DNA of 64,000 nt from an uncultured Flavobacterium sp. (GCA_937773775.1 CALJVL010000046.1:1-64000); one strand, 5' to 3'. Positions 1 to 64,000 are shown, counted from the first letter of the stretch. A program made the numbers and translations. The notes: generated by a model not told the origin, from the sequence alone.

Positions 1-136
1 CTCAAATTATATACTAAACAAAGATGACTTACTATATTTTAATGATGTCAATGTTCATATAGGGTCAATCCACTATTTTCTAAAATTACGATGCACAATG
101 TTAAGCTTTCACAAAACACAAACAATAAATTATTAG

Positions 137-1826
137 ATGGAATTAAATAAATACAGCAAGACCATAACGCAAGATGAAACGCAACCTGCTGTCTCAAGCT
201 ATGTTTGTACGGAATAGGTTTGACAGAAGAAGATTTAAAGAAAGCACAAGTAGGAATTGTATCGATGGGGTATGAAGGTAACCCATGCAACATGCACCTA
301 AATGGTTTGGCCACCAGAATTAAAGAGGGAGTATGGAAGGAGGATTTAGTTGGTTTAATATTTAACACAATCGGTGTAAGTGATGGGATTTCCAACGGGT
401 ACCGAAGGAATGCGTTTTTCTTTAGTATCCAGAGATGTGATAGCCGATTCAATAGAAACGGTTATGGGAGCACAGTGGTAATGAATGGGTTAATTGCTAT
501 TCCAGGTTGTGATAAAAACATGCCAGGTGTTCAGTAATGGCTATGGGGAAGAGTCAATCGCCCCTGCTATTATGGTAATATGGAGGATCTATTCATTCCG
601 GAAAATGGAAAGGGGGAATCATTAAATATAGTGTCTGCATTTGAGGCATTAGGGAAAAAAATTCAATAATACAATTGCTCCTGAAGACTTCAAAGGAGTC
701 ATTCAAAATGCTTGCCCTGGTGCAGGAGCTTGTGGAGGAATGTATACTGCGAATACTATGTCTTCGGCTATTGAAGCTTTAGGTATGAGTTTGCCTTACA
801 GTTCGTCTAATCCGGCATTAAGTGAAGAAAAACAACAAGAATGTATTGATGCTGGAGAAAGCAATCAGAATCTTATTAGAAAAAGATATAAAACCTAGAG
901 ATATCATGACACGTAAAGCATTTGAAAATGCGATTACGATGGTAGCTGTTTTAGGTGGGTCTACTAAGTGCGGTTATGCACTTAATCGCTATGGCTCATT
1001 CTGTAGATATTGTGATTACGCTCAAAGACTTTCAAGATATCAGCGATAAAACACCATTACTTGGCTGATTTGAAACCAAGTGGTAAATACTTGATGGAAG
1101 ACCTGCACGAGGCTGGCGGAGTTCCTGCGGTAATGAAATATTTATTGAAAGAAGGATTGTTGTATGGAGGACTGCTTAACGGCAACTGGGAAAACATTAG
1201 CTGAAAATCTAGCTGCTGTTCCGGACTTAAATGACGGTCAACAGGTGATACACGAGATTCAAAAAGCTTTGAAAGCAAGTGGAAACATTCAGATTTTATA
1301 TGGAAATCTTGCAGAAGAAGGATGTGTTGCCAAAATTAGTGGAAATGAAGGTGAGTATTTTGAAGGAGATGCTATTGTTTTTGAAAATGAATATGATGTA
1401 ATAACTGGAGTTCGTAATGGTGACGTGAAACTAGGCAATGTAGTCGTAATTAGATATTGCGGACCTAAAGGTGGACCAGGAATGCCTGAAATGCTTAAGC
1501 CAACTTCTGCCATTATGGGTGCAGGATTAGGTAAGAGTGTAGCCTTAATTACGGATGGAAGATTTTCTGGAGGTTCACACGGTTTTGTTGTAGGACATGT
1601 TACACCAGAGGCTTTTGACGGCGGTGGAATCGCTCTTGTTAAAAATGGGGATATTATCACTATTGACGCAGTAAAAAACACCATCAATCTCAAGATTTCG
1701 GATGAAGAGTTTGCAGCAAGACTCGCCAATTGGGTGCAACCCGAGTCAAATATTAAAAAAGGAGTTCTATTAAAATACATCAGATCAGTTTCAAGTGCTT
1801 CTACAGGATGTGTAACTGATAAATAA
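137..1826 (+). pseudogene. ilvD: dihydroxy-acid dehydratase, multiply frameshifted
   Basis: Fragments in different frames (YGIGLTEEDLKKAQVGIVSMGYEGNPCNMHLNGLA; GLIAIPGCDKNMPG; C-terminal [52 protein letters not shown]) read consecutively as IlvD; ATG at 137; followed by ilvB-N-C. Confidence 0.9.
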
Positions 1827-1902
1827 TTTACAAAAGAAAAGGGTGAATGTTAAAAGGTGTTTTACGTCTCGTTTTACCCGCTTAAAACAACATATATAAT
1901 CA

Positions 1903-3599
1903 ATGGAAACAAATAAAATATCTGGTGCAGAGGCAGTTATTAGATGCTTACTAGAGGAAGGCGTAAATTTGGTGTATGGCTATCCTGGTGGTGCCATAAT
2001 GCCTGTTTATGATGAATTATATAAATTTAAAGATCAGTTGCAGCACGTTTTGGTACGACATGAACAAGGAGCGACGCATGCAGCTCAAGGATTTGCAAGA
2101 GCGACTGGAAAAGTGGGTGTTGCAATTGCGACTTCAGGGCCGGGAGCAACTAATTTAGTCACAGGTATTGCTGATGCCCAAATCGATTCAACTCCTATGG
2201 TTTGTATCACGGGACAGGTTGGAAAACATTTGTTAGGTTCTGATGCTTTTCAGGAAACAGATATTATTGGGATTTCAACTCCTGTAACTAAATGGAATTA
2301 CCAGATTACGGAAGCTTCCGAAATTCCGGAAATTATGGCAAAGGCATTTTATATCGCAAGATCTGGTCGTCCAGGTCCGGTTTTGATAGACATTACTAAA
2401 AATGCACAGTTTGACGAATTGGAGTTTAGCTATAAAAAATGTACAGGAATTAGAAGCTATGTTCCAAAACCAATTTTAAATATTGATAAAGTAAAGGAAG
2501 CCGCAGAATTGATTAATAATGCTAAAAAGCCATTTATTATTTATGGCCAGGGAATCATTTTAGGTCAAGCGGAAGCGGAATTAAAAGCTTTTGTTGAAAA
2601 ATCAGGAATTCCGGCTGCTTGGACTATTTTAGGACTTTCGGCTTTGGCTACAGATCACGATTTAAATGTTGGGATGTTAGGAATGCACGGTAATTACGGT
2701 CCAAATGTTTTAACTAATGAATGTGATGTCTTGATTGCGCTTGGTATGCGATTTGACGACCGTGTCACGGGTAATTTAGCTACTTATGCTAAACAAGCCA
2801 AGGTGATCCACTTCGATATTGATCCGGCAGAAATAGACAAAAAACGTTTAAAACAACGGTAGCTGTCTTAGCAGATGTAAAAGAATCTTTAACCGCTTTG
2901 CTTCCGCTTATCGAAAGTAAAAATCACGGTTCTTGGCACAATAAATTCAAAGAACTGTATGAAATTGAATTAGAAACTGTCATTAATGATGAGTTAAAAC
3001 CTAAGAAAGAAGGTATTTCTATGGGAGAAACGATTGAAATGATTAACAAACATTCAAAAGGAGATGCTATTATGGTTTCGGATGTGGGACAACACCAAAT
3101 GTTTACTTGCCGCTATTCTAAATTTAATACTACCAAAAGTAGCGTTACTTCTGGAGGTTTGGGAACAATGGGGTTTGCACTACCTGCAGCTATAGGGGCT
3201 AAAATGGGAATGCCAGATAGAGAAGTGGTCGCAGTTATTGGTGATGGCGGATTCCAAATGACAATTCAAGAACTAGGGACTATTTTTCAAACAAAAGTTC
3301 CTGTAAAAATTGTAGTCCTGAATAATGAGTTCTTAGGAATGGTACGACAATGGCAACAATTGTTTTTTGATAAAAGATATGCATCAACAGAGATGACCAA
3401 CCCAAATTTTTGTGCTATCGCAGAAGGCTATTATATCAAAGCTAAAAAAGTGACAAAAAGGGAAGATTTAGATGCTGCTGTCGCAGAAATGATGGCTTCG
3501 AAAGAATCCTATTTCCTTGAGGTTATGGTAGAAAAAGAAAACAATGTATTCCCAATGATTCCTACAGGAGCCTCAGTTTCTGATATCAGATTAAGTTAA
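1903..3599 (+). pseudogene. ilvB: acetolactate synthase large subunit, frameshifted near 2840
   Basis: ORFs 1903-2862 and 2898-3599 are the two halves of IlvB (ThDP enzyme motifs EQGATHAAQGFARATGKVGVAIATSGPGATNLVTG, GLGTMGFALPAAIGAKMGMP, IGDGGFQMTIQEL). Shifted-frame sequence between them reads TTVAVLADVKESLTALLPLIESKNHG. Confidence 0.9.
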
Positions 3600-3603
3600 T
3601 ATT

Positions 3604-4137
3604 ATGGAAAATCAAACATTCACTATTTCTGTTTATTCAGAAAACAACGTTGGCTTACTAAATAGGATATCAGGTATATTCTTAAAGCGTCACATCAATA
3701 TACTAAGTTTAAATGTTTCAGAATCAGAAATCGAAAACGTTTCTAGATTCATTATTGTAGTGCATACCACTGAAAAATGGGTACAGAATATTGTAGGTCA
3801 AATTGAAAAGCAAATTGAAGTAATAAAAGCATTTTATCATGTAGATGATGAGACTATTTTCTTGGAAAATGCTTTATTTAAAATAGAATCAAGTTTGCTA
3901 TTTGACGAGAAGAGAATCCAAAACATAATAAAAGAGAGTAACTCGGAAATAGTTACTGTTTCTAGAGATTTTTTTGTGATTTCCAAATCCGGTAGACGTT
4001 CAGAAATTGAAGAATTATATAAAAATTTAAAACCTTTCGGAATCATGCAGTTTGTGCGCTCCGGAAGAATTTCCATTTCTAAAGAAAAAATGGAAATTTC
4101 AGCATTATTAGAAGAATTAAAAAATAAACAAATATAA
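3604..4137 (+). CDS. ilvN: acetolactate synthase small subunit
   Basis: ACT-domain N-terminus [37 protein letters not shown]; operon position between ilvB and ilvC. Confidence 0.93.
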
Positions 4138-4141
4138 CACG

Positions 4142-5611
4142 ATGGCAAATTATTTCAATTCATTACCACTTAGATTACAATTAGAACAATTAGGAGTTTG
4201 CGAATTTATGGATCAAGCGGAATTCTCAGAGGGTATAACAGCTTTAAAAGGAAAGAAAGTAGTTATAGTAGGCTGTGGAGCGCAAGGCTTGAACCAAGGT
4301 TTAAACATGAGAGATTCAGGACTAGATATTTCTTATGCCTTACGTGCTGATGCAATTACTCAAAAAAGAGCTTCTTACATGAATGCTTCTGATAATGGTT
4401 TCAAAGTGGGAACGTATGAAGAATTAATTCCAACGGCTGACCTAGTATGTAACCTTACACCAGACAAACAACATACAGCTGTTGTAACGGCGATTATGCC
4501 ATTGATGAAAAACGGATCAACTTTAGCTTATTCTCATGGTTTCAATATTGTGGAAGAAGGAATGCAAATTCGTAAAGACATCACCGTTATTATGTGTGCT
4601 CCAAAATGTCCAGGATCAGAAGTTCGTGAGGAATATAAAAGAGGCTTTGGTGTGCCAACATTAATCGCTGTACATCCTGAAAACGATCCTAAAGGGGAAG
4701 GTTTTGAACAAGCAAAAGCTTATGCTGTAGCAACAGGAGGTCATAAAGCGGGAGTTTTAAACTCTTCATTTGTAGCCGAAGTAAAGTCAGACTTGATGGG
4801 AGAGCAAACTATTCTTTGTGGGATGTTGCAAACTGGATCTATTTTATGTTTTGATAAAATGGTTGAAAAAGGAATTGAGCCTGCTTATGCATCAAAATTG
4901 ATTCAATACGGATGGGAAACAGTTACCGAGGCCTTGAAACATGGCGGAATAACTAATATGATGGATCGCCTTTCAAACCCTTCAAAAGTAGAAGCGTATA
5001 GATTAGCGGAAGAATTAAAAGATATTATGCGTCCGTTGTTTCAAAAGCATATGGATGATATCATTTCAGGAGAATTTTCAAAAAAAATGATGATTGACTG
5101 GGAAAATGACGATGTTAACTTGTTAACTTGGAGAGCAGCAACAGCAGAGACTAATTTTGAAAAAACGGCTGCTACTACAGCTGAAGTTTCTGAGCAAGAA
5201 TATTTCGACAATGGTGTTTTAATGATTGCGATGGTAAAAGCTGGAGTCGAGTTGGCTTTTGAAACTATGACGCAAACAGGGATAATCGAAGAGTCAGCTT
5301 ATTACGAATCATTGCATGAATTACCTTTAATTGCTAATACCGTAGCAAGAAAAAAACTATATGAAATGAACCGAATTATATCGGATACGGCAGAATATGG
5401 TTGTTATTTATTTGACCATGCCTGCAAACCATTATTAACTGATTTTATGAAAAACATTGACACTAATGTGATAGGAAAACCTTTTTCTGCAACAAATAGC
5501 GTTGAAAACTCAGTTCTAATTACAGTTAATAAAAGCATTCGTCAACATCCAATAGAAGAGATTGGAGAATGGTTGAGAGAATCTATGACTGCAATGAAGA
5601 AAATTGGATAG
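4142..5611 (+). CDS. ilvC: ketol-acid reductoisomerase (long class II form)
   Basis: [31 protein letters not shown]; 489 aa; [19 protein letters not shown]. Confidence 0.97.
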
Positions 5612-5935
5612 ATTAATTTGGGAATTACCACGCATGAGGGTGTGTTTAGATAAGCGCTTTATTTTTTGTTTCTACTATTTTGGATTAGTAAACAACATAT
5701 TAACTTAAATGATTAATATAGCCGCTTAATACTTTCACTTAACTGAAAGCGAGCTCGAAAGTTAAGTGAAGTAGTTCCTCTTTAAATATAATCGCTAAGT
5801 TTTAGCATTAATAACTGTTAATGAAATAAGTTGCTTTTATTGGTAAAGAGCGCTTTTAAATCATTTAAATGTTCAATTTTGTTAAACAACTTTGTTTTTC
5901 ACAGTTTTATTGATCGTTGTAATTATTGTTAGTTT

Positions 5936-5972
5936 AAAAAGACGTTGGAGTTCTATCTTCTTCGTCTTTTTT
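5936..5972 (+). terminator. putative Rho-independent terminator downstream of ilvC
   Basis: AAAAAGACG ... CGTCTTTTTT inverted repeat followed by T-rich sequence. Confidence 0.5.
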
Positions 5973-6126
5973 ATTTTTGTGATTATTCAGAAATTAAGCC
6001 AAGAATATCAAATACTCACAAATAGATATGGTTTTGTGAAAATTGTTTAATTTTTCACATCTATTTATAAAATAAAAACCTTGAAGAATCAACAGAGATT
6101 TAATACATTTATAAAAAAAAAATCGA

Positions 6127-8034
6127 ATGAGTTACTACAAGATAGATAATCTAGAGCAATACTTCAAACATTACAACAAATCTGTTCGTGAACCCCGTAA
6201 ATTTTGGGGTAAAATTGCTGAAGAGAATTTTACTTGGTATCAACAGTGGGATCAAGTTATCGATTTTAATATGGCCGACGCTGACATAAAATGGTTTACA
6301 GAAGCAAAAGTAAATATAGCAAAAAATTGTATCGATAGACATTTGAATAAAAGAGGGGAAAAGACTGCTATCATTTTTGAGCCTAATGACCCAACTGAAA
6401 AAGCCTTACATATCACTTATAATGAGTTGCATCAGCGTGTTTGCAAAATGGCCAACGTTTTGCGTGAACAAGGAATAGAAAAAGGAGATCGGGTTTGTAT
6501 TTATTTACCTATGATTCCAGAGCTTGCTGTGGCAATGTTAGCTTGTGCCAGAATTGGTGCGATCCATTCGGTAGTTTTTGCAGGGTTTTCTGCCTCAGCG
6601 GTAGCAACGAGAATTAACGACAGTGACTGTAGGATGGTTATTACCTCCGATGGTGGTTACCGTGGAAATAAAACAATAGATTTAAAAGCAATAATTGATG
6701 AAGCATTAGAAAAATGTCCTTCAGTAAGCTCTGTTTTAGTTGTAAAAAGAACCAACACCTTAATAAATATGAAGTCGGGTAGAGATATTTGGCTGCAACC
6801 ACTATTAGATGAAGCTTCAGATAACAGCGTAGCCGAAATAATGGATTCCGAAGATCCTTTGTTTATTCTTTATACTTCTGGTTCCACTGGAAAACCCAAG
6901 GGTATGGTGCATACCACTGCGGGATATATGGTTTATACAGCTTATACATTTAAAAATGTTTTTAATTATGAAGAAAATGATGTTTTTTGGTGTACCGCTG
7001 ATATTGGTTGGATAACGGGACACTCTTATATTTTATATGGTCCATTGTTGAATGGCGCTACGACAGTTATTTTTGAAGGTGTACCTTCTTATCCAGATTT
7101 TAGCCGTTTTTGGGAAATCATAGAGAAGCACAAAGTGAGCCAATTTTATACTGCACCAACTGCCATTCGTGCTCTGGCTAAAGAAAATTTAGAATATGTT
7201 CAAAAATACCATTTAAAAACCTTAAAAGTTATTGGTTCCGTAGGTGAACCCATAAATGAAGAGGCTTGGCACTGGTATAATGACAATGTAGGTACAAAAA
7301 AATGTCCTATAGTAGATACTTGGTGGCAAACAGAAACAGGAGGAATAATGATTTCACCGGTAGCTTTTATTACACCTACAAAACCAACATATGCCACGCT
7401 GCCGTTGCCAGGAATTCAACCTGCGTTAATGAACGACCAGGGTATTGAAATTGAAAGAAATCAAGAAGTGGGTAGTTTGTGTATTAAATTCCCATGGCCA
7501 GGAATTGCAAGAACAATTTGGGGAGACCACCAAAGATATAAAGACACTTATTTTTCAGCTTTTCCCGGAAAATACTTTTCCGGAGACGGGGCCTTACGGG
7601 ATGAAGTGGGATATTACAGAATAACAGGTCGTGTAGATGATGTGGTGATTGTATCAGGACATAATTTAGGCACTGCTCCAATTGAAGATGCTATTAATGA
7701 ACACCCGGCGGTAGCAGAAAGTGCTATCGTAGGATTTCCTCACGATATAAAAGGAAATGCCCTATACGGTTATGTTATTTTGAAAGAAACGGGTGAGATT
7801 AGAAATAAGGAAAATCTCTTTAAAGAGATAAATCAGCACATTTCAGATCACGTAGGGCCTATAGCCAAATTAGATAAAATACAATACGTATCCGGTTTAC
7901 CAAAAACACGTTCTGGTAAGATTATGCGTCGTATTCTTAGAAAAATTGCCGAAGGAGACTTTTCAAACTTTGGAGATACTTCAACTTTACTAAATCCGGA
8001 GATTATAGAAGAAATAATAGCAGGAAAAAATTAA
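6127..8034 (+). CDS. acs: acetate--CoA ligase
   Basis: 635 aa; LFILYTSGSTGKPKGMVHTTAGYMVYTAYTFKNVFNYEENDVFWCTADIGWITGHSYILYGPL; PKTRSGKIMRRILRKIA. Confidence 0.97.
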   Translation: MSYYKIDNLEQYFKHYNKSVREPRKFWGKIAEENFTWYQQWDQVIDFNMADADIKWFTEAKVNIAKNCIDRHLNKRGEKTAIIFEPNDPTEKALHITYNELHQRVCKMANVLREQGIEKGDRVCIYLPMIPELAVAMLACARIGAIHSVVFAGFSASAVATRINDSDCRMVITSDGGYRGNKTIDLKAIIDEALEKCPSVSSVLVVKRTNTLINMKSGRDIWLQPLLDEASDNSVAEIMDSEDPLFILYTSGSTGKPKGMVHTTAGYMVYTAYTFKNVFNYEENDVFWCTADIGWITGHSYILYGPLLNGATTVIFEGVPSYPDFSRFWEIIEKHKVSQFYTAPTAIRALAKENLEYVQKYHLKTLKVIGSVGEPINEEAWHWYNDNVGTKKCPIVDTWWQTETGGIMISPVAFITPTKPTYATLPLPGIQPALMNDQGIEIERNQEVGSLCIKFPWPGIARTIWGDHQRYKDTYFSAFPGKYFSGDGALRDEVGYYRITGRVDDVVIVSGHNLGTAPIEDAINEHPAVAESAIVGFPHDIKGNALYGYVILKETGEIRNKENLFKEINQHISDHVGPIAKLDKIQYVSGLPKTRSGKIMRRILRKIAEGDFSNFGDTSTLLNPEIIEEIIAGKN

Positions 8035-8100
8035 TATAACATTTTGTACAAGAGGCACTGTTCATCGTTCTTTTTTATAAAACATTTTATTTTATCTCTT

Positions 8101-8136
8101 AACCCTTCCAAAATTTAAATTTTGAAAGGGTTTTTC
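8101..8136 (+). terminator. Rho-independent terminator after acs
   Basis: AACCCTTcCAAAATTTAAATTTTGaAAGGGTTTTTC stem-loop with T run. Confidence 0.7.
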
Positions 8137-8284
8137 AGTTTGAAAAACTGTACTTCAAGATGACAAATACAGCTGCCGGGGAATAAAAGCAGGTAGAGTA
8201 GATGTTAATCTAAGCACAATACGTTGGTAGATTTAGACTGCTTGGAATAGGAAAGTTACATTTGCAGGTAAAGATAAATTCTCT

Positions 8285-9559
8285 ATGATTCAAATTGAAA
8301 AAAAATACAACATCGCGCTTTGGTTAGATAAATGGTTTATCGAAGATTTTGGGTTAGATCCAATGCTGGCTTCGTATTTAAAACTTTTGGCACTTATTTT
8401 AGGCTTATTTTTAATTTGCACTCTGTCTTGGTACCTAACAAAAATAGTCATTGTTAGTTTTGTGCATAAGATTTTTTTAAAGACCAAAGTAGTTTGGGAT
8501 GATGTCTTAGTAGAAAAAAAGATTTTTGAAAAAATGGCATATTTGATACCTGCTTTTATAATTGTTTTAGCGGCTCCATACGTGTTTGGAGATTTTCCGA
8601 AAGTAATTGAATTTGCAATTATTCTATCGAACATCTTTATAATTACTGTGATAATACGTTCCACTATCACTTTGTTATCAGCCTTTGACAAAATTCTATC
8701 CAACACAGTAATTTTACAAGACAAACCAATCACCACTTATGTCCAAGTTCTAAAAATTGGAGTCTATTTTATTGGAGGTATTCTAGTACTATCTTTAATT
8801 TTAGGGAAAAGTCCTTTCTATTTTTTAGGTGCAATGGGAGCTATGACCGCTATTTTGCTTTTAATTTTCAAAGACACTATTTTGGGTTTTGTAGCTAGTA
8901 TCCAAATGTCCGTTTATGATATGGTGCGCGTAGGAGATTGGATTTCGATGCCAAAATATGATGCGGATGGTGATGTTATGTCGATCAATTTAAACACCGT
9001 AAAAGTTCAGAATTGGGATAAAACAATAACCACTATACCTACTTATGCTTTTATTACAGATTCATTCAAGAACTGGCGTGGTATGAACGATTCTGGTGGA
9101 AGACGAATTAATAGAGCTATAAATTTAAAGATGAGTAGTTTTAAGTTTTGTGATCAGAAAATGCTTTCACAATTGAAAAAGTACAAACTAATCGAAGATT
9201 TCATCATTGAAAAAGAAAATGATGTAGATAAATTTAATTCGAAGATAATTGATGATAAGATAGACTCTGTAAATAATAGAAGGATAACTAATATCGGCGT
9301 TTTTAGAATTTATGCAGAAAAATATATCTCGGCTCACCCTAACATCAACGAGAATATGACATTGATGGTTCGTCAGTTAGAATCGACGTCTAAAGGGTTG
9401 CCATTAGAAGTTTATTGCTTTACATATGAAAGGGAATGGGTAAAATATGAAAGCGTTGTTTCAAATATCTTCGATCACCTATTTACAATTATTTCCGATT
9501 TTGAACTGGAGGTTTTTGAAGAACCCACAGGAGATGACTTTCGGAGTCTCAGCAGGTAA
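8285..9559 (+). CDS. mechanosensitive ion channel family protein (YbdG-like)
   Basis: MscS-domain motif FKDTILGFVASIQMSVYDMVRVGDWISMPKYDADGDVMSINLNTVKVQNWDKTITTIPTYAFITDSFKNWRGM. Confidence 0.9.
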   Translation: MIQIEKKYNIALWLDKWFIEDFGLDPMLASYLKLLALILGLFLICTLSWYLTKIVIVSFVHKIFLKTKVVWDDVLVEKKIFEKMAYLIPAFIIVLAAPYVFGDFPKVIEFAIILSNIFIITVIIRSTITLLSAFDKILSNTVILQDKPITTYVQVLKIGVYFIGGILVLSLILGKSPFYFLGAMGAMTAILLLIFKDTILGFVASIQMSVYDMVRVGDWISMPKYDADGDVMSINLNTVKVQNWDKTITTIPTYAFITDSFKNWRGMNDSGGRRINRAINLKMSSFKFCDQKMLSQLKKYKLIEDFIIEKENDVDKFNSKIIDDKIDSVNNRRITNIGVFRIYAEKYISAHPNINENMTLMVRQLESTSKGLPLEVYCFTYEREWVKYESVVSNIFDHLFTIISDFELEVFEEPTGDDFRSLSR

Positions 9560-9690
9560 TTCAGATCTATGCCGTTTAAACTAGCTAATACGTCCATATT
9601 ATTGTTATAAAAAATAATAGGTCGATTAGTTAGGATTTTTAGCATATGTTTTACCAGTATTGTCAAACAAATCCCTAAATTTACTTCAAT

Positions 9691-10815
9691 ATGAAAGACA
9701 AAGAAGTGATAATTATTGGCGGCGGCTTAGCTGGCTTAACTGCGGCCATACATTTATCTAAAATAGGGTTTCAGGTGACCGTTATTGAAAAGAATAGTTA
9801 TCCAAAACATAAAGTGTGCGGTGAATACATTTCTAACGAAGTATTACCGTATTTCAGTTGGTTAGATTTAAAAATTTCTGAATTGCAACCAACAGCCATC
9901 GACAAATTAGAGTTCTCAACACTAAACGGAAAAGTAATCAATAGCGAGTTGCCACTAGGAGGTTTTGGTGTCAGCCGCTACGCTTTGGACCTCTTTTTAT
10001 ATGAAAAGGCCGTTGCTGATGGCTGTTTAATGATACAAGATACCGTAGAAAATATAGTTTTTAAGGAGAATCGTTTTACAATAACCACTTCGAATAAGAC
10101 AGAGCGCGAAACCGAGATGGTAATAGGGGCTTTTGGGAAGCGCTCGAATGTAGATCAAAAACTAAACAGAGACTTTATTCAAAAAAAATCATCGTGGCTT
10201 GCCGTTAAAGCACACTATTCTGGAGGATTTCCGAATGATTTGGTGGGCCTACATAATTTTAAAGGTGGATACTGTGGAGTTTCGAAAGTCGAAAACAACA
10301 AAATAAACATTTGTTATTTGGCGGATTACGATACGTTTAAACAATATAAGAACATAGAGGAATATCAAGATAAAGTAGTTTCACAAAATCCGAAAATGAA
10401 GGCTATTTTCGATAACTCCAAATTACTTTTTGACAAACCAATAACAATAAGCCAAATTTCTTTTAGCAAAAAAGAAGCTGTAGAAAATCATATCCTTATG
10501 ATAGGAGATACGGCCGGATTAATTCATCCTTTGTGTGGTAATGGAATGGCAATGGCTATTCATAGCGGTAAAATTGTTTCCGAATTGATTGGAGATTATT
10601 TTAGTGGTGAAATTAAGTCTAGAGTTGAGTTAGAAAAAAGATATTTTAAGGAATGGGAGATGAATTTTAGTAAAAGATTAAAAATAGGAAGACTATTATC
10701 TAAATTACTGCAAAAACAAAGCCTATCCTATGTGTTATTGCGTATATTAGTAAGATTCCCTTTTCTTTTGCCTATCGTCATAAAGAAAACGCACGGTAAA
10801 CCCATTATAAACTGA
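9691..10815 (+). CDS. FAD-dependent oxidoreductase, geranylgeranyl reductase-like
   Basis: N-terminal GGGLAGLTAAIHLSKIGFQVTVIEKNSYPKHKVCGEYIS; GDTAGLIHPLCGNGMAMAIHSG. Confidence 0.85.
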   Translation: MKDKEVIIIGGGLAGLTAAIHLSKIGFQVTVIEKNSYPKHKVCGEYISNEVLPYFSWLDLKISELQPTAIDKLEFSTLNGKVINSELPLGGFGVSRYALDLFLYEKAVADGCLMIQDTVENIVFKENRFTITTSNKTERETEMVIGAFGKRSNVDQKLNRDFIQKKSSWLAVKAHYSGGFPNDLVGLHNFKGGYCGVSKVENNKINICYLADYDTFKQYKNIEEYQDKVVSQNPKMKAIFDNSKLLFDKPITISQISFSKKEAVENHILMIGDTAGLIHPLCGNGMAMAIHSGKIVSELIGDYFSGEIKSRVELEKRYFKEWEMNFSKRLKIGRLLSKLLQKQSLSYVLLRILVRFPFLLPIVIKKTHGKPIIN

Positions 10816-10821
10816 TATTGA

Positions 10822-11535
10822 ATGTCTTTAAATACCAAATACAGAACGGATAAACCCGAAATCATGGATGATTTTGCCATGGAAGGTGAGGTTTTACGCG
10901 AGGCTTTGGATAAAATCGCCGCAATAAATCAGCTTTTGGGAGGAAACAAGCTAACTTTACTCGGAGTAAAATCATTGATAACGAAGATGCCTAACATAGC
11001 TGAAATCACCATTGTTGATGTAGGTTGCGGTAATGGCGATATGCTGAGAAATCTTGCCGATTATGGAGCGAAAAACAATTTAAATTTCAATTTAATTGGA
11101 ATAGATGCAAATAAATTTACTATTAATCATGCCGCAAAATTGTCAAAAAACTACCCAAATATATCCTACCGGTGCGAGGATATATTCGATAAACCTTTTA
11201 GTGAACTAAAATACGATATAGTACTATGCACATTGACTTTACATCATTTCAAGGAAAACGAAATTCTTGATATAATGAATATGTTTTACAACAACGCATC
11301 ACTTGGAGTTGTTATTAATGATTTGCAAAGAAGTAGTCTCGCGTATCGATTATTCCAGTCGTTATGTCTTATTTTTAAACTGAACACTATGTCCAGAGAG
11401 GATGGCTTAATTTCGATTTTAAGAGGTTTTAAAAAGAAGGACTTAATCGATTTTTCAGAAAAATTAAATTTCAGTAACTATACCATTAAATGGAAATGGG
11501 CTTTCCGTTACCAATGGATAATTTCAAAAATATGA
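10822..11535 (+). CDS. class I SAM-dependent methyltransferase
   Basis: ITIVDVGCGNGDMLRNLADYG SAM-binding motif; YDIVLCTLTLHHF; stop overlaps next start (ATGA). Confidence 0.87.
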   Translation: MSLNTKYRTDKPEIMDDFAMEGEVLREALDKIAAINQLLGGNKLTLLGVKSLITKMPNIAEITIVDVGCGNGDMLRNLADYGAKNNLNFNLIGIDANKFTINHAAKLSKNYPNISYRCEDIFDKPFSELKYDIVLCTLTLHHFKENEILDIMNMFYNNASLGVVINDLQRSSLAYRLFQSLCLIFKLNTMSREDGLISILRGFKKKDLIDFSEKLNFSNYTIKWKWAFRYQWIISKI

Positions 11536-12584
11536 GTGTAAAAATACATACCGTTACAAAGCAACTACCCAAATACTCCAGAACAACAGAGGAAATTATT
11601 CCGTTTCTAGATGCTTGGCTAATTGGACAGGAAGAACGTTTCATCAGAAAAGTAAAAAAAATATTTGAAGGGGCAGCGGTTGATAAGCGCTATTCCATCA
11701 TGGACCCCATCGAAGTTTTTACAAAAACATCATTTGAAGAAAGAAATGACATTTATGTTCGCGAGGTCATTGATCTAGGCGAGAAGGTCCTTGAAAAGGC
11801 GTTGCTGAAATCCAAATGGAAACCAGAAGATTTAGATTATATCATCACCGTAAGTTGTACCGGAATCATGATTCCTTCACTAGATGCGTATTTGATCAAT
11901 AAATTGAAATTGCGTCAGGATATAGTACGTCTTCCTGTTACGGAAATGGGATGTGCAGCTGGAATTTCAGGTATAATATATGCCAAAAATTTCTTGAAGG
12001 CAAATCCAGGTAAGCGCGCAGCGGTAATTGCGGTCGAGAGTCCTACAGCAACCTTTCAACTTGACGATTTCTCCATGTCCAACATTGTAAGTGCTGCCAT
12101 TTTTGGAGACGGAGCTGCTTGTGTGCTACTTTCGTCACATGAAGATGACGAGGGGCCAGAGGTACTAGCAGAAGAAATGTACCATTTTTATGATAATGAA
12201 CATATGATGGGTTTTAAACTTACCAATTCAGGTTTGCAAATGATTTTGGATATTGAAGTGCCAGAGACAATCGCGTCCCATTTTCCAGCAATTATCCACC
12301 CCTTTTTAGAGAAGAGTGATTTGACAATTGAAAATATTGATCATTTGATATTTCATCCTGGTGGAAAAAAAATCGTGCAGACAGTTGAAAGTTTGTTCTC
12401 AGATTTAGGCAAAAATATTGATCATACAAAAGAAGTGCTGCGTTTGTATGGAAATATGTCCAGTGCAACTGTTTTATACGTTTTGGAGCGTTTTATGGAC
12501 GATTCACCTGCTAAAGGGGAGAAAGCCTTGATGTTAAGTTTCGGACCTGGATTTTCGGCACAAAGAGTTTTGTTGCAGTTTTAG
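11532..12584 (+). CDS. type III polyketide synthase (chalcone/stilbene synthase family)
   Basis: Catalytic Cys in VTEMGCAAGISG, His in LIFHPGGKKIV, Asn in LYGNMSSATVLYVLE. ATG 11532 overlaps methyltransferase stop, so this start is preferred over the upstream ORF start. Confidence 0.93.
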   Translation: MSVKIHTVTKQLPKYSRTTEEIIPFLDAWLIGQEERFIRKVKKIFEGAAVDKRYSIMDPIEVFTKTSFEERNDIYVREVIDLGEKVLEKALLKSKWKPEDLDYIITVSCTGIMIPSLDAYLINKLKLRQDIVRLPVTEMGCAAGISGIIYAKNFLKANPGKRAAVIAVESPTATFQLDDFSMSNIVSAAIFGDGAACVLLSSHEDDEGPEVLAEEMYHFYDNEHMMGFKLTNSGLQMILDIEVPETIASHFPAIIHPFLEKSDLTIENIDHLIFHPGGKKIVQTVESLFSDLGKNIDHTKEVLRLYGNMSSATVLYVLERFMDDSPAKGEKALMLSFGPGFSAQRVLLQF

Positions 12585-12609
12585 AAGCTAAAAATCAAGA
12601 ATTACGATA

Positions 12610-13038
12610 ATGACACATCAGGAAATCATCTCGAAATTACCGTATTCCAAGCCCTTTTTATTTGTTGACGACTTAATGGAAGTTAACGAGAACGGGGTTG
12701 TGGGTAGTTATACTTTCGATGAAAACTTAGATTTTTACAAAGGCCATTTCAAACAGCATCCAGTGACGCCAGGGGTTATTTTAACAGAAGTGATGGCTCA
12801 AATTGGGCTGGTTTGCTTGGGAATATTTTTATTAGATGATACATTTAATGAAAATACAACAATTGCCTTAACATCAACGTCTATTGAATTTATAAAAGCT
12901 GTTTTTCCAAATGAAAAAGTGAGTGTTACTTCAGAGAAAATATACTTTAGATTTGGTAAGCTTAAGTGTAAAGTAAAAATGACAAATGCAAGTGGAGAAG
13001 TGGTTTGTATGGGAGAAATTGCAGGAATGATTATTTAA
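12610..13038 (+). CDS. FabZ/FabA-like 3-hydroxyacyl-ACP dehydratase (hotdog)
   Basis: PYSKPFLFVDDLMEV ... FYKGHFKQHPVTPGVILTEVMAQIG. Confidence 0.9.
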   Translation: MTHQEIISKLPYSKPFLFVDDLMEVNENGVVGSYTFDENLDFYKGHFKQHPVTPGVILTEVMAQIGLVCLGIFLLDDTFNENTTIALTSTSIEFIKAVFPNEKVSVTSEKIYFRFGKLKCKVKMTNASGEVVCMGEIAGMII

Positions 13039-13054
13039 TTAAAGCAGAAGAAGT

Positions 13055-13077
13055 AAGAACCGGTTTTTACGGTTCTT
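13055..13077 (+). promoter_or_regulatory. intra-operon stem-loop between dehydratase and KS genes
   Basis: AAGAACCG-gttttta-CGGTTCTT perfect 8-bp stem in the 62-bp gap. Confidence 0.5.
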
Positions 13078-13100
13078 CAGATTAAAAAAATAGCAAATAA

Positions 13101-14375
13101 ATGAATAGGAGAGTGGTCATCACCGGATTAGGCGTTGTTGCTCCAAATGGAGTGGGTCTCGATGCGTTTACTGCAGCGATAAAAAAAGGAGTTTCTGGAA
13201 TCAAAAAAGATCCAGAATTGGAAAGATTAAAGTTTTCCTGCCAAATTTCGGGAAAACCAGAAGTTTCCGTAGAGCACTCCTTAAAATATTTTACAGGGTT
13301 GGAACTTCGAAATTTTAATTCCTCGGGTATTTTATACGGCGTAGTTGCAGCAATGGACGCATGGAAAGATGCAGAACTGTCTATTGGAGTAAATGAAGAA
13401 CCCGATTGGGACAGCGGAACTATCTTTGGAACAGGTACCTCGGGAATTGATAAATTCCGCGAAAGCATTTATAAAATAGATGATTTTCAAACACGAAGGT
13501 TGGGAAGTACCGCAGTGGCTCAGACAATGAACAGTGGTGTGAGTGCATATATAGGTGGGAAATTGGGTTTGGGCAATCAAGTCACCACCAATTCTTCTGC
13601 TTGTACAACGGGCGCAGAAAGTATTTTAATGGCATACGACCGAATAAAATCAGGACAGGCTAAACGTATCTTGGCAGGAAGTACTAGCGATAGTGGACCC
13701 TATATTTGGGGAGGATTTGATGCTATGAGGGTCTGCACTTTTAAACATAATGAAACACCTGAAAAAGCTTCGAGACCAATGAGTACAAGTGCTTCTGGTT
13801 TTGTTCCTGGAAGTGGAGCAGGTGCTTTAGTATTAGAAGATCTAGAAACGGCTTTAGCTCGTGGAGCGCGCATTTATGCAGAAGTATTGGGCGGGAATGT
13901 CAATTCAGGAGGACAGCGTGGTCTTGGAACTATGACGGCACCAAATCCAATGGCCGTTCAAAAATGTATCAAAAGTGCTTTAGAGAATGCAGGAATACGA
14001 GTTGATGACATCGATGCTATTAATGGACATCTAACGGCTACTTCAAAAGACAGTTTGGAAATACATAATTGGAGCGAAGCCCTGGGGCGAAAAGGCTCTG
14101 ATTTTCCATACATAAACTCATTAAAATCGATGGTAGGTCATTGCCTTTCAGGTGCCGGAAGTATTGAAAGCGTAGCTTCGGTACTGCAATTACATCAAGG
14201 ATTTATATTTCCCAATATCAATTGTGAGGATTTGCATCCCGAGATTACGAGTATAATTGATAAGTCTAGAATACCACAACAATTAATTGAAAAAGAATTG
14301 ACTATCATTGCAAAAGCCAGTTTTGGTTTTGGCGATGTTAATGGCTGTGTTATTCTAAAAAAATATACCATTTAA
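13101..14375 (+). CDS. beta-ketoacyl-ACP synthase, FabF-like
   Basis: Active-site Cys in TTNSSACTTGAES, His in INGHLTATSKD and in SLKSMVGHCLSGAGSIE. Confidence 0.92.
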   Translation: MNRRVVITGLGVVAPNGVGLDAFTAAIKKGVSGIKKDPELERLKFSCQISGKPEVSVEHSLKYFTGLELRNFNSSGILYGVVAAMDAWKDAELSIGVNEEPDWDSGTIFGTGTSGIDKFRESIYKIDDFQTRRLGSTAVAQTMNSGVSAYIGGKLGLGNQVTTNSSACTTGAESILMAYDRIKSGQAKRILAGSTSDSGPYIWGGFDAMRVCTFKHNETPEKASRPMSTSASGFVPGSGAGALVLEDLETALARGARIYAEVLGGNVNSGGQRGLGTMTAPNPMAVQKCIKSALENAGIRVDDIDAINGHLTATSKDSLEIHNWSEALGRKGSDFPYINSLKSMVGHCLSGAGSIESVASVLQLHQGFIFPNINCEDLHPEITSIIDKSRIPQQLIEKELTIIAKASFGFGDVNGCVILKKYTI

Positions 14376-14385
14376 ATTTTAAAAA

Positions 14386-14640
14386 ATGAACAAAGAAGAG
14401 ACATTAGAGCAGTTAAAAGAAATAATCAAGCCCTACACGAACAACCAAGAGGCTTTTGATAATTTTACAGCTGATACAGACTTTATTGCTGATTTAAATA
14501 TTAATTCAGCCAATTTAGTAGATATAATTTTAGATGTGGAAGACGCTTTTAAAATTCATATCGACAATGAATCGATGGAAAAAATGCTTGATGTAAAATC
14601 AACCTTGGAAATTATTGAGGCTAAGCTATCTGAAAAGTGA
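14386..14640 (+). CDS. acyl carrier protein
   Basis: 84 aa; DFIADLNINSANLVDIILDVEDAFKIHI with Ser for phosphopantetheine. Confidence 0.88.
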   Translation: MNKEETLEQLKEIIKPYTNNQEAFDNFTADTDFIADLNINSANLVDIILDVEDAFKIHIDNESMEKMLDVKSTLEIIEAKLSEK

Positions 14641-15122
14641 TTGGGAACGATATCGTAGATTTGGATTTAGCCCGGAAACAAAGCAATTGGAAACGAACAG
14701 GTTTCTTAGAGAAAATTTTCACTGCCAAAGAACAATTGCTGGTTGCAAATGCTGTGGACCCGGAAATTATGGTTTGGAATCTATGGAGTAGGAAAGAAGC
14801 TGCGTATAAAATTTACAATAGGCAAACTGGAATTCGGGCATATATACCCATACAATTAGAATGTTTTTATGAGAATGAGAATTCGGGCTCTGTTCATTGT
14901 AGAGGGAATATTTATTACACCAAAACAGAAATTTCAAAAGCTAAAATAGCGACCGTTGCTGTAATCCGAAAATCTGATTTTAAAGAAATAATAGTTGTAA
15001 AGCCCACAGCTATAGTCCAAAAAAAAAATGGAGTACCTTATTTATTGGATGCTAACAATTTAGAAAAACCAATTTCCATAAGCCATCATGGGCGTTTCGT
15101 CACTTGGGTTAGCCTGAAATAA
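14637..15122 (+). CDS. 4'-phosphopantetheinyl transferase superfamily protein
   Basis: IGNDIVDLDLARKQ and WNLWSRKEAAYK motifs; GTG start overlapping ACP stop (GTGA). Confidence 0.9.
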   Translation: MIGNDIVDLDLARKQSNWKRTGFLEKIFTAKEQLLVANAVDPEIMVWNLWSRKEAAYKIYNRQTGIRAYIPIQLECFYENENSGSVHCRGNIYYTKTEISKAKIATVAVIRKSDFKEIIVVKPTAIVQKKNGVPYLLDANNLEKPISISHHGRFVTWVSLK

Positions 15123-15133
15123 AGGGAATATAT

Positions 15134-15730
15134 TTATTTGATACCCAATCTTGACTTTAATTTCAAGAATAACAAAGCGGCTTTATAAGCATCTTCCGAA
15201 GCGGTATTCCTATTACTTTTAGGAATTTTATAAATTTCAGATAATTGATCTAACGAGAATTTTGTGTCTGTTATATCATTTAGTTTTTGATGCATAATAT
15301 CAATATCAAGAGCTTCATTTCTTAGTCGGCCACATCCCTGTCTTTCTAGAGCGGCATTAATCATTTCGACGTGATCATCTATATGGTGCCCAACAAGTAC
15401 TGCGTTTCCAATAAATTCAACCAATGCGATAATACCATCGATTTCCCCCATTTTTTTCATTTTGCTTTCAATAATAAATGCATTTGAAAGCTTATTTTGA
15501 TGAAGAAATTTATACTGCAATAAAACGACCTCAAAACTGTCACTAATGCGGATGCTATCATCTACTACAGCAAAGGCTCCTATGGAGAAAATGACATCAC
15601 TAGAGTAGTTTAAACCAGAAGTTTCAGTAGATAAAATGACATAGCGCGCCGATTTTTTATTGAATTCTGAAAGATAGGTTCTCCAGAATTCAGGAAACTC
15701 TTTATTGATATGTTTTAGCCAGTCTAGCAT
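15134..15730 (-). CDS. 3'-5' exonuclease, DnaQ/DEDD-like
   Basis: YVILSTETSGLNYSSDVIFSIGAFAVVD; VLVGHHIDDHVEMINAALER. Confidence 0.82.
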   Translation of the reverse strand: MLDWLKHINKEFPEFWRTYLSEFNKKSARYVILSTETSGLNYSSDVIFSIGAFAVVDDSIRISDSFEVVLLQYKFLHQNKLSNAFIIESKMKKMGEIDGIIALVEFIGNAVLVGHHIDDHVEMINAALERQGCGRLRNEALDIDIMHQKLNDITDTKFSLDQLSEIYKIPKSNRNTASEDAYKAALLFLKLKSRLGIK

Positions 15731-15732
15731 AA

Positions 15733-17649
15733 CTATGAAAATTGAGTCAGTTGAAATTTGTTTTTTATTAATTCCTCCAATTCTTTCATTGGTAAAAGTG
15801 CGTTTTTTAGTTTTTCCTTATCAATTTTTGATAATTCTTCTAAATTTATGTATTGCCCTGAGTTTTCATTTTTGAGTCCCTCTAAGGTACTAAATTTTGA
15901 TAAAATCAAGAAGGCTTCGGCGCAGTTCAAATAAACTTCGGAGTGTTTAGGATCTGAAATAGATAATTGCTTAAATCGAACATAGGTGTTATTTATACCC
16001 TTTAGATCAAAATACAGAGTGAATAACCGAGCCCCATCAACAAGGGGCATAATGGCACGGATCTTAATATCAAACATGTTTTTATAAGGACCTTCTTCCT
16101 CTACATTCAAATTCTTGAAAAAACTCAAAGGTGCATTTTTTCTTAAAGCATCGTTACCTAAATAATCAAAGAATAAGCTATTGTTTTTTGAAGTTATAAA
16201 AACGATTTTGCTGATCGCATCTTCCAGTTTTTGGTCTCCAAAGACGATCTCATAATCAAAGAAAATACTACTTATTTTATTATTCTTTTCGCCTGGTGCA
16301 GTCATCCAGCTATCGTATTGTTTTATCCAATCAGTCAATGATTTACACCACATCATATTGCTTGCCATATGTCCATTTGGGCATAATTCATAACCTATTT
16401 TTTCAAGAGTCAAAGTCGTCATTTTTCCTAGTTTAAGAAAATAATCTTTAACATCTCTATATTTTTCAGCTGCAACATCTTCGAATATTAAAATACTATC
16501 TTGGTCCGTAAGCAATAGCTGTTCTTTTCTTCCTTGACTACCAATGCTTAACCAAGAAAACCTAGCAGGAGCTGAGCCTAATTCTAAAATTGATAACTCA
16601 ATTGCACGCTTTAATAAGGCAAAATTGATTTCACTTGTGAGATTAGTGATATGTGTAAGAGGAATGTTTTTTTGAATAGAAGTCTGAATGAGGGCTGTTA
16701 ATCGTATTCTAATTTGTTTCAGCTCATTTGGACTTTGGGAACGTTTAATTTCCTTTATTAAAACCCCAGGATTACTGGCTTGGGCAATTATCAAATCATG
16801 TTCAGAAATCACTCCTTTGATAACACTAGCATTTGTTCCGTCTAATGTTACACATAAATGAGTCACATTATTTTTCAACATTAAAAGTTGAGCTTCAGCT
16901 AATGAAACGTTTTCTAACACCGTTATGACTGGAGATGACATGATTCTATCTACAGAAACCGTAACTGGGAATCTCCCTGTAGCAATTTTAGAAGACATGT
17001 CAGTATCTGTTACGATACCGAGTGGAATATTATTTTCACATACGATAGCACTGTTAATTCGAGTTTCAGCCATCAATTGTGCTACATCTTTTACAATGCC
17101 GCTAATTGTCGTTTTTAATGGAGCTGTATTATAGGATAAGGTTTGGAAAAATTGCATTTCAGATTGTTGGTCAGTGTAAAATACCGAATCAGAAATTAAA
17201 TTTCCACGGGAACTTTCATTGTCGTTAGAATCTGGGGTATTGGTAGCAAAGTTCTCCAACAGGAAGTTTAAAACGTTCATATTACTGGCCAAAAAAGGTC
17301 GAAAAACAGAGATAGGAATGGCATAAACAATACTTTCTTCCCGAGCTTTTGCTGTCATTCTGTAATTGTTTTTCGCAAAAAACGGACGTAACCCAAAAAT
17401 GGCACCTTCATGACATTTGTTTAAAATGGTTTCTTCGGCGTCAGCAATGACAGACAAATCAATAACTCCTGCTGCAACAACATAAAAACTATCATGAACG
17501 ACATCATTTATCTGGAAAAGAGTTTTATGTTTTTGTAAATTAACCACACGAATATTGCTTGCAATTTCAGATAACTCTTGAACTGTCAGTTGGTCAAATG
17601 GTGAGTATTCTTTTAAAAAATCCGCAATATTCTCTGCAATAGAATTCAT
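15733..17649 (-). CDS. cyclic-nucleotide-binding/CBS/DUF294 nucleotidyltransferase-like protein
   Basis: N-terminal cNMP-like domain, CBS pair (NSAIVCENNIPLGIVTDTDMSSKIATGR), SWLSIGSQGRKEQLLLTDQDSILIFED. Confidence 0.87.
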   Translation of the reverse strand: MNSIAENIADFLKEYSPFDQLTVQELSEIASNIRVVNLQKHKTLFQINDVVHDSFYVVAAGVIDLSVIADAEETILNKCHEGAIFGLRPFFAKNNYRMTAKAREESIVYAIPISVFRPFLASNMNVLNFLLENFATNTPDSNDNESSRGNLISDSVFYTDQQSEMQFFQTLSYNTAPLKTTISGIVKDVAQLMAETRINSAIVCENNIPLGIVTDTDMSSKIATGRFPVTVSVDRIMSSPVITVLENVSLAEAQLLMLKNNVTHLCVTLDGTNASVIKGVISEHDLIIAQASNPGVLIKEIKRSQSPNELKQIRIRLTALIQTSIQKNIPLTHITNLTSEINFALLKRAIELSILELGSAPARFSWLSIGSQGRKEQLLLTDQDSILIFEDVAAEKYRDVKDYFLKLGKMTTLTLEKIGYELCPNGHMASNMMWCKSLTDWIKQYDSWMTAPGEKNNKISSIFFDYEIVFGDQKLEDAISKIVFITSKNNSLFFDYLGNDALRKNAPLSFFKNLNVEEEGPYKNMFDIKIRAIMPLVDGARLFTLYFDLKGINNTYVRFKQLSISDPKHSEVYLNCAEAFLILSKFSTLEGLKNENSGQYINLEELSKIDKEKLKNALLPMKELEELIKNKFQLTQFS

Positions 17650-18085
17650 GTTGTTGTAATATAATATTTCCGTAAAAATAATAAAATAAATAATTACAAT
17701 GAAATCAAACCTGATGTAAAAACATCAAATTAATAAGAAATTCATTTTCGGTAGTATTTGGAAAGAGCTTATTCAAGTATAGAGTAGTACCAATATAATT
17801 TCAGGAATAAATAAAAACTTCAATTTCCGTGCTCTTATAGTCAATCAGGAGATCTACGTATATTCTATTTTACATAATGTAAATTATAGTGCAAAAGTAT
17901 ATCATATAAAAGTATCCAAAATACTCTCGTATTGTTTTAACCAAAGTCCTGTTATATCACGTAGAACATTATAGTAGCAGAACTATTTATAGGATAGCTA
18001 TCCAGTTGACTCCCATAATAATCCTATTTTAAAGCAGTTAGTTTTATAATCAAGCTATCTTTGTCAAAACTAAATTCATCAAATT

Positions 18086-18448
18086 ATGACCACTTCATTA
18101 AACGTTTATGGAAAACCTTTAGAAAACTGCTCTTGTAGTCCAATGACTGGCTATTTCCGTGATGGTCTTTGTAATACGATATCAGCGGATTCTGGAACTC
18201 ATGTTGTTTGTGCAATTGTGACAAATGAGTTTCTTGAATATTCGTTAAAAAACGGAAATGATTTAATCACTCCAAAACCAAACTGGGATTTTCCAGGACT
18301 AAAAGCTGGTGATAAATGGTGTTTATGTGTTTCTCGCTGGAAAGAAGCTGAAAAAGCAAATGTCGCTCCGAAAATAGATTTAAATGCGACACATCAACTA
18401 GCACTAGAATATGTATCACTAGAATTATTACAACAGTATTCTATTTAA
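18086..18448 (+). CDS. DUF2237 family protein
   Basis: LNVYGKPLENCSCSPMTGYFRDGLCNT ... GLKAGDKWCLCVSRWKEA. Confidence 0.88.
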   Translation: MTTSLNVYGKPLENCSCSPMTGYFRDGLCNTISADSGTHVVCAIVTNEFLEYSLKNGNDLITPKPNWDFPGLKAGDKWCLCVSRWKEAEKANVAPKIDLNATHQLALEYVSLELLQQYSI

Positions 18449-19706
18449 AACGCTCAGCAATTAACTTAGTAACAGATTCTCCACTTGTCATAGCCGCGTT
18501 TAAAGAGCCATTAAGCTGTGTATCTCCCGCTAGATAAATACTGTCAGAAAATTTAAACTTAGCTTCGGATCCATTATATTCAACATGTTTTAAATCTGGC
18601 AAAGCTTTTTTAATAATGTAACGCTTTATGAAGCGCTTAGTAATAATGCCGCAGTTGTTTTTCAACTCCGTTTCAACTTTGTTTATTAAGTCGGTTTCTT
18701 CTAAATCATGATTCTTAACTACGGTCACTGAAAGTACTTGTGCTTTGGATGTATTATTATTTGCAATACTTGTTGTAAAAAAAATATTATTTATTAAAGC
18801 ATCATTATCAGCGACTAAACCTATAATTGGTTTTTTTAAGCTATCCTGTTCTACTTCAAAATAAAGATTATCACAGGCTTTCCAGCTAATGGGTTTTTCT
18901 AGACCTATTAGTTTACTAGGATCAGTCGCAATTATAATAATATCTGAAGTAATATCAGAGCCATCTTCTAAAACAACACGCCCCTCCTCTACTGTTTTTA
19001 CTTTAGTATTGAATCTAAATACAGTTTTAGTTAGTTGTGATTTTAACTGGTTAGGAATGGCTTGAATACCCTCTTTTGGGATAACTGCTAAACCTTCTCC
19101 AAACATTTTATACGTAAACTCAAACATAGCACTTGAAGTTCGTAAATCAGTTTCTAAAAAGATACCAGAAAAAAAAGGTTTGAAAAAATTTTGGATAATA
19201 CGATCTGAAAAACCTTTCGCTTTTAAGTATTGAAGTGTACTTACTTGTTCAGAATCAAAAATAGCTTCTAGAGATTTGTTTTTGAGCGCTAAATTCAACT
19301 TAAAAATGGCTAGTTTGTCTTTTATCGAACCCACATCAGCAACAAGCGTTGGCAACAACAATGAAAAATCCCTGAGCGGGTCACCGATTAAGGTCGTTTT
19401 ACCGTTTTTATAAATTACGGCGCCCGGTATTAATTTTTGAAGTTCTAAAGTCTTGTAATTTAGATATTTCTTTGCTTGTGGGTACGCCTCTAATAGCACT
19501 TGAAATCCATGATCTAATTGAAGTCCGTCAACAATATCTGTTTTAACACGGCCACCAACACGATCACTAGCTTCAATAATTGTAGGATTAAATCCTAACT
19601 TTTCTAGTTCTATAGCGGTTATTAATCCGCTAATTCCTGCCCCAATTATTGTAATTTTCTTATTTGTGTCCATGTTTATTGCCTTCAGTGCAAAGCAAAG
19701 ATACAA
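18441..19706 (-). CDS. FAD-dependent oxidoreductase (amine oxidase/phytoene desaturase-like)
   Basis: ITIIGAGISGLITAIELEKLGFNPTIIEASDRVGGRVKTD; likely true start is the internal Met before DTNKK. Confidence 0.85.
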   Translation of the reverse strand: MYLCFALKAINMDTNKKITIIGAGISGLITAIELEKLGFNPTIIEASDRVGGRVKTDIVDGLQLDHGFQVLLEAYPQAKKYLNYKTLELQKLIPGAVIYKNGKTTLIGDPLRDFSLLLPTLVADVGSIKDKLAIFKLNLALKNKSLEAIFDSEQVSTLQYLKAKGFSDRIIQNFFKPFFSGIFLETDLRTSSAMFEFTYKMFGEGLAVIPKEGIQAIPNQLKSQLTKTVFRFNTKVKTVEEGRVVLEDGSDITSDIIIIATDPSKLIGLEKPISWKACDNLYFEVEQDSLKKPIIGLVADNDALINNIFFTTSIANNNTSKAQVLSVTVVKNHDLEETDLINKVETELKNNCGIITKRFIKRYIIKKALPDLKHVEYNGSEAKFKFSDSIYLAGDTQLNGSLNAAMTSGESVTKLIAERFK

Positions 19707-19806
19707 ATATCATTAATTGTTTTTAGTACTGAGCAGTCCATTTAATCGCTCTTATGAAATCTTATTTTATCGATCGTATTTACATTATCATCTGTAAAAA
19801 AACCAA

Positions 19807-20763
19807 TCAATTCCAAGACAGCTCATTTCTTTCTTTCCAGTACTTATGAGAATCTGTTTTAAAAGATTTTAGCACATTCAATTCCTCTTTATCCAACTTA
19901 AAACTATAAGCTTTTATATTTTGTTTAAGTTGTTCAATACTTGATGCGCCACTTAATAAATATGTTGGTTCCAAATTATCCATTATAAACCGGAATGCAA
20001 TCGCATCTGTGCTTACCCGGTATTTTTTAGCCAAAGAGTTAATAACCATATAAAGCTTTTTATAATGGCTGAAATTTTCATTTTTAAATATACGACCGTT
20101 TGCCAAAGCTTCTTTAATAATTACTGTTTTTCCCAGCTGAAGCAAATGCTTTAAAATGGCGTGTGTCGATTGTTCTAAAATATTATAAGTCACTTGAAAA
20201 CTATCAAACAAGTCTTCTTTTTCAACCTTAATTTTTAGTGCTGCTTCAATAATTTCACTTTGATTTGTTCCACTTGTAGTGATACCTATTTGCAAGCTTG
20301 TTTGATTCTTTATTTCGTAAAGTTGTTTTAAAACTTCTTTATTTTCCAAAACACCACTTTCAAAGGTAGCAGAATGTACTTGGTATATTTTTAATTGAGG
20401 GTGTAGTTTTTTTGAAACCTGCCATTGCTCTATCAGTTTATCTAAAGAATGCTCTTTGATTTCGTGAGCTCCGCTAAAACCTAATTCCCAATTTGCCACA
20501 TAAGTATATCCCCATTTTGTACTGAGAGTAACACGCTCGTGCTGATATTTAGAATTCCAGTTTGTTAAGAACTCTTCTCCCTTTCCGTAAGAAGGAGCTG
20601 TATCAAAATAACGAATACCATGTTGGTAAGCAAAATTAAGAACACTAAAGGCATTTTCCCTAAAAGCCTCTTGTGATTTATCATGAGTACTTTCGTCTCT
20701 GATATTGATATATTCAGGTCTCCCTAAAGCCGCTAAACCTAATCCTATTTTAGTCTTTGACAT
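19807..20763 (-). CDS. aldo/keto reductase
   Basis: RYFDTAPSYGKGEEFLTNW; LSTKWGYTYV; LLSGASSIEQLKQNI. Confidence 0.88.
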   Translation of the reverse strand: MSKTKIGLGLAALGRPEYINIRDESTHDKSQEAFRENAFSVLNFAYQHGIRYFDTAPSYGKGEEFLTNWNSKYQHERVTLSTKWGYTYVANWELGFSGAHEIKEHSLDKLIEQWQVSKKLHPQLKIYQVHSATFESGVLENKEVLKQLYEIKNQTSLQIGITTSGTNQSEIIEAALKIKVEKEDLFDSFQVTYNILEQSTHAILKHLLQLGKTVIIKEALANGRIFKNENFSHYKKLYMVINSLAKKYRVSTDAIAFRFIMDNLEPTYLLSGASSIEQLKQNIKAYSFKLDKEELNVLKSFKTDSHKYWKERNELSWN

Positions 20764-20783
20764 ACAATTAATACAGTTATAAT

Positions 20784-21299
20784 TTATTTTAGATGTTTTA
20801 ATTTCTCTGGATTTACTGCACTTGAAAATTGATTCAATAACAGTTTCAGTTTAGGGTTTATAAAGCTCTCGCAGAAAGGTTTCTTTGGATTATTAAAATA
20901 GTAATTGGTTATTTCGTCTCGTGAAGCTTTAAAAGTTTGAAAAGGAATCACTTGTGTTACTAATTTCTTTTCTGAAAGCTTTTGAAATATTGCGATGATT
21001 TGCTCTACTTCCTGTTTTTGGACTTCAGAAAATGTGTAAACTGCAGATCGGTATTTGTTTCGCATAGAATGGTTTGAGGTACTCTTGTGCGTATGTAAAT
21101 GAATTTCAATTAGTGTTGTAACAGCAATTTCTTCCGAATTAAAATACACGATAACGGCTTCAGAAAACGAGCGGTTATCTCCTATTGAAGCGACATGACC
21201 TTGTTCTACTTTTATGACACCTTGTAACGACTGAAAAACCGCTTCAGTGCACCAGTGGCAGCCGCCGCCTAAGGCTATTTTACTTTCGTTTAATGTCAT
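20784..21299 (-). CDS. msrA: peptide-methionine (S)-S-oxide reductase
   Basis: ALGGGCHWCTEAVFQSLQGVIKVEQGHVAS; start at internal MTLNES favoured over the upstream ORF start. Confidence 0.88.
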   Translation of the reverse strand: MTLNESKIALGGGCHWCTEAVFQSLQGVIKVEQGHVASIGDNRSFSEAVIVYFNSEEIAVTTLIEIHLHTHKSTSNHSMRNKYRSAVYTFSEVQKQEVEQIIAIFQKLSEKKLVTQVIPFQTFKASRDEITNYYFNNPKKPFCESFINPKLKLLLNQFSSAVNPEKLKHLK

Positions 21300-21748
21300 A
21301 TTACTTCGTATTCTAATTATTTGAGTGTTTATCTGAGAGAAGGCTTTCTGTTTTTTCTCCAATTGTAATTCTTGGAAAATTTAGTTTTCTAGTTTTATAT
21401 AAACTCCTTAGCTCTTCTTCATTAATTGCATTTGATTATGCATCAAGATAAGTGCGAGTTAAATGCAAGTCCCTTAAATACTTTTTATAGTAACGGGCTT
21501 TAGGGCAACCTTAGGCGCCATAAAATCTAATTTCTGCTATCATTTAGACTATTATTTAAAAAACATCAATGATTGCGCACGGCTTTTAGTAAAAGATTAA
21601 ATCATCATTTTTAGCAATAAAATAACAACCAAGGTGTTGCTCTAGTTTATAACTAACAATCCGGTAATTTATGCAACTACTTTTCTAAACAATTAGAAAT
21701 TATATGTTCTATTAGGAGTCATTTACTTTTTAATAAATCTATCAATTT

Positions 21749-22465
21749 TTATTCAAAAGGGTTTGTTGCCCAAATAGTTACTTCAGGGACAAATCCTTTG
21801 TTACGCATTTCTACAATCGAAATAATGGTATGTGCAATATCTTCTGAACCTAGTTTGTTAGATTGTTCTTTACGTTCGTCACGATTTTCTCGGGATCTGT
21901 ACGTAAATGCGGTTGTAACTTCACTTGGATTAACTAAAGTTACTCGAATATTATATTTTCGCAGTTCAGCCTGCCAAGATTGAGTCATACCTCTAACTGC
22001 AAATTTTGATGCGGCAAAAACTGAACCTTGTGCAAAACCTTGTTGGCTAGCGGTTCCTCCTATATTTATAATATTACCTGAGCTTTGTTCCTTAAATTGT
22101 GGCAAGAACTCTTGAGTTAACAAGGCCATGCCAAATACGTTAGTGGTGTAAACGCTTAGTAAGTCGTTTTCCGTAATTTCTCCTAGAGCTGGAAAAGCTC
22201 CAATGCCAGCATTATTTACTAAAGTATCAATTTTCCCGTCTAATAGAGCGAGTGCCTCTTTGGCCTTTTGTGGTATTGATTTTAAATCACTAATGTCAAA
22301 TGATAATGGAATTGCTCCTATTTCGTCAGCTACTTTTTTTAGTTTGTTTTCATCTCGCCCTGTAATTACAACTTTAGCACCTCTGGCAATAAATTGTTTT
22401 GCTGTCTCTTTTCCGATTCCGGAACTTCCTCCCGTAATTAGAACTCTTGAATTATTAATTTCCAT
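21749..22465 (-). CDS. short-chain dehydrogenase/reductase
   Basis: VLITGGSSGIGKETAKQFIARGAKVVITGRD; VNNAGIGAFP; SxxxYxxxK-type region FAASKFAVRG. Confidence 0.9.
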   Translation of the reverse strand: MEINNSRVLITGGSSGIGKETAKQFIARGAKVVITGRDENKLKKVADEIGAIPLSFDISDLKSIPQKAKEALALLDGKIDTLVNNAGIGAFPALGEITENDLLSVYTTNVFGMALLTQEFLPQFKEQSSGNIINIGGTASQQGFAQGSVFAASKFAVRGMTQSWQAELRKYNIRVTLVNPSEVTTAFTYRSRENRDERKEQSNKLGSEDIAHTIISIVEMRNKGFVPEVTIWATNPFE

Positions 22466-22923
22466 TTTATTGTTTTAATAATCGAAAATAACATTCCGAT
22501 TTCTACTCTATTATTTGTTAAAAATGCTTCCGTTTTAAGCAGCATTATAATCACTCGCAGTAAAAGTAATCTTTAAATTCAATGCAGCAATAATTGATTT
22601 TTTTTTTATAAAAAGATACTCTTTCTCCATCTTTAATTTTGGAAGAAATACCTATCGAAACTGCAATCGCTTTGAACAACCAATAATCCATTATATTTTT
22701 TAAAGCTGCTTTCAAGAATAAAAATATTATCTACAAGTAATAGCTGCTGAAGTTTTATGCTAGCTTAAAATTCAAGCAACATTTACATTTTGGTTAACCT
22801 TCTTTGTCTGATAAAAAGGAAAACGATTTCAAAAACTCAATATTTTTCAATGATAATTAATTACAGAACATACTTAGCCTGTAAAGCAAAATAATAATTA
22901 TGTTCGTTTGAAAAAACCTTAGT

Positions 22924-24291
22924 TTATTGTATCCAAATAGTTTTTGTGTTCACAAATTCACGAATTCCATAAGCGGCAAGTTCCCTACCGTAGCCACTAT
23001 TTTTTACTCCACCAAAAGGCAACCTTGGGTCGGAGACTACTAGCTTATTTACAAAACTACTCCCCGCCTCCAACTGTAGGGCGAGCCTTTCCCCTCTTTC
23101 ACTATTCCCTGTGAATACGCCAGAACCTAGGCCAAAAATAGAATTGTTGGCTAATTCTACCGCATGTGCATCATCTCTTGCACGAATCACTGAAGCCACA
23201 GGGCCAAACAGCTCATTGTCAAAACCTTCCATTCCCGGCTCTAAGTCGGCCAAAATAGTAGCAGGGTAATAAGCGCCTTTACTATCCGGAATTTCACCTC
23301 CTAAAACCAATTTTCCTCCCTGAGCAATAGTTTTTAGCACTTGTTTGTGAAGCTCACTACGCAAGTCTGTTCGTGCCATAGGTCCATAATACGTATTTTC
23401 ATCTGTGGGCTCGCCCATTTTTGCAGCTTTCATTTTCTTAGTGAATAAAGACAAAAACTCATCATAGATTGTATCAAGTACAACAAATCTTTTGGCGGCA
23501 ATGCAGGTTTGCCCGTTGTTTTGTAATCGTCCAAAAGTGGCCAAATCAGTGGCTTGCTCTAAATCAGCATCATCGAGAATGATATAGGCATCACTACCTC
23601 CTAGTTCCATCACCGTTTTCTTCAAGTTTTGTCCCGCAATCGAAGCGACTGAGCGACCTGCTGGTTCGCTTCCCGTAAGAGTTACGGCAACTATATTCTT
23701 ATCTTCTATAATGTCTTTTACTAGTTTTGATTCGATATTCAGGTTGGTAAAAGTGCCTTCGGGAAATCCCGCTTTCGCAAAAGCGTCTTCCAGCGCAAAA
23801 GCGCAGCCCTGGACATTTGAGGCGTGTTTTAAAACACCGGTATTTCCTGCCATCAAGGCTGGAACCGCAAATCGGATGACCTGAAAAAAGGGGAAGTTCC
23901 ATGGCATAATTGCCAATATTACACCGATAGGCTGAAAAGTTACATAACTTTTTGTAGCTTCCGTTTTAACGCTTTCATCTACCAATAGATCCTTGGTATT
24001 GTCCCCATAGTAACGGCATATCAATGCACACTTTTCTATCTCTTTGCGGGCCTGACCGATAGTTTTCCCCATTTCCCTAGTCGCTAATTGTGCATATTCC
24101 TCCTTGTTGGCTTCAAGAATTTCAGCTAATTTAAACATTAGTTGGGCCCGCTCTTCAAAAGTCTTTTGCTTCCAGCTATCGTATGACCTTTTTGACTGAG
24201 CAATTTTTTCTTTTGCCTCATTTATGGTAATGCGATCATATTCGGCTATTTTTTCTCCAGTTGCTGGATTAATAGTTATAGTATTTGCCAT
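22924..24291 (-). CDS. NAD(P)-dependent aldehyde dehydrogenase (succinate-semialdehyde dehydrogenase-like)
   Basis: PWNFPFFQVIRFAVPALMAGN; VMELGGSDAYIILDDADLE; NNGQTCIAAKRFVV. Confidence 0.92.
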   Translation of the reverse strand: MANTITINPATGEKIAEYDRITINEAKEKIAQSKRSYDSWKQKTFEERAQLMFKLAEILEANKEEYAQLATREMGKTIGQARKEIEKCALICRYYGDNTKDLLVDESVKTEATKSYVTFQPIGVILAIMPWNFPFFQVIRFAVPALMAGNTGVLKHASNVQGCAFALEDAFAKAGFPEGTFTNLNIESKLVKDIIEDKNIVAVTLTGSEPAGRSVASIAGQNLKKTVMELGGSDAYIILDDADLEQATDLATFGRLQNNGQTCIAAKRFVVLDTIYDEFLSLFTKKMKAAKMGEPTDENTYYGPMARTDLRSELHKQVLKTIAQGGKLVLGGEIPDSKGAYYPATILADLEPGMEGFDNELFGPVASVIRARDDAHAVELANNSIFGLGSGVFTGNSERGERLALQLEAGSSFVNKLVVSDPRLPFGGVKNSGYGRELAAYGIREFVNTKTIWIQ

Positions 24292-24337
24292 GATTTTTAT
24301 TTTTGAGATTCTTTGAACGTTATTTTAAGATAAAACA

Positions 24338-24605
24338 TAAAAATAAATAAACGCGCTCCAATAAAAGAGTGCCTTATGATAATTAATTGCCAATTTTTTG
24401 CCGTTTGGTGTAAAACCACGGCTTCCTAAATAAAACCAGATGCTTTTCAGCATGAACAATGTGGTTTCAAAAGAAATATCGAGACAGATTCCATTTCTTG
24501 AAACCGGTTCCCTGTATAAATGTTGCTGTGTTTCAATCTAAAAAAGTTTTAAACTAGCTGATCTAAATTCAGTTTTTATCTAAAAATTGAATCACTGTTT
24601 TACCA
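24338..24605 (-). pseudogene. decayed duplicate of the 27840-28112 segment (short ORF tail plus alcohol dehydrogenase C-terminus remnant)
   Basis: Reads GxTPNGKKLxINYHK..FYWSAF and GKTVIQF on the minus strand, matching 27840-28112. Confidence 0.75.
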
Positions 24606-24647
24606 GTGTATTTTCCTGATTATTGTTTTAAATAGTTAGATATTATT

Positions 24648-25317
24648 TTATAGGACCGTTTTTACAGCTTCAGTAATTTGAAGTTGTGCCATATCCAAAA
24701 TATTTTTGTTGTTGTTCTTAGGTTTAAATACAGACAACTCCGTACAAGCTAATACTACGGGATTATCAATAGTATATTTTTCTATGAGTAAATGGTAATC
24801 TTCAATAAATTCTATAGTTTCCGTTTCTGAATAAACCCGTTTGCGAACTTCATCTATCCGCAATCTGTCTTCTTCTGAAGGAAGTACTACTTCAATGTCC
24901 TGGGCTTTAAAATTAGAACTGATATAGTGAGACTGCATGCTATGCATTGATCCAAATAGAACGATTTTAGACCAGTTTTTTTCTTTGATTTTTGCTACAG
25001 CTAAATGAATAGGATGAATAATCTTTTTTTTTGTGACTAATCGATCAATGGTTTCGTGTAGCGTAATATTTGGAATCAAGATACTTTCGATATCTGTTTT
25101 TTCCAATTCCGTAATATAATCTTGAACTATTGCATCCAATGAATCCGAAGTGTCTGGTAAAAGCGAATTAATAGCATCAAAATTGCAGTTCAAAGAGTAA
25201 AAGGACAAGTGCCATATCCTCCTTTTTCCTGATTATACAGTTTATTTAACTCATTTATATAAAATATAGTTGAGCTACTTCCGTAATCCCTAATATCCCC
25301 AGTTTAATTTTATCCAT
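24648..25317 (-). pseudogene. aspartate/glutamate racemase family protein, 5' frameshifts
   Basis: Intact ORF 24648-25208 contains VVLACTELS. Upstream ATG (25315-25317) opens DKIKLGILGI, and another frame reads YGSSSTIFYINELNKLYNQEKGGYGTCPF leading into the ORF. Confidence 0.8.
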
Positions 25318-25319
25318 TT

Positions 25320-26272
25320 TTAGCTCCTTTCTAGTATATAGTCGGCAAAATATTCTTTACTGTCCATTATTTTATTACAAATCCTAAAATCAGAATTGGC
25401 AATAATTTTTTGCAAGGATAGCATCATTATACTTTCTAGAAACTTCAGTATGAATTTTTTCGGCTGCAGCAAATTCAAAGGATTTTCCCCATTGCCTTAA
25501 TCGTTACTTTTTGTTGGATTGTACTCGTAATAAAACTTTTGGCTATGCCTTCTTCCTCATTATATTCGGCTTGATGTTCAAAATGATTTAAGTCGAAGTT
25601 TCCTTCTAATTCATCATTAATTCTTCTAAGAAGATTCAGGTTAAATTTTGCTGTTATGCCTTTATGATCGTCATAAGCAGGTAGTACTAATTCCTTAGGT
25701 TTTATCAAAATCAACACCTAGCACTAATTTATCTCCATCTTGAAGAGTAGCACTCAAATTATAGATGAATTGTGCTGCCATTTCATCACTCATATTACCA
25801 ATATTAGAGCCTAGAAACAAAACGATTTTAGGTAGTTTACTCTCTTTTAAAGAAGCCAAGACCCCAAAATAATCACCTTGTTTTGTTTGCACGGACACAT
25901 TGGGTAACTCCTTATTTAAATCTTGTTTCAAAAGCTGTAAAGAATTTATGGAAATATCAATTGGGAAATAGTCAAATTTAAAATTTTTTGCATCGATCAT
26001 CCTTAGCAACTCTTTGGTTTTCGAACCATCTCCAGCTCCTAATTCAATTAATTCAAAGTAGCTATTAGGATCAAGTTGAAGTTTGTCAATGAGATCTTGG
26101 GTTTTATTTTGAAAAATATCTAACTCACAACGCGATAGATAATACTCTGGTAAATTCATTATTTCTACAAAAAGAGCATCTCCTTTTTTATCATAAAAAT
26201 ATTTTGAAGGAAGTGTTTTTTGGAGTTGGCGTTGAGTCCTTTTTCAACATCTTTTTTGAATGTTTCAGTCAT
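25320..26272 (-). pseudogene. egtD: L-histidine N(alpha)-methyltransferase, multiply frameshifted
   Basis: Frames read MTETFKKDVEKGLNANSK / LPSKYFYDKKGDALFVEIMNLPEYYLSRCE...FELIELGAGDGSKTKELL...FLGSNIGNM / AYDDHKGITAKFNLNLLRRIN / FEFAAAEKIHTEVSRKYN. Confidence 0.88.
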
Positions 26273-26273
26273 G

Positions 26274-27424
26274 TTATTTTATTAATCGGATTCCTGTATA
26301 TTGCTAGCGTTCCGTTGGGTTAAAAAAAATTGCGATAAGTTGGTCTGCTATGATTTTTAGAAGTAGCCACAGATGCTCCTCTTAGCACCATATTATTGCT
26401 CATAAACTTGCCGTTATATTCGCCGAGTGCACCATTTTCTTTTTTGAATCTTGGATAAGCTAAGTAAGCACTGTTTGTCCATTCCCAGCGTTTCCCCCAA
26501 TCTAATTGTTGAGCCGAAATTTCCCATTCAAACTCTGTAGGTAGTCGCATTCCTTTCCATTCAGCGTAGGCTTTCGCTTCATAATAATTAATGTGACACA
26601 AGATCGCTGATTCATCGATTTGTTGTAAACCACTAAGACTGTAATAATGCCAATCTCCTTCTATTTTGTGCCAATACATAGGGCAATTAATGCTGTTAGC
26701 ATTTACCCAGGACCAACCTTCGTCTAACCAAAGATTAAAATCAGCGTAACCGCCGGCCTCCCATAAATTCCATAAATTCACCATTGGTAACTAAATAATT
26801 GTTGATCTCAAAATCATCAACATATACTTGTGAACAGCTAATTCATTGTCGTAACAAAAATCGTCACCTTGATATCCAATCTCATAAACGCCCCCATTTA
26901 TTTTAATACTATTTGCATTAGAGTTGCCACTGTTTATAAGATTGTACTCATTGTTAAAAACCGGGAATAAAGCATTGTGCCCCCAGCATGTATTTGACAT
27001 CAGTTATCAATAATTCCTGATGCTGTTGCTCATGATTTAATCCTAAAATTACTAAGTCAATTATTTCTTTATCAGCCACATCGGTTAGTAATTCTAGCAT
27101 TATTGCATCTACATAAGCCCTATATTCATAAATTTCACCAGTGGTTGGACGTGACATATTTCCTCTGTTGGTTTGCAAAATTCTATCCCCTACATTGTTG
27201 TAATAACTATTAAACAGAAAGTTGAAATTTGCATTGAAAGGAATGTAATTATTTGAGTAGGGTATTAAAATAAAGGTCTCAAAAAACCAAGTAGTATGGG
27301 CTAAATGCCATTTTGGAGGACTCGCAAACTGAACTACTTGGACTGCATAATCTTCAATATGAAGGTGTTTGCAAAAATCAACTGTTTGCAACCTTGTAGC
27401 TTTGTACTTTTTACCTATGTTCAT
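26274..27424 (-). pseudogene. egtB: ergothioneine biosynthesis EgtB-like sulfoxide synthase, frameshifted with a terminal nonsense codon
   Basis: DinB-like N-terminus (PPKWHLAHTTWFFETFIL; LGLNHEQQHQELLITDVKYML), FGE-sulfatase C-terminus (RLPTEFEWEISAQQ; RGASVATSKNHSRPTYRNFF), then TER*QYTGIRLIK. Confidence 0.87.
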
Positions 27425-27766
27425 TTTTAATTATTTAAGATTAACTAATATGTTTTTGATCCACCCAGTCCTTATGCAAGAGCTATTTTATAGGATGATT
27501 TAAAAAATTCCTTGAGCCAAATCACAAATTTTTTTCTGTCTCTATAGTGCACAACTACCGCAGTATTTAGCTAGCAACTTGTCATCCGGAAGAATAAGGA
27601 ACCACATAAAGTAGATCTAAACTAGGCTCGTTTAATTCAGTGAACCGCTTAAAAAAAAAATATCTGAAACAGTACTTCCATTAAACTTGAAAGTGTATGC
27701 ACTATACCTATTATAAGAATTACTATTTTAATAATTTGCGTTTCAAACTAGGGATCAACTTTTAAT

Positions 27767-27964
27767 TTATGTTGGTACTAGAAGTAATCTAGCATCCAAT
27801 TGGTAGAATCCTGGAACGTCATTTTGAGGTAAAGCAGAAAAAGAAACAAACGCGCTCCAATAAAAGAATGCCACCTTATGATAATTAATCTCCAATTTTT
27901 TGCCATTTGGCGTAACACCAATTCTTCCCCAATTAAAATCAGGAGCTTTTAGCCACTTCGCCAA
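27767..27964 (-). CDS. short hypothetical ORF, probably a gene remnant
   Basis: 65 aa ORF; matching remnant at 24338-24440. Confidence 0.4.
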   Translation of the reverse strand: MAKWLKAPDFNWGRIGVTPNGKKLEINYHKVAFFYWSAFVSFSALPQNDVPGFYQLDARLLLVPT

Positions 27965-28058
27965 ATAGTAGTTCCAAAAAAAATCAAGACCAATTCATTT
28001 TCCTGAAACCGCTGCCCCAGATAAGTGTTGCTTGGTTTCAAATTAAAAAAAGCTGAAA

Positions 28059-29096
28059 CTACACTGCTGAAAGTACGGTTTTATATGAGAACTGAATCAC
28101 TGTTTTGCCAATTGTTTTTGCAGATTCCTGCACTTGGTGTGCTTTTTTCAGATTCTCAACGGTGAATCCTTCCAATGTAGTTGTTAAAGTATTTTTGATA
28201 ATTCCAGCATCTAATAAATCAGCGATAGTATTCAAAATGAATTGTTGTCGTTCGATATCCTCAGTTGTATACATGGAGCGGGTATACATTAATTCCCAGG
28301 AAAAAGTAACACTTTTTGTTTTAAGGACATCCAGATTCAAGGGTTTGCTACTTCCTGTAATCGAAACAATATGTCCTTGCGGTTTGATGATTTCGCCAAT
28401 AGTGTCCCAATATCCTCCTAGATCCACGCAGTCCAAAATATAATTAACTTGACTATAGCCAATTGTCTCTAATTCTTCTTTTAGCTTGTGATGGTTAATC
28501 ACAAAATCAGCTCCTAAATTTTTACACCATTCAATAGATTCTGGTCTTGAAGCAGTTGCTATGACGGTTAAGTTCCCTAGTTTTTTAGCTAACTGTATTG
28601 CCATAGACCCCACACCGCCAGCGCCTGCCAAGATCAATAGTGTTTTGCCTCGATCCGTCTCCGGATTTATTTTAATGCGGTCAAAAAGAGATTCATAAGC
28701 TGTTAGCCCTGTCAAAGGAATAGCTGCAGCCTCAGCAATGCTTAAACTTTTGGGTTTGTGGCCTACAATGCGTTCGTCAATTAATTGGTATTCTGCATTA
28801 CTTCCACTTCTGGTTAGGTCACCAGCGTAATACACTTGATCCCCAACTTTAAATTTTGAGGTTTTTTCTCCTACTGCTTCGACTGTTCCTACAGCATCCC
28901 AACCTATAATTTTAGGTGTTTCGAGTATGTTTTCTTTTGCTGCGCTTTGTCTAACTTTATAATCTACAGGGTTTACAGAGATAGCTGCTATTTTCACTAA
29001 TAAATCAAACCCTGACGGACTTGGTTTTTCGGTTTCAAATGCGATAAAACTGTTGGCGTGCGATATAGGTAGCGATTGCTTGAATCCGATTGCTTT
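28059..29096 (-). CDS. zinc-type alcohol dehydrogenase-like / quinone oxidoreductase family protein
   Basis: MKAIGFKQSLPISH start; LILAGAGGVGSMAIQLAKKLGNLTVIATASRPESIEW; C-terminus GKTVIQFSYK. Confidence 0.88.
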   Translation of the reverse strand, partial: KAIGFKQSLPISHANSFIAFETEKPSPSGFDLLVKIAAISVNPVDYKVRQSAAKENILETPKIIGWDAVGTVEAVGEKTSKFKVGDQVYYAGDLTRSGSNAEYQLIDERIVGHKPKSLSIAEAAAIPLTGLTAYESLFDRIKINPETDRGKTLLILAGAGGVGSMAIQLAKKLGNLTVIATASRPESIEWCKNLGADFVINHHKLKEELETIGYSQVNYILDCVDLGGYWDTIGEIIKPQGHIVSITGSSKPLNLDVLKTKSVTFSWELMYTRSMYTTEDIERQQFILNTIADLLDAGIIKNTLTTTLEGFTVENLKKAHQVQESAKTIGKTVIQFSYKTVLSAV

Positions 29097-29616
29097 CATG
29101 TTGGTCTGTATTTGATTTTTTGTTTTGGTAAGGTACAAAATTAAAAAAGGACTCCTTTTTTTCTACGTTATAATAAAAACCATTCAAAGGTTCATATCTA
29201 CTTTTGTTGGGTAGAAAATAATAGAATACCTCAAAAAACAAATAGCTAAATCAATAGTAGAGTTCAAATAAAAGTGGAACATATGCTTCTAAAACATAAA
29301 GGGTATGTCACCGTCATAAAAGCGGAAGTAAGTCTGAATAGCTAAGGTTTTTGTCTTAAGCTTTTCAATTTATCACTTTTTCTTGTTACATGACACGACT
29401 GCCACATTTAGTTAAAAAGCTTAAAAAACGAATTTTTGACGATTTTCTAGCCTTTTTTAGGTAAACAAGGGCTTTTTTTGACGATTTTGAAGGTTTTACT
29501 TTCAATGGGGTCCCTTTGGCTTGGTTTATGCGATCTTGTCAGCATAAGTTTAAAATTAAATATTTGCTGCGTAAAAATTATGCGAAGAATGTTTTTTAAA
29601 ATTAAAAAATAATACT

Positions 29617-30063
29617 ATGAATCAAGTTAAAGAGAATAACACGGTTAAAGTACATTACACTGGAAAGCTATCTGATGGACAAGTTTTTGACAGTTCTGAA
29701 GGAAAAGAACCGTTAGAATTTACTCTAGGACAAGGTCGTTTAATTCCAGGTTTTGAAAAAGGCTTAATGGATATGAAATTGAATGAGAAAAAAACGGTTA
29801 CAATTGCCAAAGAAGAGGCATATGGTGAAGTAAATCAAGATTTGATACAAGAAGTACAAAAAAGTGAGCTTCCACAAGAAATCACTCCTGAAGTTGGAAT
29901 GGGACTTGTTTCAAAATCTTCTGATGGACAAGAAATGAACTTGCAGGTGATTGAAGTTAGAGAAGAGAGCATTGTTTTAGACGGAAATCATCCTTTAGCC
30001 GGAAAAGATTTAACTTTTGATCTTGAAGTGGTAGAAATTAAAGATACAGTGGTAACTGAGTAA
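29617..30063 (+). CDS. FKBP-type peptidyl-prolyl isomerase, SlyD-like
   Basis: VKVHYTGKLSDGQVFDSSEGKEPLEFTLGQGRLIPGFEKGLMDMKLNEKKTVTI. Confidence 0.93.
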   Translation: MNQVKENNTVKVHYTGKLSDGQVFDSSEGKEPLEFTLGQGRLIPGFEKGLMDMKLNEKKTVTIAKEEAYGEVNQDLIQEVQKSELPQEITPEVGMGLVSKSSDGQEMNLQVIEVREESIVLDGNHPLAGKDLTFDLEVVEIKDTVVTE

Positions 30064-30083
30064 CATTGTTTACCTACTTATTG

Positions 30084-30120
30084 AAAAGACCTGACAGCAA
30101 TTGCTGTTAGGTCTTTTTTT
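30084..30120 (+). terminator. Rho-independent terminator
   Basis: AAAAGACCTGACAGCAATTGCTGTTAGGTCTTTTTTT stem-loop with T run. Confidence 0.85.
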
Positions 30121-30131
30121 TATACAAAAGC

Positions 30132-30575
30132 TTAATTCCCTTTTTTTAAATCTGATAAAATCAAGTGTGTAGTAGGCTCCCCATATACCAAAAGTCGGTC
30201 TATGAATTGCTGCAGGTGCAATTGATCTACTAAAACTACCTTCATAATAATATTTTGAGGTCCGGTGATCCTAAAGACTTCGGTGATTTCAGGAAAATCT
30301 GTCAACTGATCACAAAATAGCTGCAGTTTACCACTAAAAAGTTTGAACAAAATAAAAACTTCCAAACCAAAACCCAATTCTTGGTTATTCAGCTGCACTT
30401 TATACCCGCGTATTACTGCTGTGTCTTCTAATTTTTGAATGCGTTCTCTTACTGAAGAAGGTGAAAGTCCAATTTGCTTTCCAATTTCCACATAAGAAGC
30501 TCTTGAGTTTATTTCAAGTTGCGCTATTATTTTTAAATCTATCGTATCGACCATCAAAAAAGTATTAAACTTCAA
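30132..30575 (-). CDS. Lrp/AsnC family transcriptional regulator
   Basis: DTIDLKIIAQLEINSRASYVEIGKQIGLSPSSVRERIQKLEDTAVIRGYKV. Confidence 0.92.
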   Translation of the reverse strand: MKFNTFLMVDTIDLKIIAQLEINSRASYVEIGKQIGLSPSSVRERIQKLEDTAVIRGYKVQLNNQELGFGLEVFILFKLFSGKLQLFCDQLTDFPEITEVFRITGPQNIIMKVVLVDQLHLQQFIDRLLVYGEPTTHLILSDLKKGN

Positions 30576-30658
30576 AAATACATTTTTATAACGGTAAAAA
30601 GAGATTTTATCGATGGAATAAATTTCAGCAATAGTCTAGCTAATGGTACTTTTGATTT

Positions 30659-31378
30659 ATGGATATGAGTTTATTACTACTTATAATTGGAATTTTTGCT
30701 GGTTTCTTTATTCAGACCATAATAGGTTTTGGTGGAGCCTTAATCGCTTTGCCTTTCTTGCTGTGCGTCATGCCTTTACCTCAAGCAGTATCCTATATTT
30801 CTATTTTTTATATGATCTCCGCTCCTATTTATGTCTATAAGGAATGGGAACATATTGACAAGAGCTTGATAAAGAAAATTGCCCTTTCCTCTTTTTTTGG
30901 AGTGCTTGTGGGTATTCTCGTTTTGATGTATGGAAAACCGCTGATTTTAAAGAAAGCTTTGGGGATTTTTATCATCCTGTTTGTATTAAATAGTTTGAGA
31001 GTCAAAAAGAAATCATTGCTATTTAAAAAGATGAAACACTTTTTTGGTTTTTTGGGCGGTTTTTTCTCGGGAGTCTTTTCCACAGGAGGGCCTTTGTATG
31101 TAATGATAGTTCAAAACGAAACTGCAGACGTAAAGACTTTTAGAGCAACCATGTTTGCGGCTTTAGGACTGGTAACTCTAATGCGAATACCAGTATTAAT
31201 TGCTGGAGGGTTAATGACGATGTCTGAAGTTTACAATTCCCTTTATGTTTTACCTTTTTTTATACTGGCTTTGTTTTTAGGAAAAAAAGTTTATTTAAAA
31301 CTCAATGAGGCATTGGTTAAAAAAGTCATTTTAGTGCTGCTATTTATATCCGGACTCACGCTGGCTTTTGATATATAA
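30659..31378 (+). CDS. sulfite exporter TauE/SafE family protein
   Basis: FFIQTIIGFGGALIALPFLL; hydrophobic repeats; GGFFSGVFSTGGPLYVM. Confidence 0.88.
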   Translation: MDMSLLLLIIGIFAGFFIQTIIGFGGALIALPFLLCVMPLPQAVSYISIFYMISAPIYVYKEWEHIDKSLIKKIALSSFFGVLVGILVLMYGKPLILKKALGIFIILFVLNSLRVKKKSLLFKKMKHFFGFLGGFFSGVFSTGGPLYVMIVQNETADVKTFRATMFAALGLVTLMRIPVLIAGGLMTMSEVYNSLYVLPFFILALFLGKKVYLKLNEALVKKVILVLLFISGLTLAFDI

Positions 31379-31464
31379 TTATTTTTTTATTATGGTACAG
31401 GAACTTTTCGCTTCAGCCAGTCTACTCTATCAGCAATAATGGCAGCTAAAACAGAACTCTATTT

Positions 31465-31923
31465 TTACCTCTGTCCGATATTGTTTATTTCTATCCAATA
31501 GTCGTCAGGGTCTTGAAAGTATATTTGTTTAATGCCGTCTGCTCTTTTAGTGATGGTAGCAGCTGTCCCTAGCCAATCCGAATAATTAATTTTTAAAAGT
31601 TCAAGCCGTTTGATAAAGCTGTCAAAATTGGGTGTTGACAAGCTAAGATGTATTGCTTTATTGACTATAAATGGGTCTTTCAATGTCGAAATAAGATGTA
31701 ATTCTTTAGCTTCTCCCAAGGATAGCCAACGAATTCCTTCTACTTTTGTTCGGTTTGTAATTTCATTAAGATCCAATACTTTTTTGTAAAAATCAATAGA
31801 ACGATCTAGGTTTTTTACCGAAAGTGCTAAATGGTTAAAAGTAAAATTAACTGAAGTTGTATCCTGTGATTGAACAAAAGAGCTAAATGAAAGCGCAATT
31901 ATTAAAACTATTATTTTTCTCAT
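31465..31923 (-). CDS. VOC family protein with signal peptide
   Basis: MRKIIVLIIALSFSSFVQS leader; FNHLALSVKNLDRSIDFYKKVLDLNEI; YFQDPDDYWIEI. Confidence 0.87.
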   Translation of the reverse strand: MRKIIVLIIALSFSSFVQSQDTTSVNFTFNHLALSVKNLDRSIDFYKKVLDLNEITNRTKVEGIRWLSLGEAKELHLISTLKDPFIVNKAIHLSLSTPNFDSFIKRLELLKINYSDWLGTAATITKRADGIKQIYFQDPDDYWIEINNIGQR

Positions 31924-32055
31924 AAAAATCTAATTTAAAATAGTAGATATATATTTTTATATAATCAATTACAATTTGCTCAAAAGTAGTTAAACAACTC
32001 AATACTAGAGCTCTTTCCATAAATTAAGATGGTACATGAACTATTTCCTTCAATA

Positions 32056-33306
32056 TTATTGAGTACTTAATGCATCCTTCGTCTTGATGTACATGGGCTC
32101 ATCATCATGCTTGTTAAGTAAAGTATTTGCAGCTATCAAACCATAACAAAGACTACCTTTCGCACCTACACCATTCATTCCTCCTATAACAACAAGACTA
32201 TTGTCAATTTTATTCTTGACAGCTGTCACTACTGGGATTTTTGATGCTGTTAGTGAATACACACAAGAGTGGCCATGAACATATTCAATATCTTCTTTCT
32301 TTAGAGAAATATTTATTGCTTTTAAGTACTGATACAACTCTTCTCCAGACCATTCTATATTTTCAGCAGACGGCTTTATACCCCAACATTCATCCATGTT
32401 TTCAATACTATTATACACAGCGTGACCGCCTGTTTTAAAAATAGGAGAACCATCATCGTCAATACTGTCAATCATTGCATAGAACATATTGCCATATTGA
32501 TAAAATAAGGGTACCGACAAACGTATTGTTTCTTTCTCTTGATCAGTAAATGTTTTATAAGTAGCTTTTTTAATCTTAAAAAAAGCAGAAAATACACGAA
32601 CAGGGCTTATAAGCTTATCAAAAGAAGGTGCAATTTTCGTCAGTAATTTTCCGGTATAGGGACCTGCTGCTATAACTAGTTTTTCTGTCTGAAATGTTTT
32701 ACTTTTTTGGGTGTTAGAGTCGATTGTTTCAATCTCGTAGAAACTGCCTTTTTGGGAGATACTAATAATGGTCTGACTGAACAAAATTTCATTATTATGG
32801 TGCTTAATCGCTTTATGAAGTTTGGATATCAATACTTTGGGTTTGATCATTCCTGTATAATCTCGATATTCCCTAATTACGGTATCAGAGTTTTGAAGGT
32901 TCATTCCAAATACTTCCGATATGTTTTTAGCGGTTGCGACTTTATAGTTGTCCTGTTGTTTTGGGTGGCACAAAGCTTTGATTTCGTCTGTTCCAGTATC
33001 GTCAAAAATGTAGGTTACGGGATTGGTTACATAAATATCTTCCATACTGTGCAGCGCATCATTTTCGATTGTATTAAGAAATGAGATTAATCGCTTTGCT
33101 TCGGACACGGTCTTGTTGTGAATAAAAGAAAAAATATCCTCCTCCGGTCCTAGAGAACGAGAAATGCGCGACTCTCCATAGCTTGAGCCATAGGTGTAAA
33201 CGGGACCTTGCTGCTCAATCAATAGTACTTTTTCTCCATATTGCGAGAGCTGCCAAGCTGCAGAACTCCCCATTAATCCTCCTCCGATTATGATAATTTT
33301 TTCCAT
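32056..33306 (-). CDS. FAD-dependent oxidoreductase (DAO / sarcosine oxidase-like)
   Basis: IIIGGGLMGSSAAWQLSQYGEKVLLIEQ; YGSSYGESRISR; MNGVGAKGSLCYGLIAANTLL. Confidence 0.85.
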   Translation of the reverse strand: MEKIIIIGGGLMGSSAAWQLSQYGEKVLLIEQQGPVYTYGSSYGESRISRSLGPEEDIFSFIHNKTVSEAKRLISFLNTIENDALHSMEDIYVTNPVTYIFDDTGTDEIKALCHPKQQDNYKVATAKNISEVFGMNLQNSDTVIREYRDYTGMIKPKVLISKLHKAIKHHNNEILFSQTIISISQKGSFYEIETIDSNTQKSKTFQTEKLVIAAGPYTGKLLTKIAPSFDKLISPVRVFSAFFKIKKATYKTFTDQEKETIRLSVPLFYQYGNMFYAMIDSIDDDGSPIFKTGGHAVYNSIENMDECWGIKPSAENIEWSGEELYQYLKAINISLKKEDIEYVHGHSCVYSLTASKIPVVTAVKNKIDNSLVVIGGMNGVGAKGSLCYGLIAANTLLNKHDDEPMYIKTKDALSTQ

Positions 33307-33507
33307 AAATTTTAAATGTCATTTTTGTTGCAGATCAAGTCAGTTTTATTCACGCCTTTCAGTAATGGTATTAAAGCTTGGCTACTTTGCGATGTACTTA
33401 ACTAAGGAAGCCTTTACTTTTTATTAACGACTAATTCTTTAACTATAAAACTAACTTTAAATTAAGCTTAAACCCGCCAAATCGCCAAATCGATTTTAGC
33501 ACAAGTA

Positions 33508-34908
33508 TTATTTTGTTTGTGTTTGTACCCACTTCAAAATTTCTGTCAAAGCTGTTGGTGAAAATGTTTGTTCTATTGTTGCATATTCGTCAGGCGAACC
33601 TGTTTTGCATTCTTGAAATAAATGATTTAGGTTTGGCAATTCTTTTATTGTTACTTTTTTATTTCCAGCTTTTGCCAATGCTTCTTTTATTGCTTCCAAA
33701 TTTTCTTTTGGTGGAACTTGTAAATCTTTCTCTCCATTAATTGCTAAAACAGGACATTTTACTTTCTCCAATGCTGGTCTAGGATTGTATTTAATAAAAT
33801 ATTGCATCCACGGATTTGCAATTTGTTTGACTTGCAATTTTACAAAATCGTCATCACTCATTCCTTGCGGTTTTCCAGCGTTTGGATTATCTACTAAGCT
33901 TTGTTTTATAAAATTAGTTAAGTCAATATTAAGTTGCTCCATACTGTTTGACTTATTTACAATTTCAAATGCTTTTCTATTTGTTAATTCGGTTTTTTGT
34001 AAATCTTCTTCACTGACTCCAGAAGCTTTTCCAATTAATTTCTGTTGCAGTAAAAGTATTTGGTCCCCTTGTATTCCTGTACCCGCCAATAAAACGATAA
34101 AAGCCACGTCTTTTGATTTGCTGGCGACCATTGGTGCAATTAATCCACCTTCACTGTGCCCAATTAAACCAATTTTCTTTTTATTTATTTCTTTTCTTGT
34201 TTTTAAATATTCTATTGCACTTTCTACATCTGTTGCAAAGTCGGCAGAAGTTGCAGTTTTAAAATCTCCTTGTGATAATCCAGTTCCTCTGTCGTCATAA
34301 CGTAAAACTGCAATTCCATTTTTCGTTAAATAATCTGATAAAACAAGAAATGGTTTGTGTCCCAGTAATTCCTCATCTCTGTTTTTTGGCCCACTTCCAC
34401 TTATTAAAATTGCAACAGGAAAAACTCCGTCTTTTTTTGGCAATGTCAATGTTCCTGATAAATTTATCCTTGCTTTACTATTTTCAAAAGTTACGTCCTC
34501 TGAATAATAAGGGTATGGCTTTATTGGTTCTTGTGGTCTTACAAGTTTTTCTTTTTCAATTACTTCTTTTGATAAGTTCATCGCAAAGGATTGTCCAGCT
34601 TGTTTGAAAGTGCCAACTATAATGTTGTCTTTGCCTAATGCTCCTACATATACAATTCTTGCATTTTCGATTGTGATTGTCAAAATTGAGTTTTCAAAAC
34701 TTGTAGTTGTAGTTGGAATTCCTTTTGCTCCTTGGTCTGGACTATCCATTGTTGAGCTTACACCTTTATCCGTTTTAGTAACATTAAATACAAGCCTTAA
34801 TTGTGTTCCTTGCACTTTTAATACTCCATTCCACTGTCCTGTAATGTCTTGTGCTATTAAAGTAATTGAAGATAATAGTGAAATCAGTAAAATCGAAAAT
34901 GTTCTCAT
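33508..34908 (-). CDS. secreted alpha/beta hydrolase
   Basis: Signal peptide; VAILISGSGPKNRDEELLGHKPFLVLSDYLTKNGIAVLRYDDRGTGLS; GLIGHSEGGLIAPMVA. Confidence 0.9.
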   Translation of the reverse strand: MRTFSILLISLLSSITLIAQDITGQWNGVLKVQGTQLRLVFNVTKTDKGVSSTMDSPDQGAKGIPTTTTSFENSILTITIENARIVYVGALGKDNIIVGTFKQAGQSFAMNLSKEVIEKEKLVRPQEPIKPYPYYSEDVTFENSKARINLSGTLTLPKKDGVFPVAILISGSGPKNRDEELLGHKPFLVLSDYLTKNGIAVLRYDDRGTGLSQGDFKTATSADFATDVESAIEYLKTRKEINKKKIGLIGHSEGGLIAPMVASKSKDVAFIVLLAGTGIQGDQILLLQQKLIGKASGVSEEDLQKTELTNRKAFEIVNKSNSMEQLNIDLTNFIKQSLVDNPNAGKPQGMSDDDFVKLQVKQIANPWMQYFIKYNPRPALEKVKCPVLAINGEKDLQVPPKENLEAIKEALAKAGNKKVTIKELPNLNHLFQECKTGSPDEYATIEQTFSPTALTEILKWVQTQTK

Positions 34909-35269
34909 ATTAATTTGTTGTTTTTTAATTGCTTTTTGAGTTGTATCTGAAAATGAGCAAGGCGAAATAGCATAATATTCAGTAAGTTTTGCTTTTGATA
35001 GTCAGACATCTTTCTCCATGGCGAATAGCTCCTTCCTCGCTATAACTTTGATTGTTGAATTGTTTTCTTTGCCCAGTTTTACTTGCGAAGTCAGGAGACT
35101 TAGCAGACAGGGTTTTTTCTTTTGTAAATAAACACAAAATGAAAAAAGAAATAAGAATAAGTCACATTTTTATTTTCATAATTAATTTCGCTTTCTCGAC
35201 CTAAGCCAGTGTTTAGCCATTAATACACTACTCTTAAAAAGAGTCAACAACAAAAAAATAAAATAAAAC

Positions 35270-35404
35270 CTATATTACAATAAAAAAAAGTCCTAGGTAT
35301 ACATTATTCAAATTTTTCTTTAAGTCTTTTTTAATTAAAAGATGGTATAAAAGCCAACCAATATAGGCGATTACTAAGCCAATCACCATTACAACTCTTG
35401 ACAT
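35270..35404 (-). CDS. 44-aa predicted membrane peptide
   Basis: Not in the ORF track; minus-strand reading MSRVVMVIGLVIAYIGWLLYHLLIKKDLKKNLNNVYLGLFFIVI*. Confidence 0.45.
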   Translation of the reverse strand: MSRVVMVIGLVIAYIGWLLYHLLIKKDLKKNLNNVYLGLFFIVI

Positions 35405-35630
35405 AATTTATTTATTTTTTGTTTTATACAATTAATCTCTAGTTGTCTAATATGTCACTAATTTCCTTATTTTTTTTGAATAACCCCTAACTTTTCGCCA
35501 CTTTGAGATGGCTGGAAGTTCGTAAACGTTCAATTTTCGATTTAACGAAATCTTGATGCGAAACGTTAATTCCATTAAACTTTAGCTAGCTAAAAGCAGC
35601 TGCTAGCCGTCCAGTTTTTCAATTTCGTTA

Positions 35631-36017
35631 TTATTTCGTCCAATTCATTATTTGGTTTTTAAAACCTTCAAGTTTTATAAGGTAAAAACCTGAAAACAAA
35701 ATAATCCAAGTGATAAATACTAAAAACAATACAATTAGATTTATTCCATTTTCTGTATTTTCAGAGTACAAACAAATAAATCCTAGTAAAATCAGACCGA
35801 CAAAATTATAGATAAAAGCATTTTTTAAACTCATTGTAATAATTCCGGTTAAAAAATTCCACCCAATAAGTTTATCTTTAATAATTATTTTATTCGGCAC
35901 TTCAAATTCAATTGTAACTTGTTGAGCAAGTTCCAATTTTACAAAAATTGAATTATCTTTTTCCGAGTAACTGTAATCATATTTATCTAGAAAGTTTAAC
36001 ACTTTTTCTTTTTCCAT
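35631..36017 (-). CDS. hypothetical membrane protein
   Basis: 128-aa ORF with two hydrophobic segments; immediately downstream of 36021-36209. Confidence 0.65.
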   Translation of the reverse strand: MEKEKVLNFLDKYDYSYSEKDNSIFVKLELAQQVTIEFEVPNKIIIKDKLIGWNFLTGIITMSLKNAFIYNFVGLILLGFICLYSENTENGINLIVLFLVFITWIILFSGFYLIKLEGFKNQIMNWTK

Positions 36018-36020
36018 TTT

Positions 36021-36209
36021 CTATTTATGTTCTTCTCGATTATTTAAATCTCTAATATTTATTATCATTCCAATCATCAATAATAAGTTAGATACAATTC
36101 CCCAATAATTTCCGTTTTGCAAGTTCTTAAAATCTAAATTATAAGTGTTTATTATCAGTAGTATTATACTTACAAATAATAACAAGTGTGCTAATTTTAG
36201 TTTGTTCAT
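36021..36209 (-). CDS. small hypothetical membrane protein
   Basis: Start at MNKLKLAHLLLFVSIILLI; two hydrophobic segments. Confidence 0.6.
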   Translation of the reverse strand: MNKLKLAHLLLFVSIILLIINTYNLDFKNLQNGNYWGIVSNLLLMIGMIINIRDLNNREEHK

Positions 36210-36242
36210 TTTAATTAATTTAAATTTTTTCGTTCTGCCTAA

Positions 36243-36391
36243 ATAACGCACAGCACACCGCAGCTATACTCGGTTTTGGGATTAAATCTTGAGTTTTCTT
36301 TAGTTAATAATTTTTATTCCAAGTAACAAACCATGATTAAATTAAGCCGAATACCCAAATCCAGGAAAACAGCTGGTTGTGCGTAGTTCTT
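36243..36391 (-). repeat. attC-like imperfect palindrome (site C)
   Basis: TAACGCACAg..CAGCTAtactcGGTTTTGGGATTAAAT ... ATTAAGCCGAATACCCAAATCCAGG..CAGCTGgTTGTGCGTAGTT. Confidence 0.65.
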
Positions 36392-36393
36392 GA

Positions 36394-37143
36394 TTAAAAA
36401 CTCATTGACATTCCTATTCCTAAATTTTTTCCATTATAGACTGGTATAATTACACCATTCGCTTTTTTATTGCCACTGAATATATTTCGTTTCATCCATG
36501 GATGAATCCAATATGCAATTTTTGTACTTAGTATACCTATTCCAGCTCCAGCCGCAACATCCGTTAACCAATGTCTGTCATTATACATCCTGAAAAAACC
36601 AGTTCCTGCTGCAACAGCATAACCGGAAATACCATACCAAATTGATTCATCTTTGTATTCCTGAAATAAAAATTCTGCTCCCATAAAAGCAGTTGCTGTA
36701 TGACCTGAAGGAAAAGAATTATTGGAAGTCCCATCTGGTCTTTCAACATTTCCGGTGTTTTTTATGACATTAACTGTCGCACCCATAATTATGTATGCAG
36801 TTCCCAATATAATTGTTCTGTCTTTAAAATTATTTTTTCCTTTTATTCCTGTTGTATTCAATGCGTAAACTGAAAGAAAAGGAGCATATTGTGAAATATC
36901 GTCAATCGTAAATTTCTTATCAATATGCTCATTTAATTCGTTTTTTATATCTGAATTTATACCTTTTAATGTGTTACTTTCCAGACCAATGATTCCGTAT
37001 CCAATTAATACTGTTGGCATTATTAAACTTTTGTATTTAAATTTAGTATTGTTATGTATTTGTAAACTGTCAACAGTTTTATTTTGACCACATAAATTTA
37101 AGGTCAAGATTAAAGCAATAAATAAGAAATTATTTTTTTTCAT
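36394..37143 (-). CDS. phosphatase PAP2 family protein
   Basis: NVERPDGTSNNSFPSGHTATAFMGAEFLF ... YNDRHWLTDVAAGAGIGI. Confidence 0.9.
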   Translation of the reverse strand: MKKNNFLFIALILTLNLCGQNKTVDSLQIHNNTKFKYKSLIMPTVLIGYGIIGLESNTLKGINSDIKNELNEHIDKKFTIDDISQYAPFLSVYALNTTGIKGKNNFKDRTIILGTAYIIMGATVNVIKNTGNVERPDGTSNNSFPSGHTATAFMGAEFLFQEYKDESIWYGISGYAVAAGTGFFRMYNDRHWLTDVAAGAGIGILSTKIAYWIHPWMKRNIFSGNKKANGVIIPVYNGKNLGIGMSMSF

Positions 37144-37159
37144 TGGTTTTCTACAGAAT

Positions 37160-37303
37160 TACACATAACGTTCCCTTGCTACAAGAGGTTTGGGGTTAAA
37201 TTAAGCCTTATTTTCGGATTTGCCTAAACATCCCAAATACAAAACCATTTTCCCATTAAGCCAATTGCCCAAATCTCTTGTGGGCAAGTGTTAGTGGCTG
37301 GCT
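37160..37303 (-). repeat. attC-like imperfect palindrome (site D)
   Basis: CATAACG..CTTGCTACAAGAGGTTTGGGG ... CCCAAATACAAAACCATTTTCCCATTAAGCC..GCCCAAATCTCTTGTGGGCAAGTGTTAGTGGC. Confidence 0.7.
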
Positions 37304-37304
37304 T

Positions 37305-38567
37305 TTATCTTTCAATATAATCTAAATAGGTAATAGAATCCCGAAATAAGTAATTACCGTTTCCTTTTTCGAATGGATAATGTTTTTCGAAAATTTCGAA
37401 TTGTTTTAGCTTTACATATTCTTTATCATATTGTCCTTTTTCAAGTGAAAATACAGATTCTAATATTCTTTTAGCATTTTCTTCATCGCCAATTTCGAAA
37501 GGTATTTTATTTTGTAAAAAATGTAAAGATTCAGTTCTTGAAGGACCGTTTTTACTCAAATTACCTAATGAGAATTTATTTTTATTTTTGCTTTGTTTAA
37601 CATCATTTTCTATTCTATGAATGTAAGACTTCCGGATTGCCCCTGCAATTTTTGTGTTTTCTAAAAATTTTTTACCTTGTTCGAGATTAAAATTCATTCG
37701 TTTGAATAAGAAGTAAAATGGATATGAAGAAGTATTTCTTTGACAAGCAAATCTCAATAGTTCTTCAGCTCTGAAATCCTGTTTGTTTAATAAAAATTCT
37801 TTATATAAATCTTCTTCATATAAAACTGTAGATTTTTTTATAACTCTGGCTAACTCTGGAATATATCCAATTATCTTTACAGCTGGCTGTCCATCTTCTT
37901 GAATAGAATATCTATCAATAATTTTAATCTGTTTTAGTAATTCTTCATCTAATAGGAAAGTATTATTATCACTTATAATTTCCCCACTTTGCGAATTTAA
38001 TAAATGTGTATTTTCAATACCAATTTTTCCAATATTATCAAGTAATTTTAGCCATTTATTTGATTCTTCATCTTTTACATCTTGAATTAATTTTATTAAA
38101 TCTCCTGCTTTTATTTTAGTAGTTTTAGCACTATAGCGGAAATAAATATCTGAAGAATTTGTTTTTGAAGTGTCTTTAGTACAAATAATTGGTCTCGTTT
38201 TACTTTTTGCAGAGTATAATATTCCAATAGTTAGCCCTTTGTGATCAAACGTTCTTCTTTCAAACTGAATATAAGGTGTAAAAACTTCATTGATATAGTT
38301 TGTAATGTCAGCATCGTCAATATCTTCAAAATTATTTACTCCAATTATTTTATGAGGTTTGTTTTCAATTCCGAAAAATAATGCACCACCATTATTATTT
38401 GCAAAAGCTGCTAAAGATTTACAATAAGTTGCCCTTGATGATTCTGTTTGCCAATCAAAGACGCTTTTAAATTCAATGCAATATGATTCTCTTCTTTTAA
38501 TGATGTTATTTACATCAGCAACTGCAAAAAAATCATTTAACCATTCATCAGTTAATATATCTGTCAT
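37305..38567 (-). CDS. AlbA_2 (Schlafen-like) ATP-binding domain protein
   Basis: ESYCIEFKSVFDWQTESSRATYCKSLAAFANNNGGALFFGIENKPHKIIGV. Confidence 0.8.
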   Translation of the reverse strand: MTDILTDEWLNDFFAVADVNNIIKRRESYCIEFKSVFDWQTESSRATYCKSLAAFANNNGGALFFGIENKPHKIIGVNNFEDIDDADITNYINEVFTPYIQFERRTFDHKGLTIGILYSAKSKTRPIICTKDTSKTNSSDIYFRYSAKTTKIKAGDLIKLIQDVKDEESNKWLKLLDNIGKIGIENTHLLNSQSGEIISDNNTFLLDEELLKQIKIIDRYSIQEDGQPAVKIIGYIPELARVIKKSTVLYEEDLYKEFLLNKQDFRAEELLRFACQRNTSSYPFYFLFKRMNFNLEQGKKFLENTKIAGAIRKSYIHRIENDVKQSKNKNKFSLGNLSKNGPSRTESLHFLQNKIPFEIGDEENAKRILESVFSLEKGQYDKEYVKLKQFEIFEKHYPFEKGNGNYLFRDSITYLDYIER

Positions 38568-38724
38568 TTTAAATGTTTTATGGTTAGCTTACCACTTAAC
38601 TATTGCCAAACGCTTATTAGTGAGTGGCATTTTCTTTTTCTTCCATTTTTGAAATCTCAATATTAAGCTTACGCTTTTTAACCGAATTTAAAAGTAAAGT
38701 TTGATGATTAGTTATTATAAAAGT

Positions 38725-39111
38725 TTAAATTTCCAATCTGCCAAAATTCACTTCGATAAAAGAAACATATAAATTTTGTTCGAAAAAGTTGTCTAATTTA
38801 AGCTCTACATTATCGGCAAACTTCTTTTTTGATTTTATTCCATCGAATCTTGTATATCCTAATTCTTTGCGAAAAGAATGATTAACAGTTCTATTTATTT
38901 CGTTAATTCTTGCTCGTAAATTCCCTGTTTCTCCAATGTATAGAAGCTTATTATTTCCTTCATAAAGTACATAAACGCCTGGTTTATCAGGAATGGACTT
39001 TTCCCGCCAATTCTTATCTTTTTTAAATTTTATTTTTTCTGAAGAAAATAAATTTATTTCAGCTTGCGCTAAACCTTCATACAAGTCATTATTTTCAAAT
39101 AGATATTTCAT
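38725..39111 (-). CDS. GIY-YIG nuclease domain protein
   Basis: KPGVYVLYEGNNKLLYIGETGNLRARINE. Confidence 0.75.
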   Translation of the reverse strand: MKYLFENNDLYEGLAQAEINLFSSEKIKFKKDKNWREKSIPDKPGVYVLYEGNNKLLYIGETGNLRARINEINRTVNHSFRKELGYTRFDGIKSKKKFADNVELKLDNFFEQNLYVSFIEVNFGRLEI

Positions 39112-39117
39112 TTCAAT

Positions 39118-39318
39118 TTAATATAGATTTGGAATTTGTTGAGAAACGGCAATTTTGAAATTATCCATTAAGTCCGAAGAGTCAAATTCAATTTCATATA
39201 CAGTTCCGTCTTTTGTTGATATTTTTGAAAATCTAGTTCCGTGTTTTCTAATTATGCTTTCAAAAGCATCTAAATATCTTTCGCTTTTTTCGGGAATAAT
39301 AAAAGTGTGTACATTCAT
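39118..39318 (-). CDS. small hypothetical protein paired with the GIY-YIG gene
   Basis: Start at MNVHTFIIPEKSERYLDAFESIIRKHGTRFSK favoured; 7 bp upstream of the GIY-YIG ORF. Confidence 0.55.
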   Translation of the reverse strand: MNVHTFIIPEKSERYLDAFESIIRKHGTRFSKISTKDGTVYEIEFDSSDLMDNFKIAVSQQIPNLY

Positions 39319-39399
39319 TTCTTTTAAATTTAGATTGTAATATAAAAATATTTTGGTTGTTTTGGATTGTTGATTCTGAGTGTTGCTTGCCACTAACGT

Positions 39400-41119
39400 C
39401 AGTCTGTGAAAAAACCGTCGTTATGTTCTTTCAAATATAATGTATATTTCGAATATTAAAGCAAGAAAAGTTGTATATTTAATGATGCAACACATCACAG
39501 GAACTCCTCGCAATCAGCTATTTTTTTCTAGTTTAGAAGACACTATTTTACCGGAAAACCCCGTTCGTTTTATCGATGCTTTTGTCGAAGCATTGTCATT
39601 ACAAACTTTAGGTTTTTCTGTTCAAACCATTAAAGGGGAAGGTCGCCCGAGCTTTGATACTAAAATCTTTCTTAAAATCTATTTGTATGGTTATCTAAAT
39701 GGGCTGCGTAGCTCAAGAAAGCTAGAAAAGGAGTGCGCTCGCAATAACGAATTGCAATGGCTTTTATGTGCAATCATACCCAACTACCATAGTATATCCG
39801 ACTTTAGAAAACAAAATCCATTGGGATTAAAAAAACTCTTTAAACTCTTTGTTTCTTTCCTTAAAGATGCTGACCTAATTGGCTGTGAAATCATCGCTAT
39901 TGACGGCACAAAAAGCAGAGCGCACAACAGTAAGAAAGCAAACTTCAACCAAAAGAAAATAGAGAGACACTTAGCGTATATTGAAGAGCGAACCCAAGAA
40001 TATCTTGCCGAATTGGCTAAGAATGATCTACAGGATAATAGCATTGCAATCACAAAGATTGCAGAAAAAATAGAACGATTAAAAAAGAATAAAATACGCT
40101 ACGAACTTCTAGAAGACAAACTAAAAGAGAGTGGACAACCCCAAATAAGTACCACCGATCAAGATGCGAGAGCCCTTTTAGTTCAAGGAGTAGTAGTTGA
40201 GATAAGCTATAATATCCAAGCAGCAGTGGATAATAAGCATAATTTAGTTGTGGCTACTCACACCATAAATCGGAACGATCTTAACGCCTTAGGAGCTATC
40301 GCTTTGGAAGCAAAGGAAAATTTGGGACTAGATACTTTTACTGTTTTGGTGGATAAAGGCTACCATAATGGAAGGGAAATCGCCCAATGCATAAACCATA
40401 ACATCAGCACCATTGTAGCGCATCCTACGCCAGGAACAAGCAAAGAAAGCGTTACGCAACCCGATTACTTGGTAGCCAAATTTAAATACGATGCAGAAAA
40501 CGACAGCTATACGTGTCCCCAAGGAGAAACTTTAAAAACTACAGGAAGGTGGCATAAAAAAAGTGGGCGAACAGAGCAAAGTAGTTATCAATTTAAAAAA
40601 TACCGAACCCCAGCCTGCCGGGAATGTCTTGTAAAACATCTTTGTACTGCTAGACCAGCAGGGCGGGAAATCGATCGGAGCCAGTACGCGCAAGCTGTTG
40701 AAGAAAACAACAAACGCTATCAGGAAAACCCACAATTATACCGAACACGACAAGAGATAAACGAACATATATTCGGTACTATAAAAAGACAATGGGGTTA
40801 TAATCACACTAATTTAACGGGACTAGAAAAAGTAAACGGAGAACACAGCTTAATTATGCTGGTTTATAACATCAAACGCAGTATCAATATACTGGGCGTT
40901 CCTGATCTGATTGCCAAACTCAAAAAATGGAACACACCTTACAGAGCACAAGTCTTGCTTTTGCTAAAAACGGAGTATTTAAAGCGAACTAACGCCCTTG
41001 ATTATTATCTAATGAAATTAGTAGCCTAAAAAAAGAGCCTTCTTAAAAGGCTTTATTTGACTTGTAGAACAGGAAAATTCAAGCTTTTTAATGGAAAAAG
41101 GAGGTTTTTTCACAGCCTG
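39400..41119 (+). mobile_element. IS1182-family insertion sequence, 1720 bp
   Basis: Terminal IRs CAGTCTGTGAAAAAACC / CAGGCTGTGAAAAAACC; 4-bp TSD ACGT at 39396-39399 and 41120-41123; contains one transposase ORF. Confidence 0.9.
39440..41029 (+). CDS. IS1182-family transposase
   Basis: GTPRNQLFFSSLEDTILPENPVRFIDAFVEAL ... GRPSFDTKIFLKIYLYGYLNGLRSSRKLEKECARNNELQWL. The track start is upstream of the likely MMQHITGTPRNQ start. Confidence 0.92.
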   Translation: MYISNIKARKVVYLMMQHITGTPRNQLFFSSLEDTILPENPVRFIDAFVEALSLQTLGFSVQTIKGEGRPSFDTKIFLKIYLYGYLNGLRSSRKLEKECARNNELQWLLCAIIPNYHSISDFRKQNPLGLKKLFKLFVSFLKDADLIGCEIIAIDGTKSRAHNSKKANFNQKKIERHLAYIEERTQEYLAELAKNDLQDNSIAITKIAEKIERLKKNKIRYELLEDKLKESGQPQISTTDQDARALLVQGVVVEISYNIQAAVDNKHNLVVATHTINRNDLNALGAIALEAKENLGLDTFTVLVDKGYHNGREIAQCINHNISTIVAHPTPGTSKESVTQPDYLVAKFKYDAENDSYTCPQGETLKTTGRWHKKSGRTEQSSYQFKKYRTPACRECLVKHLCTARPAGREIDRSQYAQAVEENNKRYQENPQLYRTRQEINEHIFGTIKRQWGYNHTNLTGLEKVNGEHSLIMLVYNIKRSINILGVPDLIAKLKKWNTPYRAQVLLLLKTEYLKRTNALDYYLMKLVA

Positions 41120-41354
41120 ACGTCTTGCTAGTAGGCGATGGTCGGGCTAAATAAAGCAATTGTTTTCGGATTATCACTAATTTCCCAAATACAAAACAAT
41201 CTTTCCATTAAGCCAAATCCCCGACTATTGCTTACTAGCTGTTGGCAGAAGTTTTTTTTAATTCTTGTGTGATTTTTTTACTAAAATTCGGTTCAATAGA
41301 ATTTATAAAATGTAACCAACCATATATTCTATCACGAGTAATATCTATTTCGCT

Positions 41355-42451
41355 AGATTCAATTAGTTAATGCAACTCTCAGGAAAAGGGATTGGATAAT
41401 TTTTTCAAAAGAAAGGACATTAAAGTCCTCTCGTTCGAATGGAATAAATTGTCTTTATTTACTCCTGACCAAAGTTGTAAATAATGAGCCATTTAACCAG
41501 CGAAAGAAGATATACTATTAGTGTATTATTAGAGCAGAATTTCAGCAAAAGCGAAATAGCAATAGTTATTAAAAAAGACAAGTCCGTTTTAACACGAGAG
41601 CTTCAACGTAATTGTGATTTACGCAGTGGTAAATATGATTTTGATTTAGCTCAGCGAAAATATGAAAAACGACAAAAAAGCAAAACCAAAAGAAATGACT
41701 TAACTCTTGAAATTAAAGAGCGGATTAAAGAATACCTCCATCAAGAGTTAAGTCCAGAACAAATAGTAGGCGTTTGCTCAAAAAACGGATTGTCATGTGT
41801 GTCAACAGAGTCTATTTATCAACATATTTGGAAAGATAAAAAAGAAAAGGGGAATTTGTATTTAAGTCTACGAACAACTGGGAAAAGGTATAGAAAAAGA
41901 GGAAGTAAAAAAGACTCCAGAGGTGTCTTGAGTAACAGAAGATTGATTGAAGATCGACCTAAAATTGTCGATTTAAAGCAACGTTTTGGAGACTTGGAGA
42001 TCGATACTATAATCGGTAAGAATCACAAAGGTGCCATTGTGACCATAAACGATAGAGCCACTGGAATACTGAGGATGAAAAAAATAAAAGCTAAAGAAAG
42101 TGAATTGGTTAGACAAGCGGCAATTGAATTATTAGAGAACTGGAAGCCCTATTTGTTTACAATAACATCCGACAATGGAAAAGAGTTTGCAATGCATCAA
42201 GAAATCGCTACAGTATTAGAAGTTGACTTCTATTTTGCAAATCCTTACAGTCCTTGGGAACGTGGAGCAAATGAAAATCTAAATGGACTTATAAGGCAGT
42301 ATATACCCAAATCGACCTCTTTTGAAGAAATAACCGTCGAAAGAATTATAGAAATACAAGAAAAATTAAATAATCGTCCGAGAAAAAGATTTAATTTTGA
42401 AACACCAAATTATATGTTTAACCAAAAAGTTGCATTAGTAACTTGAATTCA
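41355..42451 (+). mobile_element. IS30-family insertion sequence, ~1.1 kb
   Basis: Imperfect IRs AGATTCAATTAGTTAATGCAACT / TGAATTCAAGTTACTAATGCAACT (other end, reverse complement); putative 3-bp TSD GCT at 41352-41354 and 42452-42454. Confidence 0.85.
41484..42446 (+). CDS. IS30-family transposase
   Basis: HLTSERRYTISVLLEQNFSKSEIAIVI; GDLEIDTIIGKNHKGAIVTINDRATG; FTITSDNGKEFAMHQ; FANPYSPWERGANENLNGLIRQYIPK. Confidence 0.95.
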   Translation: MSHLTSERRYTISVLLEQNFSKSEIAIVIKKDKSVLTRELQRNCDLRSGKYDFDLAQRKYEKRQKSKTKRNDLTLEIKERIKEYLHQELSPEQIVGVCSKNGLSCVSTESIYQHIWKDKKEKGNLYLSLRTTGKRYRKRGSKKDSRGVLSNRRLIEDRPKIVDLKQRFGDLEIDTIIGKNHKGAIVTINDRATGILRMKKIKAKESELVRQAAIELLENWKPYLFTITSDNGKEFAMHQEIATVLEVDFYFANPYSPWERGANENLNGLIRQYIPKSTSFEEITVERIIEIQEKLNNRPRKRFNFETPNYMFNQKVALVT

Positions 42452-43382
42452 GCTTTCATTAATGATTAAACTTTTAATTTCTTGATTTTTTAATTGATGT
42501 TTTTTAATTTTTAATTTCCGCATAATATGTTCTTCATATCCATATTTTCCAATGTAATATGCCTCTAATCTTAATTCCCGCTTTATTTTTTTTGGAATTC
42601 TTGGATAATTATTATCAAATACAGAAAGTCCTGTAACATATTGTTTTTGACCTCTTTTCATTAGTTTGGTTTTTGAATTGTTAATTTCAAAACCATATTT
42701 AGTAATGATTTTTGTAATTAATTCGAGATTCAATTGAGTTAAATCACTTGAAAAATATAAATCATCTGCGTAACGAGTATAATCAATTGTTTCATCGATA
42801 TTTTTAAGGATTTCCAAATCCATTTCTACAGCAACAATATTTGCAATAATTGGACTAGTACTAAAACCTTGTACTAAATATCCATTTACGCAAGCAATAT
42901 TAGAAATCCATTCAGAAACTTGAATATTTATACCCAATTTAGTAAGTGATTCAATAATTTGATTTTGAGTGATTGTTTCAAAAAAATCCTTAATGTCTAC
43001 TGTAAGAATTTGTTTTTTTGCTAGATGCACAAAAGCATTTGTTTTAATGTTTTTTTTAAATACAAAACCTTGGACACAATCTAATGGTTTATAAATATTC
43101 GCTAGTCCAGTATTTAATGTTTTTTGACAATGTTCTAATTCGTGATTTAAAGAATTATGTATAGTTCGATATCCTAAAGTTGGATTTCTTTTCTCGATAT
43201 AAAATTTTTCAATAGCGATTGTACTTTCAAGTATTTCGAAATCAATATTTTGATTTTTTTTATTGTCAATTATCACATATTCTCTTAAATTGACGGAATC
43301 TAAAAAAGATTCTCTACATCTTAAAAAAAATAAAAATTGTTTTTTTGTTTCTATTTGAAGTAAATCCATCTTTAATAAATAA

Positions 43383-43466
43383 GTGGGCGTTAGGGTAAGG
43401 TAGATAGTAATTTATTCTAATAATCGGATACGAACTCATATCCATAATTTTACCCTAACTACCCAC
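43383..43466 (-). ncRNA. candidate structured RNA / stem-loop between DUF3800 and RT genes (possible retron msr-msd)
   Basis: Arms AGTGGGtaGTTAGGGTAA / TTACCCTAACgCCCACT enclosing ~50 nt with an inner GGATA-tgagttcg-TATCC hairpin; lies immediately 5' of the RT start. Confidence 0.45.
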
Positions 43467-44190
43467 TATATTCTTTTTTTAAATTGGTTATGTTAATTTT
43501 TTTATCATCTGTTTTTTTTCTTCCTAAAAAAACATTTTTATGCAAGATATTAATAACTCCTATTTTTGGTGAGATTAAATTGAAGTTTTTTTCCATTCTG
43601 TCATCTTTTTTATCACTTTTTAAAATACTATACAGAATGTAGTTTAGGTAATCAATTATTGATAGATTAATTAATTCTTTACCTGCAATGTGATATTCAA
43701 GGTCAAATGTCTCGTCAAAAGATTCAAAAAAATCTTTCACAATATTTTTAAAAGATTTTTTCGCAATCTCAATATCCTCAAAATAAAAGATATTTTTATC
43801 ATTTTTATTACTTTGTATTCTATCTTTTATTAGTTTCTTTAAAAACATTTCAAATATTTCAAAATCGTCTTTTTCAGTTTTTAAATTTTTAAAATATTCG
43901 GAATTTTTATTAACGACTACAAAATATGCTCTAAAATTAAAATAATGTAAACGCTTGTAATAGTGCTTTCTAACGTCAGGATGATTTTCTGTTGCGTGAA
44001 AACCTTGCTGTTTAATTGTCTCAATATCTTCTATAAAATAATCATCATTTAAAATTTCATCTTTTATTTCATTTATTGATTGCAATAAGGTTTCGGGAGA
44101 ATCTGTTTTAACACAGCCGTGAATAAAAATATTTGAGTTGTTATTGATGTGTCCAGCTTCATCAATATAAAAATAGTTTGTTTTCTTCAT
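43459..44190 (-). CDS. DUF3800 domain protein
   Basis: N-terminal NYFYIDEAGH; 243 aa; directly upstream of the RT on the same strand. Confidence 0.78.
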   Translation of the reverse strand: MKKTNYFYIDEAGHINNNSNIFIHGCVKTDSPETLLQSINEIKDEILNDDYFIEDIETIKQQGFHATENHPDVRKHYYKRLHYFNFRAYFVVVNKNSEYFKNLKTEKDDFEIFEMFLKKLIKDRIQSNKNDKNIFYFEDIEIAKKSFKNIVKDFFESFDETFDLEYHIAGKELINLSIIDYLNYILYSILKSDKKDDRMEKNFNLISPKIGVINILHKNVFLGRKKTDDKKINITNLKKEYSG

Positions 44191-44224
44191 TACTTACTTT
44201 TGGTTTCTCCTCGTTTTCTCAAAA

Positions 44225-44304
44225 TTTCTGCCAACTTGTATATACTCGCTAATTAATAGCGGTTATACACCCAAAATTAGGTGAATTGTCGCTATTAAAT
44301 AGCG
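44225..44304 (-). repeat. palindrome-rich sequence preceding the first cassette-like unit
   Basis: CGCTAATTAATAGCG (44247-44261), CACC-caaaatta-GGTG, CGCTATTAAATAGCG (44290-44304), adjacent to TTTCTGCCAAC (44225-44235). Confidence 0.55.
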
Positions 44305-44511
44305 GATTTTTGAGTTATTCAAATATATACTATTTTACCGAAAAATCTGATGAATTAATTTGACTTGAGCAATTTTTCAAAAACGACTCTTTTTTAGGGA
44401 GCAGTTTTACGACAAACGGTGTTTATTATCAAAAAATATATAGCCCCGGTAGCAGTGAAAACTCTTTATAGGCTAAAGACTGCTCTTTCTGGTATTGGCA
44501 GAGCGACCAAT

Positions 44512-44645
44512 GAAAGCTCCTACCCTGAGCCTAAAAAAGGGTTGAAGCTGGAAAAATTGTAATGGATGGCGGCAAAAGTTACTGAAATAATGAGCTATTA
44601 AAATCGTATTATGGATTTTCAGGACACAAAAAAAAACCGAAACAG
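44512..44645. repeat. ~134-bp direct repeat, copy 1
   Basis: gaaagctcctaccctgagcctaaaaaagggttgaagctgg...ttatggattttcaggacac; near-identical to 47011-47143. Confidence 0.9.
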
Positions 44646-44789
44646 ATTTGATAGACTTTTTCGGTTGTGTATTTGCCTGTAAGGTTCTAAAGGCCAATTC
44701 AGTGTGCTTACACTTTATAAATCATTTGTCAAAATAATTTTTTAAAGACTTGGCGACTTTTTCTAGCTATGTCATTAACTATTAAATTA

Positions 44790-46526
44790 CTACAAGACTT
44801 CTTTCATATGTTTATAATTTGTTTTAAGCATATCTAGAACTTCATCCATTCTTCCGCCCAGTATCATTTTACTCATCGATAAAGCGTAGCCTTTCATCTG
44901 ATCAAATTCTATTTTGGGAGGCATGGCTAATGCTTTGGGGTTCGTAAATACACTAACTAAAACAGGACCATCATGAGCAAAGGCTTCTTCTAACGAATGT
45001 TTTACATTATCAGGATTTGTAACCGTAATTCCTTTAAATCCTATAGCTTGAGCTATCATTTCAAAATTAGGATTCACCATATCGGTTTCGTTATTGGGCA
45101 AGCCTTCAACTTGCATTTCTAGTTCCACCATTCCCAAGGAACGGTTGTTAAAAACAACTAGTTTTATAGGAAGATTATATTGTTTTATTGTTGCTAAATC
45201 GCCCAGCAGCATAGAGATACCTCCATCACCACAAAAAGCAATAACCTGTCTTTCAGGATAGGCTAACTGGGCTCCTATGGCCATTGGCATAGCGTTGGCC
45301 ATAGAGCCATGATTGAAAGAACCTAACATGATGCGCTTACCAGTAGCCTCAATGTATCTTGCACCCCAAACGCAACACATCCCAGTATCTACTGTAAAAA
45401 TAGCATCGTCATTTGCCATTTTGCTAATTGTCGATGCTACAAACTCAGGACTGATGTGGTTTTCAGAACCTGTATCTTCTACATATATATTAAGGTTTTC
45501 TTTTACTTTTTCGTAGAATTCCAGTTGAGCGTTTAAAAAACTATCGTCCTCTTTTTCCTTGATTAAAGGCAATAAGGCTGCAATGGTATCTGTTATTTTT
45601 CCCGTTAATCCCATTTCTAATTTTGCTCTTCTCCCTAATCGTTCAGGCTTTTCATCAACCTGAATAATTTTGTTGGTTACCGGCATAAAATGTTCGTACG
45701 GAAAGTCAGTACCTAGTAAGATAACCAGATCTGATTCGTGCATGGCGTGGAAGGCAGATGGAACACCTAGCAACCCAGTCATTCCTACTTCGTAAGGATT
45801 GTTGTGCTGTATCCCCATTTTGCCCCGAAATGAATAGCCTATGGGTGCTTTTAATAAACCCGCCAATTTTATAATGTCATCGTGGGCTTCTCTCGCACCA
45901 ATACCACAGTAAATTGAAATTTTTGGATACTTGTTGACCAGATCGGCCATTTTTTGCATTTCAGTATCCACTGGTCGTAAAACGGTTTCACTATGGTAAT
46001 TATACATAGATGTTACACTCTCTTCGGCAGACATGGAAGACACATCACCAGCTAAACCAAATACCGCAACTCCTTTTTTATGAATGGCGTTTTGAATGGC
46101 TGTTTGCAACATACGTGGTACTTGACTGGGCGTAGTGGCTAGTTCATTGTATATGCTGCAATCATCAAATAACTTATAGGTATTTGTAGCTTGAAAATGT
46201 TCAACTCCCATTTGAGTTGTACTGATTGTACTAGCAATTGCAATAACTGGAACTCCAGAGCGATTAGCATCGTATAGACCATTTAATAAATGCACATGAC
46301 CCGGTCCGCTACTTCCGGCACAGCAGGCCAAACCGTCCAACTCTGCTTCGGCAGCTGCGGCATAAGCACCCACTTCCTCATGGCGAACATGAATCCATTC
46401 AATTTTTCCGTTTCTTCGAACGGCATCATTCAATTCGTTTAAGCTATCACCCGTTACGGCATAAATTCTCTTTACACTATTAGTAACCAGCATCTCTACG
46501 ATTTGGTCTGCTACTTTTTTTGGCAT
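44790..46526 (-). CDS. thiamine-pyrophosphate-dependent enzyme, pyruvate oxidase/dehydrogenase (PoxB-like)
   Basis: RIYAVTGDSLNELNDAVRRNGKIEWIHVRHEEVGAYAAAAEAEL; GNFNHGSMANAMP-type region; IAFCGDGGISMLLGDLATIKQYNLPIKLVVFNN. Confidence 0.9.
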   Translation of the reverse strand: MPKKVADQIVEMLVTNSVKRIYAVTGDSLNELNDAVRRNGKIEWIHVRHEEVGAYAAAAEAELDGLACCAGSSGPGHVHLLNGLYDANRSGVPVIAIASTISTTQMGVEHFQATNTYKLFDDCSIYNELATTPSQVPRMLQTAIQNAIHKKGVAVFGLAGDVSSMSAEESVTSMYNYHSETVLRPVDTEMQKMADLVNKYPKISIYCGIGAREAHDDIIKLAGLLKAPIGYSFRGKMGIQHNNPYEVGMTGLLGVPSAFHAMHESDLVILLGTDFPYEHFMPVTNKIIQVDEKPERLGRRAKLEMGLTGKITDTIAALLPLIKEKEDDSFLNAQLEFYEKVKENLNIYVEDTGSENHISPEFVASTISKMANDDAIFTVDTGMCCVWGARYIEATGKRIMLGSFNHGSMANAMPMAIGAQLAYPERQVIAFCGDGGISMLLGDLATIKQYNLPIKLVVFNNRSLGMVELEMQVEGLPNNETDMVNPNFEMIAQAIGFKGITVTNPDNVKHSLEEAFAHDGPVLVSVFTNPKALAMPPKIEFDQMKGYALSMSKMILGGRMDEVLDMLKTNYKHMKEVL

Positions 46527-47010
46527 GTTTGCTATTTTTTATTTTTAAAAATCGTCGTTTACACTTTTCTAATTGTATACTTGTTGTTGCATGATGAAAC
46601 TAATCTTTGATAAGTTCTGATACCGAATTAGCCATTTCAACTAATTATTATAAAAGAATAGTTGATAGTTATAACTATATATTCTCTTTCTAATTCAGGA
46701 ATGGTACAAAAAAAGCAATGACCTCAATTTACTGAAAATTTACTATTTAGACACTTTTTTAACGTTATCATTTTTATCAGTAGTTAAAGCATAACTGAAA
46801 ATGCATTATGTCGCTATAAATTGAAATCATTTTTAAAAATTAGATTCCAAAATCAGTTGTTCTAAAATGAATGTTTACAGGATTTAATTTATATGCCAAT
46901 CAAAAGTACTAAATCAAATAAATTTTCATTTCTAGAACTTCATTAATGACTTTTAATAGGTTTGAAAATCAATTGTTTATTGAATATTTGATAAGAATAT
47001 ATAAGGAATT

Positions 47011-47143
47011 GAAAGCTCCTACCCTGAGCCTAAAAAAAGGTTGAAGCTGGAAAAATTGTAATGGATTGCGGCAAAAGTTACTCAAATAATGAGCTATTAA
47101 AATCGTATTATGGATTTTCAAGACACAAAAAAAACCGAAACAG
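47011..47143. repeat. ~133-bp direct repeat, copy 2
   Basis: Differs from 44512-44645 at only a few positions; on the other side of the PoxB-like gene. Confidence 0.9.
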
Positions 47144-47170
47144 ACATCTGTGTCCATTTCGGTTTTATTA
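47125..47170. terminator. bidirectional terminator-like hairpin
   Basis: AAAACCGAAACAGACatctGTGTCCATTTCGGTTTT with flanking A/T runs. Confidence 0.65.
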
Positions 47171-47228
47171 TAAGATCGTTTCCTTTCAACTATCATTTGT
47201 ACTTATATCCTTCTTTCGTCTTAGATTT

Positions 47229-48119
47229 TTAATAATCTAATTCAGATTTATGTTTTTCGATAAAATCAGCCCATTTTGTTGGCTGTTTTCCTGTGATTTC
47301 ATAAAACGTGTCGAAGGTATCGTCAGCGCCGGGAATAGTTCCAGCGGCATAACGTTTCCAGTGGTCGTATACACAACCCATATAAGCCATTTCGGCACCC
47401 GACTCAATCATGGATTGAAGAAATACCTCAGGAGAAAGTACCTCATAACGGAAAGGCTTGCCAACAATGGAAGTCATTAGCGTGGCTATCTCGTTAAAGT
47501 TCTTAGCATCATAGCCCAGCCTGTATGTTTTGCCTGCATGTATTTCTGGATGAGTTAATGTGATTGCAGCCGCTTCGGCCACATTATCAACATCTACCCA
47601 ACTCATACTAGCATCAGCAACATAATGATGCAATACGCCATTTTCTATTGCTCCTTTACCGCCATAGGCCAGTAGATTTTGCATGAAATCCTGAGGTCGC
47701 AAACGTGTATAAGAAAATCCAGCCCATTAGCTATAACGTTCTACGAACTGATGCCTAGCCCAATGCACTATAGTTGTGTCGTCTGGACCGCAGGCGCCAA
47801 GATGTACGATATGTTTCACACCTGCTTTTTTGGCGTTATCCAGCAGTGCTTTGCTTTGGCGCAGCATATCCACCGTATATGCAGTCACCATAAAAACACA
47901 ATCAATATTCTTGAAGGCAGCCATATCCGCGCTTTCATCATCATAATCAAAAATAACTGTTGTGATTCCTTTTTTCGTAAATGGGGCCGCCTTCTCAGCT
48001 GTACGCACAGCAGCTACAATTTCTATATCTGTATTCGATAAAAGAAAATCAATTGTTTTGCCGCCCACCTGGCCGCTTGCACCCGTGATAAGTATTCTTG
48101 GTTTTATTGTATTTGACAT
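47229..48119 (-). pseudogene. NmrA-like/NAD(P)-binding protein with one in-frame TAA
   Basis: RILITGASGQVGGKTIDFLL ... HQFVERYS*WAGFSYTRLRPQDFMQNLLAYG; both ORF parts are in the same frame. Confidence 0.88.
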
Positions 48120-48266
48120 ATATTTAAAATGTTTTTTTTATTTTTTAACTGAGATTATATAAATCTAAATATACAATTCATTAAATACCTCAGTCTTGAT
48201 TTAAGACAAGAAAAATTAAAAACAATAACCCCCGAACAAGTCCCGGGTCTATCTATAGATTATAAT

Positions 48267-48862
48267 CTAATGTTGATCAAAAGAAACCAACATGTTTTTA
48301 ATTTGACGGTGATGGTCTAAAGCTAATTTATGATTTTTACGACAAAATCCTGATTTTTTAACTCCACCAAACGGTGCGTGAGCAGGATAAGTATTGGATT
48401 GGTTTACCCAAACTCTACCGGCTTGAATTGCTTTTGGAACTTGAAATAATTCGTGAGCATCTCTACTCCAAACTCCAGCGCCCAAACCATAAATAGTATC
48501 ATTTGCAATTTCAATCGCTTCTTCAGTAGAACTAAAAGTGGTCAAAGCTACAACTGGTCCGAAGATTTCTTTTTGGAAAACACGCGTTTTGTTGTTTCCC
48601 TTCAAGATGGTTTGTTGGATGTAATACCCGTAAGAAATATCACCTTCGTAGTTTCCTGCTGAACCACCTGACAGTACTTCTGCTACTTCTTCTTTACCAA
48701 TATTGATGTATCCTAGGATTTTCTCCATTTGGCTTTGAGAAACTTGTGAACCGATCATCATTTCAGGATCCAATGGGTTTTCTACTTTGATTTTTTTGAT
48801 TCTTTCAAGCATTCTTTCGATGAATTTATCTGCAATGCTTTCATGAACTAAAATTAAGATTT
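48267..48862 (-). pseudogene. aldehyde dehydrogenase C-terminal fragment
   Basis: Reads ILILVHESIADKFIERMLERI ... GSQVSQSQMEKILGYINIGKEE ... QKEIFGPVVALTTFSSTEEAIEIANDTIYGLGAGVWSRD; lacks the N-terminal half. Confidence 0.85.
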
Positions 48863-49001
48863 TTATTCTTTACCTTTTTAAAAGGGTAAAGTTAACATGT
48901 ACACATTATAGATTTTTATATAATCTTTAGTAGTAGGACTTTCGATTACTCCTCTAAATTTTTATCTTTGCAAAAAACAGTAAAAATACACCACAATACC
49001 G

Positions 49002-50195
49002 ATGACTAAAGCCCGCTATTTCAAATTAATCCTAATTTTAGGAGCTCTTACGGCACTTGGTCCTTTTTCTATCGACATGTATTTGCCTGGTTTTGCTGGT
49101 ATTGCAAAGGACCTAAATACGACTGTTGCAAATGTCGCTATGACTTTATCCAGTTATTTTATCGGTATTTCAGCAGGGCAATTGTTATACGGTCCGTTAT
49201 TAGACCGATACGGTAGGAAAAAACCACTGTTTATAGGTTTACTTGTATATATTTTAGCCTCTTTGGGTTGTTTTTTTGTACAAGATATCGATACTTTTAT
49301 TGGGTTACGCTTTATTCAGGCCGTAGGAAGTTGTGCTGCTACCGTGGCTTCAGTCTCGATGGTTCGTGATTTGTTTCCTGTACGTGATATTCCTAAGGTG
49401 TTTTCTTTATTAATGTTAGTCGTGGGGTTATCGCCAATGCTGGCTCCCACTGTAGGCGGATACGTTACAGCAGCTTATGGATGGCATATGGTTTTTTTAA
49501 TTTTGATGTTTATAGGAATTGTAATTCTATTTGCGGCCCAATTCGGATTGCCCAATAGCTATACCCCAGACAGCTCGATTTCATTAAAGCCCAAACCAAT
49601 ATTGCTGAATTTTGGCATCGTTTTGAAAGAGCCACAATTTTATACTTATGCCTTCACAGGTTCTATTGCCTTTTCAGGGCTATTTACTTATGTAGCGGCT
49701 TCTCCCATTTTATTTATGGATATTTTTAATGTGGATGCTAAAACATACGGTTGGATTTTTGCTTTTATGTCTCTAAGTTTTATTTTGGCTAGCCAGCTCA
49801 ATTCTGTTTTGCTAAAGTGGTTTTCCAGCGAAAAAATGATATATGGTGCTTTAGTGACGCAGTCCGTTATTGTGATTGCTTTTTTAATATGCTCCTTAAA
49901 TGATTTTTTGGGACTCTACGAAACAATAGCACTGCTGTTTTTATTCTTGGCTTGTTTAGGCATATCTAACCCTAATACTGCAGGGCTTACACTCGCGCCT
50001 TTTACAAGAAACGCTGGAAGCGCCTCCGCTTTGATGGGCGCTATCCAATTAGGCTTAGGTGCTTTGGCTTCCTTTGCTGTAGGTGTTTTTGTAAAGAATT
50101 CCATGGTTCCCATGGTAGTAATTATGACCGTTTCCACAGTTACGGCCTTAGTAGTTTTGATTATTGGGAAAAGGACAATTAAAACCAAATACTAA
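49002..50195 (+). CDS. Bcr/CflA-type multidrug efflux MFS transporter
   Basis: LGALTALGPFSIDMYLPGFAGIAKDL; GQLLYGPLLDRYGRKKPLFIGL; 12 TM-like pattern. Confidence 0.92.
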   Translation: MTKARYFKLILILGALTALGPFSIDMYLPGFAGIAKDLNTTVANVAMTLSSYFIGISAGQLLYGPLLDRYGRKKPLFIGLLVYILASLGCFFVQDIDTFIGLRFIQAVGSCAATVASVSMVRDLFPVRDIPKVFSLLMLVVGLSPMLAPTVGGYVTAAYGWHMVFLILMFIGIVILFAAQFGLPNSYTPDSSISLKPKPILLNFGIVLKEPQFYTYAFTGSIAFSGLFTYVAASPILFMDIFNVDAKTYGWIFAFMSLSFILASQLNSVLLKWFSSEKMIYGALVTQSVIVIAFLICSLNDFLGLYETIALLFLFLACLGISNPNTAGLTLAPFTRNAGSASALMGAIQLGLGALASFAVGVFVKNSMVPMVVIMTVSTVTALVVLIIGKRTIKTKY

Positions 50196-50222
50196 TACAA
50201 CTGCAGAATCCAATTTCCGGAC

Positions 50223-51509
50223 TTAATACGCTGTTTCATCAGTTACAGTAGCTTTCCTTTTATTGGGTCTTATAATCATTCGGAAAGCCTGATCTTTTGA
50301 AAAATAAGCAATCATCCAGTTAATAAACGTCGAGAATCTATTGCGGTAGGTTATCAATGAAATTAGGTGAATAAATAACCAAACTAGCCATGCAAAGAAA
50401 CCTTTAAAATGCAATTTAGGGCTAGGCAGATCAACAACAGCCTTATTCTTCCCTATAATTGCCATTGAACCTTTATCATTATACGCAAAGGGGGTCAATG
50501 GTTTGTTTTGAATCGTTGATTTGAAGTTTTTTGCTAGATTTAATCCTTGCTGAATAGCTGTCTGTGCTACCTGAGGATGTCCATCAGGGAAATTTTTATC
50601 TGTTAATTGAATACAGGTATCACCGATGGCGTATATATTTTGCATACCATTTACTTTATTAAAAGCATCTGTTGCCATTCTTTTTCCACGACCATAACTT
50701 TCTGCTGGAATTCCATCAAAAACTTTTGCACTAACTCCTGCAGCCCAAATTAGATTTTTAGTTTCCAATGATTTTCCATTTGAGAAAAACACCGTATCGT
50801 CTTTATAATCTATAACTTGGGTGTTCAGTTTTATAACCACTCCTAGGTCTGAAAGTGCTTTGTATGTGTCCTCTTGTGAAGCCTTACTCATGGGTGCCAA
50901 TAAAGTATCTCCCCCATCAATTAAATAGATGTTACTTGCCGATGTGCTCAGTTCTGGGTATTCCTTTAAAATGATGCTCTTCCTCATCTCGGCATACATA
51001 CCGGATACTTCTACACCTGTAGGTCCTCCACCAACAACGACGATAGTTAACAGCTTCCTGCGTTTGCGCATGTCTTTGCAAATAGCTGCTTTCTCTAAAT
51101 TTTTTAATATAGTATTACGCATCTCAATGGCATCATTGAGTGTTTTCATTGGAATTGCATTTTTCTTCACGTTTTCCATTCCAAAATAACTGGTTTCAGC
51201 ACCAGTTGCAAAAACTAATTGGTCGTAATGCAGTTCTCCATTATGAAGAATAATTTTATTTTCTTCGGGAATAACTTTTTGAAGATCACCAAGACGAAAT
51301 TGAAGGTTTTTTTTACCAGCAAAGAATTTTCGGAAAGGATAACTAATACTTGATGGCTCCAAAAAAGCAGTAGCCACCTGATATATCAGAGGTGGAAAAA
51401 AATTATAATTATTTTTATCGACTAGTGTTACATTAATTTCTTTTTGATCTACTAGTTCTTTGGCTAGATTTAGTCCTGCAAACCCTCCACCTATTATTAC
51501 AATTTCCAT
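50223..51509 (-). CDS. NAD(P)/FAD-dependent oxidoreductase, type II NADH dehydrogenase-like
   Basis: IVIIGGGFAGLNLAKELVDQKEINVTLVDKNNYNFFPPLIYQVATAFLEPSSISYPFR; YAIGDTCIQL; C-terminal hydrophobic segment. Confidence 0.92.
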   Translation of the reverse strand: MEIVIIGGGFAGLNLAKELVDQKEINVTLVDKNNYNFFPPLIYQVATAFLEPSSISYPFRKFFAGKKNLQFRLGDLQKVIPEENKIILHNGELHYDQLVFATGAETSYFGMENVKKNAIPMKTLNDAIEMRNTILKNLEKAAICKDMRKRRKLLTIVVVGGGPTGVEVSGMYAEMRKSIILKEYPELSTSASNIYLIDGGDTLLAPMSKASQEDTYKALSDLGVVIKLNTQVIDYKDDTVFFSNGKSLETKNLIWAAGVSAKVFDGIPAESYGRGKRMATDAFNKVNGMQNIYAIGDTCIQLTDKNFPDGHPQVAQTAIQQGLNLAKNFKSTIQNKPLTPFAYNDKGSMAIIGKNKAVVDLPSPKLHFKGFFAWLVWLFIHLISLITYRNRFSTFINWMIAYFSKDQAFRMIIRPNKRKATVTDETAY

Positions 51510-51605
51510 ATCTTAATTTCCTTATTTTATTAAAACAAAACGGCAATCATAAAGGTACAATATTTATGATTGCTAATGAAGTAACTGTCAGAAAAGCACT
51601 AATAT

Positions 51606-52943
51606 TTAGTTTCTTTTCAGTTTTTTGATTGGCTTTTCGGTTGGTTCATTTTTATTTTGCAGCAAATAATTGGCCAATAGTTTTTCTATCAATTCCTCTT
51701 TTGTCAAATGATGAAAAACAGTTTTTATTTTTGTTTTTAATTCCGTATCCACTTCGTGATTGGGTTTGGTTTTAAAAATTTGTTTTGCCCACAATAAAGC
51801 ATTGTTTTCTTCAATACTTAAAGCACTTGGTTTTTTAAATTCGGTGAACTTAATCCCCAGTTCCTTTTCGAAATCAGCAATTTCGACCACCTCTTCCGCT
51901 TGCAATACAGTCAATGAAAGCCCTTTCGATCCTGCTCTGGCCGTTCTTCCGCTACGGTGCACGTAAGCTTCATAAACGTCAGGCAAATGGTAATTGACGA
52001 CATAGGATATTTCTTTTACGTCAATTCCTCTAGCAGCTAAGTCAGTGGCAACTAATATATTGATATGTCCCTCACGAAATTGTTCCATAATACGATCCCT
52101 AATCCCCTGTGACAAACTTCCGTGTAATGCTCCCGATGAAAAACGATTGATAGCCAAATTTTTGGCTAGTTTATTGACCGCCGCTTTTGTTTTACAAAAG
52201 ATAATTCCGCGTTCGCCTTCTTTTGAGTTCAAAAAATGCATCAGAACATCTAGTTTTTCAATCGGATCAACCACTATATATTCGTGATCGATTCCTTGAT
52301 TTCCTATCGTTTCCATATTGGCGCTAACTTGCAGCACATTTTTGTTTAAGTAATTCTGAATCAATTGTTTTATCGTCCCCGGCATGGTTGCAGAAAACAA
52401 AAAGGTTTTATGTTCCTTTGGTAATTCAGCAACGATTTCATCTAAACTTTCTTTTAGAATACTAACCATTTCATCAGCTTCATCGAGTACCAGAAATTTG
52501 GTTTCTTTAAGGCTTATAGCTTTTCGCTGAATTAAATCAATCAAACGTCCGGGAGTGGCCACAACAATATGCGTTGGAGAGACCAATCGTTCCATTTGTG
52601 GTTTAATAGGTATTCCACCGCAGGTTGCAGCTATAGAAACTTCAGGAATGTGTTTTGCAAAATCTTCAAGGTTTCTAAAAATCTGTTGTCCTAGTTCACG
52701 TGTCGGAACCAGTATTACAGCTTGTACTGTAGGTATTTGTGTATCTATTAATTGTAAAAGGGGTAATCCAAAAGCAGCCGTTTTTCCAGTACCTGTTTTT
52801 GCAAGACCTACCAAATCAGTAGCGTTTGCTAAAAGTAACGGAATTGTTTTTTGTTGTATTTCTGTTGGCACAACAATTTTCAATGCGGTAATTGCTTTTA
52901 ATATAGGTGCTGAAATCCCTAAATCAGAGAATTGTTTTGGCAT
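51606..52943 (-). CDS. DEAD-box RNA helicase
   Basis: GLAKTGTGKTAAFGLPLLQLI; VLDEADEMV; FSATMP; ATDLAARGIDVKEISYVVNYHLPDVYEAYVHRSGRTARAG. Confidence 0.96.
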   Translation of the reverse strand: MPKQFSDLGISAPILKAITALKIVVPTEIQQKTIPLLLANATDLVGLAKTGTGKTAAFGLPLLQLIDTQIPTVQAVILVPTRELGQQIFRNLEDFAKHIPEVSIAATCGGIPIKPQMERLVSPTHIVVATPGRLIDLIQRKAISLKETKFLVLDEADEMVSILKESLDEIVAELPKEHKTFLFSATMPGTIKQLIQNYLNKNVLQVSANMETIGNQGIDHEYIVVDPIEKLDVLMHFLNSKEGERGIIFCKTKAAVNKLAKNLAINRFSSGALHGSLSQGIRDRIMEQFREGHINILVATDLAARGIDVKEISYVVNYHLPDVYEAYVHRSGRTARAGSKGLSLTVLQAEEVVEIADFEKELGIKFTEFKKPSALSIEENNALLWAKQIFKTKPNHEVDTELKTKIKTVFHHLTKEELIEKLLANYLLQNKNEPTEKPIKKLKRN

Positions 52944-53085
52944 TTTTTTGGATTTATAATTTTAAAAATAATAGTTGTTTTTGTGTATTTAATCCTAGCC
53001 CCGATGGAAACGATATCCTGTTGTGGTGGTGTTTACCACAACAGATTTAGTGTACAGCGGGATTAGCTCCTTGTTATATTACTTT

Positions 53086-54630
53086 TTATTCTTCATCAGG
53101 CTCGTTCATGATTTTCTCACGATACTTTTTCCCTATTAACAAAGTCATTTTTAGTTTATAATCATCAACCAACCATTCGCGGTAGTTTTTACTGCATTGG
53201 CTCAGGCATTTAGAATAGCGCTTTATACGGCACTCTATGTCCTCGTCTAACTCTCTTGACAATGATTTTGCTTCTTGTAATGTTTCTGTATTGTCGACGC
53301 ACATGGCAGCATGTTGCTCCAATGATTTTTCCAAAACAACTTTTGAACGTAAATTTTGGGCGATAACGAGTTTGTGTTCCTCATCGACATCAAAAGTTAC
53401 TTCTTCTGTTTTGCTAAATTTTGCTCTCAATTCTGGAGACATTACAAATTTAAAATACAATTCTATCTCAGTATCGTCACGCAAATTTTCTAGGTAAAAC
53501 TCCGGAGATTTGAAAATATGTTGCCAGTTTACAGGTTCACTCCACAATCCAAATCGGGCTGCGTTATTCCCTAAATCTATCACGGTAAACATGTCTTTAT
53601 TAGGTAGTTTTCTTGAACCACGACCAATCATTTGGTAATATAAAGTCAATGATTTTGTAGCCCTGTTAAGGATTATCGTGTCAACTGTAGGTTCATCAAA
53701 ACCAGTTGTCAAAATACCAACTGATGTCAAAATAGCATCGGGGGTTTTCTTAAACCACTGTAAAATATCTTTTCGTTCCTCAGTACTGCTTGTATTGTCG
53801 AGATGGCGAATTGGGTATCCAGCTTCTCTAAATGTTTCATAAACATATAAGGAGGTGTTGATCCCGTTATTGAAAATTAAGGTCTTTTTGCCCAATGATT
53901 TCTCTGTATAGGCATGCAATAACTTCTCTTGCATGGCCATATTGGTGTATAAATCATCAGAGGACTTAACGGTATAATCACCATTAATTCCGACTTTCAA
54001 AGAAGTTAAACCTACGTCGTAACTGTAAGTGATCGCTTTTGCCAAAATCCGTTTTCAATCAATGAATTAATCGTATCCCCAACAATTAATTCATCATAGC
54101 TTTCATGCATTGGCAGCTTAATGTTTGAACTCAAAGGAGTTGCTGTAACTCCCAGGATAAAAGCATTTGTAAATGAGCTGAGTAGCTTTCTAAATGAATT
54201 GTAATGGGCTTCATCTATAATTACTAAACCTACATTGTCAAGGTGTAATTTCTCATCATTAATACGGTTTTTCAAAGTTTCCACCATGGCAACAAAACAG
54301 GAGTATTCGTTCTGGTCTGGGAGTTCTTTTACTTTACTGTTAATAATTTTATTTTTTACATCAAATCCCTTCAACATCTTAGAAGTTTGTTTACATAACT
54401 CTATTCTATGCGTTAAAACAACTACTTTCTTCTCGTTTTTTGACAAATAGCGGCGCACGATCTCTGAGAACACCACTGTTTTTTCCACCACCGGTAGGTA
54501 ACTGGTAAAGTAGGTGATGCTGTTTTGGAGCATTGTCCATACGCTCAAATATGGCGTCGATATCGCCTTTTTGATAACCGTATAGTTCTTTTTTGTCTTC
54601 TTTTTCTGTTTCTATACTATTTTCAAACAT
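53086..54630 (-). pseudogene. superfamily II helicase, split by two homopolymer frameshifts
   Basis: YGYQKGDIDAIFERMDNAPKQHHLLYQLPTGGGK | TVVFSEIVRRYLSKNEKKVVVLTHRIELCKQ...VIIDEAHYNSF...LIENGF | AKAITYSYDVGLTSLK...MIGRGSRKLPNKDMF. Confidence 0.88.
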
Positions 54631-54771
54631 TATTTTTTGTTGGGTTTTTGCAAAAATACACCTAAAAAACAGTTATCCTATTATATTTAAATTAAAATAT
54701 AGGATATGATTTAATTAATTTGGGTTAAAGCGACTTGTTAATATTCAAATCGCTCTACTATCGCATTGAAT

Positions 54772-55272
54772 TCAGGTTCGTTTTTTCCATTTCTGCAAAA
54801 TTGTCTCATTATGAATGGCAGTAATCCTAGTTTTAAACTCACTTAAAATGCCATTTGCGATCATAAAAATTATAGCTTGTTCGAAAGAACTGAGCATGCT
54901 TTTATAAAACAACTCTTGTTTTATAGCATGTCCCGAGGAGAAGGTTTGTGCAATTTCTATGTTATATAGCATCACGTCAAGGATAATAAAGGGATCTACA
55001 CCCAATACAGTAAAATGCTTTATGTACTTTTGAGCAACGGAACGTCTCATTTTAGGCTTTTTACCTCTTCCCGTAGTTTTTATCGGGAAATATTCATTCG
55101 AAATTTTTATTTTGCATTCCTGCAAAAGACTTTCTTCCTTTGGATTAAAGACAAAATTATAATAGACTTTTACGGGGCTGAACTTTTCATACAATTCAAG
55201 GATCTGCTCTTCGAGTTGCTCTTTATTCAGTTTGTTTAGGTATTTTTTTAAATCGCGTTTGCTCATTGTCAC
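54772..55272 (-). CDS. conserved hypothetical protein (DUF6155-like)
   Basis: MSKRDLKKYLNKLNKEQLEEQILELYEKFSPVKVYYNFVFNPKEESLLQECKIKI. Confidence 0.7.
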   Translation of the reverse strand: MTMSKRDLKKYLNKLNKEQLEEQILELYEKFSPVKVYYNFVFNPKEESLLQECKIKISNEYFPIKTTGRGKKPKMRRSVAQKYIKHFTVLGVDPFIILDVMLYNIEIAQTFSSGHAIKQELFYKSMLSSFEQAIIFMIANGILSEFKTRITAIHNETILQKWKKRT

Positions 55273-55362
55273 AGTTTAAGATTAACAAAAGTAAATTACT
55301 TAGGCATTGAATACTTCAATCATAATAGTTATTTTTGTAAATTATTACTCAAAAAAAATTAA

Positions 55363-55648
55363 ATGCTCAAGATTTTTTAAGATTACAGCAATTCTAGAAG
55401 GAATTTCCTATTTGGCATTATTATCTAATATGCTTTTTATCAAGCCATCAAACATAGAATTATATCATAGTTTGCTTTACCCTATTGGAATGAGTCACGG
55501 CGTCTTATTTATTGGATATGTTTTATTGGCTTTTGTAGTCAAAAGCTCCCAAAAATGGTCTTTTAAAACATTGTTTATTATTTTAATTGCTTCTTTAATT
55601 CCTTTTGGTGCTTTTTACGTAGAGAAGAAATACTTGAAAAATGTATAA
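55363..55648 (+). pseudogene. DUF3817 protein with +1 T frameshift just after the start
   Basis: ATGCTCAAGATTTTTTAAG: with T5 it reads MLKIFKITAILEGISYLALLSNMLFIK...HSLLYPIGMSHGVLFIGYVLLAF. Confidence 0.75.
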
Positions 55649-56898
55649 GTTTATCGAAAATGCATTTGGTTTCTTGTACCCAATTTTTTAGAAAGTGGGG
55701 ATTGGGGTATAACTTTGCTTCCTATTTAAGTTTGATATTCAATATAGTCATATTGTGCCTTGTGGCTTACTCTATTTATGTAGTGTTTCGTCTTGTTTTA
55801 GTGACGGTAATGATCTTCATAGCTAGAAAAACCAAAACGCAATTTGATGATTTATTAGTGACCAATAAGACGGCAAAATACATAGCGCACTTGATCCCGT
55901 TATTGTTTATCTACAAGGCAGTTCCTATAATTCTTGATCGATATGAATATTGGGAAAGCGTTTTTGGTAAACTTGTTGGCATTTACATCGTGTTTTTAAT
56001 TTTATGGATTATTAGAACCGTATTTAATGCATTAAGAGATTATTTAAAATTAAAGCCACGGTACAGTGACAAACCCATAGATAGTTTCATCCAAGTTATA
56101 ATGATTGTGCTCTGGATGGTAGGTGTAACCATCATAATTTCTCGACTTTTTGAAATTAACCAAACAGAGATATTGACGACTTTTGGAGCTGTATCTGCCT
56201 TGATAATATTGATATTCAGAGATATTATTCTGGGTTTTGTAGCTAGTATCCAGGTTTCGGTAAATGATATGATTCGCATAGGCGATTGGGTTACCATGGA
56301 TAAGTTTGGTGCGGATGGCGATGTAATTGAAATCAATTTAACAACCGTGAAAGTTCGAAATTTTGACAATACCACCACAACCATTCCTACCTATAGTTTG
56401 AGTTCTGATTCGTTCCAAAACTGGCGCGGAATGCTTAATTCTGATGGACGACGAATAAAAAGACATGTTCTTATAAAAACAAGCAGTATTCGTTTTCTGG
56501 AAGATGTAGAGCTATCTAAATTAAAAAACATCGCGCTGATAAGCGATTATATCGATATCCAAAAAAGGGATATTGATGCGTTCAACGCAATTAATTCTAT
56601 CGATAAGTCAATACCTATTAATGGTAGAAACCTTACCAATCTAGGTTTGTTTAGAAAATATATCACACAATATTTACATAATCATCGGGCATTAAATCAA
56701 GATATGATTGTAATGTGTCGTCAATTACAATCTACATCTCAGGGAGTTCCAATAGAAATTTATGCTTTTTCAAGTGATAAAAGATGGGAAAACTATGAAT
56801 ATGTCATGTCAGATGTTTTTGACCATGTCTTTTCTTCGGTCAAATACTTTGATCTGGAGGTGTACGAATTACCGTCTGAAAAAGAATATTTGAAATAA
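55641..56898 (+). pseudogene. mechanosensitive ion channel family protein with +1 T frameshift near the start
   Basis: ATG 55641 reads MYKFIENAFGFLYPIF*; with one T fewer it continues RKWGLGYNFASYLSL...DIILGFVASIQVSVNDMIRIGDWVTMDKFGADGDV. Confidence 0.8.
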
Positions 56899-56909
56899 CA
56901 ATTTATTTT

Positions 56910-57479
56910 ATGATCAAGACTATAGAATTGTTTAATGAAAGATTGAAACTGAGATTGATTGAGTTTTCAGATTTGAATGCTATCCATGGCTTACACTCGC
57001 TTACGGAAACGGATAGATACAATACCTTAGGTATTCCTGAAACTATTAAGGTCACAAAAGAAATTATTACTCCTCTAATTTCAGATAATCAACAGCAAAA
57101 CATTCTAAATTATACTTTTGCTATAGAGGAATTAAGAACAGGAACATTTATCGGCTTACTGGGTTTCAAGCTAGGGGCGAAAAAATATAATAATGCGGAA
57201 GTTTATTACAAACTGAATGTACATTACTGGGGAAAAGGGTATGCAACCGAAGCATTAAACCTAGTCTTGGATTTTGGTTTTAAGAATTTAAAGCTACACC
57301 GTATCACTGCAGGCTGTGCTATCGATAACATAGCTTCTATCAAAGTGCTTGAAAAAGTGGGAATGAAACGAGAAGGACATGCACGGCAGATACTTCCATT
57401 GAAATCGGGTTGGTCAGATAATTTTGAATACGCTATATTAGAAACAGACAAAAGAAAAAGTAACCAACTAAAATCCTAG
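56910..57479 (+). CDS. GNAT family N-acetyltransferase (RimJ/RimL-like)
   Basis: LRLIEFSDLNAIHGLHS; VHYWGKGYATEALNLVLDFGFKNLKLHRITAGCAIDNIASIKVLEKVGMKREG. Confidence 0.92.
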   Translation: MIKTIELFNERLKLRLIEFSDLNAIHGLHSLTETDRYNTLGIPETIKVTKEIITPLISDNQQQNILNYTFAIEELRTGTFIGLLGFKLGAKKYNNAEVYYKLNVHYWGKGYATEALNLVLDFGFKNLKLHRITAGCAIDNIASIKVLEKVGMKREGHARQILPLKSGWSDNFEYAILETDKRKSNQLKS

Positions 57480-57897
57480 TTTTACAAGTGCAGCGGAATA
57501 AAAGCAGAACAAGATTTGCAGATATTAGCTTAAACTAATAAGCCTCCACATAATATTGGGAATAGGTGATTTGTGTTGTCAATCACGTAAAAAATATAAA
57601 CCTCGACGAAGTAGTTTTAGTTTTCAATGAACAAGAAGTAATATCTGTTATTGCAAAATTGGCAGACTACTTAAAATTGTCTTATTCATTTATTTTGTCT
57701 TGGATTACTTTGACCGTCCTTTCTTCCTTACTTACTGGGGGTCATATTGGCAGTAACATTTTCTAATGCAGTATTTAAAAATGGAATCGGCTATAATGTT
57801 ATTACGGCGTTTTATCATTACTGATTATTTGTTGACCCCATACAGATGCCACAAAAGCAATGGAAATATTAAATAATTTGTCTAATTCTTTTTTGAA

Positions 57898-58314
57898 TTA
57901 AATTCGATCTTTAACGAATTCAACCTCTGTTTTACCATGAGCTTTTGGCTTTCCGTCTGCTCCCAGATTGACCATCGTGCTGCTGTCTATTGTAATTATA
58001 GTTTCCCGAGTCATCATATTTCGAACTTCACATTTAAGCGTTAGTGATGTTTTACCAAATTTTACTACAGCGATACCAATTTCGATGATATCTCCTTGTT
58101 TTGCAGAACTTTTAAAATTGATTTCTGACATGTACTTAGTAACAACTCTTGAGTTTTCTAGCTGGATAATGCTATAAAGTGCGAGCTCTTCATCAATCCA
58201 AGCTAATAACTGACCTCCAAATAATGTTCCGTTTGGGTTTAGGTCTTCAGGTTTTATCCATTTTCTGGTGTGGAATCGCATAGTTTTTATTTTAGTAGTG
58301 CGAAAGTAGCACAT
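57898..58314 (-). CDS. acyl-CoA thioesterase (hotdog, YciA-like)
   Basis: KWIKPEDLNPNGTLFGGQLLAWIDEELALYSIIQLENSRVVTKYMSEINFKSSAKQGDIIEIG; start probably internal Met. Confidence 0.88.
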   Translation of the reverse strand: MCYFRTTKIKTMRFHTRKWIKPEDLNPNGTLFGGQLLAWIDEELALYSIIQLENSRVVTKYMSEINFKSSAKQGDIIEIGIAVVKFGKTSLTLKCEVRNMMTRETIITIDSSTMVNLGADGKPKAHGKTEVEFVKDRI

Positions 58315-58348
58315 CTCCCTTAATTTTTTTAATTTTAAAGAAAAAAAA

Positions 58349-58754
58349 ATGAATCAACGAGATGTGTTTTTAAAAGAGTTTCGCGGCGGAACAATCGGTT
58401 CTGTAAGTTATCAATCCTCCTCTGATGAAACCTTCCAAAACGAAGTGCTTCGTCCTATTCTCAAACTTCAGAATGACTTATTCATAGCATCATTCAACAA
58501 TTATATAACTAAGTATAAAAGTGATTTTTATTCTCAAACAACAGAGCAAAAGTTAGTTACAATCGAAAACTCAATTCAGAAAGACCTTAAATATCGAAAT
58601 GCATTAAAAGGAATGGTAATAGGATTGTTTACTGCTGATGAATATTCCGTATATATCAAAAAACTCTTCTAGCCTTAACAAAAGAATAATGACTATGCTC
58701 ATCGAAAGATTAAAAAATCAAGTACAATTATTTGAAAACAATAGCAGTGAATAG
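58349..58754 (+). pseudogene. conserved hypothetical protein with +1 A frameshift near the 3' end
   Basis: ORF to 58672 ends YIKKLF*. With A5 instead of A6 it continues IKNSSSLNKRIMTMLIERLKNQVQLFENNSSE* to 58754. Confidence 0.65.
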
Positions 58755-58886
58755 TCTATTCCTATTTTAATCATAATTTACTAACTATTCAATAATTCGT
58801 GTACTTTTGGGTTTTAAAATTAGAATGCACTGGATAATCTCTTACTTTTATTCATTATTTTTCGCTATTATTGTTAAAAATATTTT

Positions 58887-59600
58887 ATGAAAGAAGAGTA
58901 TTTCAAATGGTATTCTCCCAATCTCAAAAGAGAGATCGAAATGTTAGTGTTCGGGGATTCTGGATACCCTGTTATTCTGTTTCCCACTTCAATGGGAAGC
59001 TTCCATGAGAATAAAGATATGGGCTTGATAGAGTCTGCAAGATGATATGTTGAGCAAGGTTTAATACAAATCTATTGCCCCGATAGCATTGATAGAGATA
59101 GTTTTTATAATAAAAATATTTACCCAATCCATCGGATAGAAAATCATGTGAGCTACGACAAGATGATTTGTCATGAAATTGTAGAAAAGCTAAGAAATAA
59201 TTCGCCATCAGGAAAAGTGGCTCTTGCCGGTTGCAGCTTTGGTGGCTATCACGCCGCAAATTTTGCTTTTCGACACCCCGGCTATGTAAGCCATATGTTT
59301 TCCATGGGTGGCGCATTCAGCATAAAAAGTTTTATGGACGGTTTTCATAATTATGATGTGTTTTACAATAGTCCAGAGGACTATTTATATGGACTCAATG
59401 ATCCAGAATTATGGAAAATGGATGTTGTTTTAGGGACTTCTAATTGGGATATTTGCTATGATGCCAATCTAAAACTAAGCAAAGTTTTGAACCAGAGAAG
59501 TGTACCACACTGGCTCGATGTTCGCCAAGATAAAAAGCACGATTGGCCTGTTTGGAAAGAAATGTTTCCACATTATCTGTCAAGAATCAAGTTTTTCTAA
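58887..59600 (+). pseudogene. alpha/beta hydrolase (esterase) with in-frame TGA at 59043-59045
   Basis: MKEEYFKWYSPNLKREIEMLVFGDSGYPVILFPTSMGSFHENKDMGLIESAR*YVEQGLIQIYCPDSIDRDSFYN...GKVALAGCSFGGYHAANFAFRHP. Confidence 0.85.
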
Positions 59601-59659
59601 GGGAATTAACCGATACCAGGAATAAAACGAAATCACACAATTAAGATAAAAATCAAAAA

Positions 59660-60607
59660 ATGAAAAAAATTGGAATTTTATTTGGAATGGAAGATAGCTT
59701 CCCAAAGACATTTATAGATCGCGTAAATTCAAAAAACACAAAAGGTATTATTGCAGAAGCAGTTACAATTGACAAAGTAGTTCAAAATAAAGATGGAGAA
59801 TACGCTGTCATTATTGATCGTATTTCGCAAGATGTTCCCTTTTATCGTGCCTACCTTAAAAATGCTGCTTTAACAGGAACTAATGTCATTAACAACCCAT
59901 TTTGGTGGAGCGCTGACGATAAATTTTTCAATAATGCTTTGGCTGATACTTTAGGTGTGCCTTTACCTAATACCGTATTACTACCTTCTGCACAACACCC
60001 AACAGACACCTCAGAAAAATCATTTAGAAACCTAAAGTTTCCTATGGACTGGGAAGGGATATTTGATTATATCAAGTTTCCCGCTTATATGAAGCCGTAC
60101 GCTGGTGGTGGTTGGAAAAACGTGTACCGTCTTGAAAATAAAGAAGAGTTTTGGGAAAAACATCAGGAAACCAATCAGTTGGTAATGATGCTTCAGGAGG
60201 AGATAGTTTTTACAGAATATTTTAGGGTTTATTGCCTAGGACGCAAAGCGGTTAGAATCATGCAGTACGAGCCACGAAACCAACCTCATTTACGCTATGT
60301 TATAGATGGGCCACCTTCTGATAAGAAATTATTGGCTACTGTGAAAGAATACACATTGAAACTTTGTGAAGGTCTAGGTTACGATTTTAATACCGTCGAA
60401 TTTGCGGTACGTGACGGCATTCCTTACGCCATCGATTTTGGAAACCCTGCTCCTGATGCAGAATTGACATCCTTAGGTGCTGAAAATTTTGAATGGGTAG
60501 TTGAAGAATCTGCCAAAATGGCGATTGCTGCGGCTAAAAAACAGAAACCAGGCAAAATGAATTTGACCGGGGGAACTTTTATGAAAGATGCAGTAGTAGG
60601 CAAATAA
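59660..60607 (+). CDS. ATP-grasp domain protein
   Basis: FPAYMKPYAGGGWKNVYRLENKEEFWEKH; VEFAVRDGIPYAIDFGNPAPDAEL. Confidence 0.85.
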   Translation: MKKIGILFGMEDSFPKTFIDRVNSKNTKGIIAEAVTIDKVVQNKDGEYAVIIDRISQDVPFYRAYLKNAALTGTNVINNPFWWSADDKFFNNALADTLGVPLPNTVLLPSAQHPTDTSEKSFRNLKFPMDWEGIFDYIKFPAYMKPYAGGGWKNVYRLENKEEFWEKHQETNQLVMMLQEEIVFTEYFRVYCLGRKAVRIMQYEPRNQPHLRYVIDGPPSDKKLLATVKEYTLKLCEGLGYDFNTVEFAVRDGIPYAIDFGNPAPDAELTSLGAENFEWVVEESAKMAIAAAKKQKPGKMNLTGGTFMKDAVVGK

Positions 60608-60734
60608 TATAATTTCGATGAATGATTAGCCCTAGCCTTGGTTGTAGTGGAAATTACGCTCCTTAGGTGCGGATTGACACGAAATGCGGGTCATAAGCGA
60701 AATGACTAAGTAAATAGCTCCTAAAAATATTTAA

Positions 60735-61841
60735 ATGAAAAAATTACCTAATTTCACACTTGGTATTGAAGAGGAATATCAGATTATAGACCCCGAAACA
60801 AGAGACCTTCGCTCCCATTTATCAAAAATTGTTGATGGGGCAAAAATAATATTGAACGAGCAGGTAAAGGCAGAAATGCACCAATCTGTTGTTGAAGTGG
60901 GTACAAATATTTGTAAAAATATTGATGAAGCAGAAAAGGAAATCAAATTTTTAAGGACAAAGATTGTAGAGTTAGCCGACAAGCAAAATTTAATAGTGGG
61001 CGGAGCTGGAACACACCCTTTTTCGAAATGGCAAGACCAGCCGATAACTGATGACCCTAGGTACCATGATATTGTAAATGAATTGCAGGATGCCGCTCGT
61101 TCCAATTTAATCTTTGGAATGCACTGTCATGTGGGAATCGAAAATCGTGAAATTGGTTTACAGTTAATGAATCAGGCCTGTTATTTTTTACCACATATTT
61201 TTGCGCTATCTACCAACTCCCCTTTTTGGGAAGGAAGACAAACTGGTTATAAATCATTCAGGACAAAGGTTTTTGATAAATTCCCAAGAACTGGTTTGCC
61301 AGAATATTTCGATTCAGTTGCCTCATACGATAATTTTCTAGACACTTTAGTAAAAACCAACTGTATAGACAACCCTAAGAAAATATGGTGGGATTTACGT
61401 TTACATCCATTTTATGACACGATCGAATTTCGTATTTGTGACATGAGTCTAACAGTTGAGGAAACCATGTGTATAGTATCTGTTATACAAGCAGTTGTCG
61501 CTAAACTATATAGACTAAATCAAAATAATATGAGCTTCAACATCTATCGCCTAGCTCTAATAAAGGAAAATAAATTTAGGGCTGCACGTTATGGAATAGA
61601 GGGACATATGATTGATTTTGGACTTCAAAAAGAAGTAGAAACACGAGTTTTATTATTGGAATTACTAGAATTCGTAGATGATGTAGTAGATGAGTTGGGG
61701 AGCAGGGAGCATATCAATTATGTGCACCAAATTTTGAAAAACGGAACAGGAGCGGCTAAACAATTAGCCGTTTTCAAAGAAACAAACGACTTGACAAAAG
61801 TGGTCGATTTTATAACTAGCGAGTTTACCAAAGGATTATAA
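60735..61841 (+). CDS. carboxylate-amine ligase, GCS2/YbdK-like
   Basis: FTLGIEEEYQIIDPETRDLRSHLSKI; VGGAGTHPFSKWQDQPI; FGMHCHVGIEN; WWDLRLHPFYDTIEFRICDM. Confidence 0.92.
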   Translation: MKKLPNFTLGIEEEYQIIDPETRDLRSHLSKIVDGAKIILNEQVKAEMHQSVVEVGTNICKNIDEAEKEIKFLRTKIVELADKQNLIVGGAGTHPFSKWQDQPITDDPRYHDIVNELQDAARSNLIFGMHCHVGIENREIGLQLMNQACYFLPHIFALSTNSPFWEGRQTGYKSFRTKVFDKFPRTGLPEYFDSVASYDNFLDTLVKTNCIDNPKKIWWDLRLHPFYDTIEFRICDMSLTVEETMCIVSVIQAVVAKLYRLNQNNMSFNIYRLALIKENKFRAARYGIEGHMIDFGLQKEVETRVLLLELLEFVDDVVDELGSREHINYVHQILKNGTGAAKQLAVFKETNDLTKVVDFITSEFTKGL

Positions 61842-61886
61842 TAGATTCGATTATATTTGCAGTATATTTTTATTAAAGAGTACCCA

Positions 61887-62717
61887 ATGAATAACAAGAC
61901 CATAACAATCGCTGTTTTAGACATGTACGATGGCGTACCTAACCAAGGGATGCGCTGCATTATCGAAATCATTAATAGGTTTAATCCTTTTGTGAGCCTG
62001 AACGTATTTGATGTGAGAGGCAAATGCAAGCTGCCTGAAATTGATAAATATGATATTTATATCTCCACCGGAGGCCCTGGAAATCCATTAATAGGAGATG
62101 GTGAATGGGATATAAAATATTACCAATTTATTGATGCATTGACAAAATGGAATACAGAAAACACGGTTAAAAAACACGTTTTATTCATTTGCCATTCTTT
62201 TCAAATGGCTTGTAAACACTTTGGTTTAGCCGAAATAACTAAAAGAAACGATACCTCATTTGGTGTTATGACAATCCATAAAACTAAAGATGGACTTACA
62301 GACCCTCTTTTTATTGGATTAGAGGATCCCTTTTACGCCATAGATTCAAGAGATTATCAAGTCGTTCAACCCAAATTGAGTGTTTTTAAAAAGAAGGGAG
62401 CAAAAATAATTTCTTTAGAAAAGATAAGGGATCATGTTCAATACGAGAGGGCAATAATGGCGGTACGTTTTACGGACTATTTTGTAGGAACCCAGTTTCA
62501 TCCTGAAGCAGATCCCGTTAGTTTTGTTTTACACCTTAGAAATAAAGAAGTTAAAGACAAAATCAAAGAAATGAAGGGAAAAAAGAAGTTTCAAAATATG
62601 CTTGAGGATCTACTGGATGATGACAAAATATACCGCACTAATGAAACTTTGATTCCTAATTTTCTTCGCGCGGCTATAAATGACTTGATGCAGACTAAGA
62701 AAACAATGTCTAATTAA
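61887..62717 (+). CDS. class I glutamine amidotransferase
   Basis: ISTGGPGNPL; nucleophile region VLFICHSFQMACKHFG; TQFHPEADP. Confidence 0.87.
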   Translation: MNNKTITIAVLDMYDGVPNQGMRCIIEIINRFNPFVSLNVFDVRGKCKLPEIDKYDIYISTGGPGNPLIGDGEWDIKYYQFIDALTKWNTENTVKKHVLFICHSFQMACKHFGLAEITKRNDTSFGVMTIHKTKDGLTDPLFIGLEDPFYAIDSRDYQVVQPKLSVFKKKGAKIISLEKIRDHVQYERAIMAVRFTDYFVGTQFHPEADPVSFVLHLRNKEVKDKIKEMKGKKKFQNMLEDLLDDDKIYRTNETLIPNFLRAAINDLMQTKKTMSN

Positions 62718-62731
62718 TAATTATTTGCCCT

Positions 62732-63922
62732 ATGATTTCAAAATATCGAAAACTATTCAATGACCAATTTACGGAGAAGAAATATCAGGCACTCAAAGAT
62801 GATATTGCTGGCGATTTTGGTTACGAACCTACTTTTCGATTGGCAGAAACACCCTTTTTTATATCCAATGAGTTAAAATCGCAACTGATTGAAGGCTGTA
62901 ATGAAGTTATAAAATTGATTCAGACGGATGGTTTTAAATCTCTTACTGACAAATCATTAGAATTAAATCATAAAGTACCAAATGAAGACGAGCACAGTAC
63001 TTTTCTGGCCGTCGATTTTGGGGTCTGTGAAGAATATGGTGCTATTGTTCCAAAGTTAATTGAGGTACAGGGGTTTCCTTCCTTGTTTAACTATCAGATG
63101 AACTTGTTCGAAAAGTTCAAAAATCACTATCCTTTTTTAGAAGATTTAACACCATTTATAAATGGTATTAGCTCAAAAGAATACCAGCAGATACTAGAAG
63201 ATGTAATATGCAACGGTCATCCCAAAGAAAATGTAATTCTACTTGAAATTGAACCCGAAAAGCAAAATACCAAAATTGATTTTTATTACTGCAAAAGAGA
63301 TATTGGCATACCTATAATATGCATTACCCAGTTAATCAAAAAAGGCAAACAACTTTTTTATAAGGATAAAAATGATACTGAAATTCTCGTAAAACGGATA
63401 TACAATAGGGTTATTTTCGATGAACTCGATTTGCGTACAGATTTAGAACTTAACTTCCATTTCTCGGACGAGCTCGATGTCGAATGGGCAGGGCACCCCA
63501 ATTGGTTTTTCAGAATTAGTAAATTTATACTTCCTTTTTTAAAAGGAAAATATTTTATTGAAACTACTTTATTGAGCGAACTAACTGAAATTCCAAAAGA
63601 TTTAGAAAATTACGTCTTAAAACCCTTGTTTTCATTTTCGGGCACTGGTGTCATTTTCCACGTCAAAAAAGAAGATATTGAAGCGGTTGTAGACAAGGAG
63701 CTTTACATCCTTCAAAAAAAGGTGAATTATATCCCTATTGTACAGTCACCGGAAGGAAAAGTAAAAGCAGAAGTCCGGGTGCTGTGTGTATGGAAAAAAA
63801 ATGATATAGCTCCTACTCTACTGTGCAATCTTGTCCGCCTTAGCAGAGGCGAAATGATAGGAGTGAAATTCAATAAAGACAAAGACTGGGTTGGAGGTAC
63901 TATAGGATTATTTGAGAATTAG
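62732..63922 (+). CDS. uncharacterised protein, ATP-grasp-like
   Basis: LENYVLKPLFSFSGTGVIFHVKKEDIE and RLSRGEMIGVKFNKDKDWVGGTIGLFEN resemble ATP-grasp core segments; 15 bp after the amidotransferase. Confidence 0.6.
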   Translation: MISKYRKLFNDQFTEKKYQALKDDIAGDFGYEPTFRLAETPFFISNELKSQLIEGCNEVIKLIQTDGFKSLTDKSLELNHKVPNEDEHSTFLAVDFGVCEEYGAIVPKLIEVQGFPSLFNYQMNLFEKFKNHYPFLEDLTPFINGISSKEYQQILEDVICNGHPKENVILLEIEPEKQNTKIDFYYCKRDIGIPIICITQLIKKGKQLFYKDKNDTEILVKRIYNRVIFDELDLRTDLELNFHFSDELDVEWAGHPNWFFRISKFILPFLKGKYFIETTLLSELTEIPKDLENYVLKPLFSFSGTGVIFHVKKEDIEAVVDKELYILQKKVNYIPIVQSPEGKVKAEVRVLCVWKKNDIAPTLLCNLVRLSRGEMIGVKFNKDKDWVGGTIGLFEN

Positions 63923-64000
63923 ACCGTACATTTTTATTTAACATTAGCTCAATTTGTATAATTACTTTGGCGTCCTTTAGTTTTTATAACTTTCGTTGTT

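Follow-up and report, generated by a model that had tools for sequence, protein, structure and literature searches.

A probable orphan integron-type cassette array in Flavobacterium, from a lineage whose recombinase lacks the IntI insertion

In a 64,000-nt stretch of DNA from an uncultured Flavobacterium sp. (hereafter the window), accessory genes on the minus strand are separated by imperfect palindromes, which raises the question whether these genes are mobile cassettes and, if so, to which kind of system they belong. Integrons are defined and searched for via the IntI domain and canonical attC models, and a cluster of attC sites lacking an integrase, with at least two attC within 4 kb of each other, is called a CALIN. 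The original prediction for this locus, an integron-like array that might be Bacteroidetes-specific or of the CALIN type, was supported by covariance-model matches and by related loci in other genomes. We estimate a probability of about 90% that the window contains an orphan integron-type array, with an attI-like head and five attC-like sites, from a lineage whose recombinase lacks the IntI insertion and is sister to IntI.

The sites were detected with a covariance model (R1) trained on 50 sites of other loci and none from the window; an alignment of the three window sites by themselves was kept out of the model. R1 gave five matches with E<1 in the window, all on the minus strand and spread from 41.3 to 33.4 kb, and the next match had E = 1.3 (Table 1). 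The three palindromes described as clear in the original prediction (F, B and A) were thereby recognized as real sites. Three further places had been described as degraded, and two of these were also real (E and H). The third, 38581-38720, was rejected as a full site and appeared by eye to be a truncated left arm (GCCACTCACTAATAAGCGTTTGGCAATAG). At its start the array carries an attI-like sequence (GTATATACAA^GTT) that had not been noticed before. An Rfam scan found no family matching the sites, and only a sub-threshold Flavo-1 RNA upstream. Single sites folded alone gave weak z-scores, and single-site energy was not used as an argument.

Table 1. Positions of the parts of the cassette array in the window, all on the minus strand, from the attI-like end to the tail.
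Feature	Position	Strand	Basis
Candidate cassette promoter element TATATTTG (Bacteroidetes TAnnTTTG type), just upstream of attI-like head	44320..44327	-	Sequence; putative function
attI-like head, TAGCGAC..GGGTGTATA..CGCTA..TAGCGAGTATATACAA^GTT	44233..44294	-	Sequence comparison
Cassette 1, retron partner gene DUF3800	43459..44190	-	PADLOC DUF3800_VII, 315 bits
Cassette 1, strong hairpin between DUF3800 and RT	43375..43475	-	z-score -4.5; no R1 match
Cassette 1, retron type VII-A2 reverse transcriptase (RT)	41245..43369	-	PADLOC RT_VII-A2, 403 bits
Cassette site F (attC-like)	39395..41252	-	R1 match 41108-41252, E 3.6e-19
Cassette 2: small ORF 39118-39393, GIY-YIG 38725-39111, truncated site ~38600-38650, AlbA_2/Schlafen 37305-38567	37305..39393	-	Pfam
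Cassette site B (attC-like); AAC 37292-37290, GTT 37169-37167	37157..37301	-	R1 E 2.7e-19; descriptor 15.6
Cassette 3: PAP2-type phosphatase	36394..37143	-	ORF; NCBIfam LpxE/undecaprenyl-diphosphate phosphatase models, below cut-off
Cassette site A (attC-like, diverged); GTT 36247-36245	36242..36387	-	R1 E 3.7e-8
Cassette 4: two small probable membrane proteins	35631..36251	-	ORFs
Cassette site E (attC-like, left arm diverged)	35479..35613	-	R1 E 5e-11
Last unit: alpha/beta hydrolase	33508..34908	-	NCBIfam EstD-type model 154 bits, below cut-off
Cassette site H (attC-like, diverged), tail end of array	33364..33506	-	R1 E 1.3e-7

The DUF3800 and RT genes, which had been counted as separate units, together form one unit, a retron of type VII-A2 as assigned by PADLOC from the RT and its DUF3800 partner. 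The palindrome between them was rejected as a cassette site. Its strength and its position between effector and RT suggest that it is probably the msr-msd RNA of the retron. The RT gene is split by an IS30-type element (transposase 41484-42446, plus strand). Site F is interrupted as well: its left part (41252-41120) is followed by a 1.72-kb IS (39400-41119, with an ACGT target duplication), and the true right end lies behind the IS with its GTT at 39397-39395. Cassette 2 probably represents two fused units, since its AlbA_2 unit stands alone in another genome. Site-B-like sequences were present in many of 300 congeners. A BLAST search with the PAP2 cassette returned PAP2-like genes (~70-76%) without cassette boundaries and was uninformative on mobility.

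The anatomy of the sites was determined on a wider set. On its left side the site consists of N7-AAC, 1 nt and a stem of about 20 nt, and on its right side of the stem, 5 nt and GTT. A grid of offsets peaked at 1 and 5 nt, with the 4-nt asymmetry as its strongest feature, and symmetric spacers (o1=o2) stayed at background level. Compensatory changes were observed in all 15 of the 15 predicted stem pairs. The site hairpins measure roughly 85-160 nt (median site length in the chromosomal set 125 nt, median spacing 711 nt). Top-strand mismatches were mostly A opposite C (154, versus 8 of C opposite A), which on the bottom strand correspond to G.T wobbles. The bottom strand folded better in 112/156 sites (p = 6e-11, although sites of related arrays are not statistically independent); this folding and the analogy to attC suggest that the bottom strand would be the one used in recombination. 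The outer boxes were non-canonical, as had been predicted: GTTRRRY fitted just 16 and RYYYAAC 13 of 284, the inner AAC/GTT being a requirement of the search.

With the stem descriptor, the 355 kb downstream of the recombinase at 36 homologous loci yielded 156 sites on its strand against 5 on the other, while 82 kb upstream and shuffled sequence yielded none; chance matches are thus an inadequate explanation. Similar results were obtained at 80 named-genome loci, with 135 downstream sites on the recombinase strand, 6 on the opposite strand and 1 upstream. At least one site was found at 47 of these 80 loci, and many of the contigs end shortly after the integrase. The largest arrays comprised up to 25 sites in 16 kb. 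The same attI layout was present in other genomes about 100 nt past the integrase stop, and most of the 36 homologous loci had a TAnnTTTG-like motif between that stop and attI. The longest ORF was on the site strand in 177/184 ORF-bearing cassettes, and its stop codon preceded AAC by a median of 13 nt.

When a cassette is circular, its R'' and the R' at its own start form a pair. All six R'' positions complemented the cassette's own start in 98/112 cassettes, versus 60 of 1787 other pairings within the same arrays (3%). A second set, from the named-genome loci, gave complementarity to the own R' in 78/88. The outcome does not depend on the stem search, for which AAC, GTT and the inner stem were the only criteria. 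In the window the rule was exact in two cassettes and partial at site A: R'' of site F (TTCTGCCAAC) exactly complements GTTGGCAGAA at 44235, where its own cassette starts, and R'' of site B (GCCACTAAC) exactly complements GTTAGTGGC at 39397, where cassette 2 starts.

A series of near-identical Polaribacter phages from one host, Freya_1 to Freya_10, provided evidence of movement. Their recombinase also lacks the IntI insertion and is 34% identical to the one encoded in the Flavobacterium genome under study (see below). In seven phages compared, the region beside the recombinase matched except for whole units. Freya_1 had none, Freya_2 had c1, Freya_5 c1+c2, Freya_6 c1+c2+c5, Freya_9 c1+c2+c3, Freya_10 c1+c2+c3+c4 and Freya_8 c1+c3+c4. 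All breakpoints were at a GTT, two of them coincided with descriptor sites, and additions were integrase-proximal. The original prediction had named a lack of gain or loss at the boundaries as counter-evidence; in these phages units were gained and lost at just this kind of boundary. The description of the phages gives genome sizes of 44.0-48.9 kb, and the words 'integron', 'cassette' and 'insertion' are absent from its text (PMC8776804).

Units were also shared between different genomes. Two Flavobacterium, a Bacteroidia MAG and Pelobium had a 1435-nt cassette in common (93-99% identity), its homology beginning at a GTT and stopping within ~13 nt of the next GTT; in F. denitrificans it lies directly at attI. 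As read from its translations, it would encode an ArsR-like regulator and metal-transport-like proteins. From the window, the AlbA_2 unit recurred (89% identical) alone behind a degenerate attI in another Flavobacterium (genome G113), and the retron cassette recurred at 94.7% and without the IS30-type element in a second Flavobacterium, where the homology stopped at the site and the sequence beyond it differed. These observations bear on the reading that the palindromes are intergenic repeats, terminators or MITE-like elements near unrelated accessory genes, with no movement of cassettes. Such elements would fit palindromes between same-strand genes and the weak folding z-scores of single sites, but under the R''/R' rule every site is linked with the beginning of its unit over a distance of hundreds of bases, the Freya phages gain and lose units exactly, shared cassettes stop at the boundaries, and one recombinase family is constantly adjacent. 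This reading is already refuted in the relatives, and we regard it as extremely improbable for the window.

As had been predicted, the window lacks a tyrosine recombinase: a tblastn search of its 64 kb found neither an integrase nor an integrase remnant. Another contig of the same genome (C25) encodes a 347-aa tyrosine recombinase. Behind it, in the same direction, lie a GTATATACAA^GTTGGCAG-type sequence and an accessory-gene array in which four sites were recognized by eye and three by descriptor. Exact copies of TATACAAGTTGGCAG occur at the head of the window array and behind the C25 integrase and nowhere else. Contigs C10 and C2 carry 44-residue C-terminal integrase remnants, the one on C10 adjoining an attI-like sequence. 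The palindromes, whose failure to recur had been named as further counter-evidence, recurred throughout the genome, where R1 detected about 50 sites. These were distributed over 13 contigs and mostly formed clusters of consistent strand (C10 and C28 seem partly redundant). The window array is one of several arrays without an integrase in this genome. It may be inactive, since it has no integrase gene of its own and divergence affects three sites out of five (A, E and H). The intact C25 recombinase could act on it in trans.

In the C25 recombinase, an N-terminal extension (about 70 residues) precedes a SAM-like domain, which is followed by a catalytic domain of the phage-integrase type. A comparison with IntI4 (2a3v) showed that the IntI insertion, the extra domain around patch III, is absent from it. 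The distance from the K-beta motif to HxLRH was 59-66 aa in such patch-less recombinases versus 107 in IntI. It scored 202.7 bits with TIGR02249, under the cut-off of 265, and narrowly passed the XerA-type model NF040815 (221.5 bits, cut-off 220). A structure model (mean pLDDT 81, pTM 0.54) best matched XerA and the integron integrase IntI4.

The NF040815 score, the domain plan shared with XerA and simple Xer proteins (no insertion in the catalytic domain) and an archaeal XerA as the best PDB sequence match would be expected if a XerA-like recombinase acted on short double-stranded sites of the dif type, with the hairpins incidental. However, the genome has separate XerC and XerD genes, and the sites are long hairpins with covarying stems rather than short dif sites. 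The recombinase adjoins cassette arrays and not a dif site. In a careful tree, from which the Leef and Leptospira phage recombinases were omitted (long branches), IntI and the array-associated recombinases formed one group (100/99), from which XerC/D and archaeal XerA were separate. A Xer/dif-type system is accordingly very improbable. In the same tree IntI formed a clade (100/100); the patch-less recombinases, as its sister clade, had moderate support (80/81) and included an IS91-associated recombinase.

Could the arrays instead be a canonical integron or CALIN, with ordinary attC sites that a true IntI serves or has left behind? The attC-type architecture, the AAC/GTT boxes and the cassette rule are all present, and genuine IntI occurs in other classes of the phylum, with 105/395 genomes above the family cut-off. 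In contrast, no IntI above the cut-off was found in the own genome or among the congeners listed, the R' boxes rarely fit GTTRRRY, and the arrays lay beside a patch-less recombinase each time this was looked for. At 20 canonical IntI loci (357 kb), R1 gave weak matches only (best E 0.0086). The stem descriptor gave almost nothing at canonical IntI loci, which reflects a difference in geometry and does not serve as a positive control for canonical attC. We regard a canonical origin as quite improbable. The system of the patch-less recombinase appears to function like an integron but is not canonical, because the tests for the IntI insertion and the GTTRRRY box were negative.

Like sedentary chromosomal integrons, this integron-type system has an attI beside the integrase, arrays oriented on a single strand, imperfect palindromes with AAC/GTT, R''/R' complementarity, a likely folding of the bottom strand and insertion at the integrase-proximal end. 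It differs from them in the recombinase without the IntI insertion, in spacers of 1 versus 5 nt, in R' boxes that mostly do not read GTTRRRY and, in Flavobacterium, in an integrase codirectional with the cassettes. The window array resembles a CALIN in combining several sites with the absence of an integrase gene, but its sites are not of the canonical attC type and an attI-like head is retained.

Relatives of the recombinase were found in 58/121 sampled Flavobacterium genomes (E<=1e-60) and in 111/395 genomes of the phylum (E<=1e-50), with arrays checked for part of the latter. Among viral contigs with a related recombinase, 45/80 had at least two sites, most of which lay upstream of the recombinase and on the opposite strand. 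The genes of the viral arrays ran opposite to the sites in 83/86 cases (3/86 on the site strand), unlike the chromosomal layout. Two layouts exist, same-direction in Flavobacterium and divergent with reversed genes in viral contigs. Phage-borne cassette sites, one Polaribacter phage included, have been found with canonical tools and tested with IntI1 (PMC9892861); the phage arrays described here likewise place cassette sites on phages but lie next to a patch-less integrase, and their sites show the 1/5 geometry. An 'Integron-like' subgroup has been named among simple tyrosine recombinases, and in the available part of that source its patch-less members come without described cassette arrays or sites (PMC8138268). 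We found no description of the present integron lineage in the open-access literature other than preprints.

The constant adjacency and the Freya series led us to hypothesize that the patch-less recombinase is the catalyst of cassette movement. Its substrate would be a cassette site with the bottom strand folded as a hairpin. This hairpin would comprise an R box (N7-AAC/GTT), an asymmetric unpaired spacer (1 versus 5 nt), an L stem (about 20 bp) in which the bottom strand forms the G.T wobbles, and a variable loop. Strand exchange would take place at the AAC/GTT box, and the unit between two sites would be excised as a circle. Circles would be re-inserted at attI, beside a promoter that would express the newest unit.

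Exchangeable gene cassettes spread antibiotic resistance in other bacteria. A survey with IntegronFinder 2.0 reported one complete integron in Bacteroidetes proper, in Salinibacter (PMC9024848). If confirmed, the arrays described here would mean that current tools have overlooked a large pool of mobile genes, including a retron, genes of metal-resistance type and many unknowns. On balance we favor, with some reserve, the broader reading that these arrays represent an ancient sister lineage of integrons, widespread in chromosomes and phages of Bacteroidota, which captures and shuffles cassettes without the IntI-specific domain. If so, phages and chromosomes would draw on related cassette systems, and either the IntI domain would be dispensable for structure-specific recombination or recombination of folded sites would predate it. 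Whether the IntI insertion is required for recombining folded single-stranded sites thereby becomes a testable question.

The cassette sites themselves appear to be the preferred target of an insertion sequence (IS). Copies of the IS encoding a 529-aa transposase, present in the window, were also found on contigs C1, C7, C10, C13, C15, C19, C25, C26 and C28 of the source genome. All detected ends in this genome (29/29) were flanked by ACGT. Most copies were inserted in one orientation, at the crossover boxes of cassette sites. This IS looks like an element specialised for these cassette sites. Close to the array head, the window contained two copies of a 125-nt repeat (97% identity), the first of which overlapped a sub-threshold match to Flavo-1 RNA on the plus strand.

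Features discussed and their coordinates
Feature	Location
IS encoding a 529-aa transposase	window 39400-41119
Cassette 1, type VII-A2 retron	window 43375-44190
125-nt repeat, copy 1	window 44438-44580
125-nt repeat, copy 2	window 46937-47164
N-terminal extension region of the contig C25 recombinase	L005:10180-10391
IS91-type transposase gene and preceding tyrosine recombinase	L006:8676-10501
F. psychrophilum DSM 3660 recombinase and sites	L305:10001-12253

Since cassette 1 is a type VII-A2 retron that combines a DUF3800 gene, a reverse transcriptase (RT) gene and a probable msr-msd, a complete candidate defence system would move as a single cassette. The RT was interrupted by an IS30-type element in the window and uninterrupted (94.7% identity) in another Flavobacterium genome, G532.

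The Flavobacterium recombinases shared an N-terminal extension, approximately 70 residues long and carrying conserved W and WHxPD motifs, for which no match was found in Pfam. Most viral recombinases did not have this extension. A tyrosine recombinase preceding an IS91-type transposase gene was placed near the patch-less clade, on a long branch. In Flavobacterium psychrophilum DSM 3660, the type strain and a fish pathogen, the array-associated recombinase was present, with two sites up to the contig end.

For 83 of 86 cassettes in viral arrays (IMG/VR contigs, L137-L216), the longest ORF and the site were on opposite strands; chromosomal arrays showed the reverse arrangement. The Freya phages of Polaribacter (L218-L228) represent a single phage that was isolated ten times from the same bloom, and the seven isolates compared differed by exact units. 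Because isolates from the same bloom differ in this way, cassette turnover may be rapid enough to be followed in culture.
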